NCBI GenBank assembly: GCA_016000085.1
Contig: JAECRT010000002.1
Coordinates: 7,636 to 71,635 of the forward strand
Reading direction: 5' to 3'
Length of the DNA stretch: 64,000 nt
From: Sphingomonadaceae bacterium
GTDB lineage: Bacteria > Pseudomonadota > Alphaproteobacteria > Sphingomonadales > Sphingomonadaceae
The notes under the pieces were generated by a model, which saw only the letters and a program-made list of their open reading frames with translations, was not told the DNA's origin and searched no databases. Shown here one piece after another: positions 1-64,000 of this stretch. Every line of letters starts with the position of its first letter. Position 1 is the first letter of the stretch. The position numbers and the translations under genes are program-made.

Positions 1-272
1 CGGGCAGCGTCGAACATGGCCGCGTCATCTACGCCGCGCCCGGTAAGCGGCTTCGCTTGTCGGCCGCGCTGGGACCGCTGCAGAGCGAAGGCGTCACCGG
101 CACGCTGGATTTCGCCATCACCCCGGTCGGTAAGCGCGTCCGTGTCACTATGACCTATGTGGTGGGCGGGTATTTGCGCAGTGACCCCGCAACCATGGCG
201 CCGCTGGTCGACACTGTGCTGACCGACCAATTACAGGGCTTGAAGCGGGCTGCCGAGCGGCGTGTGCCGTAA
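1..272 (+). CDS. SRPBCC-family protein, C-terminal end (partial)
   Basis: The reading frame is already open at base 3 and ends at TAA 270-272, so only about the last 89 residues are present. The visible part alternates beta strands (VIYAAPGKRLRLSA, GTLDFAITPVGKRVRVTMTY) and ends in a long helix (ATMAPLVDTVLTDQLQGLKR). This is the usual end of an SRPBCC/START-like lipid-binding fold, as found in activator-of-Hsp90 and polyketide-cyclase-like proteins. The true start and any signal peptide lie outside the window, so the ligand cannot be guessed. The family call rests on fold pattern only. Confidence 0.6.
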   Translation, partial: GSVEHGRVIYAAPGKRLRLSAALGPLQSEGVTGTLDFAITPVGKRVRVTMTYVVGGYLRSDPATMAPLVDTVLTDQLQGLKRAAERRVP

Positions 273-349
273 CGTCGGGCGGCCATTAACCCTGTTCAAG
301 CATCTCTGGCTTTGACCTGGAAAGAAAGCAGCAAAGAAAATAAGGTTAA

Positions 350-1441
350 GTGCCGGTAATTAACCACGAAGTTAACGGATTTATTGCTCGCTTATTGCTA
401 TGCAGCGCCATGGCTGGTTCGCGTCCCTCCCGCACACGGTTAACCGAACTGGACGCTTTGCGTGGCATCGGGGCGCTGTGCGTGCTGATTTTCCACTATT
501 CGACGCGCTTTCACGAACTCTTCCCCCAGGCCGCGCATGTGCCGTTCAGCTTCCCCGGCGGCAATTACCGGGTGCTGCTGTTCTTCACTATCTCCGGCTT
601 CGCGATCTTCTTCACGCTGGATCGGATCGGGTCGGTCGCCGACTTCGTGGTCAATCGTTTCGCGCGCCTCTATCCCGCTTATCTGGCGGCGATGCTGTTG
701 ACGCTCTCGATCGAATATCTCGCCCATACCACCCAGTTGCTCGTCGGGCCGGTAGCCATTCTTGCCAACGCCACCATGTTGCAGGGCTTCGCCTTCATGC
801 CTGAAGTGGACGGCGCGTACTGGACACTGACGGTGGAGATCGCCTTCTATGTCTGCATGATCGCGCTGTGGAAGGTTGCGGGGGTCAAGCGACTGGAACC
901 GATGCTGGTGCTGTGGCTGGCGGTGCGCTGGCTCTATTGGGCGTGGCCCGACATGCCCGAACGGATCATCATGCTGCTGGTGTTGCGCTACACGCCGTTC
1001 TTCGTGATTGGCATGTTGAGTTATCGCATCTGGTCCGGTCAGCGCAGCTGGCGGCAACAGGCCCCCTATGCGCTACTGGCGCTGCTGTCGGTCGTGACGA
1101 TGGAAACATGGGATGTCGCACTGGTCGCCGGCCTGCTGTTGCTGACGTTCGCGGCGCTGATTGCCGGGCGACTGCATATGCTGCGGATTCGGCCGCTCAT
1201 CTGGCTGGGCGGGATCAGCTATTCTTTCTACCTCATCCACCAGCATGTCGGATTCGTCATCATGCTGGAGGTCGCCAAACTGGGCTACAGCCCGTGGATC
1301 GGCTTCTTTGCGGCTTTCGCAGTGGCGCTGCTGCTCGGCACGGCGATCAACCATGTCATCGAACGACCGGCGGGAGAGGCCATCCTCGCGTGGTGGAAGC
1401 GCCGCCGCGCGCGCCGTCCCGGCGTCATCGCACCGGCATGA
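350..1441 (+). CDS. Acyltransferase 3 family membrane protein (OafA/YrhL-like)
   Basis: This is an integral membrane O-acyltransferase of the Acyltransferase_3 family, which transfers acetyl or other acyl groups to surface sugars. The N-terminal signature LDALRGIGALCVLIFHY carries the conserved Arg and His. About ten hydrophobic segments follow, and the end (SYSFYLIHQHVG...ERPAG) is typical of the family. The length of 343-363 residues is normal. Two starts are possible: GTG at 350, behind AAGG, or ATG at 410 (MAGSRPSRTRLTELDALRG), which fits the family better but has no clear ribosome binding site. The gene stands alone and its stop codon overlaps a terminator. The substrate is unknown. Confidence 0.85.
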   Translation: MPVINHEVNGFIARLLLCSAMAGSRPSRTRLTELDALRGIGALCVLIFHYSTRFHELFPQAAHVPFSFPGGNYRVLLFFTISGFAIFFTLDRIGSVADFVVNRFARLYPAYLAAMLLTLSIEYLAHTTQLLVGPVAILANATMLQGFAFMPEVDGAYWTLTVEIAFYVCMIALWKVAGVKRLEPMLVLWLAVRWLYWAWPDMPERIIMLLVLRYTPFFVIGMLSYRIWSGQRSWRQQAPYALLALLSVVTMETWDVALVAGLLLLTFAALIAGRLHMLRIRPLIWLGGISYSFYLIHQHVGFVIMLEVAKLGYSPWIGFFAAFAVALLLGTAINHVIERPAGEAILAWWKRRRARRPGVIAPA

Positions 1442-1477
1442 AAAAGGCGCAGCCGGATGATCCGGCCGCGCCTTTTT
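1441..1477. terminator. Bidirectional rho-independent terminator
   Basis: AAAAAGGCGC pairs with GCGCCTTTTT, with an inner GCCGGAT/ATCCGGC stem. A-run and T-run flanks allow it to work in both directions. It sits between the convergent acyltransferase and CsgG-like genes, and its first base is the last base of the acyltransferase stop codon. Confidence 0.9.
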
Positions 1478-1495
1478 CCATACCCGGTTGCGGGT

Positions 1496-2305
1496 TTACT
1501 GCGCCTTGGGCGCTGCCTTCGCCGCGTTGACAGGCAGGCCGCCGAGCTGGGTGACCAGCTTGGTATAGGCATCGAGATAGGCCAGCACGATTACCTGGCC
1601 GATTTCGGTATTCTGGTAGCCACTGCCGCCAGCCGCTGCGAAACCGCCCCACCAGCCACCGCCGCCGCCACCGCCAAAGCCGACATCGGTCTTGCGCGCA
1701 TAGCCTTCGGTCAGCGCCTCTTCCTCGGTAGTGCGTGCGTTGACGATCGACAGGGTGACATTGGCTTCCTTCTTCTTGATGTTCAGGCCGCCGATGATCG
1801 CGCCGCCAAAGCCGCCCATCAGGCCGCCCAGTGCGCCGCCAATGCCGCCGCCGCCGGAATTGCGGTTGGACGAAACAATGTCCGGCTCCAGATAATAGTC
1901 GGCGGCCTTCACTTGACCCCGGCCCAGATTGGAACCGGCCTGCAACTCACCCGAATCGGCCATGGCGCGTTCCATCGCGCGGCTCGCCATCGCGCGGCCG
2001 CGATTGACCATCTTGAAGCAGCCGGACTGCTGGATGAATACTTTCAGGATCGCTTCGGGGCTGCCCAGGTTCAGCTCGCGCCACCACTGGTTGTCCGGTT
2101 CGACGATCGCGACGGTGCCCAGATTGCGGGTGCAGACCGGGATTTCCCGCTGTCCTGATTCCTGCGCGCGGCGGCCCGAAGAGGCGCCCTTGGTCGTGCC
2201 GTCCTTATATGTCTTGCCCGAAGAGCTGGTGGCCGTCTGCGCGATGGCGCCGCACGGCGAAGTGACGAGAGCCGTCGCCACCAGCAGGGAAACCAGTTTC
2301 ACCAT
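1496..2305 (-). CDS. CsgG/HfaB-family secreted protein
   Basis: The 269-residue protein has a clear signal peptide (MVKLVSLLVATALVTSPCGAIAQ). It has a CsgG-like core with the pattern VAIVEPDNQWW...SPEAILKVFIQQSGCFKMVNRG and later ADYYLEPDIVSS. CsgG relatives form outer-membrane pores or anchors for curli and, as HfaB, for holdfast. Two glycine-rich stretches (about residues 128-150 and 190-205) interrupt the core, and no lipobox cysteine directly follows the signal peptide, so this is not a classical CsgG lipoprotein. AGGGGA lies 8 bases before the ATG. No curli or holdfast genes are nearby, so its partner is unknown. Confidence 0.7.
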   Translation of the reverse strand: MVKLVSLLVATALVTSPCGAIAQTATSSSGKTYKDGTTKGASSGRRAQESGQREIPVCTRNLGTVAIVEPDNQWWRELNLGSPEAILKVFIQQSGCFKMVNRGRAMASRAMERAMADSGELQAGSNLGRGQVKAADYYLEPDIVSSNRNSGGGGIGGALGGLMGGFGGAIIGGLNIKKKEANVTLSIVNARTTEEEALTEGYARKTDVGFGGGGGGGWWGGFAAAGGSGYQNTEIGQVIVLAYLDAYTKLVTQLGGLPVNAAKAAPKAQ

Positions 2306-2480
2306 ATTAAAAATCCCCTAGAAACAGTTCGTTCGATCAATATCTTATGCGACAGCGACCCCCGCGTTTGATCGGCGGCGATAATAGCATAGGGCAGTGG
2401 CCTTGCCTACTGCCCGGCATGTGTCATCTTTGCTGCAAGTCGTGCTGACATGGTACGAAATGACTGCTAGGGCGCGGCGC

Positions 2481-4289
2481 ATGACCGACCTTTCGCATAT
2501 CCGTAACTTTTCGATCATTGCCCATATCGACCATGGCAAATCGACCCTGGCCGATCGCCTGATCCAGCGCACCGGCGGCCTGACCGACCGGGAAATGAGC
2601 GCGCAGGTGCTCGACAATATGGATATCGAGAAGGAGCGCGGCATCACGATCAAGGCGCAGACCGTGCGCCTCGACTATGTCGCCAAGGATGGCCAGACCT
2701 ATGAGCTGAACCTCATGGACACGCCGGGCCATGTCGACTTCGCCTATGAAGTCTCGCGCAGCCTCGCCGCGTGCGAAGGGGCGCTGCTGGTGGTGGACGC
2801 GGCGCAGGGCGTGGAAGCGCAGACGCTGGCCAATGTCTACCAGTCGATCGAGCATGACCATGAGATCGTGCCGGTCCTCAACAAGATCGATCTGCCCGCC
2901 GCCGAACCCGAAAAGGTGCGCAAGGAAATCGAGGACGTCATCGGCCTCGACGCGTCCGAAGCGGTGCTGGCGTCGGCCAAGTCGGGCATCGGCATCGACG
3001 AGATTCTCGAAGCGATCGTCAAGAAGATCCCCCCGCCCAAGGGCGACCGCAACGCCCCGCTGGAAGCGATGCTGGTCGATTCATGGTATGATCCCTATCT
3101 GGGCGTCGTCATCCTCGTGCGCGTCGTCAACGGCGTCATCAAGAAGGGCCAGGCGATCAAGTTCATGATCGGCGGCACCGAACATCTGATTGACCGCGTC
3201 GGCTGCATGCGGCCCAAGATCGAGCAATTGCCCGAACTGGCCGCCGGCGAAATCGGCTTCATCACTGCGCAGATCAAGGAAATCGCCCAGACCCGGGTCG
3301 GCGACACCATCACCACGGTTAAGAATGGCGCGACCAAGCCATTGCCCGGCTTCAAGGAAGTGCAGCCGGTGGTCTTCTGTGGCCTGTTCCCGGTCGACGC
3401 GAACGATTTCGACAAGCTGCGCGATTCGATCAGCAAGCTGCGCCTGAACGACGCCAGCTTCTCCTTCGAGATGGAAAGCAGCGCGGCATTGGGCTTCGGC
3501 TTCCGCTGCGGGTTCCTGGGCCTCCTCCATCTGGAAATCATTCAGGAGCGGCTGACCCGCGAATATGATCTCGACCTCATCACCACTGCGCCTTCGGTGG
3601 TCTACAAAATCCAGCTGACCTATGGCGGGGGCGAGATCGAGCTGCACAACCCGGCCGACATGCCCGATCCCACCAAGATCGCGGATATCGAGGAACCCTG
3701 GATCGAGGCGATCATCTATTGCCCTGACGAATATCTCGGCTCGATCCTGAAGCTCTGTCAGGATCGGCGCGGCATCCAGAAGAATCTGACCTATGTCGGC
3801 GGTCGCGCGCAGGTGACCTATGAATTGCCGCTCAACGAAGTGGTGTTCGACTTTTATGATCGCCTGAAGTCGATCAGCCGGGGCTATGCCAGCTTCGATT
3901 ACCACCAGATCGGCTATCGCGAGGGCGACCTCGTCAAGATGAGCATCATGGTCAATTCGGAGCCGGTCGATGCGCTCAGCATGATCGTCCATCGCGGCAC
4001 CGCCGAATCACGCGGTCGCGGCATGTGCGAGCGGCTCAAGGATCTGATCCCGCGTCACCTGTTCAAGATCCCGATTCAGGCGGCGATCGGCGGCAAGGTG
4101 ATCGCGCGTGAGACGATCGCGGCGATGCGCAAGGACGTGACGGCGAAATGCTATGGCGGCGACATCAGCCGCAAGAAGAAGCTGCTCGACAAGCAGAAGG
4201 AAGGCAAGAAGCGGATGCGCGAATATGGCAGTGTCCAGATTCCGCAGGAAGCCTTCATCGCCGCGCTGCGCATGGGCGACGAGAACTGA
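2481..4289 (+). CDS. lepA: Elongation factor 4 (LepA), ribosome back-translocating GTPase
   Basis: LepA is a translational GTPase that remodels stalled or post-translocational ribosomes. The GTPase motifs are in order: IDHGKST (residues 16-22), ERGITI, DTPGH and NKID. They are followed by the EF-G-like domains and the LepA-specific C-terminal tail ([21 protein letters not shown]). The family normally begins [22 protein letters not shown], so I place the start at ATG 2481, giving 602 residues, the usual length. The frame stays open back to 2397, but that extension is not conserved in type and has no ribosome binding site. Identity is certain; only the start is arguable. Confidence 0.97.
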
Positions 4290-4360
4290 CCGATCGCTGC
4301 TCGTCGATCGCGGTCCAGGTCGCGCGGATCGAGCGAGCGGCGGCATTTCTGGCCAATGGC

Positions 4361-4762
4361 ATGTCCGGCGGCGCCTGTCCGCAAGCAGCGATTCGTCGGC
4401 GGGGTGCCATGCCGACCAAGCTGATCGGCAACGGCTTACGCGAACTGGACCTGTTCCTGACCGACCTGATTGTCGAGGCGCGGCGGATCGACCGGCTCGG
4501 CCCGGCGGCGGGCCGCGATCCGGGTGTTCATCCGGGCAGCCGCATCTATTGCGCGGCGGAGGCATGGCGGCGTGCCGGACCGCAACTGGGGCTGGCGATG
4601 GAAGGGCGAGCGCGCCTGCGCCAAATGCGCGCGGATCAGAACCGTCATTGCTTCGGCGGCGTACGCGGTGACGATGCGGAAAGTCGGATGCAACATGCCT
4701 GCGCCGACTATGCCCGGTTGGCGCGCGATGTGCTGACGGCGGTGCGTCTGCGGTCGGCCTGA
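4361..4762 (+). CDS. Hypothetical protein
   Basis: About 133 residues in a frame with strong G/C at third codon positions, which supports real coding. I do not recognise the family. The middle is helical and charged (GLRELDLFLTDLIVEARRIDRL), and Cys and His are scattered through the second half (SRIYCAAEAW, NRHCFGG, MQHACADYARLA). No signal peptide or membrane segment is visible. The frame is open from within lepA; ATG 4361 and ATG 4409 are the plausible starts, both without a strong ribosome binding site. It follows lepA by 71 bases on the same strand and could be cotranscribed with it. Confidence 0.5.
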   Translation: MSGGACPQAAIRRRGAMPTKLIGNGLRELDLFLTDLIVEARRIDRLGPAAGRDPGVHPGSRIYCAAEAWRRAGPQLGLAMEGRARLRQMRADQNRHCFGGVRGDDAESRMQHACADYARLARDVLTAVRLRSA

Positions 4763-4782
4763 ATCAGGCCGGGCAGTGCGCG

Positions 4783-5349
4783 TCAGACGAGCTTTTCGGC
4801 TTCTTTCGCACACCAGTCGACCGGCGTACCGGACCATGGCTGTGCATAATTCTTCAGGATCATCAATTCGCCCAGCGACACGCCATCGCGCACGAGCATG
4901 CGGGCGGATGGGTCGGCATCGGCTTCGTCGGGATGCGCATCGAACGCGCCGCCGTTCAGCATGGCGAGCAGAGCCAAGCGTCCCGCCTGCGCCCGCTCGG
5001 CTTCGACGGGGCATTGCGCCCCGGTCAGACTGGGGACGCTGACGTCGGATAAATGATAGGATCGTCCCTGATAGGCGTAGGTGCCAGGGCCAAGGACGCA
5101 AGCCTGTCCGTTCACGTCATCGCACAGAGAAAAATGCGTGTTGATGCTGGTGGATTGCGGTACTTGCGTGTCACTGACCGGGGCGGGCAGCACATTTCTC
5201 ATAATGACGATGGCGAACGCCCCGATGGCCAGCGCGACCATGACGATGCCCAGCGGCATGACCTGCACGCTGCGTTCCTGTTTTTCGCCTAGCCAATCCA
5301 GCTTCTGGTTTGGGCTGCGATCGCCGACATCATAGAGGTTGCGTGCCAT
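4783..5349 (-). CDS. Membrane-anchored, degenerate SNase-like (thermonuclease-fold) protein
   Basis: This protein of 188 residues has one N-terminal membrane segment (about residues 30-52, VMPLGIVMVALAIGAFAIVIM). The outward-facing domain has the order of a staphylococcal-nuclease fold: a YQGRSYHLSDVSVPSL strand pair, a C-x2-E-x-ERAQAGRLALLAMLNGG helix, then ARMLVRDGVSLGELMILKNYAQPW. The usual catalytic Arg-Glu-Arg set of active nucleases is not evident, so it may bind rather than cut. ATG 5349 follows GGATCAGG; a TTG 12 bases upstream is possible. It is convergent with the gene ending at 4762. The fold call is by pattern only. Confidence 0.6.
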   Translation of the reverse strand: MARNLYDVGDRSPNQKLDWLGEKQERSVQVMPLGIVMVALAIGAFAIVIMRNVLPAPVSDTQVPQSTSINTHFSLCDDVNGQACVLGPGTYAYQGRSYHLSDVSVPSLTGAQCPVEAERAQAGRLALLAMLNGGAFDAHPDEADADPSARMLVRDGVSLGELMILKNYAQPWSGTPVDWCAKEAEKLV

Positions 5350-5483
5350 ATCCTGATCCAAATCAATTCAACAGATCTAGCCAAAGAAGGTGAATTTTTC
5401 GTAACCGTGCCGTCGCAGCCGCCGCTTGACGATCACGGAGCGCCATGGTGAAAGCAGGCTGGTCCCACGCGCTAGGAGGCGGC

Positions 5484-5870
5484 ATGAGCGAAGCCTGGTT
5501 GTATGACGAACATCCCGCGATGTTCCGGGCGCACCCTTTCCTGTTCTTACTGTTGTTGGTCTCGATCGTTGGCATCCTTGCCATCGGCGTGTGGTGGGTG
5601 ATGCACAAGGGCGAGCGACTGGCCCTGTCCGATCGGGACGTGCTGCTGGAACGCGGCCTGCTGGCCAAGCAGCGCACCGAAATTGCGCTTTCCAGCATCC
5701 GCAGCGTCCGCATTACCCAGAGCCTGGGCCAGCGGCTGTTCAATGTCGGCCATGTCGAACTGTTCAGCGCGGGGGATCTTGCCGAAATCGCGATCAAGAA
5801 TATGCCGCACCCTGGCCGCATCCGGGCGATCGCGGCATCCCGCAACGTCGACCTGCTGCCGCAGCGATAA
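5484..5870 (+). CDS. PH-domain (bPH, YdbT/YdbS-like) membrane protein
   Basis: A 128-residue protein begins at ATG 5484, behind a perfect AGGAGG at 5474-5479. An N-terminal segment (PFLFLLLLVSIVGILAIGVWWVM) spans the membrane. It is followed by a bacterial PH domain of the type LSDRDVLLERGLLAKQRTEIALSSIRSVRITQSLGQRLFNVGHVELFSAG. Such proteins sit at the inner face of the membrane and their biochemical role is generally unknown. It is divergent from the SNase-like gene, with 134 bases between their starts. Confidence 0.8.
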   Translation: MSEAWLYDEHPAMFRAHPFLFLLLLVSIVGILAIGVWWVMHKGERLALSDRDVLLERGLLAKQRTEIALSSIRSVRITQSLGQRLFNVGHVELFSAGDLAEIAIKNMPHPGRIRAIAASRNVDLLPQR

Positions 5871-5989
5871 CGAAGCGGACCCGCATCCTTTTCTATCCAA
5901 AAAAGGAAAATCCAGAAAACAAAGGATAAATACCCCATAGACGAAGTAAGGCGCATCGGATCATAAAAGAGATCATCCGGCGCTAGCCC

Positions 5990-6050
5990 TTGACTTTGGC
6001 GCATTTATTTCAACGATAGGACATAGAGGAACCGTCAGAGTTCCACATCG
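5990..6050 (+). promoter_or_regulatory. Possible promoter region and short hairpin before the HNH-like gene
   Basis: The 249-base gap between 5871 and 6119 contains a TTGACT hexamer near 5991, but its downstream -10 partner is poor. A short GGAAC/GTTCC hairpin lies near 6030-6046. No open frame in the gap looks coding. Confidence 0.25.
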
Positions 6051-6119
6051 CAAGAGGACGCCGTCGAAAGCAACGCCGAACCGCATGACGCGGTGGGGCG
6101 CGGACAAGGGGTCGTCTTC

Positions 6120-6818
6120 ATGAGCCTGCGAATGATGCCGTCATTACCGGAACTGACGGCCGAGCAGCGCGCGGATATCCGCCAGTTGTGCGGGTTCGCC
6201 TGCGTGCGCTGCGGCGTTACGATCTATCGCTATCTCGGCCTGCCCGACAGCCAGGGCGCAACATTGCTTTGCCCGACCTGTCACGGACTGGTGGAAGAAG
6301 GGCGGCTGACGGCAACGCAGGTCCACAGTTTCCATGCCAATCCCGTGGTGCGCCAGCGCCATTTCGCGCGTGATCGCCTCCCTTTCTCGGCCGAACTGCC
6401 GCAATTGATTGTCGGCGGGAGCCGCTTGTTGCGCGACACGCCCATCCCGATCACGGTGGAGGGCGAACCGATTCTGATTTTTGCGCCACCCCGTCGCACC
6501 AATGGCGCGACCCGCATCAGCGTGCGGCTGGGCGGCGCGGATGGTTCGCCGGTACAGGTCATCGACGGCAACGAATGGTTGCCGACCGATGGCAGCTGGC
6601 ATTTCCTGCTGCGCGGTGACCGTTATTCGATGATGGCGGCGCGCGGCGATGGCCTTGCCGTGTTGCGTATCGTGGGTCGCAACCGCATTGCGGTCGAACA
6701 TCTGCGCACCACCATCAGGGGCCGCCGGCTCGAAGTGACGCCCGACTGGCTGGAGATCGATGGCAAACGCCATGTCGACCGTATCGGCAGCGGCACGCTG
6801 ATCGGGCTGGAAGTGTAA
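6120..6818 (+). CDS. HNH-like zinc-binding protein with degenerate active site
   Basis: The 232-residue protein begins at ATG 6120, eight bases after AAGGGG. The N-terminal part has the zinc framework of an HNH domain: C28-x2-C31 in GFACVRCG, and C51-x2-C54-H55 in LLCPTCHG. The stretch between the cysteine pairs is shorter than in recognisable HNH proteins, and the first catalytic His of the beta-beta-alpha-metal core is missing. The C-terminal two thirds are beta-rich (ITVEGEPILIFAPP, RISVRLGGADGSPVQVIDGNEW, RIAVEHLRTTIRGRRLEVTPDWLEIDG) and match nothing I know. It could be a DNA-binding or structural derivative rather than an active nuclease. Confidence 0.6.
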   Translation: MSLRMMPSLPELTAEQRADIRQLCGFACVRCGVTIYRYLGLPDSQGATLLCPTCHGLVEEGRLTATQVHSFHANPVVRQRHFARDRLPFSAELPQLIVGGSRLLRDTPIPITVEGEPILIFAPPRRTNGATRISVRLGGADGSPVQVIDGNEWLPTDGSWHFLLRGDRYSMMAARGDGLAVLRIVGRNRIAVEHLRTTIRGRRLEVTPDWLEIDGKRHVDRIGSGTLIGLEV

Positions 6819-7064
6819 GGCGCCTTCAGCCCGCCCGTTTGGGCAGGCGGGGATGCCCATGCCCACGGTCTTTATCGTCCCGTTGCGCGCCTGCGTTTCC
6901 CCACTGCGTCGCCATGTCACCTGGATTGCATTGTGTTACTGTAATGTAAGGAAAGATTGCTCAGGCGCATTAGCTTGCCCCGCGCGATTGACACCCGCCG
7001 CTACCGCACCCATCCGCCCATTCTACTGCGACTTAGTTGCATTATTGAATTTGGGGGTTGTTGC
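6819..7064. other. Intergenic region before the TonB-dependent receptor
   Basis: It begins with a GC-rich hairpin (CCCGCC...GGCGGG, near 6830-6852) without a T-run. Around 6932-6951 a TTAC-T-GTAA palindrome is followed by another GTAA, which could be a regulator site for the receptor. I could not recognise a Fur or Irr box. Confidence 0.3.
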
Positions 7065-9191
7065 ATGTTTTCTTGCTCGTCCGTTTCGTCACGCTTGCGG
7101 CTCGCGGGGGCCAGCCTGCTTGTCTTGTCCGCTGCAGCGCTGACACCCGCCATCGCTGCCGACGCAGCACCGGAAGCGGGCGAGCAGTCCAGCGCGATCG
7201 TCGTCACCGCGGCGGGCTATGAACAGAATATCGTCGAAGCCCCCGCCAGCATCACCGTGCTGGGTCGCGAGGAATTGCAGGAAAAGCGTTTCGGCAGCCT
7301 CGCCGAAGCGTTGCAGGATGTGCAGGGCGTGGACGTCGGCGGCGAAGCGGGCAAGACCGGCGGCCTCAACATTTCCATTCGCGGTATGCCCAGCGAATAC
7401 ACGCTGGTCCTGATCGACGGCCGCCGCCAGAATGCGCCGGGCGGCGTTACCCCCAACGGCTTTGGCGAAACATCCACCAGCTTCCTGCCGCCTTTCTCCG
7501 CGATCGACCGGATCGAAGTGGTGCGCGGCCCCATGTCGACCCTCTACGGCTCCGACGCGATGGGGGGCGTCGTCAACATCATCACCCGCAAGGTCGGTGA
7601 TCGCTGGGTCGGCACCGCCACGGCGGAAAGCACGATCCAGGGCGATGACCGCTTCGGCAACATTCGCTCGGTCAACGGCTTCGCGCAGGGTCCGCTGGTT
7701 CAGGGTCTGGCGGGCCTCACCCTGCGCGGGAGCGTGTTCCATCGTGAAGGGTCGGACATTCCCATTCCCGGCGATCCGGCGCTCACGCTGGGTCGCAATC
7801 CTGTGAAGTCGGATACCTACACCTATGGCGGTCGCCTGACGCTGACGCCGCATGCCGATCATGATCTGTGGTTCGAATATGACCGGAACGAGCAGATTTA
7901 CGACAATAGCGAGGGACGGCTGGGCACGCTGGGATCGGGCGGCTATGCGCCCGAACAGCGCTTCAATCGCTCCAACTATGTCGCCGCGCACACATGGCGC
8001 ATGGGCTTTGGCCAGCTCGACACGACGCTGACCCGTAACGAGACGGAGACGATCGGCCGCCTGATCCCCAACGGCACGCCGGGCGCTGTGCCAGGTAGCG
8101 CGCGGGCGCTGGAAGCGCGCAACGACATCCTTGATTCGCGTTTCGCGGGCAAGTTCGGACCGGTAGCCTTCACCGTGGGCGGCCAATATTGGAAGGCCCG
8201 CATGGTCGAGGGCGTCGCGCCAGAGCCGTTCAAGTTCACCCAATGGGCCGGTTTTGCCGAAGCCACGCTGACCGTGACCGACGGGTTCAACATCACCGGC
8301 GGCGCGCGCTATGACGATCATTCGACCTTCGGCAACAAGTGGTCGCCTCGTGCTTACGCGGTATGGAACATCAACGACGCCCTGACCCTCAAGGGCGGCG
8401 TGAGCCGGGGCTTCAAGACGCCGCGCGTAGAACAGATCGCGGACGGCATCATCGGCTTCGGCAGCCAGGGTCGCGTCCCCTTGCTGGGATCACCGGGCCT
8501 GACGCCCGAAACCAGCACCAGCTACGAGGCGGGCCTTTATTATGATGCCCAGGGCTTCTTCAGCGGCAACGTGACCCTGTTCAACAATGATTTCGACGAC
8601 AAGATCGCCAATGGCCCGGGCGTGGCCAATTGCCGGTTCGCGGCCAATCCCAATCTGCCGGGCTGTGTCGACGTGGGCAATTTCCCCAATATCGACGTAT
8701 TCAGCCAGTCGATCAATATCGACAAGGCACGTACGCGCGGGGTCGAAGTGGCGACCCGCTTTGCCTTTACGCCTGCTTTGTCGCTGACCGCCAACTATAC
8801 CTATACCGAAACCGAGCAGCTAAGCGGCGCGGAAAAGGGTTTGCCGCTGGTCGGGATGCCCAAACATATGCTGAATGGCAATCTGCGCTGGAAGCTGGGC
8901 GACAAGGCCAGCCTGTGGGCGCGGGCCGAAATTCGCTCCAGCCGCTATCGTGGCGCCAATGCACAGCAGACGGCGGTCGGGGACTTCCGCAGCTATGAAG
9001 TGTTCCACCTGGGCGGTTCCTACCAGATCGCGCCCGCTTTCCGCCTCGCGGCCACGGTCTACAACATCCTCGACACCGACTATGCCACCTATGTACCGTA
9101 CAGAAGCGGCGCAGCCACGGTCTTTACCCCGGCCTATTCCATCAATCAGGAAGGCCGCCGCCTGTGGCTGTCGGCCACGGTCGATTTCTAA
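7065..9191 (+). CDS. TonB-dependent outer-membrane receptor (siderophore type, CirA/IrgA-like)
   Basis: This is a 708-residue outer-membrane active-transport receptor. It has a signal peptide (about residues 1-32, ending TPAIAADA) and a TonB-box-like segment (SAIVVTA). The plug domain contains ASITVLGREELQEKR and IRGMPSEYTLVLIDGRRQ, and the pattern IDRIEVVRGPMSTLYGSDAMGGVVNIIT. A 22-strand-type barrel follows, ending in Phe (LWLSATVDF). The plug pattern is close to catecholate siderophore receptors such as CirA and IrgA, so iron uptake is inferred. The start is ATG 7065; an in-frame 36-residue extension upstream lacks signal-peptide character. No TonB, ExbBD or ABC genes are adjacent. Confidence 0.9.
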   Translation: MFSCSSVSSRLRLAGASLLVLSAAALTPAIAADAAPEAGEQSSAIVVTAAGYEQNIVEAPASITVLGREELQEKRFGSLAEALQDVQGVDVGGEAGKTGGLNISIRGMPSEYTLVLIDGRRQNAPGGVTPNGFGETSTSFLPPFSAIDRIEVVRGPMSTLYGSDAMGGVVNIITRKVGDRWVGTATAESTIQGDDRFGNIRSVNGFAQGPLVQGLAGLTLRGSVFHREGSDIPIPGDPALTLGRNPVKSDTYTYGGRLTLTPHADHDLWFEYDRNEQIYDNSEGRLGTLGSGGYAPEQRFNRSNYVAAHTWRMGFGQLDTTLTRNETETIGRLIPNGTPGAVPGSARALEARNDILDSRFAGKFGPVAFTVGGQYWKARMVEGVAPEPFKFTQWAGFAEATLTVTDGFNITGGARYDDHSTFGNKWSPRAYAVWNINDALTLKGGVSRGFKTPRVEQIADGIIGFGSQGRVPLLGSPGLTPETSTSYEAGLYYDAQGFFSGNVTLFNNDFDDKIANGPGVANCRFAANPNLPGCVDVGNFPNIDVFSQSINIDKARTRGVEVATRFAFTPALSLTANYTYTETEQLSGAEKGLPLVGMPKHMLNGNLRWKLGDKASLWARAEIRSSRYRGANAQQTAVGDFRSYEVFHLGGSYQIAPAFRLAATVYNILDTDYATYVPYRSGAATVFTPAYSINQEGRRLWLSATVDF

Positions 9192-9218
9192 AGTGGCTGT
9201 CGGCCACGGTCGATTTCT
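9164..9218 (+). repeat. Tandem duplication of the receptor gene's 3' end
   Basis: A 26-base sequence (9164-9189), which covers the last codons of the receptor gene, is repeated exactly at 9193-9218. The period is 29 bases, so the copy is out of frame. It lies after the stop and ends in TTCTGA, mimicking the gene's own TTCTAA end. Confidence 0.95.
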
Positions 9219-9227
9219 GATTGGGCA

Positions 9228-9250
9228 GGGGAGTGGCGCGCCACTCCCTT
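9228..9250. terminator. Palindromic terminator between convergent genes
   Basis: A perfect 20-base palindrome (GGGAGTGGCG/CGCCACTCCC, 9229-9248) lies between the convergent receptor and I78 genes. It is followed by TT and a pyrimidine run on the plus strand. The U-tract is weak, so termination may be rho-assisted. Confidence 0.6.
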
Positions 9251-9254
9251 CCCC

Positions 9255-9554
9255 TCATCCGCAGCGTGCGGCGGTAATCACCATTTGCGCGTCATAGCTC
9301 ACGGTCAGCCGGTCGGGTCGGAAGTCCATGGTCATCGCCATGCCCGGTCCGCCCCAGCGTAGCGTCGTCGCGCCGGACGTCTTGAGCAGGTCCGCGCCAA
9401 TCTCGGCGCTGGCTTTCTGCCCGACGAAGCGATCCAGCCCGTCATTGCTGCACGGCCCTTGCGCGGTCGGCGATGGCGCAGCCGGGCCTTGTTCGCCCGC
9501 GCCGGCACAGGCCGCCAGCGGCATCATCAGTCCCGCCATCAGCATCATACGCAT
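9255..9554 (-). CDS. I78-family peptidase inhibitor lipoprotein
   Basis: The 99-residue protein has a lipoprotein signal (MRMMLMAGLMMPLAAC). The mature part has the I78 inhibitor pattern: C...LDRFVGQKAS, then TTLRWGGPGMAMTMDFRPDRLTVSYD and a final C-G. Proteins of this family are small inhibitors of serine proteases; here it would sit in the periplasm on the outer or inner membrane. The ATG at 9554 is preceded by GAGGAG, which begins at the stop codon of rnd, so it is probably translated from the rnd message. An ATG 15 bases upstream is less likely. The protease target is unknown. Confidence 0.8.
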   Translation of the reverse strand: MRMMLMAGLMMPLAACAGAGEQGPAAPSPTAQGPCSNDGLDRFVGQKASAEIGADLLKTSGATTLRWGGPGMAMTMDFRPDRLTVSYDAQMVITAARCG

Positions 9555-9565
9555 CGCTGCTCTCC

Positions 9566-10732
9566 TCATTCGGTGCGCGTCATTTTCAGACGTCCGCCCT
9601 TGACCGCAAAGGCCATGCGACCCTCGACCAGATCGACCGCATCCCGTCCGAACTGCTCGTAGCGCCAGCCTTCCAGAATCGACAGGTCCGCCCGCACGCC
9701 CGCCGCCAGCGCGTCGATATCGTCGGTCCGTGCGATCAGCCGGGCGGCGACATTGATGTCGCGCGACCGGATCTTGAGCAGCAGCTTGAGCAGGTCCGCG
9801 ACCAGTGCGCCATCCTTGCCCAGCCCCGGCCGCTTGGGGTCGCGCTCGGGCATCTCGTCCTTGTCCAGCGGCTGGTTCTTTTCCAGGGTCGCCATCAGCC
9901 GCGCGCCGATATCATTGGTCCGCCATGTCGCGGACAGGCCGCGCACCTTGCCCAGATCCTCTTGAGTACGCGGCGGATGGCTGGCGATGTCGGCCAACGT
10001 CTCGTCCTTGACGATGCGGCCGCGCGGCAGGTTTTTGTCTTGCGCCTCGATCTCGCGCCACGCCGCCAGCGCCTTCAAGCGGCCCAGCACATCGGCTTTG
10101 CGGCTGGCGATGCGCACCCGCTTCCAGGCTTCCTGCGGGTCATTCTCGTAATTGGACGGATCGCTGATCCGCTCCATTTCCTGATCGAGCCAGTCGCCGC
10201 GCCCGGTCTTGCGCAATTCTTCCAGCATCCGCGGAAAGATCTGGATCAGATAGGTGACGTCGCCGATCGCATAATCGATCTGCCGCTTGTCGAGCGGGCG
10301 GCGCGCCCAGTCGGTGAAGCGCGCACCCTTGTCCAGCGTCACGCCCATCCACGCGTCGACCAGATTGCCGTAACCGATCTGTTCGCCCAGCCCCAGCGCC
10401 ATTGCGGCGATCTGGGTATCGAACATCGGGTGCGGGGTCTTGCCGGTCAGGTTGTGAACGATCTCGATGTCCTGCCCACCGGCATGGAACACCTTGAGCA
10501 CATCCTCATTCTCGCACATCAGGTCGAGCAGGGGCGTCATGTCCAGGCCGGGCGCCTTGGGATCGATCGCTGCGGCCTCGTTCGGGTCGGCGACCTGAAC
10601 CAGGCACAGTTCGGGCCAATAGCTGTTCTCGCGCATGAACTCGGTATCGACCGCAATATAAGGTGATTTGGCGATGCGGGCGCAAAAGTCGGCAAGGGTC
10701 TTGCTGTCGGTAATGAGCGGATGAATTTGCAT
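9566..10732 (-). CDS. rnd: Ribonuclease D
   Basis: This 3'-5' exoribonuclease trims tRNA and other stable RNA precursors. The 388 residues from ATG 10732 (MQIHPLITDSKTLADFC) contain the DEDD exonuclease motifs: AVDTEFMRE, FHAGGQDIEIV, DTQIAAMALGLGEQIGYGNLV and DKRQIDYAIGDVTYL. An HRDC-type RNA-binding region (LGRLKALAAWREIEAQDKNLPRG) follows. The frame is open upstream to 10993, but that part overlaps the aspS start region and does not resemble the family. It is divergent from aspS with 129 bases between, and the I78 gene follows directly. Confidence 0.95.
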   Translation of the reverse strand: MQIHPLITDSKTLADFCARIAKSPYIAVDTEFMRENSYWPELCLVQVADPNEAAAIDPKAPGLDMTPLLDLMCENEDVLKVFHAGGQDIEIVHNLTGKTPHPMFDTQIAAMALGLGEQIGYGNLVDAWMGVTLDKGARFTDWARRPLDKRQIDYAIGDVTYLIQIFPRMLEELRKTGRGDWLDQEMERISDPSNYENDPQEAWKRVRIASRKADVLGRLKALAAWREIEAQDKNLPRGRIVKDETLADIASHPPRTQEDLGKVRGLSATWRTNDIGARLMATLEKNQPLDKDEMPERDPKRPGLGKDGALVADLLKLLLKIRSRDINVAARLIARTDDIDALAAGVRADLSILEGWRYEQFGRDAVDLVEGRMAFAVKGGRLKMTRTE

Positions 10733-10861
10733 ATGGTCTTCGATCTTATTATGGGCAGGCCCGCTCCCTGGCGGGCTCGTCGCTAGTCGACAGTGATGCC
10801 CATAACCCGGCTGCAATAATTTGTCATTTCCGTAAAACGAATCTGAAAGATCCCAAACGCC

Positions 10862-12646
10862 ATGCACGCCTATCGCACCCACACCTGCGGCGCCCTTCGT
10901 GAAGCCGATGTCGGCGCGACCGTCCGCCTGTCGGGCTGGGTGCATCGCAAGCGCGATCATGGCGGCGTGTTGTTCGTCGATCTGCGCGATCATTATGGCC
11001 TGACGCAGGTCGTGGCGAAGGCCGACAGCGAAGCGCTACGTATCCTCGACGGCCTGCGCGCCGAATCGGTCGTGACGATCGACGGCACCGTCGTCGCGCG
11101 CGGTCCCGAAGCGACCAACCCCAAAATGGCGACCGGCACGATCGAAGTCGTGGCCGACAGCGTCACGGTTCAGTCCACCGCCGCCGAACTGCCGATGCCG
11201 GTCGCGGGGGAACAGGAATATCCCGAAGATATTCGCCTGCGCTATCGCTTCCTCGACCTGCGTCGCGAAACGCTGCACGCCAACATCGTGACCCGCACGA
11301 AGATCATCCGCGACATGCGCCGCCGCATGGAAGATGAGGGCTTCACCGAATATTCGACGCCGATACTGACGGCGTCCAGCCCCGAAGGCGCACGCGACTT
11401 CCTGGTGCCCAGCCGTATCCATCCCGGCAAATTCTACGCCCTGCCGCAGGCGCCTCAGCAATATAAGCAGCTGCTGATGGTCGCGGGCTTCGACCGCTAT
11501 TTCCAGATCGCGCCCTGCTTCCGTGACGAAGATCCGCGCGCCGACCGCCTGCCGGGCGAATTTTATCAGCTCGATCTCGAAATGAGCTTTGTGACCCAGG
11601 AAGACGTCTGGAACACGATGGAGCCGGTGATCGCGTCGGTGTTCGAGGCATTTGCCGATGGCAAGCCGGTTACCCCGGCTGGCAGCTTCCCGCGCATTCC
11701 GCACGCCGAAGCGCTGCTGAAATATGGCAGTGACAAGCCCGACCTGCGCAACCCCATCATCATCCAGGACGTCACCGATCATTTCGTTGGGTCCGGCTTC
11801 GGCATCTTCGCGTCGCTGGTCGACAGCGGCAGCGTCATCCGTGCGATCCCCGCCCCCGGCGCAGGCGCTGGCAGCCGCAAATTCTTCGACGAGATGAACA
11901 ATTGGGCGCGCGGCGAGGGCTATTCGGGCCTGGGCTATATCAACATCAAGGATGGCGTGCCGGGCGGCCCCATCGCCAAGAATCATGGCGAGGAAGCGAC
12001 CGCGAAGCTGGTTGCGGCGCTCGGCCTTGGCCCCAATGACGGGGTGTTCTTTGCTGCGGGCAAGGAAAGCCAGGCGGCCAAGCTGGCGGGCTTGGCGCGT
12101 ATCCGCGTCGGTGAAACGCTCGACCTGATCGACAAGGATCGGTTCGACCTGTGCTGGATCGTCGATTTCCCCTTCTATGAATATGATGAGGAAACCAAGT
12201 CGGTCGACTTCGCGCACAACCCCTTCTCGATGCCGCAGGGCGGGCTGGAGGCGCTGAACACGCAAGACCCGCTGACCATCAACGCCTATCAATATGACAT
12301 GGTCTGCAACGGCTTCGAGATCGCCTCCGGGTCGATCCGTAACCAGTCGCCAGAAGCCATGGTCAAGGCGTTTGAACTGGTGGGCCTGAGCCAGCAGGAC
12401 GTGGAGGATCGCTTCGGCGGCCTCTATCGCGCATTCCAATATGGCGCGCCGCCCCATGGTGGCATGGCTGCGGGCGTCGATCGCATCGTGATGCTGCTGT
12501 GCGGCGCACAGAATCTGCGCGAAATCACGTTGTTCCCGATGAACCAGCGCGCCGAAGACCTGCTGATGGGGGCGCCGAGCGCCGCCGAATTCAAGCAGTT
12601 GCGTGAACTGAATGTCCGCGTCGTGGAGCCACAGGCGAAGGCCTGA
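10862..12646 (+). CDS. aspS: Aspartyl-tRNA synthetase, bacterial type
   Basis: This class II synthetase charges tRNA-Asp. Its 594 residues give the long bacterial form. The N-terminal OB-fold anticodon-binding domain contains [26 protein letters not shown]. Motif 2 is [24 protein letters not shown] and motif 3 is [14 protein letters not shown]. The GAD insertion domain of bacterial AspRS lies between (around residues 300-400). Whether it also charges tRNA-Asn depends on gatCAB and asnS elsewhere. It is likely transcribed alone, ending at the hairpin at 12667-12695. Confidence 0.97.
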
Positions 12647-12666
12647 TGCTCGACGCCAGCCGTTCC

Positions 12667-12695
12667 GCGCGCCGTTCCACCAAGGGACGGCGCGC
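12667..12695 (+). terminator. Stem-loop after aspS
   Basis: GCGCGCCGTTCC pairs with GGGACGGCGCGC (one G-T wobble) around an ACCAA loop, 21 bases after the aspS stop. No good T-run follows, so it is a probable but not canonical terminator. Confidence 0.6.
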
Positions 12696-12760
12696 GCGAG
12701 CAATTTGCTTGGCGCTGCACAAGCCCTTGCGATAGGCTGGCGCTGAACGGGGGACAGGTC

Positions 12761-13786
12761 ATGGGCATGGTTGGCGGCTATCGGCCGCAACTGGATGGAT
12801 TGCGGGCGGTGGCCGTCACGCTCGTCCTGCTCGGCCACTTCGCGCTTGACCGGACCGTCATCGGCCATGTCGGCGTCCGGATCTTCTTCGTCCTCTCCGG
12901 CTATCTCATTACCGGTATTTTGTTGCAGGCGCGCGATGCGCGTGAGGCGGGGCAGGCGCAACCGCTGCGTCATTTCTACATTCGCCGTATCCTGCGCCTG
13001 TGGCCCGCTTATTACCTGCTGCTGGGCGTGGCCCTCATCGCCAATATCGACAATATCCGGTCCGTCGCGCCCTGGCATCTGGTGCAGGCCTCGAACATCC
13101 TCTTTGCCTGGCGCAACGCCTTCGTGCCCCCGGTCACGGCCCATTGGTGGTCGCTCGCGGTGGAGGAGCAATTTTATCTGGTCTGGCCGCTGGTCGTCTT
13201 CTTCCTGCCTCGACGATGGCTGGTGCCCGCCATCATCGCGGCGATCGGAATGGCCAATGTCGGGCGCGCGTTCATCCCGATGGATGACATTGCCTATCTG
13301 ACCCTGCCCTTCATGTCGTTCGATGCGCTGGCGGCGGGCGCGCTCGTCACCGTGGCGGAACGGCGCGGCCCCATGCCCGGCTGGCTGCTGCCCGGAACGC
13401 TGCTGCTGGGGGCCATCACGCTCGTCGTGCTGCTCCTGCCGCTGCCGTTCGGGTTGAACCTGCATTTGTCCGAAGCCCTGACTGCGCCGCTGTTCGCAGG
13501 GCTCGTCGCGCTGGCGGCGTCCGGGCGCACGCCATCATGGCTGGGGCGGGTGCTCTGCTGGCCGCCGATCCTCTATATCGGCCGCATCAGCTATGGCGTC
13601 TATCTCTATCATCTGTTCATCTTGCTCGCGATGTGGAAGCTGGACGAAACCGCCGCCTTCCTCGCGCACCACCGCATGGTGATGTTCCTGATCGGCAGCG
13701 CTGCGACGATCATCGTCGCCACTGCGTCCTGGTATATGATCGAACGGCCGATCAATGCGTTGAAGCGGCGATATCCCTTCCCTTGA
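12761..13786 (+). CDS. Acyltransferase 3 family membrane protein
   Basis: This is a second membrane acyltransferase, of 341 residues. It begins RPQLDGLRAVAVTLVLLGHFALD, with the conserved Arg and His, then HVGVRIFFVLSGYLITGILL. It carries WWSLAVEEQFYLVWPLVVFFLPRR in the middle and ISYGVYLYHLFILL and MIERPINALKRR at the end. About ten membrane segments are visible. It belongs to the same family as the gene at 350 but to a different branch (LPS/peptidoglycan O-acetylase-like). A GGGGGA-type site precedes two ATGs at 12761 and 12767. PPK2 follows 19 bases later and may share its transcript. Confidence 0.88.
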   Translation: MGMVGGYRPQLDGLRAVAVTLVLLGHFALDRTVIGHVGVRIFFVLSGYLITGILLQARDAREAGQAQPLRHFYIRRILRLWPAYYLLLGVALIANIDNIRSVAPWHLVQASNILFAWRNAFVPPVTAHWWSLAVEEQFYLVWPLVVFFLPRRWLVPAIIAAIGMANVGRAFIPMDDIAYLTLPFMSFDALAAGALVTVAERRGPMPGWLLPGTLLLGAITLVVLLLPLPFGLNLHLSEALTAPLFAGLVALAASGRTPSWLGRVLCWPPILYIGRISYGVYLYHLFILLAMWKLDETAAFLAHHRMVMFLIGSAATIIVATASWYMIERPINALKRRYPFP

Positions 13787-13805
13787 ACGACAGGAAGCAG
13801 GCGGC

Positions 13806-14588
13806 ATGACGATCAAGCTCGAAGACCATGAAAGCGGCGCGAAATATCCGGGCGACTATGACGCGGCGCTGGCCGCGCTACAGCAGCGGCTGGCCAAGAT
13901 TCAAGTCGCCCACATCCTGCATAAACAGCGCAGCGTCATCCTGCTCGAAGGCTGGGACGCCGCGGGCAAGGGCGGTATCATCAAGCGGGTCACTGCCGAC
14001 TGGGATCCGCGTTATTATCAGGTCCATCCCATCGCCGCCCCGACCGAGATCGAGCGCGATCATCATTTCCTCTGGCGCTTCTGGACGCGCCTGCCGGGCG
14101 GGCGCAACATCGCACTCTTCGACCGCAGCTGGTATGGCCGGGTGCTGGTCGAACGGGTCGAAGGCTTCGCGAAAAAGGCCGAATGGAAGCGCGGCTATGA
14201 CGAAATCAACGCCTTCGAACAGCAATTGGCGGACGCGGGCACCCATTTCGTCAAGCTGTTCGTCCACATCACCCAGCAAACGCAGGACGAACAGCTGGCG
14301 CAGCGGCTCGACACCCCGTGGAAGCGGTGGAAGACCGGCGCGGACGATTATCGCAACCGGGCTAAGCGGGCCGACTATCTCGACGCGATGCACGCCATGT
14401 TCAAGAAAACCGACACCAAGCACGCGCCTTGGCACGTGATCGACAATAATAATCGAAAGGCTGGCCGGATCGCGGCGCTCACCTATGTCGCGGACCGGTT
14501 GGAAAAGCTGGTGCCGATGGATTTCCCACAAGCAGACCCCGCCGTGGTGAAGCTGGCGCGCGACGCCTTTGGCTATCGTCCGAAATGA
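13806..14588 (+). CDS. ppk2: Polyphosphate kinase 2 family protein (class I PPK2)
   Basis: PPK2 enzymes transfer phosphate between polyphosphate and nucleoside diphosphates. The 260 residues contain Walker A GWDAAGKGG (49-57) and Walker B ALFDRSWYGR (103-112). The lid and basic region RVEGFAKKAEWKRGYDEINAFE follows, then WKRWKTGADDYRNRAKRADYLDAMHAMFKKTDT and the conserved APWHVIDNNNRKAGR. A single domain of this length is the class I form; preference for ADP or GDP cannot be read. The gene follows the acyltransferase closely. The Pho-box-like site at 14615 lies after it and faces the next gene. Confidence 0.93.
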   Translation: MTIKLEDHESGAKYPGDYDAALAALQQRLAKIQVAHILHKQRSVILLEGWDAAGKGGIIKRVTADWDPRYYQVHPIAAPTEIERDHHFLWRFWTRLPGGRNIALFDRSWYGRVLVERVEGFAKKAEWKRGYDEINAFEQQLADAGTHFVKLFVHITQQTQDEQLAQRLDTPWKRWKTGADDYRNRAKRADYLDAMHAMFKKTDTKHAPWHVIDNNNRKAGRIAALTYVADRLEKLVPMDFPQADPAVVKLARDAFGYRPK

Positions 14589-14614
14589 TAGGAAAAGCCC
14601 TATAAAACAAGGGA

Positions 14615-14636
14615 TTGTAACAAAACCGTCACAAAA
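14615..14636 (+). promoter_or_regulatory. Candidate Pho box (PhoB-binding site)
   Basis: TTGTAAC-AAAA-CCGTCAC-AAAA gives the two 7-base half-sites with 4-base A-rich spacers typical of PhoB sites (consensus near CTGTCAT-N4-CTGTCAT). It lies 42 bases before the chemoreceptor start and 27 bases after the ppk2 stop. A -10 element downstream is not clear. Confidence 0.6.
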
Positions 14637-14677
14637 GCCTAACTGCCTGTTTACCATTTCTGGGCTAGGCGGGCACC

Positions 14678-15991
14678 ATGTTCGCCACCCCCATCCCCTT
14701 GCCCGACATGACGACGGTCGCCAGCCTGCCTCTGTCTGACGATACGCCCCATATTCCTCTGGGGAGGCCGCTCAGCGAGGCAGTCGATTGCTTTCAGCGC
14801 GATTCGACGCTGCGCCTGCTGCCGGTGGTCGATGCGGCGAACCGGCCCGTCGGCGCAATCTATGAGCGCGATATGCGCCGCATCTTATTCAACCCCTTCG
14901 GCCACGCGCTGCTGCGCAACCCCAGTTTCGGCGGGCGGCTCGACGATCATGTCCGCCCCTGCGCCAGTGCCGAGCGCACGACCGGCATAGAGGCGCTGGT
15001 TGACCTGTTCGCTGCGCAGGGCGAGGGGTGCGACGGACTGATCCTGCTGGACCGCGGTCGTTATGCGGGCGTGATAGGCGGCGCGCTGCTGCTGCGCCTG
15101 ACGGCGGAGCGCGACGCGCGCGTCGCGCTGGCGCGGGCCGAGCGGGTCGAACGAATCACCCATGAAAGCGCGGATTTCCGGCAGGATGTCGCGGCCCTCA
15201 TCGCCGATCTGGTGGCGATGGCCGACCAACTGTCGCGGCTCGCGACGCAGGCGGCGAACCGTGCCGCAGGCGATGGCGCAGATTCCGCCGCCATGGCGGT
15301 GGCGGCCGCCCAGACCGCGGATCGGTTGGCGGGCATTGCGGCGGGCGGCGCGGAACTGGGACAATTATTCGCGACGATGGAGGATGAGGCGCGCGACGCA
15401 GGCGCGGCGATTCGCGATGCCGCCGCGCGCAGCCGCTCCGGTGCGCAAAACAGCGAGGCGCTCCGCACCGAGGCGGATGGCATTGGCGAAGTCGTGGCCC
15501 TGATCGATGCGATCGCCCGCGCCACCTCCATGCTCGCGCTCAACGCCGGGATCGAAGCAGCCCGTGCGGGTGAAGCGGGGCAGGGCTTTGCCGTGGTCGC
15601 TCGCGAAGTCCAGATGCTGGCCGGGCAGACCCGCGACGCCGCCGCTGGTATCGCGGGGCGGATCGACCATATCCGTGCCACCATCGGCCATGTCGCGGCC
15701 AGCCATGCCCATATCGACGCCACAATGACGCGCGCGGACCGGCTGTCCGCAGCCCTGTTCGATGCGATGGCACGGCAGAGCGCCTTCAGCCGCACGATTG
15801 CCGACAGCGTCACCGAAGCGGGATCATCTAGCGACCATATCCGTACCGGGGCGCGCCAGATCAGCGACAATGCGCAGGCGACGGCGCTGGGCGCTCAGGC
15901 CATGCGCGAGGTGGCCGACCGGCTGGCGGGCGAAGCGCACCGCCTGGAAGCGCGCGCAGGCGGCTTCATCGCCGCGATCCGCGCCGCCTGA
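14678..15991 (+). CDS. Soluble methyl-accepting chemotaxis-type protein with CBS-like sensor
   Basis: A 437-residue protein has no membrane segment or signal peptide. Residues about 25-155 look like a tandem CBS-type pair: [24 protein letters not shown], then [24 protein letters not shown]. Long alanine-rich helices follow. The MCP hairpin tip is unmistakable at about residues 280-325 ([20 protein letters not shown], then [20 protein letters not shown]). So it should signal to CheA/CheW or act as a cytoplasmic scaffold. The usual C-terminal CheR-tether pentapeptide is absent. No che genes are adjacent. The upstream site suggests control by phosphate starvation. Confidence 0.85.
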
Positions 15992-16099
15992 CCGGGGGGA
16001 GGGCAGGCGCCGCCCCGACTGAAAAGACTCTGCGAAATCCACTGGCGTACGCCGCAAATGCGGTTAGGCTGTCCCTCCATAAAAGAAGGAGAGGAAGCC

Positions 16100-16285
16100 A
16101 TGCTCGTCATGTTCGTCGGCACCGACCGCACCCAGACCGCGGTCAATCCGGGGCAAGTCACCTTCGTCTCGTCGGTCAGTGACGGCACCCGCATCCGCTT
16201 TGGCGAAGGGCGCAGCGTCACAGTTACCGAACCGATCGACGCCGTGCTCGACAGTCTCAATCGGGCGTTGCGACCGCACGAATAG
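16100..16285 (+). CDS. Small FlbD-like conserved protein
   Basis: A 61-residue protein begins at ATG 16100, preceded by AAGGAGAGGA. Its plan of short beta strands and a final helix (NPGQVTFVSSVSDGTRIRFGEGRSVTVTEPIDAVLDSLNRAL) resembles the small FlbD-type proteins, in which a residue-level setpoint is followed by a V-x-E-x-hydrophobic helix. That resemblance is by eye and need not mean a flagellar role, although the gene follows a chemoreceptor. The function is unknown. Confidence 0.65.
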   Translation: MLVMFVGTDRTQTAVNPGQVTFVSSVSDGTRIRFGEGRSVTVTEPIDAVLDSLNRALRPHE

Positions 16286-16413
16286 CGGAAAACAAAAGAT
16301 CATCAGAGCATAGGCGGTCGGGCCGGTTCCATCCGGTCCGCTTCCACCTGTTTCCTTGGCGCGACACGGGGCGTCGTCAGCGCGGCCCAAGGCGTCGAGG
16401 GCCGGTCGACGAA

Positions 16414-16450
16414 GACGGACGCAACGCCAAAGCTGGCCGTTTCGTCCGTC
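16414..16450. other. Stem-loop in the gap before the TonB-C-like gene's end
   Basis: GACGGACG (16414-16421) pairs with CGTCCGTC (16443-16450), with a nested GCCA/TGGC hairpin in the loop. It sits 42 bases past the minus-strand stop at 16492. No T-run follows, so it is a structure without a sure role. The rest of 16286-16491 shows nothing coding. Confidence 0.45.
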
Positions 16451-16491
16451 CTGCGGCTAGACCGGGATCGGGGCAGGGAAGTGGGTTGGCA

Positions 16492-17112
16492 TCAGGGCAC
16501 CTTGCGCATCTCGAACCGGACTAGCACGGTCTGGACGGATGCCACCGCGTCGCCCGCGACATTGCGCGCAATCACTGGCCGATAGGCTTTCGCCAGATTG
16601 GCGCACGCGGCCGGGCCTAATGCTTCCAGGGTCTGCATGAAACGGCGTCGCTCCCCGACCGTCGATGCGCAATGGCTGACCGTTCCGTCACGGTCGACCT
16701 TGAAAGCGACCTTGGCATAAGCAGGACTGGTGACGCCATCGGGCAGCCGATCGAGGGTCACGACAAATTTCGACCGATCCGGTCGCCCGTTCTTGCCGGG
16801 CATCAGGAAACTGGCCAGTCCGTCGTGAACGCCCCACGTCGGCCTGCCCTGATCGTCGGTCGCGGGCGTGAAACGGGCGCGCTTCATCACGATCTCGCAC
16901 ACCTTCTGATCCAGTTCGCTATTCTCCTGCGTCACGCAGCGAACCGCGGTCCCATCGGGCGCGACATCGATCATGTAGGCAATGGGCCCGCGCTCCGCGA
17001 CCTTCAGTGCTGTCTTCGAATATTCCTTGCTGGTGAACCACTCGCCCGGTTCGATGGGCGTCGCTGGCGCGACGGCCGCTGCTGCGAGCAGCATCGGCAA
17101 TAGAATAGTCAT
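16492..17112 (-). CDS. Periplasmic TonB C-terminal-like protein
   Basis: The 206-residue protein has a signal peptide (MTILLPMLLAAAAVAPATP). Two copies of a TonB-C-like motif follow: IAYMIDVAPDGTAVRCVTQENSELDQKVCEIVMKRARFTPATDDQG (about 44-90), and AKVAFKVDRDGTVSHCASTV...ACANLAKAYRP. This alpha-beta unit (variable V-x-x-DG-x-V-x-x-C) is common in sphingomonad secreted proteins annotated as energy-transducer TonB domains. It lacks a membrane anchor and a proline-rich linker, so it is unlikely to be a working TonB. It is monocistronic, downstream of dmeF on the same strand. Confidence 0.7.
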   Translation of the reverse strand: MTILLPMLLAAAAVAPATPIEPGEWFTSKEYSKTALKVAERGPIAYMIDVAPDGTAVRCVTQENSELDQKVCEIVMKRARFTPATDDQGRPTWGVHDGLASFLMPGKNGRPDRSKFVVTLDRLPDGVTSPAYAKVAFKVDRDGTVSHCASTVGERRRFMQTLEALGPAACANLAKAYRPVIARNVAGDAVASVQTVLVRFEMRKVP

Positions 17113-17204
17113 GGCAATCCCCCATTTTGCAAACTATTCTCGTTAGCATGATCTTGGTTGGATGTCATGGCGGCTGGTGGGCAGCGACTACGCCGGTGAA
17201 TGTC

Positions 17205-18212
17205 TTACCCGCACTCGACCGTCACATGCTCCATCCGGGGCAGCGCATGTACCCGTGCCCGCACCCTGGGGGCATCCGCGCCCGGCGCCAGGCTGACGAT
17301 GGCCGCATGGGCGTGCGGCCCGATGCGCCATACATGCAGGTCGCGGATGGTCGCGCCCTCGGCTTCCACGACGCCCCGAACCTTTGCCATCAGCGCCGGT
17401 TCGGCTGTGTCGAGCAGGATGGCGGCCGTGTCCTTCATCAATCCCCATGCCCAGCGCGCAATCACCACCGCGCCTAGCAGCCCGACAGCGGGGTCCATCC
17501 ACCACCAACCCAGATAACGCCCGGCCAGCAGGGCCGCGATCGCCAGCACCGATGTCAGCGCATCGGTCAGCACATGCACATAGGCTGCGCGCAGATTATT
17601 GTCGGCATGGCCGTGGCTATGGTCATGATCGTCATGCCCCGCGCCATGGTCGTGGCTATGGTCATGCCCCAGCAGCAGCGCGCTGATGATGTTGATGACC
17701 AGCCCGACGATCGCCACCACCGTCGCCTCGCCAAAGGCGACGTCGATCGGCTGGAAGAAACGCATCGCCGATTCGACCGCGATGAACAGCGCCGTCAGCA
17801 GCAGCACCAGAGCCGATGCGAAGCCCGACAGGTCGCCCACCTTGCCGGTGCCGAATGTGTAACGCGGGTTGCGCGCATGGCGCTTGGCATAGCCATAGGC
17901 CGCCGCCGCTACCGCCAGCGCCCCGGCATGGGTCGCCATATGGAATCCGTCTGCCAGCAGTGCCATCGATCCGGTGATCCAGCCAAAGGCGATCTCCACC
18001 ACCATCGTTGCGGCGGTCAGCCACACGACCCACAACGTCCGCTTCGCATTGCGGTCATGTCCGGCGCTCAGATAGATATGGTCGAAATAATGGCTTTCCT
18101 CGCCGTCATCGCTGGCGACGGGGGAGGGCGGCTCATCGCCATGTTGGTGATCGCCATGGTCATGATGGTCGTGCCCATGATGCGCATGGCGCTGTTCGTC
18201 GTGCATCGTCAT
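17205..18212 (-). CDS. dmeF: Cation diffusion facilitator, Co/Ni efflux type (DmeF)
   Basis: DmeF exports cobalt and nickel from the cytoplasm in exchange for protons. The 335-residue protein has a His-rich N-terminus (residues 4-26), six membrane segments, and a His-rich loop (HDHSHDHGAGHDDHDHSHGHADNN). The metal site is ALLADGFHMATHAGAL, where the CDF HxxxD is replaced by HxxxH, as in DmeF. FTFGTGKVGDLSGFASALVLLLTAL-like sequence is also characteristic. The C-terminal cytoplasmic domain is present. It overlaps dmeR by 4 bases, so the two are translationally coupled. Confidence 0.9.
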   Translation of the reverse strand: MTMHDEQRHAHHGHDHHDHGDHQHGDEPPSPVASDDGEESHYFDHIYLSAGHDRNAKRTLWVVWLTAATMVVEIAFGWITGSMALLADGFHMATHAGALAVAAAAYGYAKRHARNPRYTFGTGKVGDLSGFASALVLLLTALFIAVESAMRFFQPIDVAFGEATVVAIVGLVINIISALLLGHDHSHDHGAGHDDHDHSHGHADNNLRAAYVHVLTDALTSVLAIAALLAGRYLGWWWMDPAVGLLGAVVIARWAWGLMKDTAAILLDTAEPALMAKVRGVVEAEGATIRDLHVWRIGPHAHAAIVSLAPGADAPRVRARVHALPRMEHVTVECG

Positions 18213-18481
18213 TTCCCGTAACGGCGGATCAGCGCCAACATTTCTTCGGTCGCAGCGGCGCGTGCCTCGTCAGTCAGGCCCGGTCGGGCAACATGCTCGC
18301 GCATATGCTGCTCGATCAGTTCCTCCATCAGGCTGCCGACCGCGCCGCGCACGGACGCTACCAGTTGCAACGTCTCCGAACAGCCCGCCTCGCCGGTAAG
18401 CTGGCGCTCCACGGCGGCGACTTGCCCCGCGATTCGGCGAACCCGCGCCAACAATTTATCCTGATCTACTACGATGTGCAT
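18209..18481 (-). CDS. dmeR: RcnR/DmeR-type metal-sensing repressor
   Basis: The 90-residue, all-helical DUF156-family repressor senses Co or Ni and releases DNA when metal binds. The ligand set His2, Cys34, His59 and His63 matches the His-Cys-His-His set of RcnR, shifted by one. This distinguishes it from copper-sensing CsoR. The Arg-rich helix (LLARVRRIAGQV) is the DNA-contact face. It leads the dmeRF operon, and the candidate operator overlaps its start codon. The ATG at 18481 is fixed by the His2 ligand. Confidence 0.92.
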   Translation of the reverse strand: MHIVVDQDKLLARVRRIAGQVAAVERQLTGEAGCSETLQLVASVRGAVGSLMEELIEQHMREHVARPGLTDEARAAATEEMLALIRRYGK

Positions 18482-18496
18482 AGGGTACCCCCCTAT
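18480..18496 (-). promoter_or_regulatory. Candidate DmeR operator
   Basis: The inverted repeat ATAGGG/CCCTAT with a 5-base spacer overlaps the dmeR start codon. On the minus strand it reads ATAGGGGGGTACCCTAT: an A/T-flanked G-tract as in RcnR/CsoR-family sites. No convincing -35/-10 pair was found upstream of it. Confidence 0.65.
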
Positions 18497-18558
18497 CCTA
18501 TATTGCAACGTACGACAAGATGGTGGCCATGCCCTGCACCTTCCCCTAACAGGATGGC

Positions 18559-19710
18559 ATGGCGATGGATGATCTCGACTGCGACCTCGCAATTCTGGGC
18601 GGAGGCCTGTCTGGCGGCCTGATCGCACTGGCCTTCGCCGCGAAACGCCCCGACGTCCGTCTGTTGCTGATCGAAAAGGGCGAACGGCCCGGTGGCAACC
18701 ATATCTGGTCCTTCTTCGACGGCGACGTCGCGCCGCAGGACCGCTGGCTGATCGATCCCCTGATCGCGCAACGCTGGCCACAGGGGCACGCGGTGCGATT
18801 CCCCAACTTTACCCGGCAATTGCCGACCCCTTACAACAGCGCCAACAGCGTGCGGTTTTCTACCCACCTGGCCGCGACATTGGGCGATCGCCTCCTGACG
18901 TCGGCCGACGTTACCGCACTCACTTGCGACAGCGTGACCCTCGCCGACGGCCGCACGATCCGCGCCGGCGCGATCATCGATGCCCGAGGAACCGGCGACC
19001 TGTCGGCGCTGCGCTGCGGGTGGCAGAAGTTCGTCGGCCATCGCCTTCACCTCGATGCGCCCCACGGCATCGACCGCCCGATCATCATGGACGCCACCGT
19101 CGATCAGATCGACGGCTACCGTTTCGTCTATCTCTTGCCCCAGGATGATCGCACCATTTTTATCGAAGACACCTATTACAGCGATACCCCCGATCTTAAC
19201 GTTCCCGCCATCGACGCTCGCATCGCCGCCTATGCCCTGGCGAAGGGATGGCGCGGCGAAGTGATCCATCGCGAACAGGGGGTGCTGCCCGTGGTCCATG
19301 GCGGCGACTTCAATCTTTATTGGCCCGCAACCGATCCCATCGCGCGCGCCGGGGTGCGGGGCGGGCTGTTTCAGCCGATGACTGGCTATTCGTTGCCGGA
19401 CGCGATCCGATTCGCGCTCTGGCTGGTGGATCAGCCGCTCGATAATCTCGCCGCCGCGACCCGCGCCCGCGCCGCTGCCCACTGGCGCGATGGCGGCTAT
19501 TATCGTCTGCTTGGGAAAATGCTGTTCGGCGCCGCCGTTCCCGACCAGCGCTGGCGCATCTTCGCCCGCTTCTATCGCTTGGCGCCCGGCCTCATCCAGC
19601 GCTTCTATGCCGGGCGCTCGACCCTGGCTGACCGCATCCGCATCTTGTGCGGTCGGCCTCCTGTGCCCATAAGGAGCGCCATGCGAACATTGTGGAATCC
19701 GCGCACCTGA
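18559..19710 (+). CDS. crtY: Lycopene beta-cyclase (CrtY)
   Basis: CrtY cyclises the ends of lycopene to make beta-carotene, at the membrane, using FAD/NAD(P)H. The 383 residues have an N-terminal dinucleotide site (CDLAILGGGLSGGLIAL) and ERPGGNHIWSFFDGDV. The C-terminal signature is GVRGGLFQPMTGYSLPDAIRFALWL. ATG at 18559 or 18565 follows AGGA. It is the first gene of the crt operon and its stop codon TGA overlaps the crtI start. It is divergent from dmeR by 77 bases. The product would feed xanthophyll steps encoded elsewhere. Confidence 0.95.
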   Translation: MAMDDLDCDLAILGGGLSGGLIALAFAAKRPDVRLLLIEKGERPGGNHIWSFFDGDVAPQDRWLIDPLIAQRWPQGHAVRFPNFTRQLPTPYNSANSVRFSTHLAATLGDRLLTSADVTALTCDSVTLADGRTIRAGAIIDARGTGDLSALRCGWQKFVGHRLHLDAPHGIDRPIIMDATVDQIDGYRFVYLLPQDDRTIFIEDTYYSDTPDLNVPAIDARIAAYALAKGWRGEVIHREQGVLPVVHGGDFNLYWPATDPIARAGVRGGLFQPMTGYSLPDAIRFALWLVDQPLDNLAAATRARAAAHWRDGGYYRLLGKMLFGAAVPDQRWRIFARFYRLAPGLIQRFYAGRSTLADRIRILCGRPPVPIRSAMRTLWNPRT

Positions 19711-21197
19711 TGGACAGGAAAGCGATCGTTATTGGCGCGGGCTTTGGCGGCCTGGCGCTGGCCATCCGCCTCCAATCGGCGGGTATCGACACCACGCTGA
19801 TAGAAGCGCGGGATCGTCCGGGCGGGCGCGCCTATATGTGGGAAAAGGACGGCTTCACCTTCGACGCGGGGCCAACCGTCATCACCGATCCCGATTGTCT
19901 CGCTGAACTGTGGCGTTTGTCGGGGCATGACATGGCGCAGGACGTGACCCTTATGCCGGTCAGTCCGTTTTATCGCCTCAACTGGCGCGACGGCACCAAC
20001 TTCGACTATGGCAATGACGAAATCGCACTGCGGGCCGAAATCGCCAAGCTCGATCCGGCCGATGTCGCAGGCTATGACCGTTTCCTCGACTATGCCGACG
20101 GCGTGTTCGAGGAAGGCTATCGCAAGCTTGGCTCCGTCGCCTTTCTCGACTTCGCCTCGATGATCAAGGCCGCCCCTTCGCTGGCGAAATATCAGGCATG
20201 GCGATCGGTCTATTCGGTCGTCGCCTCCTATGTGAAGAATGAAAAGCTGCGCGAGGCGCTGAGTTTCCACACCTTGCTGGTCGGCGGCAATCCGATGAAG
20301 ACCAGCGCCATCTACGCCCTTATCCACAAGTTGGAGAAAGCGGGCGGCGTCTGGTTCGCCAAGGGCGGCACCAATCGGTTGGTGCAGGGGATGGCGACCC
20401 ATTTCGAGCGGTTGGGCGGAACCTTGCGGTTGGGCGACAAGGTCACGCGGATCGAAACCCATGGTGACCGCGTCACCGCCGTTCACACCGAATCGGGCTG
20501 GCGCGGGGAGGCGGACGCGGTCGCCAGCAACGCCGACCTGATGCACAGCTACCGCGATCTGCTCGGCCATCATGTCCGCGGACAGAAACAGGGCGACGCG
20601 CTCGCGCGCAAACGCTGGTCGCCCAGCCTGTTCGTGCTGCATTTCGGGATCAAGGGCAGCTGGCCCGGCATCCCGCACCATATGATCCTGTTCGGCCCGC
20701 GTTATGAAGGGCTGCTCACCGACATTTACGATCATGGCGTGCTGCCGCAGGATTTCTCGCTATATCTGCACCATCCCACCGTCACCGATCCGTCGATGGC
20801 GCCCGAAGGCCATTCGACCTTCTATGCGCTCGCGCCTGTGCCGCACATGGGCAAGCTGCCGATCGACTGGGACCAGTTTGCGCCCGCCTATGCCGAACGC
20901 ATATTGGACGAGATCCAGCACCGGCTGATCCCCGATATCCGTTCGCGCATCGTGACCCAGTTCCATTACGCGCCCAGCGATTTCGGCCGCGACCTTAATG
21001 CCCATCTGGGCAGCGCGTTCAGTCTGGAACCGCTGCTGACGCAAAGCGCCTGGTTCCGTGCGCATAATCGCGACGATGTCATTCCCAACCTCTATCTGGT
21101 AGGGGCGGGAACCCATCCCGGCGCGGGCATCCCCGGTGTCGTGGGCAGCGCGAAGGCGACCGCTGCGCTGATGGTGGACGATCTGAGCAGGATATGA
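19710..21197 (+). CDS. crtI: Phytoene desaturase (CrtI)
   Basis: CrtI introduces double bonds into phytoene to give lycopene. The 495 residues contain the FAD site AIVIGAGFGGLALAIRL, then GGRAYMWEKDGFTFDAGPTVIT. The C-terminal motif is NLYLVGAGTHPGAGIPGVVGSAKATAALM. ATG 19710 shares bases with the crtY stop (TGATG), so it is translationally coupled; a longer frame back to 19647 lies inside crtY. Four bases of overlap link it to the next gene. The number of desaturations cannot be read from sequence; four is usual. Confidence 0.97.
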   Translation: MDRKAIVIGAGFGGLALAIRLQSAGIDTTLIEARDRPGGRAYMWEKDGFTFDAGPTVITDPDCLAELWRLSGHDMAQDVTLMPVSPFYRLNWRDGTNFDYGNDEIALRAEIAKLDPADVAGYDRFLDYADGVFEEGYRKLGSVAFLDFASMIKAAPSLAKYQAWRSVYSVVASYVKNEKLREALSFHTLLVGGNPMKTSAIYALIHKLEKAGGVWFAKGGTNRLVQGMATHFERLGGTLRLGDKVTRIETHGDRVTAVHTESGWRGEADAVASNADLMHSYRDLLGHHVRGQKQGDALARKRWSPSLFVLHFGIKGSWPGIPHHMILFGPRYEGLLTDIYDHGVLPQDFSLYLHHPTVTDPSMAPEGHSTFYALAPVPHMGKLPIDWDQFAPAYAERILDEIQHRLIPDIRSRIVTQFHYAPSDFGRDLNAHLGSAFSLEPLLTQSAWFRAHNRDDVIPNLYLVGAGTHPGAGIPGVVGSAKATAALMVDDLSRI

Positions 21198-21778
21198 TGA
21201 AGAGACTAGCTATCTATTGTGGTTCGGCGACCCCGGCGGACCTGACCTATATCGATGCGGCGCGCCATGTCGGACGCACGCTGGCGCAGCGCGGCATCGG
21301 CGTTGTCTATGGCGGCGGGCGGTTGGGCCTGATGGGCGCCGTGGCTGACGCGGCGCTCGAAGCGGGTGGCGAAGTGATCGGCGTGATCCCTGAAGCGCTC
21401 GTCGGCGCGGAAGTGGCGCATCGCGGCTGCACGCAATTGCACGTCGTCCAGACCATGCATCAACGCAAGCAGCTGTTCACCGACCTGTCGGACGGTTTCG
21501 TGACCCTGCCGGGCGGTGTCGGCACGATGGACGAATTGTGGGAAGCGATCAGCTGGGCGCAACTGGGCTATCATGAAAAGCCCGTGGGCCTGCTCAACGT
21601 CGCGGGCTTTTATGACCAGCTTATCGGGTTCAACCGGCAGATGGTGGAGGCGGGCTTCATCCGCGCGCAGCACGCCGGCATCCTGATCCATGCCGACGAC
21701 ATAGACGATTTGCTGGACGCGATGACGGCCTATCAGCCGCATGAGACGATCTTCGCGATGAAGGCTGCGCGGCTCTGA
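21194..21778 (+). CDS. LOG-family (TIGR00730) nucleoside monophosphate phosphoribohydrolase
   Basis: This 194-residue Rossmann protein carries the LOG signature PGGVGTMDELWEAISWAQLG, with YGGGRLGLMGAVADAALEAGGEVIGVIPEAL upstream. Members cleave nucleoside 5'-monophosphates; in plants and some microbes this activates cytokinins. It starts inside crtI (ATGATG overlapping TGA) and ends 37 bases before crtB, so it is built into the carotenoid operon. No link to carotenoid chemistry is known to me. A nucleotide-salvage or regulatory role is a guess. Confidence 0.88.
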   Translation: MMKRLAIYCGSATPADLTYIDAARHVGRTLAQRGIGVVYGGGRLGLMGAVADAALEAGGEVIGVIPEALVGAEVAHRGCTQLHVVQTMHQRKQLFTDLSDGFVTLPGGVGTMDELWEAISWAQLGYHEKPVGLLNVAGFYDQLIGFNRQMVEAGFIRAQHAGILIHADDIDDLLDAMTAYQPHETIFAMKAARL

Positions 21779-21815
21779 CCGGATCGCCCGCTTGCGGGCC
21801 GAGGGAGGGGAGGGC

Positions 21816-22784
21816 ATGTCGGGCGATATGACCGATCACTCCCCCCTCGATCGCGCCGCGCTCGTCGCCCATGCCCGCGACAGCATCGCGCGCGGCTCCA
21901 AATCCTTCGCCATGGCGTCTACCCTGTTCGATCGGGAGACGCGCGAACGGGCATGGCTGCTCTATGCCTGGTGCCGCAAATGCGACGATATCGCCGACGG
22001 ACAGGATCATGGCGGCACGCTGACGGGCGTTCAGGACGGTCAGGCGCGGCTGTCGACCATGCGTGTGCTGACCGACATGGCCTTGCGCGGCGATCCAACC
22101 GGCGATCCGGCCTTTGACGGCTTCGGTATCGTCATGCGCGAATGTGCGATCCCCGCCCGTTATGCGCATGATCTGCTGGAGGGGTTTGCGCTCGACGCCC
22201 GCGACTGGCGGCCCCGCAGTCAGGATGACATGTTGCGTTATTCCTATCATGTGGCGGGCGCGGTTGGGTGCATGATGGCAGTGCTGATGGGCGTCGATCC
22301 ACGCGATGACGCGACGCTGGATCGCGCCTGCGACCTGGGGCTGGCCTTTCAGCTCGCCAATATCGCCCGCGACATCAGCGAGGATGAGGCGGCCGACCGT
22401 TGCTATCTGCCGGTCGAATGGCTGGTGGAAATGGATATCCCGCCCGGCGAGCATATGAAGCCATGGGTGCGGCCGCGTTTGGCGGAACTGGGCAAGCGCC
22501 TTGCCGACATGGCCGCCATTTATGAAGATAGCGCTCGCCATGGCACGGGTGCGCTGCCGCCGCGCGCGGCTTGGGCGGTGCTGGCCGCCGCGGGCATCTA
22601 TGGCGACATTGCCCGCGAAGTCGCGCGGCGCGGCGAGCATGCCTGGGATCATCGCGTCGTGACACCCCGGCGCGACAAGCTGGGCTGGGTTGCACGGGCG
22701 GGGCGACAAGTCATCGGCCGTGCGCGCCGCTGGCCGGGCGCAACGCAGCGCCCGGCAACGCTTTGGACTCGCCCCAGGCAATAG
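21816..22784 (+). CDS. crtB: Phytoene synthase (CrtB)
   Basis: CrtB condenses two geranylgeranyl diphosphates into phytoene. The 322-residue squalene/phytoene synthase family protein has the first aspartate motif YAWCRKCDDIADG and the second QLANIARDISEDEAADRCYLP. A characteristic AGGDIAREVARRG-like helix lies near the C-terminus (YGDIAREVARRGEHAWDHRV). The start at ATG 21816 follows GGGAGGGGAGG; ATG 21828 is an alternative. It closes the crtY-crtI-LOG-crtB operon. crtE and crtZ are not in the window. Confidence 0.95.
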   Translation: MSGDMTDHSPLDRAALVAHARDSIARGSKSFAMASTLFDRETRERAWLLYAWCRKCDDIADGQDHGGTLTGVQDGQARLSTMRVLTDMALRGDPTGDPAFDGFGIVMRECAIPARYAHDLLEGFALDARDWRPRSQDDMLRYSYHVAGAVGCMMAVLMGVDPRDDATLDRACDLGLAFQLANIARDISEDEAADRCYLPVEWLVEMDIPPGEHMKPWVRPRLAELGKRLADMAAIYEDSARHGTGALPPRAAWAVLAAAGIYGDIAREVARRGEHAWDHRVVTPRRDKLGWVARAGRQVIGRARRWPGATQRPATLWTRPRQ

Positions 22785-22802
22785 CGCCTATCGGGGCAAG
22801 CG

Positions 22803-22831
22803 TTGACTTGGCCCGCCGGGACGCCCATCAT
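22803..22831 (+). promoter_or_regulatory. Possible promoter before the rnk leader
   Basis: TTGACT (22803-22808) and CATCAT (22826-22831) are spaced 17 bases apart. Transcription from it would begin near 22838, at the ATG of the small frame below. The -10 match is only three of six. Confidence 0.3.
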
Positions 22832-22837
22832 AAGCGC

Positions 22838-22903
22838 ATGAAGACGAGCATTCTCCTGCGGCGCTGCCGCCATCACGCGGGACAGATTCTCGCAGGCATT
22901 TAG
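22838..22903 (+). CDS. Possible 21-residue leader peptide ORF
   Basis: ATG 22838 to TAG 22901-22903 encodes 21 residues with a basic centre (LLRRCRHHAG). No ribosome binding site precedes it, but a promoter spaced to start at the ATG would make it leaderless. Its stop codon touches the hairpin at 22903-22947, an arrangement seen in attenuation leaders. This is weak evidence: nothing shows that it is translated. Confidence 0.3.
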   Translation: MKTSILLRRCRHHAGQILAGI

Positions 22904-22947
22904 CCCCGAGCTCTTTTTCAGCCCTCCCCGGTTGCAGAGTTCGGGGC
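22903..22947 (+). other. Leader hairpin before rnk
   Basis: GCCCCGAGCTC (22903-22913) pairs with GAGTTCGGGGC (22937-22947), with one wobble. The 23-base loop contains TTTTT and CCCTCCCC. It could be a terminator of the crt operon or an attenuator; the T-run lies in the loop, not after the stem. Confidence 0.45.
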
Positions 22948-23009
22948 ACCTTCTTGACCATCAGGATCGTCCGCATTTGCGGGCACGCATCTTATCAGGA
23001 AGTCTCTTC

Positions 23010-23438
23010 ATGACCATCATCTGCACGGCGGCAAAGCGCCCGCCCGTATATCTTGTCGATTCCGAAGCGGACACGCTGTCCGATCTTGCATGGGGCATCA
23101 AGGACCGCCAGCCGGAGGTCTGCACCATGTTGCTCGATGAAATCGGCCGAGCAAAATTATACAAGCGCGGCCGCTTGCCCACCGATGTCGTGACAATGGC
23201 GTCCTGCGTCGAATTCCTCGATGAAGGCAGCGGCGCCCGGCGCTCGGTCCAGATCGTCTATCCCAATCAGGCTGATGCGTCCGAAGGAAGAATTTCGGTC
23301 CTGACGCTGGTCGGTGCCGGACTGATCGGACTGAAAGCGGGACATGCCATCCTGTGGCCCGACCGGATGGGGCGAAAGCGCCGCCTGGAACTGCTCAGCG
23401 TGCGCCAGCCCGTATGTGACGCTGCCCTGCATGGCTGA
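23010..23438 (+). CDS. rnk: Nucleoside diphosphate kinase regulator (Rnk, GreA/B C-domain family)
   Basis: The 142-residue Rnk-type protein has an N-terminal helical part (DTLSDLAWGIKDRQPEVCTMLLDEIGRA) and a C-terminal FKBP-like GreA/GreB domain. The latter contains VTMASCVEFLDEGSGARRSVQIVYPNQADASEGRISVLTLVGAGLIGLKAG. Rnk proteins bind RNA polymerase near the secondary channel and affect nucleotide pools. ATG 23010 has AGGA nine bases upstream. A longer frame begins at 22932 but lies in the hairpin region. The next small gene overlaps its stop codon. Confidence 0.88.
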   Translation: MTIICTAAKRPPVYLVDSEADTLSDLAWGIKDRQPEVCTMLLDEIGRAKLYKRGRLPTDVVTMASCVEFLDEGSGARRSVQIVYPNQADASEGRISVLTLVGAGLIGLKAGHAILWPDRMGRKRRLELLSVRQPVCDAALHG

Positions 23439-23604
23439 ACTCATATACGCCCGTTATCGGGACTATCGAGGCTATCTCATCGAGTGCATCGACACGCCGC
23501 TACGGCGGCAACGTTTCGCCGTCTGGAAGGACCGTCGCCGTTTGGGCGTGTTTCGGGAGAATATCATCGCGGAGAGATTCATCGAAAGGGTGGTCGAGAA
23601 CTGA
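23431..23604 (+). CDS. Small basic protein coupled to rnk
   Basis: A 57-residue protein begins MAELIYARYRDYRGYLIECIDTP. It has a beta-rich first half and a basic second half (LRRQRFAVWKDRRRLGVFRENIIAERFIERVVEN). Its ATG at 23431 overlaps the rnk stop by eight bases, so the two are probably translated together. Codon use is typical of real genes here. I do not recognise a family; a nucleic-acid-binding role would fit its charge but is only a guess. Confidence 0.6.
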   Translation: MAELIYARYRDYRGYLIECIDTPLRRQRFAVWKDRRRLGVFRENIIAERFIERVVEN

Positions 23605-23637
23605 CGGCCTTAAGCCATTCCCCACTAGAGGAAGCGC

Positions 23638-23668
23638 AAAAAAAGGACCGATACTTTCGTACCGGTCC
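23638..23668 (-). terminator. Rho-independent terminator of glnK-amtB
   Basis: GGACCGATAC (23645-23654) pairs with GTACCGGTCC (23659-23668), with one mismatch. On the minus strand it is followed by seven Ts (23638-23644). It serves the amtB transcript. A second perfect 9-bp stem (GGGCGGGCC 23702-23710 with GGCCCGCCC 23732-23740) lies between it and the amtB stop. Confidence 0.88.
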
Positions 23669-23750
23669 CAAGGCATGTTCGCAGGAGGAACATCGTGTGG
23701 CGGGCGGGCCTTGCCCCGTTTGATGATGGGCGGCCCGCCCTGCCGAAGGC

Positions 23751-25097
23751 TTAAGAGTTGTAGGCACGCTCGCCATGTTCGCCCAGGTCGAGACCTTCCA
23801 GTTCGACTTCCTGGCTGACCCGCAGCCCGGTGACGGCCTTGGCGATGAAGATAGCGATGGTGGTGGCAACCGAGGCCCAGATGATCGTGACCACGACGGC
23901 CTCGATCTGGACGATCAGCTTGGCGCCGATTTCATAGTCTGCCGCGCCGGGGCCACCAAAGGCAGGCGAGTAGACGATGGCAGTGCCAATCGCGCCGACC
24001 ATGCCGCCGATGCCGTGGATGCCGAAGGCATCCAGCGAGTCGTCATAGCCAAGCTTGGGCTTGAGGACGGTGACGGCATAGAAGCAGATGATCGAGGCAA
24101 CGGCGCCCAGGATGATCGCACCGAACGGACCGGAGTTGCCGGCGGCCGGGGTGACGGCGACGAGGCCGGCGATGATGCCCGAACAGAAGCCCAGTGCCGA
24201 ACCCTTGTGGCCGTTCAGCTTTTCAGCAAGCATCCAGAAGAGGCCGGCGGAAGCCGTGGCGACGAAGGTGTTGATCATGGCGAGTGCGGCCGAACCATTG
24301 GCTTCGAGCGCCGAACCGGCGTTGAAGCCGAACCAGCCAACCCACAGCAGGCCAGTGCCCACGCCCGTCAGCGTCAGCGAGTGTGGCGCCATCGGTTCCT
24401 TGGGATAGCCGATGCGCTTGCCCAGGATGATGCAGGCCACCAGCGCGGAAACACCAGCGTTGATGTGAACGACCGTACCGCCCGCAAAATCGAGTGCGCC
24501 AGCCTTGAAGAAATAGCCGCTGGCCGCCCACACCATGTGCGCGATCGGGAAGTAGGAGATGGTCAGCCACACGGCTGCGAACACCATCACGGCCGAGAAT
24601 TTGATCCGCTCGACCACCGAACCCAGCACCAGCGCCACGGTGATCGCGGCAAAGGTCATCTGGAAGCAGATGAACACATATTCGGGGATTTCGACGCCAG
24701 CGGTGAAGGTCGCCGCCTGCGAAGCGGGCGTGACACCCTTCAGGAACGCCTTGTCGAAGGTGGAGATGAAGTTGCTGAGGCCACCTTCATAATCGGGGCC
24801 AAAAGCCATCGAATAGCCGTAGATCACCCAGATGAGCATCGCCAGGCACGCGGCCGCGCCGATCTGCGTCATCACCGACAGCATATTCTTGCTGCGGACC
24901 AGACCACCGTAGAACAGGGCCAGGCCGGGCAGGATCATCGCGAGGACCAGAACGGTCGAAATCATCATCCAGGCCGTGTCGCCCTTGTTGACCGTGGCGA
25001 CCGGCGCTGCGGCGTCCTGCGCCCAGGCGGGCAGGGCAGCGAAGAGCGACAGCCCCGCTGCCCCCGCTATCCCGCAAAGTTTCTTGGAAAAGGTCAT
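23751..25097 (-). CDS. amtB: Ammonium transporter (AmtB)
   Basis: AmtB conducts ammonium across the inner membrane and is gated by PII. The 448-residue protein has a signal peptide (MTFSKKLCGIAGAAGLSLFAALPAWAQ), as is common for Amt proteins. Eleven membrane helices follow, with MMISTVLVLAMILPGLALFYGGLVRSKN, the conserved DFAGGTVVHINAGVSALV and LWVGWFGFNAGSAL, and DDSLDAFGIHGIGGMVGAI at the end. The start at ATG 25097 follows GGGGGA. It lies 13 bases after glnK and is clearly in one operon with it. Confidence 0.97.
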   Translation of the reverse strand: MTFSKKLCGIAGAAGLSLFAALPAWAQDAAAPVATVNKGDTAWMMISTVLVLAMILPGLALFYGGLVRSKNMLSVMTQIGAAACLAMLIWVIYGYSMAFGPDYEGGLSNFISTFDKAFLKGVTPASQAATFTAGVEIPEYVFICFQMTFAAITVALVLGSVVERIKFSAVMVFAAVWLTISYFPIAHMVWAASGYFFKAGALDFAGGTVVHINAGVSALVACIILGKRIGYPKEPMAPHSLTLTGVGTGLLWVGWFGFNAGSALEANGSAALAMINTFVATASAGLFWMLAEKLNGHKGSALGFCSGIIAGLVAVTPAAGNSGPFGAIILGAVASIICFYAVTVLKPKLGYDDSLDAFGIHGIGGMVGAIGTAIVYSPAFGGPGAADYEIGAKLIVQIEAVVVTIIWASVATTIAIFIAKAVTGLRVSQEVELEGLDLGEHGERAYNS

Positions 25098-25110
25098 TAT
25101 TTCCCCCTTC

Positions 25111-25449
25111 TTACAGCGCGGTTTCGCCGGTTTCGCCGGTGCGGATACGCACGGCCTGACCGACATCGAGGACGAAGATCTTGCCATCGCCGATGGCGCC
25201 CGAATTGGCGGCTGCCTGCGTCGCTTCCACGACACGTGGCGCGAGGTCGTCGTCACAGACAACCTCAACCTTGATCTTGGGAACCATGTTGGTGGAATAT
25301 TCGGCGCCGCGGTAAATTTCGGTCTGCCCCTTTTGGCGACCAAAGCCCTTTACTTCGCTGACCGTCATACCCGCGATGCCGAGCGAGGAGAGTGCCTCGC
25401 GGACATCGTCAAGCTTGAACGGCTTGATGATAGCCATGACAAGTTTCAT
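25111..25449 (-). CDS. glnK: PII signal-transduction protein (GlnK)
   Basis: The 112-residue PII protein senses 2-oxoglutarate and ATP/ADP and blocks AmtB. Tyr51 in EIYRGAEYSTN is the uridylylation site on the T-loop. The GFGRQKGQTE and GDGKIFVLDVGQAVRIRTGE motifs are intact. Pairing with amtB marks it as GlnK rather than GlnB. The ATG at 25449 follows GGGGGCG; a longer frame to 25500 crosses the promoter. A sigma-54 promoter lies 37-51 bases upstream, so expression should follow nitrogen limitation through NtrC. Confidence 0.97.
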   Translation of the reverse strand: MKLVMAIIKPFKLDDVREALSSLGIAGMTVSEVKGFGRQKGQTEIYRGAEYSTNMVPKIKVEVVCDDDLAPRVVEATQAAANSGAIGDGKIFVLDVGQAVRIRTGETGETAL

Positions 25450-25485
25450 GTCGCCCCCTGTTATTGGTGTGCAGGGACTACTCAG

Positions 25486-25500
25486 CAAAAGCCGTGCCAA
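25486..25500 (-). promoter_or_regulatory. Sigma-54 (-24/-12) promoter of glnK-amtB
   Basis: On the minus strand it reads TGGCAC-GGCTT-TTGC, an exact match to the TGGCAC-N5-TTGC core. The -12 GC lies about 37 bases before the glnK start. This is what is expected for an NtrC-controlled glnK-amtB operon. Confidence 0.9.
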
Positions 25501-25557
25501 TTTGCTAATGACGGGTTAATGCGGGCTTGGGGGGCATTGCCCAATGTTGCAGCGCCG

Positions 25558-25598
25558 AAAAAATGGGCAACAAAGATGTCATGCTCAAAAAATGGGCA
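25558..25598. repeat. Direct repeat upstream of the sigma-54 promoter
   Basis: AAAAAATGGGCA occurs exactly at 25558-25569 and at 25587-25598, a spacing of 29 bases. It lies about 60-100 bases upstream of the -24 element, where an activator would bind. A related inverted TTGCCCAAT lies near 25537-25545. Confidence 0.7.
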
Positions 25599-25606
25599 GG
25601 ATAGGC

Positions 25607-26221
25607 TTACCAGTCGGCGCCTTCCGCAGCGGCGTCGACCTCTTCGGGGCGTGTCTCCCGACCCAAGGCAGCGTTGCGGTGGGGAAAGCGGCCGAATCGT
25701 GCGATGGTTGCGTGATGCTGACGGGCAAAATCGAGTGATTCCACGTCGCCTGCACTCTCGAACAGGGTTAGCGACAATGCCTGATCGTCCAGCGCCTCGC
25801 TGTGCATGAACGGCATGTAGAAGAAGAGCCGTCCCGCACCACCTATCTGGATGTCATAGCCCTGCGCTAATGCGCCCCGCGCCACATCGCGCGCCAGAGC
25901 GTCGGTGGCAAAAGCCTTTGCATCATCGCGAAACATATTGCGGGGTAGCTGGTCGAACAGCAATATAGCGGCCAGCGCATCGTCCGCCCGGTCGAGAAAG
26001 CGTTCCGCCGAAAGCAACCGTTTAGCGTCCCACAGAGCCTGAAATCGCGTGCTGCACACGCGATCAAGCGCTGGATCATGGCTGTACCAGCCTTTTTCGC
26101 CCACCAGATTGAACCAGAAATCGAGCAGGGCGGCGGCCCAGTCGGCGGTCACGGCATCATGGCTGTCGGTCAGCATGTTCATGTGAGAAGAATGAACGGA
26201 CCGGCTCGCCGGTTCCGCCAT
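25607..26221 (-). CDS. DUF924 family protein
   Basis: The 204-residue protein has the DUF924 pattern. It begins LLDFWFNLVGEKGWYSHDPALDRVCSTRF, continues ALAAILLFDQLPRNMFRDDAKAFATDALAR, and carries FFYMPFMHSEALDDQALSLTLFE. It ends with RFGRFPHRNAALGRET. These all-helical proteins have no established biochemical function. The ATG at 26221 has a weak GAGCGG upstream; ATGs 13 and 15 codons in are alternatives. It starts 16 bases after tldD and probably shares its transcript. Confidence 0.88.
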   Translation of the reverse strand: MAEPASRSVHSSHMNMLTDSHDAVTADWAAALLDFWFNLVGEKGWYSHDPALDRVCSTRFQALWDAKRLLSAERFLDRADDALAAILLFDQLPRNMFRDDAKAFATDALARDVARGALAQGYDIQIGGAGRLFFYMPFMHSEALDDQALSLTLFESAGDVESLDFARQHHATIARFGRFPHRNAALGRETRPEEVDAAAEGADW

Positions 26222-26237
26222 TCCGCTCGCCAGAAGC

Positions 26238-27692
26238 TCAGGTCGCCGTGCCGCCGATGGTTAGCCCTTCGAGCAGCAATGTCGGCTGGCCCACACCTGC
26301 GGGCACGCTTTGGCCGCCCTTGCCGCACATGCCGATGCCCTCGTCCAGCGCCCAGTCATTTCCCACGCCCACAACCTTGGTCAGTGCGGTCGGACCATCG
26401 CCGATCAGGGTTGCGCCCTTGATCGGATCGCGCAGCTTGCCATTCTCGACCTTATAAGCCTCGGTGCAGGAGAAGACGAACTTGCCTGACACGATATCGA
26501 CCTGTCCGCCACCAAAACTCTTGGCGAATATGCCCGATCCCATGCGCGACAGCAGTTCCGCCGGATCGTCCTGTCCACCCTTGATGAAGGTGTTGGTCAT
26601 GCGCGGCATCGGCCCATAGGCATAGCTTTCGCGGCGACCATTGCCCGTCGGCTCCACGCCCATGAGCCGGGCGTTGAGGCGATCCTGCATATAGCCGCGC
26701 AAAATGCCGTCCTCGATCAGGATATTTTCCCGCGTGGGCGTGCCTTCATCGTCGATGGACAGAGATCCGCGTCGGCTGGCGATCGCGCCATCGTCGACCA
26801 CAGTAACGCCGGGGGCTGCAACCCGTTCGCCGATGCGGCCGGAAAAGGCGCTGGTGCCCTTGCGATTGAAATCACCCTCCAGCCCGTGACCGATCGCTTC
26901 ATGCACCAGTACGCCGGGCCAGCCGGGGCCGAGCAGCACGGTCATTTCGCCCGCAGGCGCAGCGACCGAGCGCAGGTTGACCTGTGCCTGTGCCAGCGCT
27001 TCGTCGATCGCCCGGTTCCACACCTGCGGCTCCATCACCTGATCGTAGAGATAGCGCCCGCCAATGCCGAAAACGCCGGTTTCGCGGCGGCCATTTTCCT
27101 CCAGAATGATCGACACATTCAGCCGAACCAGCGGCCGACTGTCGGTCGCGGTAAAGCCATCGGCGCGCACGATCTCGATCACCGACCAACTTGCCGCCAG
27201 GTTGACCGACACCTGCGCGACGCGCGGGTCGCGCGCGCGGGCGGCGGCGTCGATCGCGGCGCACAGCGTGACCTTCTCGGCGAAGGGGACGATCTCCAGC
27301 GGGTTGGCGTCGGTATAGAGGTGACGGTTGGTACGCTGCGGCGGCGGGGCGGGCTGGCCCTTCGCCGGATCGAGCAGGCTGAGCGTCTGGGCAGCCCGGC
27401 GGATCGCGGCTTCACTAATGTCGTTGGCATGGGCGAAGCCCGTCATCTCGCCCGACACACCGCGCAGGCCAAAGCCCGCATCGGTGGAATAATCGGCGGT
27501 TTTCAGCCGACCGTCATCAAAGCCGAAAGCCTCGCTCGCCCGGTATTGCAGATATAGCTCGCCATCATCACAGGCCTTGAGCGCTTCGGCCGTCAGGCGG
27601 CGCGCGCCATCAGGGTCGAGCAGTCCCGGCCGATAGAGCAGGCCGCGAGCATCGGTGAAGCCGGGGGTGATTTGGGAAGCGAGATCGGTCAT
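26238..27692 (-). CDS. tldD: Metalloprotease TldD
   Basis: TldD is one half of the TldD/TldE zinc protease that matures modified peptides and supports CcdA turnover. The 484 residues carry the zinc motif HEAIGHGLEGDF and the conserved GTSAFSGRIGERVAAPGVTVVDDG. They also carry TRENILIEDGILRGYMQDRLNARLMG and MPRMTNTFIKGG. The start at 27692 (MTDLASQITPGFTDARG) gives the normal length. The partner tldE (pmbA) is not in the window. It follows the CHCC zinc-finger gene by 50 bases and precedes DUF924. Confidence 0.95.
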   Translation of the reverse strand: MTDLASQITPGFTDARGLLYRPGLLDPDGARRLTAEALKACDDGELYLQYRASEAFGFDDGRLKTADYSTDAGFGLRGVSGEMTGFAHANDISEAAIRRAAQTLSLLDPAKGQPAPPPQRTNRHLYTDANPLEIVPFAEKVTLCAAIDAAARARDPRVAQVSVNLAASWSVIEIVRADGFTATDSRPLVRLNVSIILEENGRRETGVFGIGGRYLYDQVMEPQVWNRAIDEALAQAQVNLRSVAAPAGEMTVLLGPGWPGVLVHEAIGHGLEGDFNRKGTSAFSGRIGERVAAPGVTVVDDGAIASRRGSLSIDDEGTPTRENILIEDGILRGYMQDRLNARLMGVEPTGNGRRESYAYGPMPRMTNTFIKGGQDDPAELLSRMGSGIFAKSFGGGQVDIVSGKFVFSCTEAYKVENGKLRDPIKGATLIGDGPTALTKVVGVGNDWALDEGIGMCGKGGQSVPAGVGQPTLLLEGLTIGGTAT

Positions 27693-27742
27693 GCCGCCGA
27701 TATAGGAGCGGCGCGGCCCATGCCCAATCGAAAAATTGGCCT

Positions 27743-27970
27743 TTAGAGGCTCGCACCCGAAGCGATGTCCGGCTTGCTGGCCAGATCGGGAGCGTCGGCG
27801 ACGCCGCCGATCAGCACGAAGCGGCGGTCGCAATAGCCGCAATCGACATAGCCATGCTCGTCGATTTCCAGAAATACCCGCGGATGGCCGAGTGCAGCGG
27901 GAATATCACCCGATCCGTCACAGGAGACGCGGGCTTTGGAGACTCGGATGGTTTCAGGCGGCTGGTTCAT
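27743..27970 (-). CDS. CHCC zinc-finger protein (NDUFS6-type)
   Basis: The 75-residue protein has zinc ligands Cys17, His29, Cys44 and Cys47 in the pattern C-x11-H-x14-C-x2-C (VSCDGSG, LGHPRVFLEID, DCGYCDRRFVL). This is the zf-CHCC domain of the complex I accessory subunit NDUFS6 and its alphaproteobacterial relatives. The start at ATG 27970 gives the full domain. In mitochondria and some alphaproteobacteria it helps complex I assembly. Its neighbours here give no support for that. Confidence 0.88.
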   Translation of the reverse strand: MNQPPETIRVSKARVSCDGSGDIPAALGHPRVFLEIDEHGYVDCGYCDRRFVLIGGVADAPDLASKPDIASGASL

Positions 27971-28020
27971 GGCGGTCGAATTAGCAGTGGTGACGCTGCG
28001 CCGCAATATGCGGTGGATCG

Positions 28021-28185
28021 CTACATCAGTGGCATGCGTGGCCTTTTGCAGGGGTGCCCGTTGTCTTTCGCGGCCTTTGCGACCGGTTTCCAGTCCGTGC
28101 AATCTTTCGCCGCCATCACCGCGAGCGGCGACAGCATCAGCAGGGCGGGCGCAAGCGTGCCGCCGACAAGGGCTGCGAATGGCAT
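28021..28185 (-). CDS. Possible small secreted protein
   Basis: A 54-residue frame starts at ATG 28185 with a signal-peptide-like N-terminus (MPFAALVGGTLAPALLMLSP, then LAVMAA). The mature part is short and basic, with two cysteines (KDCTDWKPVAKAAKDNGHPCKR). It occupies most of the 300-base gap between the CHCC gene and tRNA-Val. The signal-peptide pattern is the main argument for it. No good ribosome binding site is visible, so it remains tentative. Confidence 0.4.
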   Translation of the reverse strand: MPFAALVGGTLAPALLMLSPLAVMAAKDCTDWKPVAKAAKDNGHPCKRPRMPLM

Positions 28186-28272
28186 GCAATACTAATGCCG
28201 CGTCGATGCTTGCTGTACGATGAACGTTACGCAGCCGGACCGTGATGGGGAATTGGGTGTGCAAGAAAAATA

Positions 28273-28348
28273 TGGTGGGCGATGACGGGCTCGAACCGCC
28301 GACATTCTCGGTGTAAACGAGACGCTCTACCAACTGAGCTAATCGCCC
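28273..28348 (-). tRNA. tRNA-Val (anticodon TAC)
   Basis: The minus strand folds into a complete cloverleaf. The acceptor stem is GGGCGAT/ATCGCCC, the D-arm is AGCTCAGTTGGTAGAGC, and the anticodon stem TCTCG/CGAGA has loop TTTACAC (anticodon TAC). The T-arm contains GGTTCGAGCCC. The discriminator A is followed by an encoded CCA (28273-28275). It is 76 bases with CCA. Confidence 0.95.
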
Positions 28349-28436
28349 CCTTGCGGGATTTCGGCGCTTTTAGGCGTTTTTGACGTCTCGTCAAGCCATG
28401 GTGACGGGCAGGTTCAACCGTTCCACGCATGAATTT

Positions 28437-28485
28437 GACGTCGGTGCTTCATGCAAGGCTTTGGCTTGCTTGAAGCACCGACATC
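28437..28485. repeat. Long inverted repeat after dapD
   Basis: Two 21-base arms (28437-28457 and 28465-28485) pair with two differences (one G-T wobble and one mismatch) around a 7-base loop. It lies 21 bases past the dapD stop on the minus strand and 89 bases before tRNA-Val. No T-run follows on either strand. Confidence 0.8.
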
Positions 28486-28505
28486 AATCCCGATTCTATT
28501 GGGTG

Positions 28506-29342
28506 TCAGTCGCGCAGCAACTCGTTGATGCCGGTCTTGGACCGGGTCTGCGCGTCGACTCGCTTAACGATCACCGCGCAATAGAGGCTGGGGCCGGGGG
28601 TGCCGTCGGGCAGGGGCTTGCCGGGCAACGATCCGGGGACGATCACCGAATAGGGCGGCACTTCGCCGATGAAGATCTCGCCGGTGGCGCGGTCGATGAT
28701 CTTGGTCGACTGGCCGATGAATACGCCCATCGACAGGACTGACCCCTTGCCGATGCTCACGCCTTCGACGACTTCCGACCGTGCGCCAATGAAACAGTCA
28801 TCCTCGATGATGACCGGATCGGCCTGCAACGGTTCCAGCACGCCGCCAATGCCGACGCCGCCCGACAGGTGGACATTCTTGCCGATCTGGGCGCAGCTGC
28901 CCACCGTCACCCAGGCGTCGACCATTGTGCCTTCATCGACGAACGCGCCGATATTGACGAAGCTGGGCATCAGGATCGCATTCTTGGCAATATGCGCACC
29001 GGCGCGGGCGAAGGCGCCTGGCACCGCGCGGAAACCGGCGGCGCGGAACTCGGCTTCACCCCAACCAGCAAACTTGCTGGGCACCTTGTCCCACCAGAAA
29101 CCGCCACCGGGGCCATTTTCGATCAGCGTATTGTCATTCAGGCGGAACGACAGCAGCACTGCCTTCTTGAGCCACTGGTTGACCTGCCAGCCGCCTTCGA
29201 CCGGTTCGGCGACGCGGCCCTTGCCGCTGTCGAGCATCGCCAGCGCCTCGTTCACGGCATCGCGAATCGGCCCTTGCGTGGTCAGGCTGACATTGGCCCG
29301 GTCCTCCCAGGCGGCGTCGATCGTGGCTTGCAGGTTGGTCAT
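28506..29342 (-). CDS. dapD: Tetrahydrodipicolinate N-succinyltransferase (DapD)
   Basis: DapD succinylates tetrahydrodipicolinate in the lysine/diaminopimelate pathway. The 278 residues have the N-terminal helical domain ([17 protein letters not shown]) and a left-handed beta-helix of hexapeptide repeats (about 105-235, [53 protein letters not shown] region). Its start overlaps the stop of the HAD gene by 4 bases. dapA, an earlier step, is in this window at 54404. Confidence 0.96.
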
Positions 29343-30010
29343 GCAGTTTCCCCAAGGATATTGGCCAGAAAAGGCCTCAGATGGTCGGTTTCGAAATCTA
29401 TGAAATCGGGATGATGGTCGTGATTGCCCGCTTCCGAGCCATTATTGACCCAGATGGTCGTCATGCCGATCGCCTTGGCGGGCCGCAGGTTGCGGGCCAT
29501 ATCTTCGAAAAAGGCGGCGCGGGTCGGATCGACATCATGGACGCGGCATAGTTCGGCATAGCCCGACGGATCGGGCTTGGGCACATATTGGCAGGCATGG
29601 ATGTCGTGGATCAGTTCGAACACGCCGGTCAGGCCTAGCCTGTCGAGCACTCGCCCCGCATAGGTCGCATCGCCGTTGGTGAAGATCAGGCGGCGTCCCG
29701 GCAGCGCGGCGATATGGGCGTTGAGTGCTGGATCGACGGCCAGCCGATCCATCGAGATATCATGGACATAGTCGAGAAATGCCCGCGGCTCGATGGCATG
29801 ATGCGCCATCAGCCCCGACAGCGTCGTGCCATGTTCCATGAAATAGCGCTTCTGCACCACGCGCGCCTGCGCCGGGTCGCATCCCAGCAGCCCCTGGATA
29901 TACTCGCCCATCTTCACGTCGATCAACGCGAACAGGTCCGCCTTCGCCGGGTAGAGCGTGTTGTCCAGATCGAAGATCCAGGTGTCGACATGGGCCAGGT
30001 CCGCGCGCAT
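29339..30010 (-). CDS. HAD-family pyrimidine 5'-nucleotidase (SDT1/PPase-like)
   Basis: The 223-residue HAD phosphatase begins with motif [30 protein letters not shown]. It then has [21 protein letters not shown] (motif II) and [11 protein letters not shown] with [22 protein letters not shown] (motifs III and IV). This is the pattern of yeast Sdt1-like pyrimidine 5'-nucleotidases. Substrates are likely UMP/CMP or similar nucleotides. It is coupled to dapD by an ATGA overlap, although its reaction is unrelated to lysine synthesis. Confidence 0.88.
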
Positions 30011-30114
30011 GGCCGCGCCCTAGTGCGATTTGCCGTCAGATGGAACATCTGACGATCGGGAATCGCGGAAATAAAATGTGCGATGCGCGCACGGGGCTAG
30101 GCGCGGTGATTGCG

Positions 30115-30990
30115 TCAGCACGCCGGCGCGGTGCTGTCCTGATAAAAGGCCTGCACTGCATCCCAGCCTTCCTCAGCCGTTTCGACCCAGGTGATGAGAT
30201 TGAGATCGGCCGGGGAAATCACGCCTTCGTCGGCCAGTGCCTCGAAATCGATAACCCGGGTCCAGAAATCCTTGCCATAGAGCAGGATCGGGATCGGCTT
30301 CATCTTGCCGGTTTGGATCAGCGTCAACAGTTCGAACATCTCGTCGAACGTGCCGAACCCGCCGGGGAACACGGCCAGCGCGCGCGCCCGCAACAGGAAG
30401 TGCATCTTGCGCAGCGCGAAATAGTGGAACTGGAAAGACAGTTCGGGCGTGACGAAACGATTGGGCGCCTGTTCATGGGGCAGGACGATGTTCATGCCGA
30501 TCGTGGTCGCCCCGACATCCACTGCCCCGCGATTGGCCGCTTCCATGATCGAAGGGCCACCGCCCGAACAGACGACGAAATGGCGACATCCCGCCTGGTT
30601 CACCGGATATTGCGCCGCGATCCGCGCCAGTTTGCGTGCTTCTTCATAATAGCGCGCCTTGTGGCCCAGATTTTCGGCAATCCGCTTTTGTTGCGGCGTG
30701 GTCGCGGCGTCGATTCGCGCCTGCACCTGATCGGGTTCGGGAATGCGCGCCGACCCGTAGAAAACGAAAGTCGATTCGATATTCGCCTCATCCATCAGCA
30801 ATTGGGGCTTGAGCAGTTCCAACTGGAAGCGGACGGGGCGCAAATCCTCGCGCAACAGGAATTCGGCGTCCTGAAAGGCGAGTCGATAGGCGGCGCTCTG
30901 TGTCTGGGGCGTGCCTGCGTTCTGGCGGGCGTCGTCGGCTTCTTCGCGGGCTGGGCGGAATTTGCGTTCTTCAATTTCTTTTTTTGTCAT
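30115..30990 (-). CDS. LOG-family (TIGR00730) protein, long form
   Basis: The 291-residue Rossmann protein has VFYGSARIPEPDQVQARI, SGGGPSIMEAANRGAVDVG and VFPGGFGTFDEMFELLTLIQTG. It is a second LOG-type enzyme in the window, but of the longer cytosolic clade with an N-terminal helical extension of about 70 residues. The PGGxGTxxE catalytic signature is intact (PGGFGTFDE). It is likely a nucleoside monophosphate phosphoribohydrolase. It stands alone; the HAD gene lies 104 bases downstream on the same strand. Confidence 0.85.
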   Translation of the reverse strand: MTKKEIEERKFRPAREEADDARQNAGTPQTQSAAYRLAFQDAEFLLREDLRPVRFQLELLKPQLLMDEANIESTFVFYGSARIPEPDQVQARIDAATTPQQKRIAENLGHKARYYEEARKLARIAAQYPVNQAGCRHFVVCSGGGPSIMEAANRGAVDVGATTIGMNIVLPHEQAPNRFVTPELSFQFHYFALRKMHFLLRARALAVFPGGFGTFDEMFELLTLIQTGKMKPIPILLYGKDFWTRVIDFEALADEGVISPADLNLITWVETAEEGWDAVQAFYQDSTAPAC

Positions 30991-31055
30991 TCCCGCAATT
31001 TAAGCGCTTGAGATGACATTGCCAAGTCGTCCAGCGCGGTCGGCCATCCCGGCGT

Positions 31056-31730
31056 TCAACGGCAGAAGCCGCCTTTGCCGCCCATGTCGAAATGGAAATG
31101 GTCGCGATGGGCGACGTTATAATCCGGGCTAAGCACCGTGTTGAACCGCTTGCACGCGCTCATATGGACGATTTTGAGGAACTGGCGCGTTTGCTTGTCG
31201 CCGCTCCATCCCTGTTCCACCGTGATTCGCCGCCCGTCGTTCAGGACGAAGGCGGCGACGTCGATCGCATTGCTGTGCGCATGTTCGGATAATTTGCCGC
31301 TGCCCGCGATCGGACGGCAATTATAGGTGCCAAAGGTTTCGATCCGCGCAATCTCCGCGCCCCAGATCACACGGGCGGCAGGCTGCACGCCATAGCGCGT
31401 CCATGCCGCGAAATTGGCTGCGAGCGGACAGGTCATCGCGCCCAGATTGGTCGCGGGTACGCCAATATCGAGCAGTTTGACGCTGCCCCGCGCGCTGCAT
31501 CCACCACCGAAATTCTGGTCGGGCAGGGGCGTGAACGCGACGGATTGCGATTGCAGCTTCGCCAGGCATTGCCGCAATTCCAGCGGCGGCGGGGCGGTCG
31601 GAAGAACAGGCTTGGACGCGGTCGATACCCGTCCGCGCGGCACCAGATCGCTGCTACATGCACTCAGCAGCGTCAGCGCTATCAGCCCTGCGCCCCGCAC
31701 GCCTCTTATGTCCCTCGCCCGGTCCCTCAT
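31056..31730 (-). CDS. Extensin-like lipoprotein with a peptidase-M15-like domain
   Basis: The 224-residue protein has a lipoprotein signal (GLIALTLLSAC, lipobox Cys near residue 25) and a Pro-rich linker (STASKPVLPTAPPPLE). The extensin-like C-terminal domain (PF06904 type) follows. It contains NFGGGCSARGSVKLLDIG, then LSEHAHSNAIDVAAFVLNDG and HRDHFHFD, which place His and Asp like the zinc ligands of M15 D,D-peptidases. Six or so cysteines may form disulfides. A periplasmic cell-wall role is likely. Confidence 0.85.
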   Translation of the reverse strand: MRDRARDIRGVRGAGLIALTLLSACSSDLVPRGRVSTASKPVLPTAPPPLELRQCLAKLQSQSVAFTPLPDQNFGGGCSARGSVKLLDIGVPATNLGAMTCPLAANFAAWTRYGVQPAARVIWGAEIARIETFGTYNCRPIAGSGKLSEHAHSNAIDVAAFVLNDGRRITVEQGWSGDKQTRQFLKIVHMSACKRFNTVLSPDYNVAHRDHFHFDMGGKGGFCR

Positions 31731-31804
31731 GACTCTGGACTATAGCAGGGCCTGTCGCGCGGATGGTTAACGGCGCCTTCGGTTCGTCGCATTTTCAAGG
31801 CGGC

Positions 31805-31890
31805 CTTGACAGGTCCACCGAAATCTCTAGTGCCGCCGACGGGCCACGCGGTCCCAACGCCGCGCAGCTCTCTGTAAGGAGAAGCATGAC
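31805..31890 (+). ncRNA. Candidate serC leader RNA
   Basis: The leader before serC contains a GC-rich hairpin (CGCGG 31847-31851 with CCGCG 31860-31864) and other GC-rich pairing (GGG 31841-31843 with CCC 31853-31855, which is exclusive with it). The AAGGAG ribosome binding site is at 31876-31881. A serC RNA motif is known upstream of serC-serA in alphaproteobacteria, in exactly this place. I could not align the sequence to that model, so the call is by position and lineage. Confidence 0.35.
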
Positions 31891-33051
31891 ATGACTGATT
31901 TTACTGCCGTTGACGCCACCATTGCGCCTGCTGAAAAGCCCGCAACACTCCCGGCGCGTCCCTTTTTCTCTTCCGGTCCCTGTGCCAAGCCTCCCGGCTG
32001 GAGCGCTGCTGCGCTCGCCACGGATTCGCTTGGCCGCTCGCACCGTTCCAAAATCGGCAAGGCTCGCCTCGCCTACAGCATCGACCTGATGCGCGAGTTG
32101 CTGAACCTGCCCGACACGCACCGCATCGGCATCGTTCCCGGTTCCGACACTGGCGCTTTTGAAATGGCGATGTGGACGATGCTGGGCGCCCGTCCGGTCA
32201 CCACCGTTGCCTGGGAAAGCTTCGGCGAAGGCTGGGTGACTGACGCTGCCAAGCAGCTCAAGCTCGACCCGACCGTCATCAAGGCCGACTATGGCCAGTT
32301 GCCGGACCTTTCCACCATCGATTTCGCCACCGATGTGCTGTTCACCTGGAACGGCACCACGTCGGGCGTGCGCGTCCCCAACGCCGACTTCATCCCCGCC
32401 GACCGTGAAGGCCTGACCTTCGCCGACGCGACCAGCGCGGTGTTCGCCTATGACATCGACTGGGCCAAGATCGACGTCGCCACCTTCTCCTGGCAGAAGG
32501 TGCTGGGCGGTGAGGGTGGCCATGGCGTGCTGATCCTCGGCCCCCGCGCCGTCGAGCGCCTCGAAACCTACACACCCGCCTGGCCGCTGCCCAAGGTGTT
32601 CCGTCTGGTGTCCAAGGGCAAGCTGGCCGAAGGCGTGTTCAAGGGCGAGACGATCAACACCCCCTCGATGCTGGCCGTCGAGGATGCGATCTTTGCACTG
32701 GAATGGGGCAAGTCGATCGGTGGCGCTGCTGGCCTGATCGCGCGTAGCGATGCCAATGCCGCCGCGCTCGACAAGATCGTCGCGGACCGCGACTGGCTGG
32801 GCCATCTCGCGCTGGAAGAAGCCTCGCGCTCGAAGACCAGCGTGTGCCTGACCGTGGCCGGTGCCGACGAAGCCTTCATCAAGGCGTTTGCGGCCCTGCT
32901 GGAAAAGGAAGGCGCGGCGCTCGACATCGCTGGTTATCGCGATGCTCCCGCTGGCCTGCGCATCTGGTGCGGCGCGACCGTCGACACCGCCGACATCGAA
33001 GCGCTCGGCCCCTGGCTCGACTGGGCCTACGCCCAGACGAAGGCCGCTTAA
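31891..33051 (+). CDS. serC: Phosphoserine aminotransferase (SerC)
   Basis: SerC makes phosphoserine from 3-phosphohydroxypyruvate. It also acts in pyridoxal phosphate synthesis in some bacteria. The 386 residues are the alphaproteobacterial form, starting RPFFSSGPCAKPPGW. The PLP lysine is in FSWQKVLGGEGGHGVLILGPRA. ATG 31891 follows AAGGAG; a two-codon ATG ACA TGA frame starting at 31886 overlaps the start. serA follows 123 bases on, and the two catalyse consecutive steps. Confidence 0.96.
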   Translation: MTDFTAVDATIAPAEKPATLPARPFFSSGPCAKPPGWSAAALATDSLGRSHRSKIGKARLAYSIDLMRELLNLPDTHRIGIVPGSDTGAFEMAMWTMLGARPVTTVAWESFGEGWVTDAAKQLKLDPTVIKADYGQLPDLSTIDFATDVLFTWNGTTSGVRVPNADFIPADREGLTFADATSAVFAYDIDWAKIDVATFSWQKVLGGEGGHGVLILGPRAVERLETYTPAWPLPKVFRLVSKGKLAEGVFKGETINTPSMLAVEDAIFALEWGKSIGGAAGLIARSDANAAALDKIVADRDWLGHLALEEASRSKTSVCLTVAGADEAFIKAFAALLEKEGAALDIAGYRDAPAGLRIWCGATVDTADIEALGPWLDWAYAQTKAA

Positions 33052-33070
33052 CTTCTTCCCCGAATATATA

Positions 33071-33147
33071 CCGTCATCCCGGCGAGAGCCGGGGTTTCGG
33101 GCCTCCGGGTACGACCTGGCCGCCTGAGATCCTGACGTTTGTCAGGA
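33071..33147. repeat. REP-like palindromic intergenic element
   Basis: It contains CCCGGC-GAGA-GCCGGG (33078-33093) within the CGTCATCCCGGC wording common to dispersed palindromic repeats of alphaproteobacteria. A perfect TCCTGAC-GTTT-GTCAGGA hairpin lies at 33130-33147. It fills the serC-serA gap. Confidence 0.65.
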
Positions 33148-33174
33148 CGACGCATTGTAGAAAGACAATATGTC

Positions 33175-34755
33175 ATGCCTAAAGTCCTTATTTCCGACCA
33201 GATGGACCCCCGCGCAGCTGCGATCTTCCGTGAGCGCGGCGTCGAAGTCGATGTCATCACCGGCAAGACCCCCGAAGAACTGATCGCCATGATCGGCGAA
33301 TATGATGGCCTGGCCATCCGCAGCTCGACCAAGGTGACGAAGGCGGTCCTCGACGCCGCCACCAACCTCAAGGTCATCGGCCGCGCCGGTATCGGCGTCG
33401 ACAATGTCGACATCCCCTATGCCTCGGCCAAGGGCGTGATCGTCATGAACACCCCGTTCGGCAACTCGATCACCACCGCCGAACATGCCATCGCGCTGAT
33501 GTTCGCGCTCGCCCGCCAGCTGCCGGAGGCCGACGTTTCGACCCAGCAGGGCAAGTGGGAAAAGAACCGCTTCATGGGCGTGGAAGTCACCGGCAAGACG
33601 CTGGGCCTGATCGGCGCGGGCAATATCGGGTCGATCGTCGCCAGCCGCGCGCTGGGCCTGCGCATGAAGGTCGTCGCCTTCGATCCGTTCCTGACGCCGG
33701 AGCGCGCCGTAGAAATGGGTGTGGAAAAGGCCGATCTCGACACGCTGCTGGCCAAGGCCGACTTCATCACGCTGCACACGCCGCTGACCGACCAGACCCG
33801 CAACATCCTGAGCAAGGAAAATCTGGCCAAGACCAAGAAGGGCGTCCGCATCGTCAACTGTGCGCGCGGCGGCCTGATCGACGAAGCCGCGCTCAAGGAT
33901 GCGCTGGATTCGGGTCATGTCGCGGGCGCCGCGCTGGACGTGTTCGCCACCGAACCGGCCAAGGAATCGCCCCTGTTCGGCACGCCCAACTTCATCTGCA
34001 CCCCGCATCTGGGCGCATCGACCGACGAAGCGCAGGTCAATGTCGCATTGCAGGTTGCTGACCAGCTGTCCGACTATCTGCTCGATGGCGGCATCACCAA
34101 TGCGCTGAACGTGCCGTCGCTGTCGGCCGAAGAAGCCCCCAAGCTCAAGCCCTATATGGCGCTGGCCGAGCGTCTGGGTTCGCTGGTGGGCCAGTTGGAA
34201 GGCGATTCGATCAAGGGTGTGTCGGTCGAGGTCGAGGGTCATGCCGCCGAACTCAACCAGAAGCCCATCACCGCCGCCGTTCTGGCGGGCCTGATGCGCG
34301 TCTATTCGGACACGGTGAACATGGTCAACGCACCCTTCCTGGCGAAGGAACGCGGCCTGGACGTTCGCGAAGTGCGCCACGATCGCGAAGGTGACTATCA
34401 GACGCTGGTGCGCGTCACCGTCACCACCGAAAATGGCGACAAGTCGGTTGCGGGCACGCTGTTCGGCGCCGCCAGCCCCCGTCTGGTCGAACTGTTCGGG
34501 ATCAAGGTGGAGGCCGATCTGGCCGGCACGATGCTCTATATCGTCAACCAGGATGCGCCCGGCTTCATCGGTCGGCTTGGGTCCACGCTGGGGCAGGCCG
34601 AAGTCAATATCGGCACCTTCCATCTGGGCCGTCGCAATCAGGGCGGTGAAGCCGTGCTGCTGCTTTCGGTCGACGGCACTGTCACCGAGCCGCTGCGCTG
34701 GGAAATCTGCAACCTCACCGGCGTCAAGCAGGTGAAGCTGCTCCGCTTCGCGTAA
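33175..34755 (+). CDS. serA: D-3-phosphoglycerate dehydrogenase (SerA)
   Basis: SerA commits 3-phosphoglycerate to serine synthesis with NAD. The 526 residues are the long type: a catalytic domain, NAD site LGLIGAGNIGSIVASRALG, RGGLIDEAAL and the catalytic-His region PNFICTPHLGAST. They are followed by an ASB intervening domain and an ACT domain (LYIVNQDAPGFIGRLGSTLGQAEVNIGTFHLGR), which binds serine as feedback inhibitor. The start at ATG 33175 (MPKVLISDQMDPRAAAIF) matches the family; an upstream extension runs into the REP element. Confidence 0.97.
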   Translation: MPKVLISDQMDPRAAAIFRERGVEVDVITGKTPEELIAMIGEYDGLAIRSSTKVTKAVLDAATNLKVIGRAGIGVDNVDIPYASAKGVIVMNTPFGNSITTAEHAIALMFALARQLPEADVSTQQGKWEKNRFMGVEVTGKTLGLIGAGNIGSIVASRALGLRMKVVAFDPFLTPERAVEMGVEKADLDTLLAKADFITLHTPLTDQTRNILSKENLAKTKKGVRIVNCARGGLIDEAALKDALDSGHVAGAALDVFATEPAKESPLFGTPNFICTPHLGASTDEAQVNVALQVADQLSDYLLDGGITNALNVPSLSAEEAPKLKPYMALAERLGSLVGQLEGDSIKGVSVEVEGHAAELNQKPITAAVLAGLMRVYSDTVNMVNAPFLAKERGLDVREVRHDREGDYQTLVRVTVTTENGDKSVAGTLFGAASPRLVELFGIKVEADLAGTMLYIVNQDAPGFIGRLGSTLGQAEVNIGTFHLGRRNQGGEAVLLLSVDGTVTEPLRWEICNLTGVKQVKLLRFA

Positions 34756-34770
34756 CGACAGACCGGGTTC

Positions 34771-34810
34771 GGGCTGGCCTTGTGCGTATAATCCGCTAAA
34801 GGGCCAGCCC
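34771..34810 (+). promoter_or_regulatory. Hairpin and -10-like box over the hisZ ribosome binding site
   Basis: GGGCTGGCC (34771-34779) pairs perfectly with GGCCAGCCC (34802-34810), which ends two bases before the hisZ ATG. The only ribosome-binding-like run, AAAGGG (34798-34803), enters the stem. A perfect TATAAT lies in the loop at 34787-34792, but no -35 hexamer fits. Confidence 0.55.
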
Positions 34811-34811
34811 C

Positions 34812-35954
34812 ATGACCAGGACGACAAGCATGATCCCGCCCGGCCTTCTTCCCGAAGGATTGTCCGACCGTCTGCCGCCGCAGGCCGAAGCCTCCGCGCG
34901 GTTGGCGCGCCGTGTGCTGGATACGGTCGCGGCGCATGGCTATGAACGAGTGATGCCGCCGCTCGCCGAGTTTGAGGATACGCTGACCCAGCGCCTCAAA
35001 TCGATGCGCGCGCAGGATCTCGTCCGCGCGGTCGATCCCGTGTCGCAGCGCAGCCTTGCCCTGCGCCCCGACATGACGGCGCAGGTCGGCCGTATCGCCG
35101 CCACCCGCCTGATCCACGCGCCGCGCCCCTTGCGCCTGTCCTATGCCGGGCCGGTCATTCGCCTCAAGGCCAACCAGCTTCGCCCGGAACGCGAGAAATT
35201 GCAGGTCGGCGCCGAATTGATCGGCAGCGACAGCGTCACCGCCGCGGTCGAGATCGTCAATGTCGCGATCGAGGCTTTGCAGGCCGCAGGCGTCACGGGC
35301 CTCACCATCGACTTCACTCTCCCCGACCTCATCGATGTGCTGGCCGCCGGGCCGCTGCCGCTCGCAGCGGACGAGATTGAGGCGGTGCGCACCGAACTGG
35401 ATGCCAAGGATGCCGGCGCCCTCGTTGCGCTGGGACCGCAGGCCGCAGCCTATCTGCCGTTGATCGAGGCGACCGGTCCCTTCCACGCCGCGCTGGAACG
35501 GCTGGAAGCGTTCAACGCCCAGCTGGGTGGCGCGATCAACAGCCGCATCGCGGGCCTGCGGGCGATCGCCAAGCCGATCGGCTGGGACATCACCCTGACG
35601 CTCGATCCCACCGAACGCCACGGTTTCGAATTTCAGAACTGGTTCGGCTTCTCGATTTTCGCCGAAGGTTTCATTGGCGAAATCGGTCGCGGTGGCAGCT
35701 ATGCCATTGCCCGCGCCGATGGCGTCGACGAACCGGCGATGGGCTTCTCGCTCTACCCCGATCCGCTGATCGACGCAGGCTTCGGCGCGCAGACGCCCCG
35801 GCGCATTTTCCTGCCGCTGGGCCATGATGCCGCGCGCGCGGCCGAACTGCGTCGCGAAGGCTGGCAGACCGTCGCCGCGCTGGTCGGGGATGAGGATGGC
35901 GCGACCCTGCGCTGCTCCCACTGGCTCGACGGCACCGACCTGCGCGCCTTCTGA
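34812..35954 (+). CDS. hisZ: ATP phosphoribosyltransferase regulatory subunit (HisZ)
   Basis: HisZ is a HisRS-like protein without charging activity. It partners the short HisG to start histidine synthesis. The 380 residues have class II synthetase features (RVMPPLAEFEDTLTQ, ALRPDMTAQVGRIAATRL, LRLSYAGPVIRL). Its own regions include FEFQNWFGFSIFAEGF and GRGGSYAIARADG. No anticodon-binding domain is present, which separates it from HisS. hisG is not in the window. purA follows 132 bases downstream. Confidence 0.92.
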   Translation: MTRTTSMIPPGLLPEGLSDRLPPQAEASARLARRVLDTVAAHGYERVMPPLAEFEDTLTQRLKSMRAQDLVRAVDPVSQRSLALRPDMTAQVGRIAATRLIHAPRPLRLSYAGPVIRLKANQLRPEREKLQVGAELIGSDSVTAAVEIVNVAIEALQAAGVTGLTIDFTLPDLIDVLAAGPLPLAADEIEAVRTELDAKDAGALVALGPQAAAYLPLIEATGPFHAALERLEAFNAQLGGAINSRIAGLRAIAKPIGWDITLTLDPTERHGFEFQNWFGFSIFAEGFIGEIGRGGSYAIARADGVDEPAMGFSLYPDPLIDAGFGAQTPRRIFLPLGHDAARAAELRREGWQTVAALVGDEDGATLRCSHWLDGTDLRAF

Positions 35955-36086
35955 CTTGACTTGCAGGGGCAGGCGGGGCTACCCGCCGCCCCGCACAGGG
36001 CGCACGTCGTCCAATCGATCCTACCGGCATGTCGAGTCCCGTCGAAGGGCATGGCCGGTCCGCGCGGCGGGCGGAGATCTGTATCC
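35955..36086. other. hisZ-purA gap
   Basis: The 132 bases hold GC-rich sequence without a clear terminator or promoter. GTCGAGTCCCGTCGAAGGG resembles short sphingomonad intergenic repeats. Nothing more can be supported. Confidence 0.2.
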
Positions 36087-37376
36087 ATGGCAAATGTTAC
36101 CGTAATCGGCGCCCAATGGGGTGACGAGGGCAAGGGCAAGATCGTCGACTGGCTGTCGGAGCGAGCCGATGTCGTCGCGCGTTTTCAGGGCGGCCACAAT
36201 GCTGGCCACACGCTCGTCGTCGGCGAAAAAGTCTACAAGCTGTCGCTGCTGCCATCGGGCATCGTGCGCGGCACGCTCAGCGTCATCGGCAACGGTGTCG
36301 TGCTGGACCCCTGGCACTTCCGCGATGAAGTCGCCAAGCTGACCGGGCAGGGCGTGACGATCACGCCGGAAAACCTCCAGATCGCCGAAACCTGCCCCCT
36401 GATCCTGCCGTTCCACCGCGACCTTGATGGTCTGCGGGAAGATGCGAGCGGCGCGGGCAAGATCGGCACGACCCGTCGCGGCATCGGTCCGGCCTATGAA
36501 GACAAGGTCGGCCGCCGCGCCATCCGCGTATGCGACCTCGCCCATCTGGACGATCTCGACCTTCAGATCGATCGTCTGACCGCGCATCATGACGCGCTTC
36601 GGGCAGGCTTTGGCGAAGCGCCGATCGATCGCGCCCGTCTTATGGCGGAACTGACCGAAATTGCCGACTTCATCCTGCCCTTCGTCAAGCCGGTCTGGCT
36701 GACCCTCAACAAGGCGAAGGCGGCTGGTCAGCGCATCCTGTTCGAAGGCGCGCAGGGCACGCTGCTCGACATCGACCATGGCACCTATCCCTTCGTCACC
36801 TCGTCCAACACGGTCGCGGGTACGGCGGCGAGCGGCACCGGCCTTGGTCCCAATGCGGCAGGCTTCGTGCTGGGCATCGTCAAGGCCTATACCACCCGCG
36901 TCGGCTCCGGCCCGTTCCCCACCGAACTGGAGGACGCGACCGGCCAGCGCCTGGGCGAGCGCGGCCATGAATTCGGCACCGTCACCGGGCGCAAGCGCCG
37001 CTGCGGCTGGTTCGACGCCGTGCTGGTGCGCCAGTCGATCGCCGTATCGGGCGTCACCGGCATTGCACTGACCAAGCTCGACGTGCTGGATGGCTTTGAC
37101 GAACTGAAAATCTGCGTCGGTTACAAGATCGGCGACGAGACGTTCGATTATCTGCCCGCCCATGCACAGGATCAGGCGAAAGCGCAGCCGGTGTATGAAG
37201 TCATCGAAGGCTGGCAGGATACGACGGCGGGCGCACGGAGCTGGGCCGAACTCCCGGCGCAGGCGATCAAATATATCCGCCGGATCGAAGAACTGATCGG
37301 CTGCCCGGTCACGCTGGTATCCACCAGCCCCGAGCGCGAGGACACCATCCTCGTGCGCGATCCCTTCGCGGATTAA
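36087..37376 (+). CDS. purA: Adenylosuccinate synthetase (PurA)
   Basis: PurA joins IMP and aspartate to adenylosuccinate using GTP, the first step to AMP. The 429 residues start [23 protein letters not shown], with the P-loop-like GDEGKGK, then [34 protein letters not shown] and [12 protein letters not shown]. The length is standard. The frame is open upstream to 35961 without family resemblance. A small HTH-like gene follows after five bases. Confidence 0.97.
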
Positions 37377-37381
37377 GGGAT

Positions 37382-37564
37382 ATGGCCGAGCAACGCTTCG
37401 AACGGCACAAGCAGCCCTGGACCCAGGACGAGGTCCAGAAGCTGCACGCCCTGGCCAAGAAGGGCATGGCGCTCAAGGCCATTGCCAAGGCGCTGACCCG
37501 CAGCGAAGAGTCGGTCAAGGCTCGTGCCAAGGAAGATAGCCTCAACATCGCCAAGCTCAGGTAA
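37382..37564 (+). CDS. Small HTH-like protein
   Basis: A 60-residue protein begins five bases after purA and is probably cotranscribed. WTQDEVQKLHALAKKGMALKAIAKALTRSEESVKARAKE gives three helices with the spacing of a SANT/Myb-like or GcrA-like helix-turn-helix. It is basic. Small proteins with this W-T/S-x-E-E/Q-x-x-x-L pattern occur widely in alphaproteobacteria and are thought to bind DNA. Its target is unknown. Confidence 0.8.
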   Translation: MAEQRFERHKQPWTQDEVQKLHALAKKGMALKAIAKALTRSEESVKARAKEDSLNIAKLR

Positions 37565-37626
37565 GAACTGGACGCTGTCGGGCGCTGATGCGACAAGCCC
37601 TTTCCAGATTTTCAGGAAGGCATCCC

Positions 37627-38196
37627 ATGGCGCTCGACATCCTCCTGCTTTACGGCTCCTATCGGCAGGGGCGGATGGGCATCCGCCTTGCCGACTATAT
37701 GGCCGCCGGGTTCGAGGCGCTCGGCCACAAGGCCATGTTGATTGATGCGAAGGCGGTCGGCTTGCCGATGCTGGACCTGCGCTACAGCGATTATGCCCCC
37801 GGCGAAGCGCCTGCAGCCATGGCCGCACTGGCCGACCGGTTGAGCGCCGCCGACGCCTTCGTCTTCGTTGCGGGCGAATATAATCGCGGTATGCAGCCGG
37901 GACTGAAAAATCTGGTTGATCATTATCTCAAGGAATTTGATCGTCGCCCGGCGGCGATCGCCAGCTATTCAGCGGGACGCTTTGCCGGCGTGAACAGCCA
38001 TGCCGACTGGACCGTGACGCTGTCGGCCATGGGCATGGCGGTCGTGCCCGAACGGCTCAGCGTCGGCCAGATCGGACAGGCGCTGAACGAAGCGGCCGAA
38101 CCGCAGGGCGATGGCGGCGCGGCGCTGGAGCGCGGCTTTGCGGGTTTCGCGGGCAATCTGATCTGGTGGGCGCAGGCAGCAAAGGCTGCTCGTTAA
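37627..38196 (+). CDS. NADPH-dependent FMN reductase family protein
   Basis: The 189-residue flavodoxin-fold protein has the FMN-binding N-terminus LLLYGSYRQGRMGIRLADYM, then FVFVAGEYNRGMQPGLKNLVDHYLKEF, which matches the azoreductase/FMN-reductase (ArsH-SsuE) group. ATG 37627 is used; an in-frame start at 37588 is less likely. It could reduce FMN, quinones or azo compounds. It follows the HTH-like gene by 62 bases. Confidence 0.9.
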   Translation: MALDILLLYGSYRQGRMGIRLADYMAAGFEALGHKAMLIDAKAVGLPMLDLRYSDYAPGEAPAAMAALADRLSAADAFVFVAGEYNRGMQPGLKNLVDHYLKEFDRRPAAIASYSAGRFAGVNSHADWTVTLSAMGMAVVPERLSVGQIGQALNEAAEPQGDGGAALERGFAGFAGNLIWWAQAAKAAR

Positions 38197-38202
38197 ACGC
38201 CC

Positions 38203-38793
38203 TTAGCGGGCCATGCGCCGATCCAGCCAGACCAGCGCATAACCTGCCAGCAGGAAACCCAATGCGATCAGCACCGCGTTGACCATCACCGCCCCGATGC
38301 CCAGTCTGGCGACGTTGATGAAGGGATAGGCATATGTCCCCTCGATCGCCCCACGCACCAGCGCATAGGGGAGGTAGGCCAGAGGGAAGATCGCCCATAG
38401 CCACGGACATGTCCGGTCCAGCCGCCCCTTGGGCGCAAAGGCGATCCACCACAGGGGCGCCATGACAGGCGTCACCTTGTGCAGCAGCGTGTCGGCAAGC
38501 AGCGCTCCGCCGCTCAGATCGAGCAGTCCGCGCAACAACAGGCCATAGACGATGCCGACCAGCAGGATCGCCAGCGTCACTCCGGCGATCAGCTTTGGAT
38601 TCGGTTGCCTGCCCACCATGATCGCCCCGAACAGCAAAGCCACCGGGATGTTGGCCAAGATCGTGAAGAAGCGCAGCAATGTCCATAAGGTCGCGCCGAT
38701 CGATCCGGTCTGGGCATAGGTTGCGTCATACTGGATGGTGAGGCCCGCCATTGCCACCAGCGCAATGATTCCCGCCGCTATTCGTGCCGCCAT
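38203..38793 (-). CDS. Pr6Pr family membrane protein
   Basis: The 196-residue protein has about six membrane segments. It begins MAARIAAGIIALVAMAGLTIQY, then LLRFFTILANIPVALLFG, and GGALLADTLLHKVTPVMAPLWWIAFAPKGRL. It continues AIFPLAYLPYALVRGAIEGTYAYPFINV. This is the Pr6Pr (FAR-17a/AIG1-like) family of unknown function. It is convergent with the FMN reductase, six bases from its stop. Confidence 0.85.
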   Translation of the reverse strand: MAARIAAGIIALVAMAGLTIQYDATYAQTGSIGATLWTLLRFFTILANIPVALLFGAIMVGRQPNPKLIAGVTLAILLVGIVYGLLLRGLLDLSGGALLADTLLHKVTPVMAPLWWIAFAPKGRLDRTCPWLWAIFPLAYLPYALVRGAIEGTYAYPFINVARLGIGAVMVNAVLIALGFLLAGYALVWLDRRMAR

Positions 38794-38986
38794 GTTACTG
38801 CACCCCGCCTCTTCCACGCTATCCTTGCCATCTCGACCGATAGCCGGAGACGCCGATGATAATGGACCCCGTTCCCGGCTTGCGCCAGATGGCGGCGGAT
38901 GTTTCTCGCCGTGCTCCAGTCGATCCGCGATCCCGCGCCGGATGCTGTCGTGCCGGTGCGCGGCGTCCTCTGGTAGGCGAAGGGCT
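38794..38986. other. Gap between two minus-strand genes
   Basis: The 193 bases between the symporter stop (38987) and the Pr6Pr start (38793) show no convincing small gene or terminator. Open frames here are composition-driven. Confidence 0.25.
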
Positions 38987-40318
38987 TCAGCCTTTGCGGC
39001 CGTCGTCCACCATGTCGGACGCCAGTTCCAGTCCTGCGCGGCCGTGGGACGGCGTATGGGCAGGCGCCTTGGGTTGCGACCCGTCCATCGGTTCCTCGAC
39101 CTCCAGCATCCCTTCCCATTTGGTGATGACCGATGTGGCGATGGCGTTGCCCAGCACGTTGGTCGCCGTGCGGCCCATGTCCATGAAATGGTCGACCGCC
39201 AGGATGAAGGCGATGCCTTCCACCGGCAGATCGAACTGGCCGAGCGTGGCGGCAACCACGACCAGCGACGCGCGGGGTACGGCGGCGATGCCCTTACTGG
39301 TCACCATCAGCACGAGCAGGATGGTAATCTGCGTCGCGATCGGCAGGTCGATGCCATAGGCCTGGGCGATGAAGATGGTTGCGAAGGTCGAATACATCAT
39401 CGACCCGTCGAGGTTGAAACTATACCCCAGCGGCAGCACGAAGCTGTAGATACGGCGCGGGATGCCGAACCGGTCGAGCTGCTCCAGCATCTTGGGATAG
39501 GCCGCTTCGGAAGAGGCGGTGGAAAAGGCAATCAGGATCGGTTCACGCACGTAGCGGATCAGCGTGAACATCCGCTTGCCCAGGAAGATCGCGCCCGCGC
39601 AGAACAGCAGCGTCCACAGCACCAGCAGCGCGATGTAGAATTCGCCGACCAGCGCGCCATAGGTCTTGAGTACGCCCAGCCCATGTTCGGTAATCGAAGA
39701 GGCCAGCGCGCCGAACACCGCGAATGGGGCCACCCGCATGACATAGCCGGTAACCTGCAACATCAACTCGACCATCGCCTCGATCAGGCCGACGATCGGC
39801 TTGCCCTTCTCGCCGATGGCGGTCAGCGCGACGCCCACGAACAGCGAGAAGACGACGATCTGGAGAATCGAATTTTCCGCCATCGCCCCGACCATCGAAG
39901 TCGGGAATACGTGCAGGATGAAGTCGCGGAAGTTCAGCGCTTCGGTGCTGACGCCGGAGTCCGCGCCCGACCGGACGAGGTTCAGCCCTTCGCCCGGCGC
40001 GAAGAAATTGACGAGGATGAGGCCCAGCGTCAGCGAAATCAGGCTGGCGATGATGAACCAGGCGAGCGCCCGACCGCCGATCCGCCCCAGCGCCGCGCTG
40101 TCGCCCATATGGGCGATGCCCGCGACCAGCGTGGAAAAGACCAGCGGCGCGATAATCATCTTGATGAGATGGAGGAAGATGTCGGCGAGCAGATGGAAAT
40201 AGCCCGCGACCTGTTTGGCCTGTGTCGCGTCACCACCGACCCACATGTTCGCGGCGAAGCCCACGATCACGCCCAGGACCATGCCGATCAGAATGAAGGC
40301 CGTCAGTCTGTTTCGCAT
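38987..40318 (-). CDS. Dicarboxylate/amino acid:cation symporter (GltP/DctA family)
   Basis: The 443-residue DAACS transporter starts MRNRLTAFILIGMVLGVIVGF. Its transport core is SYSFNLDGSMMYSTFATIFIAQAYGIDLP, then GIAAVPRASLVVVAATLGQFDLP and ILAVDHFMDMGRTATNVLGNAIATSVITKWEG. It imports glutamate, aspartate or C4-dicarboxylates with Na+ or H+. The substrate cannot be fixed by sequence. It is transcribed alone from a 174-base upstream gap that it shares with the end of pdxH. Confidence 0.92.
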   Translation of the reverse strand: MRNRLTAFILIGMVLGVIVGFAANMWVGGDATQAKQVAGYFHLLADIFLHLIKMIIAPLVFSTLVAGIAHMGDSAALGRIGGRALAWFIIASLISLTLGLILVNFFAPGEGLNLVRSGADSGVSTEALNFRDFILHVFPTSMVGAMAENSILQIVVFSLFVGVALTAIGEKGKPIVGLIEAMVELMLQVTGYVMRVAPFAVFGALASSITEHGLGVLKTYGALVGEFYIALLVLWTLLFCAGAIFLGKRMFTLIRYVREPILIAFSTASSEAAYPKMLEQLDRFGIPRRIYSFVLPLGYSFNLDGSMMYSTFATIFIAQAYGIDLPIATQITILLVLMVTSKGIAAVPRASLVVVAATLGQFDLPVEGIAFILAVDHFMDMGRTATNVLGNAIATSVITKWEGMLEVEEPMDGSQPKAPAHTPSHGRAGLELASDMVDDGRKG

Positions 40319-40492
40319 CTAGTCCCTCTTGGGCCGCGCGCGGGCGGCTCCACAATTTTTTACATCTGTATGGCGACACCTAACAGGCGCATTGGCCACC
40401 TGCAATCAGCGCGCCCGGTCGCTCTGGGTTAGACGAAGCAGCCACCGCTTTCCGCGCCTCCCTTTGCGCCGAAATGGCGGGACCGGTCCGGC

Positions 40493-41068
40493 TCAGGGGT
40501 AAAGCAGCCCTTCGCGCCAGCCATTGCCATCGCGCTCGAACAAGCGGCGCTCATGCAAGCGATGCTCGCGGTCCTGCCAATATTCGATCCGCTCCGCTAT
40601 CAGGCGATAACCCGACCAATGGGGCGGGCGGGGCACATCCCCGCCTTCAAAACGGGCAGCCACATCATCGAATCGCGCCATGAAGACATCGCGCGAGGCG
40701 AGCGGGCGGGACTGGTCGGACGCCCATGCCCCCAACTGGCTGTCGCGACTGCGCGTCGCGAAATAGGCGTCGGCAGTGGCATCGTCGACCTGTTCGACTG
40801 GCCCTTCGATGCGGATCTGGCGGCGCAGGGATTTCCAGTGGAACAGCAGGGCCGCATGGGGATTTTCCGCCAGATCATGCGCCTTGCGGCCTTCGAAATT
40901 GGTGTAGAACAGGAATCCGTCCGGCCCATGGCCTTTCAACAGCACCATGCGCGCCGCCGGTCGCCCGCGTGCGTCTGCGGTGGCCAGCGTCATCGCATTG
41001 CTATCATTGATCTCGGTGGCGCGTGCCTGGTTGTACCAGTCGTCGAACAGTGCGAAGGGATCGGTCAT
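40493..41068 (-). CDS. pdxH: Pyridoxamine 5'-phosphate oxidase (PdxH)
   Basis: PdxH oxidises PNP/PMP to pyridoxal phosphate with FMN and oxygen. The 191 residues from ATG 41068 (MTDPFALFDDWYNQA) contain ARMVLLKGHGPDGFLFYTNFEGRKAHDLAENPHAALLFHWKSLRRQIRIEG and SQLGAWASDQSRPLASRD. The C-terminal signature RIEYWQDREHRLHERRLFER is present. A 30-residue upstream extension overlaps the divergent region and is unlikely. It is divergent from the J-protein gene. Confidence 0.95.
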   Translation of the reverse strand: MTDPFALFDDWYNQARATEINDSNAMTLATADARGRPAARMVLLKGHGPDGFLFYTNFEGRKAHDLAENPHAALLFHWKSLRRQIRIEGPVEQVDDATADAYFATRSRDSQLGAWASDQSRPLASRDVFMARFDDVAARFEGGDVPRPPHWSGYRLIAERIEYWQDREHRLHERRLFERDGNGWREGLLYP

Positions 41069-41195
41069 GACCGGCTTTCTAGGCGGCGACGACGATGCTG
41101 TCGATACGGACACGTGCGGCTTGAACGCGCGCCCGGCTTTCGCCACATAGGGCGGCACAGTATTTTCCTGAATTTGACATGGTAGCGGAGCATCA

Positions 41196-42110
41196 ATGGC
41201 CGATCCCTATTCCACCCTTGGCGTCGCGCGTGGTGCCAGCGAAGCAGAGATCAAGTCGGCCTATCGCAAGCTCGCCAAAGAACTGCATCCCGACAAGAAC
41301 AAGGATAATCCCCAGGCTTCGGCGAAATTTTCCGCCGTCACCAATGCCTATGACCTGCTGTCGGACAAGGACAAAAGGGCGCGCTTCGACCGGGGTGAAA
41401 TTGACGGTGACGGCAATCCCGCCGCACCCTTCGGTTTTGGCGGCGGTGGTGGCGGCGGCGGCTTTCGCGGCCAGCCCGGCGGCGGCTTCGAATCCGGTGG
41501 CCAGGATTTCGGCGATATTTTCGAAGGATTGTTCGGTGGTGCGGGCCGTCGTCCCGGCGGCGGCGGCTTCGGCCGCGGCGCCCCGCCGCAAAAGGGCGCC
41601 AATGTCGCCTACCGGCTGGCGGTGCAGTTCGTTGATGCCGCAACCCTCGCGCCACAGCGCATCACCTTGCAGGATGGCAAGACGATCGATCTCAAACTGT
41701 CCGCCGGGGTCGAAAGCGGCACGCAGATGCGCCTGTCGGGCAAGGGTCAGCCGGGGCCGGGCGGCGCGGGCGATGCAATCGTCACGATCGATGTGAAGCC
41801 GCATCCCTTCTTCACCCGCGACGGCGACAATGTGTTGCTCGACCTGCCGATCACGCTGGACGAGGCGGTGAAGGGCGGCAAGGTCAAGGTGCCCACCGTC
41901 GATGGCCCGGTCATGCTGGGCGTGCCCGTGGGCGCGACGTCGGGCAAGACGCTGCGGCTGCGCGGCAAGGGCTTCACCGGCAAGGAAGGAACGCGCGGCG
42001 ATCAGCTTGTCACGCTCCAGATCGATGTGTCGGCCGATGACCCGGCGATCCGCGCGCTGGTCGAAAGCTGGCAGGACAGTCGCCTCGTCCGCGCCCATCT
42101 GGGCGTATGA
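41196..42110 (+). CDS. CbpA-like DnaJ-family co-chaperone
   Basis: The 304-residue J protein has an N-terminal J domain (residues 4-68) with HPD at 31-33. A G/F-rich linker follows (GFGGGGGGGGFRGQPGGGFESGG), then two DnaJ_C barrel domains. It lacks the cysteine zinc centre of DnaJ, so it is the CbpA type. It stimulates an Hsp70. Full-length dnaJ is presumably elsewhere. The YihY gene follows after 14 bases. Confidence 0.93.
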   Translation: MADPYSTLGVARGASEAEIKSAYRKLAKELHPDKNKDNPQASAKFSAVTNAYDLLSDKDKRARFDRGEIDGDGNPAAPFGFGGGGGGGGFRGQPGGGFESGGQDFGDIFEGLFGGAGRRPGGGGFGRGAPPQKGANVAYRLAVQFVDAATLAPQRITLQDGKTIDLKLSAGVESGTQMRLSGKGQPGPGGAGDAIVTIDVKPHPFFTRDGDNVLLDLPITLDEAVKGGKVKVPTVDGPVMLGVPVGATSGKTLRLRGKGFTGKEGTRGDQLVTLQIDVSADDPAIRALVESWQDSRLVRAHLGV

Positions 42111-42124
42111 GGCGTTAACGGCGG

Positions 42125-43093
42125 ATGCCGATGCCATCGCCCTATTCGCCTGAATCCCGCCGCCAGAAGGTGTCGGATCAGGCACGGGCGCGATTTAACC
42201 GGCAAATGGACCGGGTCCGGCCCGGATCGCATGTCTTCGAAGTCACCAAGCGGGTGGCGGTCGGCACCTATAGCGACGGCTTCATCCATGCCGGGAACCT
42301 GGCCTATCTGTCGCTGATGACGCTGTTTCCGTTCTTCATCGTCGCGGCGGCGGTGGCGAGCGTGTTCGGGCGCACGCAGGACGGGCTTTCTGCCGTCAAC
42401 GCCTTTCTCACCACCGTCCCGCACGGCGTCGCCGATGTCGTGCGGCAACCGATCAGCGACGTGTTGAACGCGCGCACCGGGCCATTGCTCTGGCTCGGCG
42501 GCCTCGTCGGGCTTTGGACCGTGGGCAGCCTGATCGAAACCATCCGCGACATATTGCGCCGCGCCTACGGCACCAAAAGCACCAAGCCGTTCTGGCGCTA
42601 TCGCCTCGGCGCGATCGGCATCACGCTGGTCAGCGTGTTCGCCGTCATGTTCGCCTTTTCGTTGCAGGTCGCGATTACCGGGGTGGACCAGTTTCTCCAC
42701 AAAATCCTGCCCTGGGCGGACAAGGCGATCGCCATGGTCGCCTCCGCCCGACTGGTGCCGATGGGCATCTTATGCCTCGCGCTCTGGTCGCTATTCGTGT
42801 CGCTGACCCCCACCGCCTACAAAGACCGACGCTTTCCCAAATGGCCGGGCGCGGTGGCAACGTCGCTATGCTGGTATGCCGCGACGGAGCTTCTGCCGCC
42901 GACCCTGTCGCTGCTGGGGGACTATGGTCGCACCTATGGCAGCCTGGCCGGTGTCATGATTACCCTCATTTTTTTCTTTCTCGTCGGGCTTGGCGTGGTA
43001 ATTGGCGCGGAATTGAACGCGGCGCTGGCGGAGTTCCCGGAAGAGGAAGCCGCCATGACGCCCCATGACCAAGGGAACGGAAAGACGATATGA
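42125..43093 (+). CDS. YihY/BrkB-family inner-membrane protein
   Basis: The 322-residue protein has six membrane segments and the YihY signature: SDGFIHAGNLAYLSLMTLFPFFIVAAAVASVFG, then LWLGGLVGLWTVGSLIETIRDILRRAYGTKSTKPFWRYR. TLISLTP-like PTAYKDRRFPKWPGAVATSLCWYAATELLPP follows. Its exact function is uncertain; it was once called ribonuclease BN. It overlaps fabI by 4 bases, so the two are coupled. Confidence 0.9.
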   Translation: MPMPSPYSPESRRQKVSDQARARFNRQMDRVRPGSHVFEVTKRVAVGTYSDGFIHAGNLAYLSLMTLFPFFIVAAAVASVFGRTQDGLSAVNAFLTTVPHGVADVVRQPISDVLNARTGPLLWLGGLVGLWTVGSLIETIRDILRRAYGTKSTKPFWRYRLGAIGITLVSVFAVMFAFSLQVAITGVDQFLHKILPWADKAIAMVASARLVPMGILCLALWSLFVSLTPTAYKDRRFPKWPGAVATSLCWYAATELLPPTLSLLGDYGRTYGSLAGVMITLIFFFLVGLGVVIGAELNAALAEFPEEEAAMTPHDQGNGKTI

Positions 43094-43896
43094 ACGGCTT
43101 GATGGCGGGAAAGCGTGGCCTCATCATGGGCCTGGCCAACGACAAGTCGCTGGCATGGGGTATCGCCAAGCAACTGCATGCCCAGGGCGCAGAACTGGCT
43201 TTTTCCTATCCGGGCGAACAGCTGGGCAAGCGGGTGAAACCGCTGGCGGAACAGCTTGGCTCGGACTTCACGATCGATTGCGACGTGACCGACATGGACC
43301 AGCTCGACGCCGCCTTCGCGCAGATTGAGGCGCGCTGGGGCCGACTGGACTTCCTGGTGCATGCGATTGGCTTTTCCGACAAGAATGAGCTGCGCGGCCT
43401 TTATGTCGATACCAGCCTCGATAATTTCCTGATGACCATGAACGTGTCTGCTTACAGTTTTGTGGCAGTCACGAAGCGCGCCCGTGCGCTGATGCCCGAT
43501 GGCGGCAGCATCCTGACGCTCAGCTATTATGGCGCGGAAAAGGTCATCCCTCACTATAATGTGATGGGCGTGGCCAAGGCGGCGCTGGAAACCAGCGTCA
43601 AATATCTGGCGATGGACCTTGGCCCGGAAAATATCCGCGTCAACGCGATCTCCGCCGGGCCGATCAAGACGCTGGCCGCCAGCGGCATCGGCGACTTCCG
43701 CTACATCCTCAAGTGGAACGAGTTCAACTCGCCGCTGCGCCGCAACGTCACGATCGACGATGTCGGCGGCGCGGGCCTCTATCTGCTGTCCGATCTGGCC
43801 AGCGGCGTGACGGGCGAAATCCATCATGTCGATGCGGGCTATAACGTCATCGGCATGAAGGCCGAGGACGCGCCGGACATCGTGCTCGACAAATGA
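43090..43896 (+). CDS. fabI: Enoyl-ACP reductase (NADH), FabI
   Basis: FabI does the last reduction in fatty-acid elongation. The 268-residue SDR protein has an N-terminal nucleotide site ([21 protein letters not shown]) and the catalytic Tyr-x6-Lys ([23 protein letters not shown]). [19 protein letters not shown] follows, typical of FabI. It overlaps the genes on both sides by four bases and so is coupled to YihY and aroC. The triclosan-binding pocket residues look ordinary. Confidence 0.96.
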
Positions 43897-44975
43897 GTTT
43901 CAACAGCTTCGGTCGCGTTTTCCGCTTCACCACATGGGGGGAAAGCCACGGTCCCGCGATCGGGGCTGTGGTGGACGGCTGCCCGCCGGGGCTGTCGCTC
44001 AGCGAGGCGGATATTCAGCCATGGCTGGATTTGCGCAAGCCGGGCACGTCGAAATTCACCACCCAGCGGCGGGAGGCGGATGAAGTCCGCATCCTGTCGG
44101 GCGTGTTCGAAGGGCGCACCACTGGCACGCCGATCAGCCTGATGATCGAGAATACCGATCAACGGTCGAAGGATTATTCCGACGTTGCCAAGGCTTACCG
44201 CCCCGGCCACGCCGATTATGCCTATGACGCCAAATATGGCTTTCGCGATTATCGCGGCGGCGGGCGGTCCTCCGCGCGTGAAACCGCCAGCCGTGTCGCG
44301 GCCGGCGCAGTCGCACGCGCCGTCATTCCGGACGTCGATATTTTTGCCTATGTCAGCGAAATCGGTGGCGACGCTATCGATTTTGCCCGTTTCGATCCGG
44401 CGCAGATCGGCCAAAATCCCTTCTTCTGCCCCGATGCGCAGGCCGCGAAGCGCTGGGAAAAGCTGGTCGATGACGCCCGGCTCGAAGGCTCCTCGCTCGG
44501 CGCGGTGGTGGAATGCGTCGCCAGCGGCGTCCCCGCAGGCTGGGGCGCGCCGCTCTATGCCAAGCTGGACAGTGAACTGGCCGCAGCGATGATGAGCATC
44601 AATGCGGTCAAGGGCGTGGAGATTGGCGATGGTTTCGCGGCAGCCAAACTGCGCGGCGAACAAAATGCCGACCCGATGCGCCCCGGCGCGGATGGCCCAC
44701 AGTTCCTGGCCAATCATGCAGGCGGCATTGCAGGGGGCATCGCCACCGGCCAGCCGATCAAGCTGCGTGTCGCGTTCAAGCCGACCAGTTCTATCCTGAT
44801 CCCCGTCGACACCGTGACCCGTGAAGGCGAAGCGTCGCAGATCATCACCAAGGGGCGCCATGATCCCTGCGTCGGCATTCGCGGCGTTCCGGTGGTCGAA
44901 GCGATGATGGCGCTGGTGCTGGCCGACCAGAAACTGCTGCACCGCGCCCAATGTGGCGATGTCGCCCCTATCTGA
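43893..44975 (+). CDS. aroC: Chorismate synthase (AroC)
   Basis: AroC converts EPSP to chorismate using reduced FMN, the last step of the shikimate pathway. The 360 residues start [67 protein letters not shown] is the FMN/EPSP signature, and [13 protein letters not shown] is near the end. The length is typical. It overlaps the fabI stop by four bases; a hairpin at 45178 may terminate the run. Confidence 0.97.
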
Positions 44976-45177
44976 CGCGCCCAGACGCCCTGATCCCGCG
45001 TTCAGTGCCTATCAAGCACGAGACGACTCGCTGCTGTTACGATAGGATGACAGGCATCGCTCGCGGCTGTGCGCAAGCCTGGGGAGCGTCACCACGCGTC
45101 AGAGCGTTTTCTCGAGAAACGCGACGATTAAAAAGCGCGGATTGACGGTCAAAACGTCCCCTGAACGCCGCGGCACC

Positions 45178-45205
45178 GGGCCAGCCATGCAACCATGGCT
45201 GGCCC
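45178..45205 (+). terminator. Probable terminator after aroC
   Basis: GGGCCAGCCATG pairs perfectly with CATGGCTGGCCC (12 bp, 4-base loop), then ATTTCGTTTAT. It lies 202 bases after aroC and 57 before the permease gene. The gap 44976-45261 also has a GCGTTTTCTCGAGAAACGC near-palindrome (about 45103-45122) and no gene. Confidence 0.7.
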
Positions 45206-45261
45206 ATTTCGTTTATCCCTGTTGAGACGCGATCGACGCGATCGAGGGGGGGTAGCCGACC

Positions 45262-47046
45262 ATGCATTTCATCACCGCGCTGGTGGGCGTCTATCGTGCG
45301 GAAATCGGTCTTATAATCCTCATCGCAATGTTCGTAGCCTTTGTGCGCGAACGCTATTCGCCCACCGTCATCGCCGTGGTCGGCGCAGGCGCTTATGGCC
45401 TGCTTGGTCTGCTCGATGAAAAGGCGATGTTCTCGGTCTTTTCCAACGGTGCGCCGCTGACTGTCGGGGCCATGTTCATTCTTTCCGGAGCGCTGGTCCG
45501 CACCGGCGTCATCAGCCGCGTCGCCGATCTCATCATGTCCCGTGCCGAACGCCATCCCCGGCTGGCCCTGGCCGAGGTCACGATCGGCACGATTCTCTTG
45601 TCGGCCTTCCTCAACAATACGCCGGTCGTCGTGCTGTTGATTCCGATCATCTTCAAACTGGCACAGGCGACCGGCTATCCGGTCAAGAAGCTGCTGATCC
45701 CGATGAACGTCGTGGCGGTGCTGGGCGGTTGTCTCACGCTGGTGGGCACATCGACCAATCTGGTCGTCGCGGGCATCGCCGCCGAACAGGGGATGGTGCC
45801 GTTCGGCATTTTCGATATCACGATCTATGGGCTCGCCGGTGTGGCGGCTGGCCTGGCCGCGCTGCTCTGCCTCGTCTTCCTGCTGCCCAGCGATCCCCCC
45901 TCCATCGCGGGTGAAGGTGGCGGCAATGTCCAGGAATATCTGACCGAACTGGTCGTGCCGCAGGATAGCGACGTGATCGGGCAGGGCATAGGCTCGCTGG
46001 GCCTGTTCGGCCGCTCGGTCGTGCTGCTGGGCCTCAAGCGTGGCGGTCAGATACAGCGGCGCGCGCTGGAGGAAGAGGAATTGCGCGCCGGCGACCATCT
46101 GATCGTGCGTGCCGATGGCGCCGCGATCATGACGCTGCGCGAATCCGGCGATTTCGAACTCGGCATCGCTGCCGATTCCAGCCTGTCGTCGCATGAAGGC
46201 AAGGTGGTCGAGGCGATGGTCGCGCCCAGCCATCCTTCCATCGGCGAGCGGCTGCTGGACATTCCCTTTCTCCATGCCCTGCGCGTGCGGATCATCGGCA
46301 TTCATCGCGCGCGGCATTTGCCCGGTCCCGATCTGGCCGATACGCGCGTGCGTGGCGCGGACCGGCTGTTGATCGCGGGCAGTGACGACGCGATGCGATC
46401 GCTGCGCGACAATCCCCATCTGATCGGCGTCGATATCAGCCGCGTGCGCGCCTTTCGCCGCAAAAAGGCATGGATCGCCATCGCCGCCATGACCGGGGTG
46501 GTGCTGTTGTCGGCGCTCAACGTGATCGGCATTGGCATGGCCGCCATCATCGCCGTCGGCCTCATCCTCATCACGCGCTGCATCGATCCGGAGGAAGCCT
46601 GGGGCGCGATCGACGGCGATGTGCTGATCCTGATCTTCGCGATGCTCGCGGTCGGCCTTGCGCTCGAAAAGTGCGGTAGCGTCGCGCTGATGGTCGGCTG
46701 GATCACGCCGCTGCTGAAAAGCGCGCCAGCATGGTCGCTGGTCTTCCTCATCTATTTCTTCTCGCTGCTGCTGTCCGAACTGCTCAGCAACAATGCGGTG
46801 GCCGCCTTGCTCACCCCCATCACCATCGCACTCGCGCATCAGCTCGGGACGGACCCGCGCCCGCTGGTGATCGCCCTGATGATCGGCGCGTCGGCCTGTT
46901 TCGCGACGCCGATCGGCTATCAGACCAATGCGCTGGTCTATGCGGCGGGCGATTATCGCTTTGCCGACTTCGTGCGCATCGGCGTGCCGATCAACATCAT
47001 CGTGGGCATCGCGGTTTGCAGCGCGCTGGTGCTGCTGCCTGCATAG
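45262..47046 (+). CDS. SLC13-family permease with two TrkA-C domains
   Basis: The 594-residue protein has about 11 membrane segments. The N-terminal half contains LSAFLNNTPVVVLLIPIIFKLA, then LGGCLTLVGTSTNLVVAGIAAEQG, which is the SNT motif of Na+/dicarboxylate/sulfate (SLC13, DASS) carriers. Two cytoplasmic RCK_C (TrkA-C) domains, about residues 215-390, sit in the middle (VVLLGLKRGGQ...LRAGDHLIVRADG, VRIIGIHRARHLPGPDLAD). Such carriers take sulfate or dicarboxylates; the TrkA-C domains suggest ligand control. The substrate cannot be read. Confidence 0.88.
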   Translation: MHFITALVGVYRAEIGLIILIAMFVAFVRERYSPTVIAVVGAGAYGLLGLLDEKAMFSVFSNGAPLTVGAMFILSGALVRTGVISRVADLIMSRAERHPRLALAEVTIGTILLSAFLNNTPVVVLLIPIIFKLAQATGYPVKKLLIPMNVVAVLGGCLTLVGTSTNLVVAGIAAEQGMVPFGIFDITIYGLAGVAAGLAALLCLVFLLPSDPPSIAGEGGGNVQEYLTELVVPQDSDVIGQGIGSLGLFGRSVVLLGLKRGGQIQRRALEEEELRAGDHLIVRADGAAIMTLRESGDFELGIAADSSLSSHEGKVVEAMVAPSHPSIGERLLDIPFLHALRVRIIGIHRARHLPGPDLADTRVRGADRLLIAGSDDAMRSLRDNPHLIGVDISRVRAFRRKKAWIAIAAMTGVVLLSALNVIGIGMAAIIAVGLILITRCIDPEEAWGAIDGDVLILIFAMLAVGLALEKCGSVALMVGWITPLLKSAPAWSLVFLIYFFSLLLSELLSNNAVAALLTPITIALAHQLGTDPRPLVIALMIGASACFATPIGYQTNALVYAAGDYRFADFVRIGVPINIIVGIAVCSALVLLPA

Positions 47047-47121
47047 CCAATCGCGCACGGGCGGCCCTGTGCCAAGAATCGCAGGCGCGTCATCATGCGA
47101 TAACCAGACAAGGATTGCCCG

Positions 47122-47907
47122 ATGCCCAGCCTGCCCTTCACCCAGGTCGACGCCTTTGCCGACGCCCCCTTCACCGGCAATCCCGCCGCAGTGATGCCGC
47201 TCGACGTCTGGCTCGACGATGCGACGCTGCAAGCCATTGCGGCGGAAAACAACCTGTCCGAAACCGCCTTCACCGTTGCCACGCCCGATGATCCAACGGC
47301 GGACTATGCCTTGCGCTGGTTCACGCCCACGGTCGAGGTGAAGCTATGCGGTCATGCCACGCTGGCAAGCGGTCATGTGTTGATGCAGGGCGATGCCGTC
47401 CGGTTCAGCACGCGCCATGCCGGAATATTGACGGTTTCGCGCGCCGATGACGGTTATGCGCTCTCGCTCCCGGCCTGGACCAGCACGCCGCGCGATCTGC
47501 CCGAACTGGCGGCGGGCATGGGCGGCGATGTGCTGGAAACCCGCTGGCGCGACGGCGGCTACGCCATCTTCGTCTATCGTGATGCTGCGGCGATCCGCGC
47601 GCTGACGCCCGATTTCGCGGCGCTCAAAAAGGCGGGCGACCTGCTGCTGATGGCCACGTCACCGGGCGATGACAGCGACATCATCAGCCGCGTCTTCGTG
47701 CCGGGCGGCGGCGTGGACGAAGACCCTGTGACGGGATCGGCCCATGGCCTGCTGACCCCCTATTGGGCGGAGCGGCTGGGCAAGACGGCGATCCGCGCGT
47801 TTCAGGCGTCGGCGCGCGGTGGCCATATCGGTTGCACGCTGGAGGGCGATCGAGTCATCCTGACCGGCGGCTGCCGCACGGTCATAGAGGGCAGGTTCCT
47901 GCTCTAG
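47122..47907 (+). CDS. PhzF-family isomerase/epimerase
   Basis: The 261-residue protein has the PhzF fold. It begins PFTQVDAFADAPFTGNPAAVMPLDVWLDDATLQAIAAENNLSETAF. RWFTPTVEVKLCGHATLASGHVL follows, then FVPGGGVDEDPVTGSAHGLLTPYWAERLGK. The catalytic Glu is within NLSETAF. PhzF acts in phenazine synthesis, but homologues such as this are widespread without it and their substrates are unknown. It converges with the serine hydrolase, and the two stops share the bases CTAG (47904-47907). Confidence 0.88.
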   Translation: MPSLPFTQVDAFADAPFTGNPAAVMPLDVWLDDATLQAIAAENNLSETAFTVATPDDPTADYALRWFTPTVEVKLCGHATLASGHVLMQGDAVRFSTRHAGILTVSRADDGYALSLPAWTSTPRDLPELAAGMGGDVLETRWRDGGYAIFVYRDAAAIRALTPDFAALKKAGDLLLMATSPGDDSDIISRVFVPGGGVDEDPVTGSAHGLLTPYWAERLGKTAIRAFQASARGGHIGCTLEGDRVILTGGCRTVIEGRFLL

Positions 47908-49028
47908 CCCGGAAACATCCCGACCAGCTTCGCCAGCGCCGTCTTGACCGCCACGCGCTGTTCCTTTTCGGGGGACATGCCGATCCGCACGACGGTCAAC
48001 CGTTGCGAGGGCGACACCAATATATATTGGCCATTATGGCCGACACAGCCGAACAGGCTTTCGGGCGCCTGTCCCGGCATCAGCGCGCTTTCCTCGCTGG
48101 CGCGGTTGAGCCACAGATGCGCGCCATAGGCCGGGTTGCGCCGGGATGGCGCGCGCATGAAGTCGACCCATTTTTCCGGCAATATCTGGTGGCCGTTGGG
48201 CGATCGGCCCTGCCGCCGCAGCAATTCGCCAAACCGGCCATAGTCCCGCGCGGTCATGTGCATCACGCTGCCGCCGATCATCGTGCCGGTCGCGTCATAT
48301 TCCGGCGTCAGGCTGGGCAGGTTGCCCGGCGCCTTCAACCGTCCGTCGATGAACATTTGCATTGCGCGCCGCCGCACATCGGGGTCGCTGCTGTTGGTCA
48401 GCATCCGCGTCATCAGGTCGGACAGGATGATGCTGCTGCCGGTGGAATAGGAAAAGGTCACGCCGGGCGTGTTGGCGAGCGGTTTGCTTTCGGCATAGGC
48501 CCGCATGTCCTGCGCGCCGCCCATGAACAGCATCCGCACCGTGTCGCCATCGGTAATCGGCTCGCCATCTTCGACATGGTCGAGCCCGCTCGTCATCTGG
48601 AGCAATTGTCGCAACGTGATGCGCCCGCGTGGATCGCCCGGCTGGCTCCAGGCTGCGACCGGCACCGGCGCGTCGAGCGCCAGCCGCCCATCCGACACCA
48701 TCAGCCCGACCAGCACCGCCGTCACGCTCTTGGCGATCGACCAGGACAGCAATTTCGTGTCCGGGCCAAAGCCGGGCGCATAGCGTTCGGCGATCACTTC
48801 CCCGTCGCGCATGACCAGCAGCGCGCGGGTGTCGCCCATCGCATCATCCTCGAACAGCGGGTCGATCGCGCCGCGCAGAGCGTTTTCCCCGACCACCGCG
48901 TCGCTTGCCACGCGATAGATGGGTTGTGGATCGGCCGCGCGCACGCCCCATGTGCCCGCCACCCCGGCCATTGCCAGCAGGCCCAGCACGGCGCCAAGGC
49001 GCTTTACGCTCTTCCGTTCCATCTTCAT
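47904..49028 (-). CDS. Beta-lactamase-type serine hydrolase
   Basis: The 374-residue protein has an N-terminal anchor or signal (LGAVLGLLAMAGVAGTWGVRA). Its active-site SxxK is Ser97-Ile-Ala-Lys100 (LLSWSIAKSVTAVLVG). TFSYSTGSSIILSDLM supplies the YxN-like tyrosine, and HNGQYILVSPSQRLTVVRIG is the final strand. Members are D-Ala-D-Ala carboxypeptidase, esterase or lactamase related. The periplasm is the likely site. The substrate is unknown. Confidence 0.88.
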   Translation of the reverse strand: MKMERKSVKRLGAVLGLLAMAGVAGTWGVRAADPQPIYRVASDAVVGENALRGAIDPLFEDDAMGDTRALLVMRDGEVIAERYAPGFGPDTKLLSWSIAKSVTAVLVGLMVSDGRLALDAPVPVAAWSQPGDPRGRITLRQLLQMTSGLDHVEDGEPITDGDTVRMLFMGGAQDMRAYAESKPLANTPGVTFSYSTGSSIILSDLMTRMLTNSSDPDVRRRAMQMFIDGRLKAPGNLPSLTPEYDATGTMIGGSVMHMTARDYGRFGELLRRQGRSPNGHQILPEKWVDFMRAPSRRNPAYGAHLWLNRASEESALMPGQAPESLFGCVGHNGQYILVSPSQRLTVVRIGMSPEKEQRVAVKTALAKLVGMFPG

Positions 49029-49066
49029 AAGCCGCGCCCTTAGCCATGCCTAACTGAGTCGGGAAT

Positions 49067-49387
49067 ATGCAGCGCCGCGCGACCATCAAATATATCGTCG
49101 TCGCCCTGCTCGTGGTGGGGCTCGCGCTGCTGGTCTGGAATGGCCGGACGATCCATGCGCAGGCGCAACTGGGCGCGGCCTATGGCGCGCGGCTGGGCTG
49201 TTCCTGCCGTTATGTCGAAGGGCGTGCGATGGGCAGTTGCGCGTCGGACAAGGAACCGGGCATGGCGCTCGTCACCCTGACCGACCGGCCCGAATCACGC
49301 GCGGTTGAGGCGCATGTGCCACTGCTCGCCAGCCGCACCGCGCACTATCGCCCCGGCTGGGGCTGCCTGCTCGATCCTGTCTCGTGA
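49067..49387 (+). CDS. Small single-pass membrane protein, divergent from the serine hydrolase
   Basis: The 106-residue protein has an N-terminal membrane segment (IKYIVVALLVVGLALLVW). A short periplasmic part has cysteines (LGCSCRYVEGRAMGSCASDKEPG, GWGCLLDP) that could form disulfides. It is divergent from the serine hydrolase, 38 bases from its start, and may be functionally linked. I do not recognise the family. Confidence 0.65.
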   Translation: MQRRATIKYIVVALLVVGLALLVWNGRTIHAQAQLGAAYGARLGCSCRYVEGRAMGSCASDKEPGMALVTLTDRPESRAVEAHVPLLASRTAHYRPGWGCLLDPVS

Positions 49388-49434
49388 CGCGCGCGACGCT
49401 GGCTCCTCGCGCTTTCCCTCGCTAAGGCCGTCCG

Positions 49435-51207
49435 ATGCGGCCTGACATTCCTACGCTCCTCCACGATATTTTCGGTTTCACTACCTTTCGCGGGGTGCAG
49501 GAGCAGGTGGTGGGGCGCGTCATGGCGGGCCAGCCCACGCTCGCCATCATGCCGACCGGCGCGGGCAAGTCGCTTTGCTACCAATTGCCCTCCGCTGCGT
49601 TGGATGGCTGCTGCGTCGTCGTGTCGCCGCTGATCGCGCTGATGCATGACCAGTTGCGCGCCGCCAATGCCGTGGGCCTGCGTGCCGCCAGCCTGACCAG
49701 CGTCGACGCGGACTGGCGCGAAACGCAGGATCGCCTCCGCAACGGCGATCTCGACCTGCTCTACGTTGCGCCCGAACGCGCGAGTCAGGAGCCGTTTCGC
49801 AACCTCCTGCGCTCCGCCAAAGTCGCGCTGTTCGCGATCGACGAAGCCCATTGCGTATCCGAATGGGGCCATGATTTCCGCCCCGACTATCGGCTGCTGC
49901 GCCCGTTGCTGGACGAATTTCCCGACGTCCCCCGGCTGGCGCTGACCGCCACCGCCGACGCGCATACGCGCAAGGACATTCTGGTCCAGCTGGGCATCCC
50001 CGACGATGGCCTCATCATCTCCGGCTTCGACCGGCCCAATATCCGCTATGCCGTCTACCCGCGCGACGGTCTGACGCGTCAGCTGGCCGACCTCGTCGCC
50101 GCCAATCCCGGCCCCGGCATCGTCTATGCCCAGACCCGCGCCGCGACCGAGAAGCTGGCCGAGACGCTGGGGAAGGGTGGTCGCGCCGTGCGCGCCTATC
50201 ATGCGGGCCTCGACCCGGCGGTGCGCGCCCGCAACCAGGCGGCCTTCATCGCCAGCGAGGATATGGTGATGGTCGCCACCGTCGCCTTCGGCATGGGCAT
50301 CGACAAGCCGGACGTGCGCTTCGTCGCCCATGCGGGCCTGCCCAAGTCGATCGAAGGCTATTATCAGGAATCGGGCCGCGCGGGCCGCGACGGCGAACCG
50401 GCGGTCGCGCATCTGTTCTGGGGGGCGGAGGATTTCGCCCGCGCTCGCCAGCGGATCATGGAACTCGAACAGAGCCGCCAACAGGGCGAACGCACCCGCA
50501 TCGCCGCACTCGGCGCGCTCGTCGAAACCGCGACCTGCCGCCGTGCCATCCTGCTGCGCCATTTCGGGGAATCGCCGCCCGCCACCTGCGGCAATTGCGA
50601 TAATTGCCTGTCGCCCCCGGCCAGCCTCGATGCGACCGAAACCGCGCGCAAATATCTGTCCGCCGTTTACCGCACCGGGCAGAGCTTTGGCGCGGGCCAT
50701 ATCGAGGCGGTGCTGACCGGCGCGGCCAACGACAAGGTGCGCGAACGCGGCCATGACAAGATTTCCGTCCATGGCATCGTGTCGGGCGACGAAACCGCGC
50801 TGCTGCGCCCTGTGTCGCGCGCCTTGTTGGTGCGCGACGCGCTGGAGACGACGGAACATGGCGGCCTGATGCTTGGTCCCAATGCCCGCCCGATCCTGCG
50901 TGGCGAAGAGGAAGTGCGCATCCTCGTGCCGCCCAAACGTGAACGAAGCAAGCGCAGCGCTCGCAACGGCGCGGATGCGAACCCGGTCGGCGATCCGCTG
51001 TTCGACGCGCTGCGCGCCTGCCGCCGCGAACTGGCGTTGGACGCGGGCGTGCCGCCCTATGTCATCTTCCATGATTCGACGCTGCGCGAAATGGCCGAGC
51101 AACGCCCGTCGAACATCCGCGAGATGAGCCATATCAGCGGCATCGGGCAAAAGAAGCTGGACGCGTGGGGCGACGCTTTCCTCGCCGCGATCCGGCCATA
51201 TCTCTGA
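49435..51207 (+). CDS. recQ: ATP-dependent DNA helicase RecQ
   Basis: RecQ unwinds DNA 3'-5' in recombination and repair. The 590 residues have MPTGAGKS (Walker A), DEAHCVSEWGHDFRPDY (motif II and the aromatic loop), YYQESGRAGRDGEP (motif VI) and a zinc site (CRRAILLRHF...CGNCDNC). An RQC region and an HRDC domain end the protein (DPLFDALRACRRELALDAGVPPYVIFHD). The order is the full bacterial RecQ. It starts 47 bases after the preceding gene's stop. Confidence 0.96.
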   Translation: MRPDIPTLLHDIFGFTTFRGVQEQVVGRVMAGQPTLAIMPTGAGKSLCYQLPSAALDGCCVVVSPLIALMHDQLRAANAVGLRAASLTSVDADWRETQDRLRNGDLDLLYVAPERASQEPFRNLLRSAKVALFAIDEAHCVSEWGHDFRPDYRLLRPLLDEFPDVPRLALTATADAHTRKDILVQLGIPDDGLIISGFDRPNIRYAVYPRDGLTRQLADLVAANPGPGIVYAQTRAATEKLAETLGKGGRAVRAYHAGLDPAVRARNQAAFIASEDMVMVATVAFGMGIDKPDVRFVAHAGLPKSIEGYYQESGRAGRDGEPAVAHLFWGAEDFARARQRIMELEQSRQQGERTRIAALGALVETATCRRAILLRHFGESPPATCGNCDNCLSPPASLDATETARKYLSAVYRTGQSFGAGHIEAVLTGAANDKVRERGHDKISVHGIVSGDETALLRPVSRALLVRDALETTEHGGLMLGPNARPILRGEEEVRILVPPKRERSKRSARNGADANPVGDPLFDALRACRRELALDAGVPPYVIFHDSTLREMAEQRPSNIREMSHISGIGQKKLDAWGDAFLAAIRPYL

Positions 51208-51232
51208 ACCAAATTGCTTGAAACCCGCCGCC

Positions 51233-51251
51233 CCGGAGCGCATGGCTCCGG
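51233..51251 (+). other. Hairpin next to the DUF442 gene's ribosome binding site
   Basis: CCGGAGC pairs with GCTCCGG over a 5-base loop, immediately before AAAAGGAG (51253-51260). It may end the recQ message or affect access to the next start. Confidence 0.5.
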
Positions 51252-51269
51252 CAAAAGGAGACGCATCCC

Positions 51270-51698
51270 ATGTTCCGCAAGCTGACCGACCGCATATTCG
51301 TCGCCCCGCAGATCACCGTCGATCAGGTGGCGGAGGCCAAGGCGCAGGGCGTGACGATGATCGTCAACAACCGCCCCGATGACGAGGAGGCGGGGCAGGT
51401 GAACGGCGCAGAGATCGAAGCCGCGGCAAAGGCGGCGGGCATCGCCTATGTTGCCGTCCCGGTCGCCCATGGCGGTTTTGCCCCATGGCAACTCGATGGC
51501 ATGGCGACAGCATTGGAGCAGGCGGGGGAGGGCAAGATCCTCGCCTATTGCCGCTCTGGCACGCGCAGTACGCTGCTGTGGGCGCTGACCCGCGCGCGGG
51601 CGGGCGACAATGGCGATGTGCTGGCGGCGCAGGCTGCGGCGGCGGGCTATGACATTGCGCCCGTGCGCCAGATCATGGACACGCTGGCGGGGCAGTAA
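51270..51698 (+). CDS. TIGR01244/DUF442 family phosphatase-like protein
   Basis: The 142-residue protein belongs to the beta-lactamase-hydrolase-like/DUF442 group, a relative of dual-specificity phosphatases. The P-loop is ILAYCRSGTRSTLLWAL, with Cys as nucleophile, and VTMIVNNRPDDEEAGQ supplies the general-acid region. Members often occur beside sulfur-handling (BlhA) enzymes, but here the neighbours are recQ and greB. ATG 51270 follows AAAAGGAG. The substrate is unknown. Confidence 0.85.
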   Translation: MFRKLTDRIFVAPQITVDQVAEAKAQGVTMIVNNRPDDEEAGQVNGAEIEAAAKAAGIAYVAVPVAHGGFAPWQLDGMATALEQAGEGKILAYCRSGTRSTLLWALTRARAGDNGDVLAAQAAAAGYDIAPVRQIMDTLAGQ

Positions 51699-51710
51699 GC
51701 GCCGCGCCGT

Positions 51711-52196
51711 TCAGGCCGGATAGCCGATTTCCATCACTTCATATTCCTGCTCGCCCGCGGGCAGGATGACACGGCGCAGGTCGCCCACGGCCGCGCCACG
51801 CAGTGCGCGGGCGATGGGCGATCCCCAGCCGATCTGTCCGGCGTCCACGTCCGTTTCGTCATTGCCCATGATGGTGACGGTGCGGCGCCGGTCATCATCG
51901 TCCGCGATGGTGACGGTCGCACCGAAATAGACGCGACTCTTGTCGGGCTGCTGGCGCGGGTCGACGACCTTGGCGTCCTTCATTTTCTTCGACAGGCGCT
52001 TGAGCTGGAAATCAATCTCCCGCATCCGCTTGCGGCCATAGAGATAGTCGCCATTTTCGCTGCGGTCGCCATTGCCCGCCGCCCAGCTGACGACCTCGAC
52101 GATGCGCGGCCGCTCCACACCCAGCAGATGGTCATATTCGGCGCGCAGCTTCGCAAAGCCTTCGGGCGAGATATAGTTGGGATAAGGGGTGGTCAT
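51711..52196 (-). CDS. greB: Transcription elongation factor GreB
   Basis: GreB rescues backtracked RNA polymerase by stimulating transcript cleavage. The 161 residues have the N-terminal coiled-coil (NYISPEGFAKLRAEYDHLLGVERPRIVEVVSWAAGNGDRSENGDYLYGRKRMREIDFQLKRL region) with the acidic tip. The C-terminal FKBP-like domain has DDRRRTVTIMGNDETDVDAGQIGWGSPIARALRGA. The extra YGRKRMREID patch marks GreB rather than GreA. It converges with the DUF442 gene. Confidence 0.93.
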   Translation of the reverse strand: MTTPYPNYISPEGFAKLRAEYDHLLGVERPRIVEVVSWAAGNGDRSENGDYLYGRKRMREIDFQLKRLSKKMKDAKVVDPRQQPDKSRVYFGATVTIADDDDRRRTVTIMGNDETDVDAGQIGWGSPIARALRGAAVGDLRRVILPAGEQEYEVMEIGYPA

Positions 52197-52216
52197 GCCC
52201 GCGCCCTAGCAAGGTT

Positions 52217-54307
52217 TCAGCCCGGCGTCTGCTTCCCCAGATAGCGGGAAAGGATGGCATTCGTCCCCCGGAAGCGCGCCCGTTCCGGGTTCATCGCTTC
52301 ATAGACGACGGCATTTTCCAGCACGCGCTGCACATAGTTGCGCGTCTCGAAAATCGGGATCTGCTCGATCCAGCGGAGCATGTCGGCGCCCGGCAGGCGC
52401 GGGTCGCCATTGGCGGCGATCCATTTGTTCACATTGCCCGGCCCGGCATTATAGGCACCCACCGCCAGCGGATAGCTGCCGCCATAATAGTCCAGCATCC
52501 GCTGGAAATAGCCCGAACCCAGCATGATATTATAGCTGGTGTCGGTGGTCAGCGACCCCGGATTATAGCCAAGGCCCAGCTTGCCCGCCTGTTCGCGCGC
52601 GGTGCCGGGCATCAACTGCATCAGGCCGCGTGCGCCCGCATGGCTGACGGCGGCGCGGTCGAACTGGCTTTCCTGCCGGGCGATGGCATGAACCATCGTC
52701 CAGTTATACTGGGCCGAAGGCGGCACGGGTACGCGCGGAAAGGCGCTGGTCCCATAGCCGGTCAGGCCGCTCGATACGGCGCGCCTGCCCACCATCACGC
52801 TCATGTCGGTGCGGCCGATATTCTGCGCCAGTTCGGCGGCCAGATAATGATCGGTGTCGCTGTCGGCATTGTTCGCGATGGCGCGGGCGAATTTGCTCTG
52901 CTCTTCCCAATAGCCCATCTGGCCCAGCGCCTTGACCGCGCGCACGACGGAGCGCGCGTCGAACGCGGCGCGCTCTGCGGCGGAGATCGGCACCGGCCGT
53001 TCGACCGTGGCCGGGGCGGGAATGGGCCGGCCCAGCCGTTCCAGCGCCAACTGCCCGTAAAACTGGTCGGGATAGACGCTGGCCTGCCCGAAATAGCTGT
53101 TCGCGCTGGCCGTATCGCCACCCACCAGCGCGGCGCGGCCTGCCCAATAATAGCCCTTCGACCGGGTCTGGGGCGATTTCGCGGCGTCGGCATAGCGGCG
53201 GAACATCGTTACCGCGTCGGTGGGACGGTTCAGATTGTAGAAGGCGGTCGTGCCTGCCAGCCAGGCCAGGCTGGTATAATCGTCGCGCACGCCAATGGCC
53301 ATGTCGCTGACGCCGATGCCGGGCGGCACCGCGTCGTCAATCTTGCTCGCTATGCCATAGGCAAAGCTCCACTGGCTGTCATTGGCGGCGGCGCGCGCCT
53401 GTCCCAGCAGGACTTCGTAGAATTTCTCGGCGTTGGCGGGGCGGTAGGCCAGCGTGTTGCGGTTGGCGAGATATTGGCGCGCGGCGACCCAATTGCCGGT
53501 GTCGCGCAGCCAGATCGCCTTGTCGGCGACGAAACCCGCATCGCTGGCGCCGGTCGCTTCGGCCATCTGCATCAGCGCGGGCGCTTCGGGCGCCTTGCGG
53601 CGAAAGGCGATGCGCGCCTGATAGACGGGGCGTCGCGCCGGGCTGACATAGGCCAGCATCCGCATCGCGCCATTAACATCATTGCCCCACAACAGCATGT
53701 CGGCGCGCTGGTCATGGTCGGCGGGCGTCAGGGTCGATCCGAACAGCGACAGCAGCCGCGCTTCGTCGGCTGGGCTGAGCGTTCCGCCGATCCAGGCGTT
53801 GCGCGCGGCCATCCGCGCCTCGTCCATGCGGCCGACCTGCATCAGCGCCACGGCGTTGCGCGCATGGCCGGTGGCGGTGCGTGCCGGGAAGCGGGCGAAG
53901 AAGGCCGTGACCTGCCGGGGATCGAAACTGTCGGGGTTGATCCCCGTTTCGGCCAGCCGCCGCATCCGATCCTCGCCCGGCCAGCCGGGATTGGCGATAA
54001 TGAAGCTGGCATAGGTGGAAAAGCCCAGACCGTCGCTCTGCTGAAGCGCACGCCACTGGCTGATCGTCGCGGCGATCGCGCCGTCGGATGGCTGGCCGAC
54101 CCGGTTCGCCACCTGATTCCATTGACCCGAGGGCGCATTGTCTTGCGGCAATGGCTGGACCATCGCGCCCGAAGGATAGGCCGGGGTGGTGGCCGGGGCC
54201 GGAGCTTCGGTCTGGGCGCTGGCGCCGGCGGTGAAAAGCAACAGGGCAATAAGAGGCATGCGGATCACATAACTTTCGACAGTCGGGGGCGACGGCATGC
54301 TGGACAT
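52217..54307 (-). CDS. Soluble-type lytic murein transglycosylase (Slt)
   Basis: This periplasmic muramidase-like enzyme cleaves peptidoglycan to anhydro-muropeptides. A signal peptide is present (VIRMPLIALLLFTAGASA). A long helical superhelix of TPR-like repeats (about 90-530) is followed by the SLT domain: MVHAIARQESQFDRAAVSHAGARGLMQLMPGTAREQAG, with the catalytic Glu in RQESQF. AVGAYNAGPGNVNKWI and NYVQRVLENAVVYE close it. Starts at 54307 (ATG), 54274 (GTG) and 54259 (ATG) all keep the signal; the GTG gives the best n-region. It is divergent from dapA. Confidence 0.9.
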   Translation of the reverse strand: MSSMPSPPTVESYVIRMPLIALLLFTAGASAQTEAPAPATTPAYPSGAMVQPLPQDNAPSGQWNQVANRVGQPSDGAIAATISQWRALQQSDGLGFSTYASFIIANPGWPGEDRMRRLAETGINPDSFDPRQVTAFFARFPARTATGHARNAVALMQVGRMDEARMAARNAWIGGTLSPADEARLLSLFGSTLTPADHDQRADMLLWGNDVNGAMRMLAYVSPARRPVYQARIAFRRKAPEAPALMQMAEATGASDAGFVADKAIWLRDTGNWVAARQYLANRNTLAYRPANAEKFYEVLLGQARAAANDSQWSFAYGIASKIDDAVPPGIGVSDMAIGVRDDYTSLAWLAGTTAFYNLNRPTDAVTMFRRYADAAKSPQTRSKGYYWAGRAALVGGDTASANSYFGQASVYPDQFYGQLALERLGRPIPAPATVERPVPISAAERAAFDARSVVRAVKALGQMGYWEEQSKFARAIANNADSDTDHYLAAELAQNIGRTDMSVMVGRRAVSSGLTGYGTSAFPRVPVPPSAQYNWTMVHAIARQESQFDRAAVSHAGARGLMQLMPGTAREQAGKLGLGYNPGSLTTDTSYNIMLGSGYFQRMLDYYGGSYPLAVGAYNAGPGNVNKWIAANGDPRLPGADMLRWIEQIPIFETRNYVQRVLENAVVYEAMNPERARFRGTNAILSRYLGKQTPG

Positions 54308-54341
54308 AATCGCAATTGCATCCTTATCAGGCCCTGAATGA

Positions 54342-54355
54342 CGCGCTATAGCGCG
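54342..54355. promoter_or_regulatory. Palindrome between slt and dapA
   Basis: CGCGCTATAGCGCG is a perfect 14-base palindrome in the 96-base divergent gap. A CCGGCCGGCCGG palindrome lies closer to dapA. Either could be a regulator site; no sigma-70 pair is clear. Confidence 0.35.
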
Positions 54356-54403
54356 CCGCTTGTTTGATCATGCCCCGGCCGGCCGGAGAATTGAAGGAGT
54401 TTC

Positions 54404-55285
54404 ATGATGTTTTCCGGCTCGATTCCGGCTCTGGTGACGCCTTTTCGCGACGGATCGGTGGATGAGGCGGCATTTCGCGCGCTGGTCGACTGGCAAATCG
54501 ACGAAGGGTCGAGCGCGCTGGTCCCCTGCGGCACCACAGGCGAAAGCGCCACCATGACGGTGCAGGAGCATAATCGCGTCATCGCGATCTGCGTCGACCA
54601 GGCCGCCGGACGCGTGCCGGTGATTGCGGGCTGCGGGTCCAACGACACGCGAATCGCACTGGAACATATGTATGCGGCGCAGGGCGCGGGCGCGAACGCC
54701 GCGCTGGTGGTCGCGCCTTATTACAACAAGCCCAATCAGGATGGCGTCTACCAGCATTTTGCCTATCTCGCCGAACGCTGCGACCTGCCGATCATCCTCT
54801 ATAATGTGCCGACCCGCACCATTACCGATATCGGCGTGCCGGTGATGCACCGGTTGAGCCAGGAATATCAGTCGATCGTCGGGATCAAGGACGCTACCGG
54901 AAATCTGGGGCGTGTCACCGCGCAGCGACTCGCGTGCGGCCCGGATTTCTGCCAGTTGTCGGGGAATGACGAAACGGCGCTGGGATTCAATGCGATGGGT
55001 GGTCGGGGGTGTATTTCGGTCACCGCCAATGTCGCGCCGCGCCTCGTCGCCGATTTTCAGAAAGCGTGCGCGGATCACGACTGGGATGGCGCATTGGCGT
55101 TGCAGGATCGTCTCTATCCCCTGCATGATGCCTTGTTCAGCGATTCTTCACCTGGCCCCGTCAAATATGCGCTCACGCGCGTTCGGCCCGACATGCCTGG
55201 CGACGTCCGCCTGCCGATCACTTGGCCGTCGGAATCGAGCCGTGCGGCGGTTGACCGTGCACTGGAGATCGCGGGACTGGTTTGA
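54404..55285 (+). CDS. dapA: 4-Hydroxy-tetrahydrodipicolinate synthase (DapA)
   Basis: DapA condenses pyruvate and aspartate semialdehyde, the entry to lysine and diaminopimelate. The 293 residues have the Schiff-base lysine in SIVGIKDATGN, the catalytic Tyr in PIILYNVPTRT, and VPCGTTGESATM. The length is standard. AAGGAG at 54394-54399 favours the second of two adjacent ATGs (54407). smpB follows 42 bases later, as in many proteobacteria. Confidence 0.97.
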   Translation: MMFSGSIPALVTPFRDGSVDEAAFRALVDWQIDEGSSALVPCGTTGESATMTVQEHNRVIAICVDQAAGRVPVIAGCGSNDTRIALEHMYAAQGAGANAALVVAPYYNKPNQDGVYQHFAYLAERCDLPIILYNVPTRTITDIGVPVMHRLSQEYQSIVGIKDATGNLGRVTAQRLACGPDFCQLSGNDETALGFNAMGGRGCISVTANVAPRLVADFQKACADHDWDGALALQDRLYPLHDALFSDSSPGPVKYALTRVRPDMPGDVRLPITWPSESSRAAVDRALEIAGLV

Positions 55286-55327
55286 GCGTCCCGCGATCCT
55301 ATATTGTGAAGTGAGTTAATTCAGATC

Positions 55328-55810
55328 ATGGCCCGCCCGCGTCCCGCCACATTCGACAAGAAGAAGATCGTCGCCGAGAACCGGCGCGCGCGCTTCGACT
55401 ATTTCATCGAGGATGTGTTCGAGGCCGGCATCGCCTTGCAAGGCACCGAAGTGAAGGCGCTGCGCGGGGGCGAGGGCAATATCGCCGAAAGCTATGCCGA
55501 GGTGAAGGGCAAGCAGGTGTTTCTGGTGAACAGCAACATCCCTGAATATAGCCACGGCAACCGCGAAAATCACGAACCCAAGCGGCCTCGCAAGCTGTTG
55601 CTGCACGAACGCGAGATCGAGAAGATGCACAGCGCCGTGTCGCGCAAAGGCATGACGCTGGTGCCGCTGATGATCTATTTCAACAGCACCGGCCGCGCCA
55701 AGATCGAGCTGGCGTTGGCCAAGGGTAAGCAGAACCACGACAAGCGCGAGACGATCAAGGACCGCGACTGGAAGCGTGACCAGCAGCGCATCATGCGGGA
55801 TAAGGGCTGA
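55328..55810 (+). CDS. smpB: SsrA-binding protein (SmpB)
   Basis: SmpB carries tmRNA to stalled ribosomes in trans-translation. The 160-residue protein has [45 protein letters not shown] and [27 protein letters not shown]-terminal basic tail ([25 protein letters not shown]) completes it. It overlaps the next gene by one base, so they are coupled. Confidence 0.97.
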
Positions 55811-56403
55811 TGAGCAATCGGCTGACCCGTTGGTGGCACGCCAACGCCCCCACCCGCGAATCGCTGGAGCATAATAAATTTCTCGCGCCCGTGGCGCACC
55901 GGGTACTCGAACCCTCGCTATGGCGCTTCACTCGCCGGTCGGTGCCGCGCGGCGTGGCGCTGGGCCTGCTGGTCGGCATCTTCCTGCTGATCCCCGGCAT
56001 CCAGATCGCCGGGGCGGCGCTGCTCGCTTTGCCGTTTCGCGCCAATATCCCGCTCGCAGCGGCGATGACCTTCCTGTCCAACCCGGCCACGACCCCGCTC
56101 ATCCTGTGGGCGTCGGTATATATCGGCAACTGGATGCTGGGCCGCAGCGCCGACGCCAATGGCTTCATGGCGCTGGTGGATGGCCATGCGACGATCGGCC
56201 AATGGTGCGCCTGGCTCTTTTCGGAAGCCGCGCCCGCCATGCTGCTGGGTCTGGCGCTGATTTCGATCGGTTGCGCGGTGGTCGGTTACTTCCTGGCCGA
56301 CTGGATCTGGCGCCATCGCATGGGACGCAAATGGCATGCCCGCAAATTCAGGATTGGCAAGTGCCATGAAAGCAGCGCATTGGAGGAAATCGCTCCTGTC
56401 TGA
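55810..56403 (+). CDS. DUF2062 family membrane protein
   Basis: The 197-residue protein has the DUF2062 signature RSVPRGVALGLLVGIFLLIPGIQIAGAALLALPFRANIPLAAAMTFLSNPATTPLILW and three membrane segments. The family is found in many proteobacteria; the function is not established. The ATG shares a base with the smpB stop (TGATG). cckA follows 45 bases later. Confidence 0.9.
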   Translation: MSNRLTRWWHANAPTRESLEHNKFLAPVAHRVLEPSLWRFTRRSVPRGVALGLLVGIFLLIPGIQIAGAALLALPFRANIPLAAAMTFLSNPATTPLILWASVYIGNWMLGRSADANGFMALVDGHATIGQWCAWLFSEAAPAMLLGLALISIGCAVVGYFLADWIWRHRMGRKWHARKFRIGKCHESSALEEIAPV

Positions 56404-56448
56404 ACCGGAGCGAACGGGTCCAGTGTCGATGCAGGGGGAAGGCCGGTC

Positions 56449-58872
56449 ATGGCGACGCGGCTAGGCAGCAATGGGGATGCATGGCTGGCGCAGCCGCCCT
56501 CGCGTGTGGCGCTGCCGCTGCTGGTCGGTGCTGCGCTGCTATCCGCCGGCCTTGTCTTCTATGCTATTCAGAACTGGGCGCTGGCCGCGGGTTTCGCCGC
56601 AACGATCCTGACGATCGCCGCGCTGCTATCCTGGTATAACCGCCTCTATCCCCCGCAAATGTCGGATCGCGAGGCGATACCCGACTGGACCGTCGCGCGC
56701 GCCGCGGCGGACGCTTCCAGCATGGCGATTGCCGTCACCGACCGGGCGGGGCGACTGGTGTGCGCCAGCGATCTGTTCGGCGAATGGTTTCCCGGCTATC
56801 CGACGCCGCCCGGCATCACCGGCGATGCGGCCCTCACCGAACGTCTGACGACTGCCGCACGCGCGGCCTGGCGCGATGGCGAATCCCGGCAGGATGGCGT
56901 GTCGCAGGGCGCGCTGCGGCTGGACGTGGAAGTTTGCCGCACCGGCCGGTCGGAAGATTATCTGTTGTGGCGCTTTACCCCTGTACGCCAACCCAGCGCG
57001 CTCGATGACGTCAACCGCTTCCTGACCGGGGAAGCCGGGCGCCAGATGGGCGAAGCGGGCATCATGGCGGCGATGATCGGCGGCGAAGGGCGTATCCGGG
57101 CCGCCAATGGCGCTTTCCTGCTGCGCGCGGCGGGGCGGATAGACGCCAATATCGCCGGTCGCGATTTCGCCAGCCACATGCGAGTGGATGACAAGGGACG
57201 GCTGTTCCTGGCGCGCGAGGAGCAGGGCGGCTTGCCGCTGCGCCTGCTTCAGGTGCCGCTCAAGCGGACAATGCAGCCCGGCGGTATGCAGGCCAGTGCG
57301 CAGGACGGGCCGATGCTGCTGCTGTTGATCGACGAACCGTCGGGCGGTGGTGGCACGTCGGCATTGTCCTATATCGAGACACTTTTGTCGCTGCTGCCCT
57401 TTGGCCTCGCCATGGCGGACCGGGACGGACGGGTGCTGTTCCTCAACAATGCCTTTGCGCGGGTGGTGGGTTTGAAGCCCGGTGAAAAGCCCAGCTACCC
57501 CGGCGACCTCGTGGTGCGGGAAGATCAGGCCGCAGTGGCCGACGCCGTGCGCCGCTTTGCCGTGGGGCCGCAAATGTCGGGCGACATCGCCGTGCGGATG
57601 CGCGACCAGCCCGACGATCCGGTCGCGCTCAGTCTGGCGGGCGTGCGTGGCCTGGGCGAAGCGGCGGTGCTGCTCAGTCTCAAGGATAATAGCGAGGAAT
57701 CCAAGCTCAAGCGTCAGGTCGCGCAGGCCACCAAGATGCAGGCGATCGGCCAGCTGGCCGGCGGCGTCGCCCATGATTTCAACAATATCCTGACCGCCAT
57801 CATCGGCCATTGCGACCTGATGCTGATGCGTCATACGCCCGGCGACAGTGACTATGATGATATTCAGCAGATCAAGTCGAACAGCAATCGCGCGGCGGGA
57901 CTGACGCGCCAGCTTCTGGCCTTCTCGCGCCAGCAGACGTTGCGGCCCCAGATCCTCCAGATACCCGACATCGTTGCCGATGTGTCCAACCTGCTCAAGC
58001 GACTGCTGGGCGAAAATGTACGGCTGGAGGTTACGCATGGCCGCAATCTGGGAGCGGTGCGTGCCGATCCCGGCCAGATGGAGCAGGTGATCGTTAATCT
58101 GGCGGTCAACGCGCGCGACGCCATGCCCGAAGGGGGCACGCTCAACATTCAGACCTATGCCGTTCCCGCCGGACGCGTGCGGGAGATGCAGCAACAGATA
58201 TTGCCCACCGGCGACTATACCGCGCTGCGCGTGTCGGACACCGGCCTTGGCATCCCGCCGGACATATTGGCCAAGATTTTCGAGCCTTTCTTCACCACCA
58301 AGGAATTGGGCAAGGGCACCGGGCTTGGCCTGTCCACCGTCTATGGCATCGTCAAACAGTCAGGCGGCTATATCTTCGCCGAATCCGAATCCGGTCGCGG
58401 TGCGAGTTTCGTCATCTATCTGCCCGTCTATGCCGGCGCCGATGCGCAGCAACCCGCGCCGGTCAAGGCGCCGGTCCGGCGCAGCGAGACATGGGGCACC
58501 GGCACTGTGTTGCTGGTGGAGGATGAGGATATGGTGCGCGCCGTCGCCGAACGGGCGCTGGTGCGACAGGGATATAAGGTGCTGACCGCCAATGACGGGG
58601 AACAGGGGCTGGAAGTGCTGGCCGGCGACATCGCCATCGACCTGCTGATCTCGGATGTGGTGATGCCCAATATGGATGGGCCGTCCATGGTGGCGCGGGC
58701 GCGACAGAGCCATCCCGATCTGCCCGTTCTTTTCATGTCGGGCTATGCCGAGGAACAGTTGCGCAATTCGATCGATCTCGCCAACGTCGCCTTCTTGCCC
58801 AAGCCTTTTTCCGTCAACCAATTGGCGGAGGCCGCGCGCGATGCGCTGGCAATGCGGACCGCCGCGGAATAG
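56449..58872 (+). CDS. cckA: Hybrid sensor histidine kinase CckA
   Basis: CckA passes phosphate through ChpT to CtrA and CpdR, the central cell-cycle relay of alphaproteobacteria. The 807 residues have two membrane segments (about 18-58), PAS-like regions and a HisKA domain with GGVAHDFNNILTAIIGH (near residue 440). An HATPase follows (NLAVNARDAM, DTGLGIPP, GKGTGLGLSTVYGIVKQSGG). A receiver (about 686-800) has Asp in LLISDVVMPNMDG. This layout is that of CckA. Neither chpT nor ctrA is in the window. Confidence 0.93.
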   Translation: MATRLGSNGDAWLAQPPSRVALPLLVGAALLSAGLVFYAIQNWALAAGFAATILTIAALLSWYNRLYPPQMSDREAIPDWTVARAAADASSMAIAVTDRAGRLVCASDLFGEWFPGYPTPPGITGDAALTERLTTAARAAWRDGESRQDGVSQGALRLDVEVCRTGRSEDYLLWRFTPVRQPSALDDVNRFLTGEAGRQMGEAGIMAAMIGGEGRIRAANGAFLLRAAGRIDANIAGRDFASHMRVDDKGRLFLAREEQGGLPLRLLQVPLKRTMQPGGMQASAQDGPMLLLLIDEPSGGGGTSALSYIETLLSLLPFGLAMADRDGRVLFLNNAFARVVGLKPGEKPSYPGDLVVREDQAAVADAVRRFAVGPQMSGDIAVRMRDQPDDPVALSLAGVRGLGEAAVLLSLKDNSEESKLKRQVAQATKMQAIGQLAGGVAHDFNNILTAIIGHCDLMLMRHTPGDSDYDDIQQIKSNSNRAAGLTRQLLAFSRQQTLRPQILQIPDIVADVSNLLKRLLGENVRLEVTHGRNLGAVRADPGQMEQVIVNLAVNARDAMPEGGTLNIQTYAVPAGRVREMQQQILPTGDYTALRVSDTGLGIPPDILAKIFEPFFTTKELGKGTGLGLSTVYGIVKQSGGYIFAESESGRGASFVIYLPVYAGADAQQPAPVKAPVRRSETWGTGTVLLVEDEDMVRAVAERALVRQGYKVLTANDGEQGLEVLAGDIAIDLLISDVVMPNMDGPSMVARARQSHPDLPVLFMSGYAEEQLRNSIDLANVAFLPKPFSVNQLAEAARDALAMRTAAE

Positions 58873-58957
58873 GTTTGCCTTCGATCAATCGAATATCGCT
58901 GGGCAAGCCGTTGGCGATCGGTTAGCGAGTCGGAGTATAGACAGGGGATTGCCGGAT

Positions 58958-59317
58958 ATGTCGGAAGGCAAAAGCATCTTGATCGTCGAGGATGAAGCGA
59001 TGATCGGCATGATGCTGGAAGATTATCTCGACGCGCTCGGTTATCGTCTGCATGCCGTTGCCGCCACGGTCGATGAAGCCTGCGCTCATGCCCGTGAAGG
59101 CGGCTTCGACGCGGCGCTGGTCGACTGCAATCTTCAGGGCGAAAAAAGCTGGCCGGTCGCCGACATATTGGCGCAACAGGATATTCCCTTCATTTTCGCA
59201 ACCGGCGGCATGGCCGACGATTTGCCCCATGGGCATGCGGATCGGCCGACCTTGGCCAAACCCTTCACCATCGGCGCGGTCGAGCGCGCGTTGGGCCGAG
59301 TGCTGGGAACGGCGTAG
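58958..59317 (+). CDS. Single-domain response regulator
   Basis: The 119-residue CheY-like receiver has Glu11-Asp12, phospho-acceptor Asp56 (LVDCNL), Thr82 (ATGG) and Lys101 (LAKPFT). It has no output domain. The lone receiver follows cckA by 85 bases on the same strand and could be a partner or phosphate sink, or belong to another kinase. It resembles the PAS/HWE-kinase-associated receivers of sphingomonads more than CpdR. The start is ATG 58958. Confidence 0.88.
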   Translation: MSEGKSILIVEDEAMIGMMLEDYLDALGYRLHAVAATVDEACAHAREGGFDAALVDCNLQGEKSWPVADILAQQDIPFIFATGGMADDLPHGHADRPTLAKPFTIGAVERALGRVLGTA

Positions 59318-59326
59318 GAAATTTCC

Positions 59327-59341
59327 GTTCCCCTCTTGTTC
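59327..59341 (+). promoter_or_regulatory. SOS box (LexA site) before recA
   Basis: GTTC-CCCTCTT-GTTC matches the alphaproteobacterial LexA site GTTC-N7-GTTC exactly. A second structure, TTGTTC-CTATA-GAACAA (59336-59352), overlaps its right half. It lies 75 bases before the recA start. Confidence 0.85.
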
Positions 59342-59416
59342 CTATAGAACAAACAGAATACATCATCGCCAGACGCCGAGAGAATCGGCGGGTTCCGCTT
59401 GACAGAGGATAGGCTG

Positions 59417-60490
59417 ATGACTGCACTGCTCTCACTCATCGATTCCAAGAAGACAGGGACCATGGATAGACAAAAGGCATTGGACGCGGCGCTCGCGCAG
59501 ATCGACCGGGCGTTCGGCAAGGGCAGCGCGATGAAGCTGGGCAGCCGCGACAAGATGGAGATCGAAGCGATCTCCACCGGCTCGCTGGGCCTCGACATCG
59601 CGTTGGGCATTGGCGGTCTGCCGAAGGGGCGGATCATCGAAATTTACGGCCCGGAAAGTTCGGGCAAGACGACGCTGGCGCTCCACGCCATTGCCGAAGC
59701 GCAGAAGCTTGGCGGCACGGCGGCGTTCGTCGACGCCGAACATGCGCTTGATCCTGGCTATGCCAAGAAGCTGGGCGTCGACATCGACGAACTGATCGTG
59801 TCTCAGCCCGATACGGGCGAACAAGCGCTGGAAATCGTCGACACGCTCGTGCGGTCCAACGCCATCGACATATTGGTGATCGACTCGGTCGCTGCGCTGG
59901 TGCCGCGCGCTGAAATCGAAGGCGAAATGGGCGACAGCCATGTTGGCCTGCAAGCACGTCTGATGAGCCAGGCGCTGCGTAAGCTGACCGGTTCGATCTC
60001 GCGGTCCAAATGCATGGTGATCTTCATCAACCAGGTGCGGATGAAGATCGGTGTGATGTACGGTAACCCCGAAACCACGACCGGCGGCAACGCGCTCAAA
60101 TTCTACGCCTCTGTGCGGCTCGACATTCGCCGCACCGGCCAGATCAAGGATCGTGACGATATCGTCGGCAACGCGACCCGCGTGAAGGTGGTCAAGAACA
60201 AGGTGGCCCCGCCGTTCAAGCAGGTCGAATTCGACATCATGTATGGCGAGGGCATTTCCAAGATCGGCGAGATGCTCGACCTCGGCGTCAAGGCCGGCAT
60301 GGTCGAAAAATCCGGCGCCTGGTTCTCTTACGACTCGGTCCGCATCGGGCAGGGCCGCGAGAACGCCAAGACATATCTGAAAGAACATCCCGAACTGGCG
60401 GACCGTCTGGAAGCGGCGATCCGCAGCAAGACCGAAGCGGTCGCTGAAGGGATGATGGCCGGACCCGAAGCGGAGGATGGTGACGCCTAG
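59417..60490 (+). CDS. recA: Recombinase RecA
   Basis: RecA drives strand exchange and LexA self-cleavage. The 357 residues include [13 protein letters not shown] (Walker A), [48 protein letters not shown], and [27 protein letters not shown] (L2). ATG 59417 is preferred; TTG 59399 and ATG 59462 (MDRQKAL) are in frame. The SOS box upstream indicates LexA control. A strong terminator follows at 60565. Confidence 0.97.
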
Positions 60491-60564
60491 GCGCTGATCG
60501 CCCTTCGGCCGGATCAGCCGGAGGACGCCAGTGCGAATCGTCCGCCTTTCGCTTCACGCACCCG

Positions 60565-60602
60565 AAAAGGCCCGCCGCGCTCCCCTGCGCAGCGGGCCTT
60601 TT
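60565..60602 (+). terminator. Rho-independent terminator of recA
   Basis: AAAAGGCCCGC (60565-60575) pairs with GCGGGCCTTTT (60592-60602), with a T-run on the plus side and an A-run on the other. The rest of the gap to 60836 has a TTCCGA-N5-TCGGAA inverted repeat (60641-60657), a TAATAT box near 60663, and no gene. Confidence 0.92.
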
Positions 60603-60836
60603 ACCGCGAAGGGTCGGCAGGGGCTTTGACGCGCCTGCCATTCCGAAAAGATCGGAAACGGGTAATATTATGTCGCATTTACCGGGAAATGTGCGAAGTT
60701 AAGCCCGCGCGCCTCTCCCCACTTGCGCTGTGCCTGCGGCATCGAAATGCTGCCTCCTGCGTTGAGCAGACGAACTACCTGCCTGATCTCCTAGCCTGCC
60801 CCCTCTGCACCAGCACCCAATCCGAAAGGCTCCTTC

Positions 60837-61619
60837 ATGCGCGTCGCGATCGAGGCGATACTGGACTATGACTTTGCCGAACCGACGGACGTTCTGCTTG
60901 CGGTCGAGGCCGCAGCAGTGCCGGATCAGGGCATCGTCGAACAGTCGCACATTATCAACAATGCCGGGCCGCTCACCAATCGCGTTGGCGGCAGCGGCGT
61001 CGGTCGCCGCACCTGGACCCGGACCGGGGTCGGCCGCATGCTCAGCACCTACCGCACGACGGTCGATGTGGAACGATCGCGCGTCGATATCGCCACGCTC
61101 GCGAAAAGCCCGCTCGCCAGTCTGCCCGAAGAGGTGCTGCCCTTCATCTGGCCCAGCCGCTATTGCGAGGCGGACCGATTCGGCAGTTTCGTATGCAGCC
61201 ATTTCCCTGACCTGCAGGGCGGTGTGCTGGTCCAGGCGCTGGTCAACTGGGTGAACGAGAACCTCACCTATGTGCCGGGCAGTTCGGACGTTACGACGAC
61301 CGCCGCCGATACGTTCGTCGCCCAGCAGGGTGTCTGTCGCGACTTCGCCCATTTGACCGCAGCGCTCATCCGCTCGCGCGACATCCCCGCCCGGCTGGTA
61401 TCGGTCTATGCGTTGGGCCTTGATCCGCCGGATTTTCATGCGGTCGTGGAAGTCTGGCTCGACGGGGCCTGGCATCTGGTCGATGCGACCGGCCTGGCTC
61501 CGGTCGAAACGATGGTCCGCATCGCCGTAGGCCGCGACGCCACCGACATCGCCTTCATGACCGCATTCGGCAACGCTCAGATGAACGCCCAGTCGATCAC
61601 CGTCACGCGCGTCGACTAA
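60837..61619 (+). CDS. Transglutaminase-like cysteine peptidase family protein
   Basis: The 260-residue protein has an N-terminal beta domain (MRVAIEAILDYDFAEPTDVLLAVEAA) followed by the transglutaminase core. The triad is Cys in QQGVCRDFAHLTAALIRSRDIPARLVSVYA, His in PDFHAVVEVWLDGAWHLVDAT and Asp in VDAT. These proteins are cytoplasmic or periplasmic peptidases of unclear substrate. No signal peptide is visible. ATG 60837 is preceded by AAAGG-like sequence. Confidence 0.9.
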   Translation: MRVAIEAILDYDFAEPTDVLLAVEAAAVPDQGIVEQSHIINNAGPLTNRVGGSGVGRRTWTRTGVGRMLSTYRTTVDVERSRVDIATLAKSPLASLPEEVLPFIWPSRYCEADRFGSFVCSHFPDLQGGVLVQALVNWVNENLTYVPGSSDVTTTAADTFVAQQGVCRDFAHLTAALIRSRDIPARLVSVYALGLDPPDFHAVVEVWLDGAWHLVDATGLAPVETMVRIAVGRDATDIAFMTAFGNAQMNAQSITVTRVD

Positions 61620-61622
61620 GCA

Positions 61623-61646
61623 TCGGGCGGCGGCGTCGCCGCCCGA
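61623..61646. terminator. Hairpin between convergent transglutaminase and tamB
   Basis: TCGGGCGGCG pairs with CGCCGCCCGA (10 bp, 4-base loop) midway between the stops at 61619 and 61650. It lacks a T-run but its position suits a bidirectional terminator. Confidence 0.65.
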
Positions 61647-61649
61647 CCC

Positions 61650-64000
61650 TCAATAATCCTTGGAATAACGCAGGTTGGCCGACGATCCGGCATTGGTCCC
61701 GGTCTTCGACAACAGGCTCAATGTCTTCGACAGCGCAATCTCCAACTGGGTCGCGGTAAAGCCCTTGGAGTCGGTGATGACCTCCACATAGATATTGTTG
61801 GAGATATGCTGCCCGACCGCGAGCGAGGTGCTGCGCCCGGTCGCTTCGTCGCCACCGACGATGCCGATGCGATCCAGACCCGACGCGCCTTGCAGCTTGC
61901 CCATGGGGTTCAACCCACCGCTGCCGCCACGCAGGCCGTTGAGCGCCGCCGCCAACTGGATCGCCTGCGTCGCCGACAGGTTCGCGACATTATTGCCAAA
62001 CAGGATGCGCGCCAGAATTTCGTCCTGCGGCAGGGTTGGGGTCGATACGAAGGTGATGTCGGGCTGCTGCGCCGACCCGGCGACGGCGATGCCCGCACTG
62101 ACCGTGTCGATCTTGGTCAGGGCGCGGATTGCCAGGGTCGGGTTCATCATGTCGCCGTTGAAGGTGATGACGCCCTGTTCAAGATCGAACTGGTGCCCCG
62201 AAAAACTGTAACGGCCACGCAGAACTTCAATCTTTCCGGTTACGCGCGGCTTGGTCGCCGTGCCGGTGACGCGCATGTCGGTCTTCCATTCTGAATCCAG
62301 GCCCATGCCGGTCACGTAGATCTGATTGTCGGCACGCACCCGAACATCGAGCTTCCAGTTGGTCGGCTTAGCCGCAGCTTGACGAGCCGCGATGCGCTGC
62401 GCGAGCGGATCGACGCCGTTGCTCTTGCGGCGGATGCCCTGCAATTCCCGAATATCGGTGCCGGGCTGATAGGCGACGCGGTAGCGCGTTTCGGGCAGCG
62501 ACAGATCGCCCTTGATCAGGCCACCATTGGCGGCGCTGTTGGTAATGGCGATCGTGCCACTGACGACGCTCGTAATATCCTCGCTGCGCGCGAGACGCGC
62601 ATGATCCATCTTGACCGCGATCTCCATCGGGAAACCGCTGTCGGCGGCAAGGCCGACATTGCCTGACGCCTGTACGGTGCCTTCACCGGCCCGACCCGAA
62701 AAATCGCGAATTTCGAGATGATCGTTGGTGAAGCGGCCGTCCAGTTTCATCTGCGTGACGCGGGTGCCGAACGTTTCGTTGTCATAGGTCAACGCATTGG
62801 CGCGCACTACGCCGTTCAGGCGCGGATCGCTCAGCCGACCGTTGAAATCGGCGGCGACGGCCAGCCCGCCGGTCAAGTGCTGATCGGCCAGGCCCGCAAA
62901 GGAAAAGAGGACGTCCGCTGGCCCGGCATAGCGGATGCCGCCGCCCAGCGGCGCGGATTGCAACTGCTCCGACCAGCTTGCGCCCGGTCCGGGCGGCGCG
63001 AGGGTTGCCACAAAGCGCCCCAGCGTCGAGCTACCGCGCCGGATCAGCCCGCGCAGGTCACCACCTGCGGCGGACAGCTTGCCTTCCATGCTCATCGACA
63101 CCGGATCGGATACGGCGGTCAGGCTGGAGCGACGGAAATCGCTGATGGCGATGCGGGTCGTCGCGGTAGGAAAGCTATTGCCATTCTGCGCGAAATCGAG
63201 CGTCCCGGTAGCTTTCCCCCCAATGCCCAGGCCAGGCGAAACCATGTTGGCGATGGCCAGATCGAAATCCTTGAACCGGGCCTGCATCGTCGTCTGGTCG
63301 CCAAAGCGCCCTGCCAGGTCGACCTTGCCCTGCGGCAGCACCAGCGTCGCGGGTTCAAGGCGATAGCCGGTCTTTTCCGTCCGGATGATCGCGGGACTGG
63401 CGAGGCGGAAGGGGACGTTGCCGGTCTTGCCCTCCAGCGCCACGGCATAGAGGTTCGGACGCAGCGCGGCATTGGCCGCAATCGCGAAGGGCATTCCGCT
63501 GGAGCCATCGGCGACCAGTTGCGCCTTGCCGCGCCCACCCTGATAATCCAGCTTCGCGCGGGCCTTGCGCACGATGTAGTCGCCATAGGCTGCGTTGGCG
63601 ATCTGGGCGTCGGCGATGATCCGGGGCTGATCGGTCAGTACCATCGATGCGGTGACGATGGCGCGCCCGATCACGACGTCCGCGTCACCCGGCAGTTTCG
63701 CGTTGCTGGCGGTGGCGTTGACATCGACGCCCTGCGCCTTGCCCACGGCCGCCAGGCGTACCGCGCCATTGATGCCGGACCCGTTCAGGCTGAGCAGGCC
63801 GGTGAAGGGTCCGGCGGCACTCTGTTGCACCGTCCCGGCCACATCGACGCCAGCGAACCGGGCCTTGGCGATGTCGATCGTCAGCGGGCCTTTCGCCGTA
63901 CGTATCAGTACGTTGGCGAAGGAGGGGCCGTATGGCGATCCGCCGGTCGCTTCCAGCCGATAGCCCGCCGCCTCGCCATTCAGCTTCGCGACGACATCGG
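61650..64000 (-). CDS. tamB: Translocation and assembly module protein TamB (C-terminal part, partial)
   Basis: TamB spans the periplasm and, with TamA, helps insert outer-membrane proteins or move lipids. The frame is open through base 64000, so at least 780 residues are seen and the N-terminus lies outside. The sequence is long beta-rich AsmA-like repeat, ending in the DUF490 domain: GRYSFSGHQFDLEQGVITFNGDMMNPTLAIRALTKID, TFVSTPTLPQDEILARILFGNNVANLSATQAIQLAAALN and a terminal IEV-x(n)-LRYSKDY. The final strand motif fits TamB. tamA would lie beyond the window. Confidence 0.93.
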   Translation of the reverse strand, partial: DVVAKLNGEAAGYRLEATGGSPYGPSFANVLIRTAKGPLTIDIAKARFAGVDVAGTVQQSAAGPFTGLLSLNGSGINGAVRLAAVGKAQGVDVNATASNAKLPGDADVVIGRAIVTASMVLTDQPRIIADAQIANAAYGDYIVRKARAKLDYQGGRGKAQLVADGSSGMPFAIAANAALRPNLYAVALEGKTGNVPFRLASPAIIRTEKTGYRLEPATLVLPQGKVDLAGRFGDQTTMQARFKDFDLAIANMVSPGLGIGGKATGTLDFAQNGNSFPTATTRIAISDFRRSSLTAVSDPVSMSMEGKLSAAGGDLRGLIRRGSSTLGRFVATLAPPGPGASWSEQLQSAPLGGGIRYAGPADVLFSFAGLADQHLTGGLAVAADFNGRLSDPRLNGVVRANALTYDNETFGTRVTQMKLDGRFTNDHLEIRDFSGRAGEGTVQASGNVGLAADSGFPMEIAVKMDHARLARSEDITSVVSGTIAITNSAANGGLIKGDLSLPETRYRVAYQPGTDIRELQGIRRKSNGVDPLAQRIAARQAAAKPTNWKLDVRVRADNQIYVTGMGLDSEWKTDMRVTGTATKPRVTGKIEVLRGRYSFSGHQFDLEQGVITFNGDMMNPTLAIRALTKIDTVSAGIAVAGSAQQPDITFVSTPTLPQDEILARILFGNNVANLSATQAIQLAAALNGLRGGSGGLNPMGKLQGASGLDRIGIVGGDEATGRSTSLAVGQHISNNIYVEVITDSKGFTATQLEIALSKTLSLLSKTGTNAGSSANLRYSKDY

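Follow-up and report, generated by a model that had tools for sequence, protein, structure and literature searches.

What controls a chemoreceptor that has no membrane segment, and what such a protein senses, are the questions raised by a locus in a 64,000-nucleotide stretch of Sphingomonadaceae DNA (the whole stretch analysed, here called the window), which comes from an assembly of 3.23 Mb that is 83% complete. An initial annotation correctly placed the receptor and its upstream region at 14590-15991, and proposed that a Pho-box-like site, a CBS-like N-terminus and a neighbouring polyphosphate kinase of the PPK2 family together provide a phosphate- or energy-sensing input to chemotaxis.

Architecture of the receptor

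The receptor gene (14678..15991, + strand) begins with the ATG at 14678 and encodes a product of 437 aa. Pfam analysis identified an MCPsignal domain (PF00015) at residues 257-401 (E 5e-25; 88.7 bits, cut-off 34.6) and a first CBS motif (PF00571) at residues 20-70 (E 4e-7; 30.6 bits, cut-off 24); a second CBS motif was detected by fold alone, without a profile match, and completes a CBS pair at about residues 20-140. The AlphaFold2 model of the full-length protein showed the two CBS motifs, then a long helix, then the MCP hairpin (pLDDT 75, pTM 0.53), and the tip of the hairpin was conserved; the N-terminus modelled alone reached a pLDDT of 84 and a pTM of 0.76. The hydropathy scan found no membrane segment (maximum 19-residue mean 1.5). 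The intact hairpin without a membrane segment and the CBS-like N-terminus described in the initial annotation were thus confirmed by the Pfam matches, the hydropathy scan and the predicted CBS-pair fold. A periplasmic ligand-binding domain between membrane segments, as in CtpL and CtpH, was absent, there being no hydrophobic segment and a CBS pair in the model. All 43 aligned orthologues matched MCPsignal, and 41 of them matched CBS at E up to 0.001.

Fold searches, Foldseek among them, showed that the best-matching solved folds for the N-terminus were CBS pairs, including AcuB with adenine nucleotides. Of the 1000 chains aligned to the N-terminus, 426 had a Z of at least 8, and the best among those listed were CBS pairs. 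The receptor shares the CBS-pair fold with AcuB (PDB 9qs7, 9s4v-9s52) and CBSX2, with 9qs7_B giving a Z of 14.4 and an rmsd of 4.2 over 134 residues; however, identity to these proteins was about 20%, the nucleotide motif is kept in part, and the pair is fused to an MCP hairpin. A sequence search of the PDB with the receptor returned weak matches alone (best E 0.018). The N-terminus may also resemble the CBS pairs of GGDEF/EAL proteins, a likeness on which nothing here rests.

The nucleotide motif of CBS domains is T/S-x-x-D. At its position the first CBS motif of the receptor has Y62-E-R-D65, in which the Asp alone is kept, and the motif is gone from the second. By contrast with this erosion, a loop of 11 residues between the two CBS motifs was invariant or nearly so across 34 aligned sensors, which suggests that it has a specific function. 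An adenine nucleotide is a plausible ligand of the pair, though the motif is eroded. The same erosion would suit a receptor that serves some CheA output other than swimming, or a ligand-less scaffold with a structural CBS pair, and some genomes of the genus do have two or three CheA-family matches. The window's own genome, however, has one CheA match, clustered with CheW, a single-domain response regulator and CheB, and one FlhA match; with the constancy of the loop, this makes a scaffold or non-swimming role doubtful. Co-occurrence of the receptor with CheA and FlhA tests nothing here, because both families were found in all 61 genus genomes.

A sensor match was found in 45 of the 61 genus genomes (43 close, one divergent with 43% identity in G065, and one marginal in G068) and was missing from the other 16, so the receptor is dispensable. 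In an order-wide draw of 296 genomes, 33 genomes from 7 of 79 genera matched the sensor at E up to 1e-12. The peptide patterns used for named loci require ILFNPFGH or ALLRNPSFG and therefore understate the spread. The sensor profile also matched two longer frames, G094:C1:1712691 (610 aa) and G305:C1:20725 (646 aa), which are possibly other fusions of the same CBS pair. Weak matches to the CBS region occurred in G008, G010 and G069; the one in G008 was rejected, being a chloride channel with CBS domains of its own. The receptor orthologue of G035 (locus L024) has one in-frame stop after 53 codons and an intact promoter.

PhoB-box-like site and the PPK2 neighbour

Upstream of the receptor gene lies a PhoB-box-like pair of 11-bp direct repeats, TTGTAACAAAA CCGTCACAAAA (14615..14636, + strand), which is laid out as TTGTAAC at 14615-14621, AAAA, CCGTCAC at 14626-14632 and AAAA to 14636. 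It ends 42 bases before the ATG, as the initial annotation had it. The pattern YTGTMAYNNNNYYGTCAYNNNA had two matches in the 3.23-Mb genome, against none for the reversed control.

The pst promoters of the same genus served for comparison. The pst operons were located via PhoU in 12 of 12 genomes searched, and the interval before pstS was used; it lies between a histidine kinase gene and a gene for a PBP_like_2 protein, which from their position we take to be phoR and pstS. All 12 intervals carried 11-bp direct repeats of the type TGTCATNAAA / TGMAAYCTGA / TGTCACAAAG. A half-site matrix was trained on these repeats alone (12 promoters, 20 distinct half-sites). The training was not wholly blind, because the pst boxes had first been located using a matrix built from receptor promoters.

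In a scan of the window with the pst matrix (about 128,000 positions), the site at 14615 ranked first with a score of 24.9. The runner-up (20.7, at 43447) lies inside a listed open reading frame and was dropped. The promoter site also ranked first in 30/30 same-genus orthologue loci (about 4 kb each) and in 38/38 close named loci, that is, in 68/68 loci together, 17 promoters being present in both sets and counted twice. The 38 close named loci were mostly Sphingobium, with three MAGs labelled bacterium or Proteobacteria and one Novosphingobium. Among divergent loci the promoter site ranked first in 13 of the 18 named ones and, in other genera, in 23 of 25, with 19 of these 23 scoring above 15; a top-ranked box at the promoter was missing in the remaining 5/18 and 2/25, and some top-ranked sites of divergent loci scored low, at 7.6 to 12.5, near the best score found before ppk2 (10.8). 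Some loci in these collections, L192 among them, come from genomes already represented, and L193 resembles L076. Over 86 loci the best upstream score of receptor promoters had a median of 25.9 and a minimum of 3.5. Upstream of a second MCP gene, identified by Pfam MCPsignal, the same matrix found no Pho box (maximum 5.0 over 19 genomes).

The initial annotation had offered conservation of the half-sites upstream of orthologues as a test that could refute its Pho-box reading, and the outcome, from a pst-trained matrix and across genera, favours the site. On its sequence, the gene carries a PhoB box upstream and so counts as a predicted Pho-regulon member. OmpR-family sites resemble one another, and the 11-bp direct repeats might instead be read by another regulator of this family, such as ChvI, with a trigger other than phosphate; the variant TGTAAC of the first unit was indeed absent from the pst training set. 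However, the half-sites TGTCATCAAA, TGTCATGAAA, TGTCAC and TGAAAC are words of pst promoters, the last of them being frequent as the second half-site in other-genus loci. A related pattern, moreover, gave 8 matches in ten genomes (none in three of the ten), of which 6 were the receptor promoter and one of the other two precedes a gene for a phosphate-selective porin (Porin_O_P). Another OmpR-family regulator is therefore very unlikely to account for the box.

Elsewhere in the same genome, at about 1738-2397 of locus L112 (G000:C23), three PhoB-like repeat matches have as neighbours a small ORF, a TonB-dependent receptor and a protein of 576 aa that matches no Pfam family; this is possibly a Pho-regulon uptake locus.

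The gene directly upstream of the receptor (13806..14588, + strand) was assigned to PPK2 by Pfam (PF03976, E 1e-73; 247.9 bits, cut-off 22.3). It reached none of the listed NCBIfam cut-offs, the best match, below its cut-off, being the C-terminal half of polyphosphate:AMP phosphotransferase. It is a constant neighbour among close orthologues, and a role in receptor function is not established. Coordinates placed ppk2 next to the receptor gene in every one of the 43 genus genomes that have a close orthologue, but not in G065, whose orthologue is divergent; ppk2 lay directly upstream on the same strand in 30/30 same-genus and 38/38 close named loci. No divergent named locus (0/18) had ppk2 directly upstream, although L068 has a PPK2 homologue of 35% identity about 1 kb off, behind another ORF, and no close ppk2 was found within 1.5 kb in 25/25 other-genus loci. 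Neighbours varied among the nine divergent loci listed.

The gene ppk2 was present in 60 of 61 genus genomes, 15 of them without a sensor match. Of these 15, the five whose ppk2 has at least 75% identity were examined: in none of them was ppk2 followed by a receptor, and over the 400 bases beyond it the matrix scored at most 7.2. The box thus accompanies the receptor, and the adjacency of ppk2 and receptor is a trait of the lineage. Two of the receptor-less genomes (L134, L136) have, immediately after ppk2, the small gene that follows the receptor in the window; this conserved reading frame (16101-16286, about 61 aa) has no Pfam match.

The initial annotation regarded ppk2 and the receptor as one polyphosphate-sensing module with its input through PPK2, and their adjacency in all 43 close-orthologue genomes speaks for it. 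The pairing holds among these genomes and is lost in the divergent named loci, the other-genus loci and G065. The functional link did not stand: no strong Pho box was found in the 300 bases before ppk2 (68 loci; median 1.2, maximum 10.8), the receptor promoter is kept in other-genus loci that have no close ppk2 within 1.5 kb, and the five genomes examined have retained ppk2 while lacking both receptor and box. Such a module is most improbable, and the sites of the receptor promoter are, by sequence, independent of ppk2.

The CtrA-like element and the composite promoter

Behind the box, in about the -35 place, lies the element CTAA-N7-TTTACC (14639..14655, + strand), which was missed in the initial annotation. 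It is followed by a -10-like element, GCTAGG (14664..14669, + strand), a tentative assignment based on CTA/TTA-type elements seen by eye at a similar distance in many orthologue promoters; pst promoters have CTAG or CTAC in the -10-like position. Excerpts of two papers describe CtrA sites as TTAA-N7-TTAA, located near -35 when activating (PMC6180460, PMC9437464). The element resembles CtrA-activated alphaproteobacterial promoters in its TTAA-like half-sites, 7-base spacer and place near -35, and differs in that its half-sites are variants and a PhoB-like box lies directly upstream at a fixed distance. The half-sites were CTAA-N7-TTTA in close orthologues and TTAA-N7-TTTA in several other-genus loci, against the canonical TTAA-N7-TTAA; since they are variants, the element is called CtrA-like.

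In the first 30 aligned promoters, CTAA-N7-TTTAC stood behind the box (in one with an extra base), followed by the CTA/TTA-type -10-like element. The full motif was matched in 77 of 86 loci (17 promoters being present twice), and 75 of these 77 had the same spacing. The motif so counted tolerated one more base in the spacer than the form used later for the composite, and matched 60/69 distinct promoters. The motif behind the 86-locus count was written after the first promoter sets had been inspected. The composite of box and element with fixed spacing was found in 44/46 distinct close-orthologue promoters (misses L018 and L032), in 11/18 divergent named promoters (misses L068, L070, L072, L077, L078, L079 and L086) and in 21/24 distinct order-search promoters (misses L195, L196 and L199). 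The number of distinct close promoters was 51 or 46, depending on the length of string over which duplicates were recognised. No composite with fixed spacing occurred in 1.61 Mb strand-bases of control loci; this set runs from L096 to L157, with L127 and L129 left out, covers stretches of pst, che, flagellar and other genes that overlap in places, and is not a whole genome. As the composite motif was written after both the first sets and the other-genus loci had been inspected, the matrix result is the fairer test.

In all but two of the 30 same-genus loci (28 of 30) the start codon follows TTTAC after 27-29 bases, which predicts a leaderless or near-leaderless mRNA there; the distance was longer, by eye, in many other-genus loci.

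Related elements occurred at other chemotaxis genes. The cheA promoter carried TTAA-N7-TTAACC in 8/8 genomes examined, and the promoter of the second MCP gene carried [CA]TAA-N7-TTTAC in 17/19. In the window's own genome, the pattern YTAA-N7-TTWACCA was matched 8 times and its reversed control 4 times, which is a modest excess; three of the eight were the receptor, the second MCP gene and cheA. Of the rest, one lay in antisense next to a response regulator, and the others had unrelated genes nearby. The ChpT family of the CtrA phosphorelay (PF10090) was present in 10/10 genomes. The surroundings of flhA (14 stretches from 7 genomes) gave just 2 matches to CtrA-like patterns, so that the flagellar genes near flhA do not clearly support a CtrA reading. 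Before fliM, a CtrA-like stretch was considered and rejected: in 4 of 6 genomes it forms the last part of an open frame 206-238 codons long, and the pattern is matched in the other two alone, G019 and G010. Beyond these, no further CtrA-pattern match was found in the flhA stretches (14 loci, 7 genomes).

The receptor promoter shares with the same-genus pst promoters the half-site words and the 11-bp direct repeats. The pst promoters differ in having three half-sites, the last nearer the -10-like element, and no CtrA-like element was seen in them. By eye, the run of clear PhoB half-sites in the receptor promoter stops 11 bp, or one unit, farther upstream than that of pst promoters, so PhoB activation may differ or be absent. 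This arrangement is open to an account with PhoB alone, in which the promoter has three or four 11-bp half-sites and CTAA-N7-TTTACC is made of degenerate ones. The units do keep the 11-bp register, the third is placed, by eye, like the third pst half-site relative to the -10-like element, and CTAAC resembles TGTAAC. However, CTAA/ATAA-N7-TTTAC recurs at the second MCP gene, where no Pho box above 5.0 was found, cheA has an exact TTAA-N7-TTAACC, and in other genera the unit is often TTAAA, TTAAG or TTAGC, which leads away from TGTMAY. A promoter with PhoB sites alone is accordingly unlikely.

Proposed function and known systems

The explanation that we favour, and hold to be probable, is that the gene encodes a cytosolic chemoreceptor controlled by PhoB and probably by CtrA, which reads an internal signal through its CBS pair. 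Phosphate starvation, through PhoB~P, and the motility programme, probably through CtrA~P, would raise the amount of receptor in the array. The soluble receptor would join the CheA array, where its hairpin would control CheA. What the CBS pair reads would be a signal from inside the cell, for which adenine nucleotides and other small phosphorylated metabolites are the most plausible candidates, and in this way the phosphorus or energy state of the cell would bias its swimming. Two points weigh against this explanation and lower confidence in it slightly: the flagellar stretches, and the route by which the pst sites were found.

A stronger version is offered tentatively and is less than an even prospect: PhoB and CtrA, bound at their fixed distance, would act jointly, production of the soluble receptor would be confined to motile cells that run short of phosphate, and its CBS pair would sense the nucleotide or phosphorus state inside the cell. 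According to excerpts of one study of Caulobacter under phosphate starvation, CtrA stays high for the first four hours and soft-agar motility is slightly lower (PMC10723716); because CtrA stays high for that time in Caulobacter, joint action is conceivable early in starvation. If the version with joint action is true, sphingomonads would have a class of starvation-induced energy-taxis receptors, carried as a receptor-plus-promoter cassette in varied genomic places. The promoter is also a directly testable candidate for the joint use of one promoter by two regulators of the OmpR family at a set spacing, and the host genus is known for pollutant degradation.

TlpD of Helicobacter pylori is a cytosolic MCP that has no membrane segment, responds to an internal signal and has a sensor domain different from a CBS pair. 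The present receptor is like such TlpD-type proteins in having an MCP hairpin and no membrane segment.

Phosphate-regulated taxis is known for Pseudomonas receptors of external phosphate. Excerpts of two papers describe CtpL and CtpH of Pseudomonas aeruginosa as chemoreceptors for inorganic phosphate whose expression is up under phosphate limitation and whose periplasmic domains detect external phosphate, CtpH directly and CtpL through PstS (PMC4926252, PMC9864684). As far as these excerpts go, the likeness is a link between a chemoreceptor and phosphate limitation, predicted here from promoter sequence; the difference is that CtpL and CtpH sense externally in the periplasm, whereas the sphingomonad receptor is soluble with a CBS pair. 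Joint control by PhoB and CtrA would follow another logic, in which starvation adds an internal sensor to the array. The gene is best placed among chemoreceptors with a predicted phosphate-regulon promoter, as one of soluble CBS type. Among titles and abstract openings on PhoB, phosphate or CtrA with chemotaxis, on CBS or cytoplasmic chemoreceptors and on ChvI motifs, nothing on this gene was recognised.

Further along the window, a run of carotenoid genes occupies 18559-22784 and comprises genes for a lycopene cyclase, an amine-oxidase-family protein, which we take to be phytoene desaturase-like, a possible member of the lysine decarboxylase family, and a squalene/phytoene synthase.
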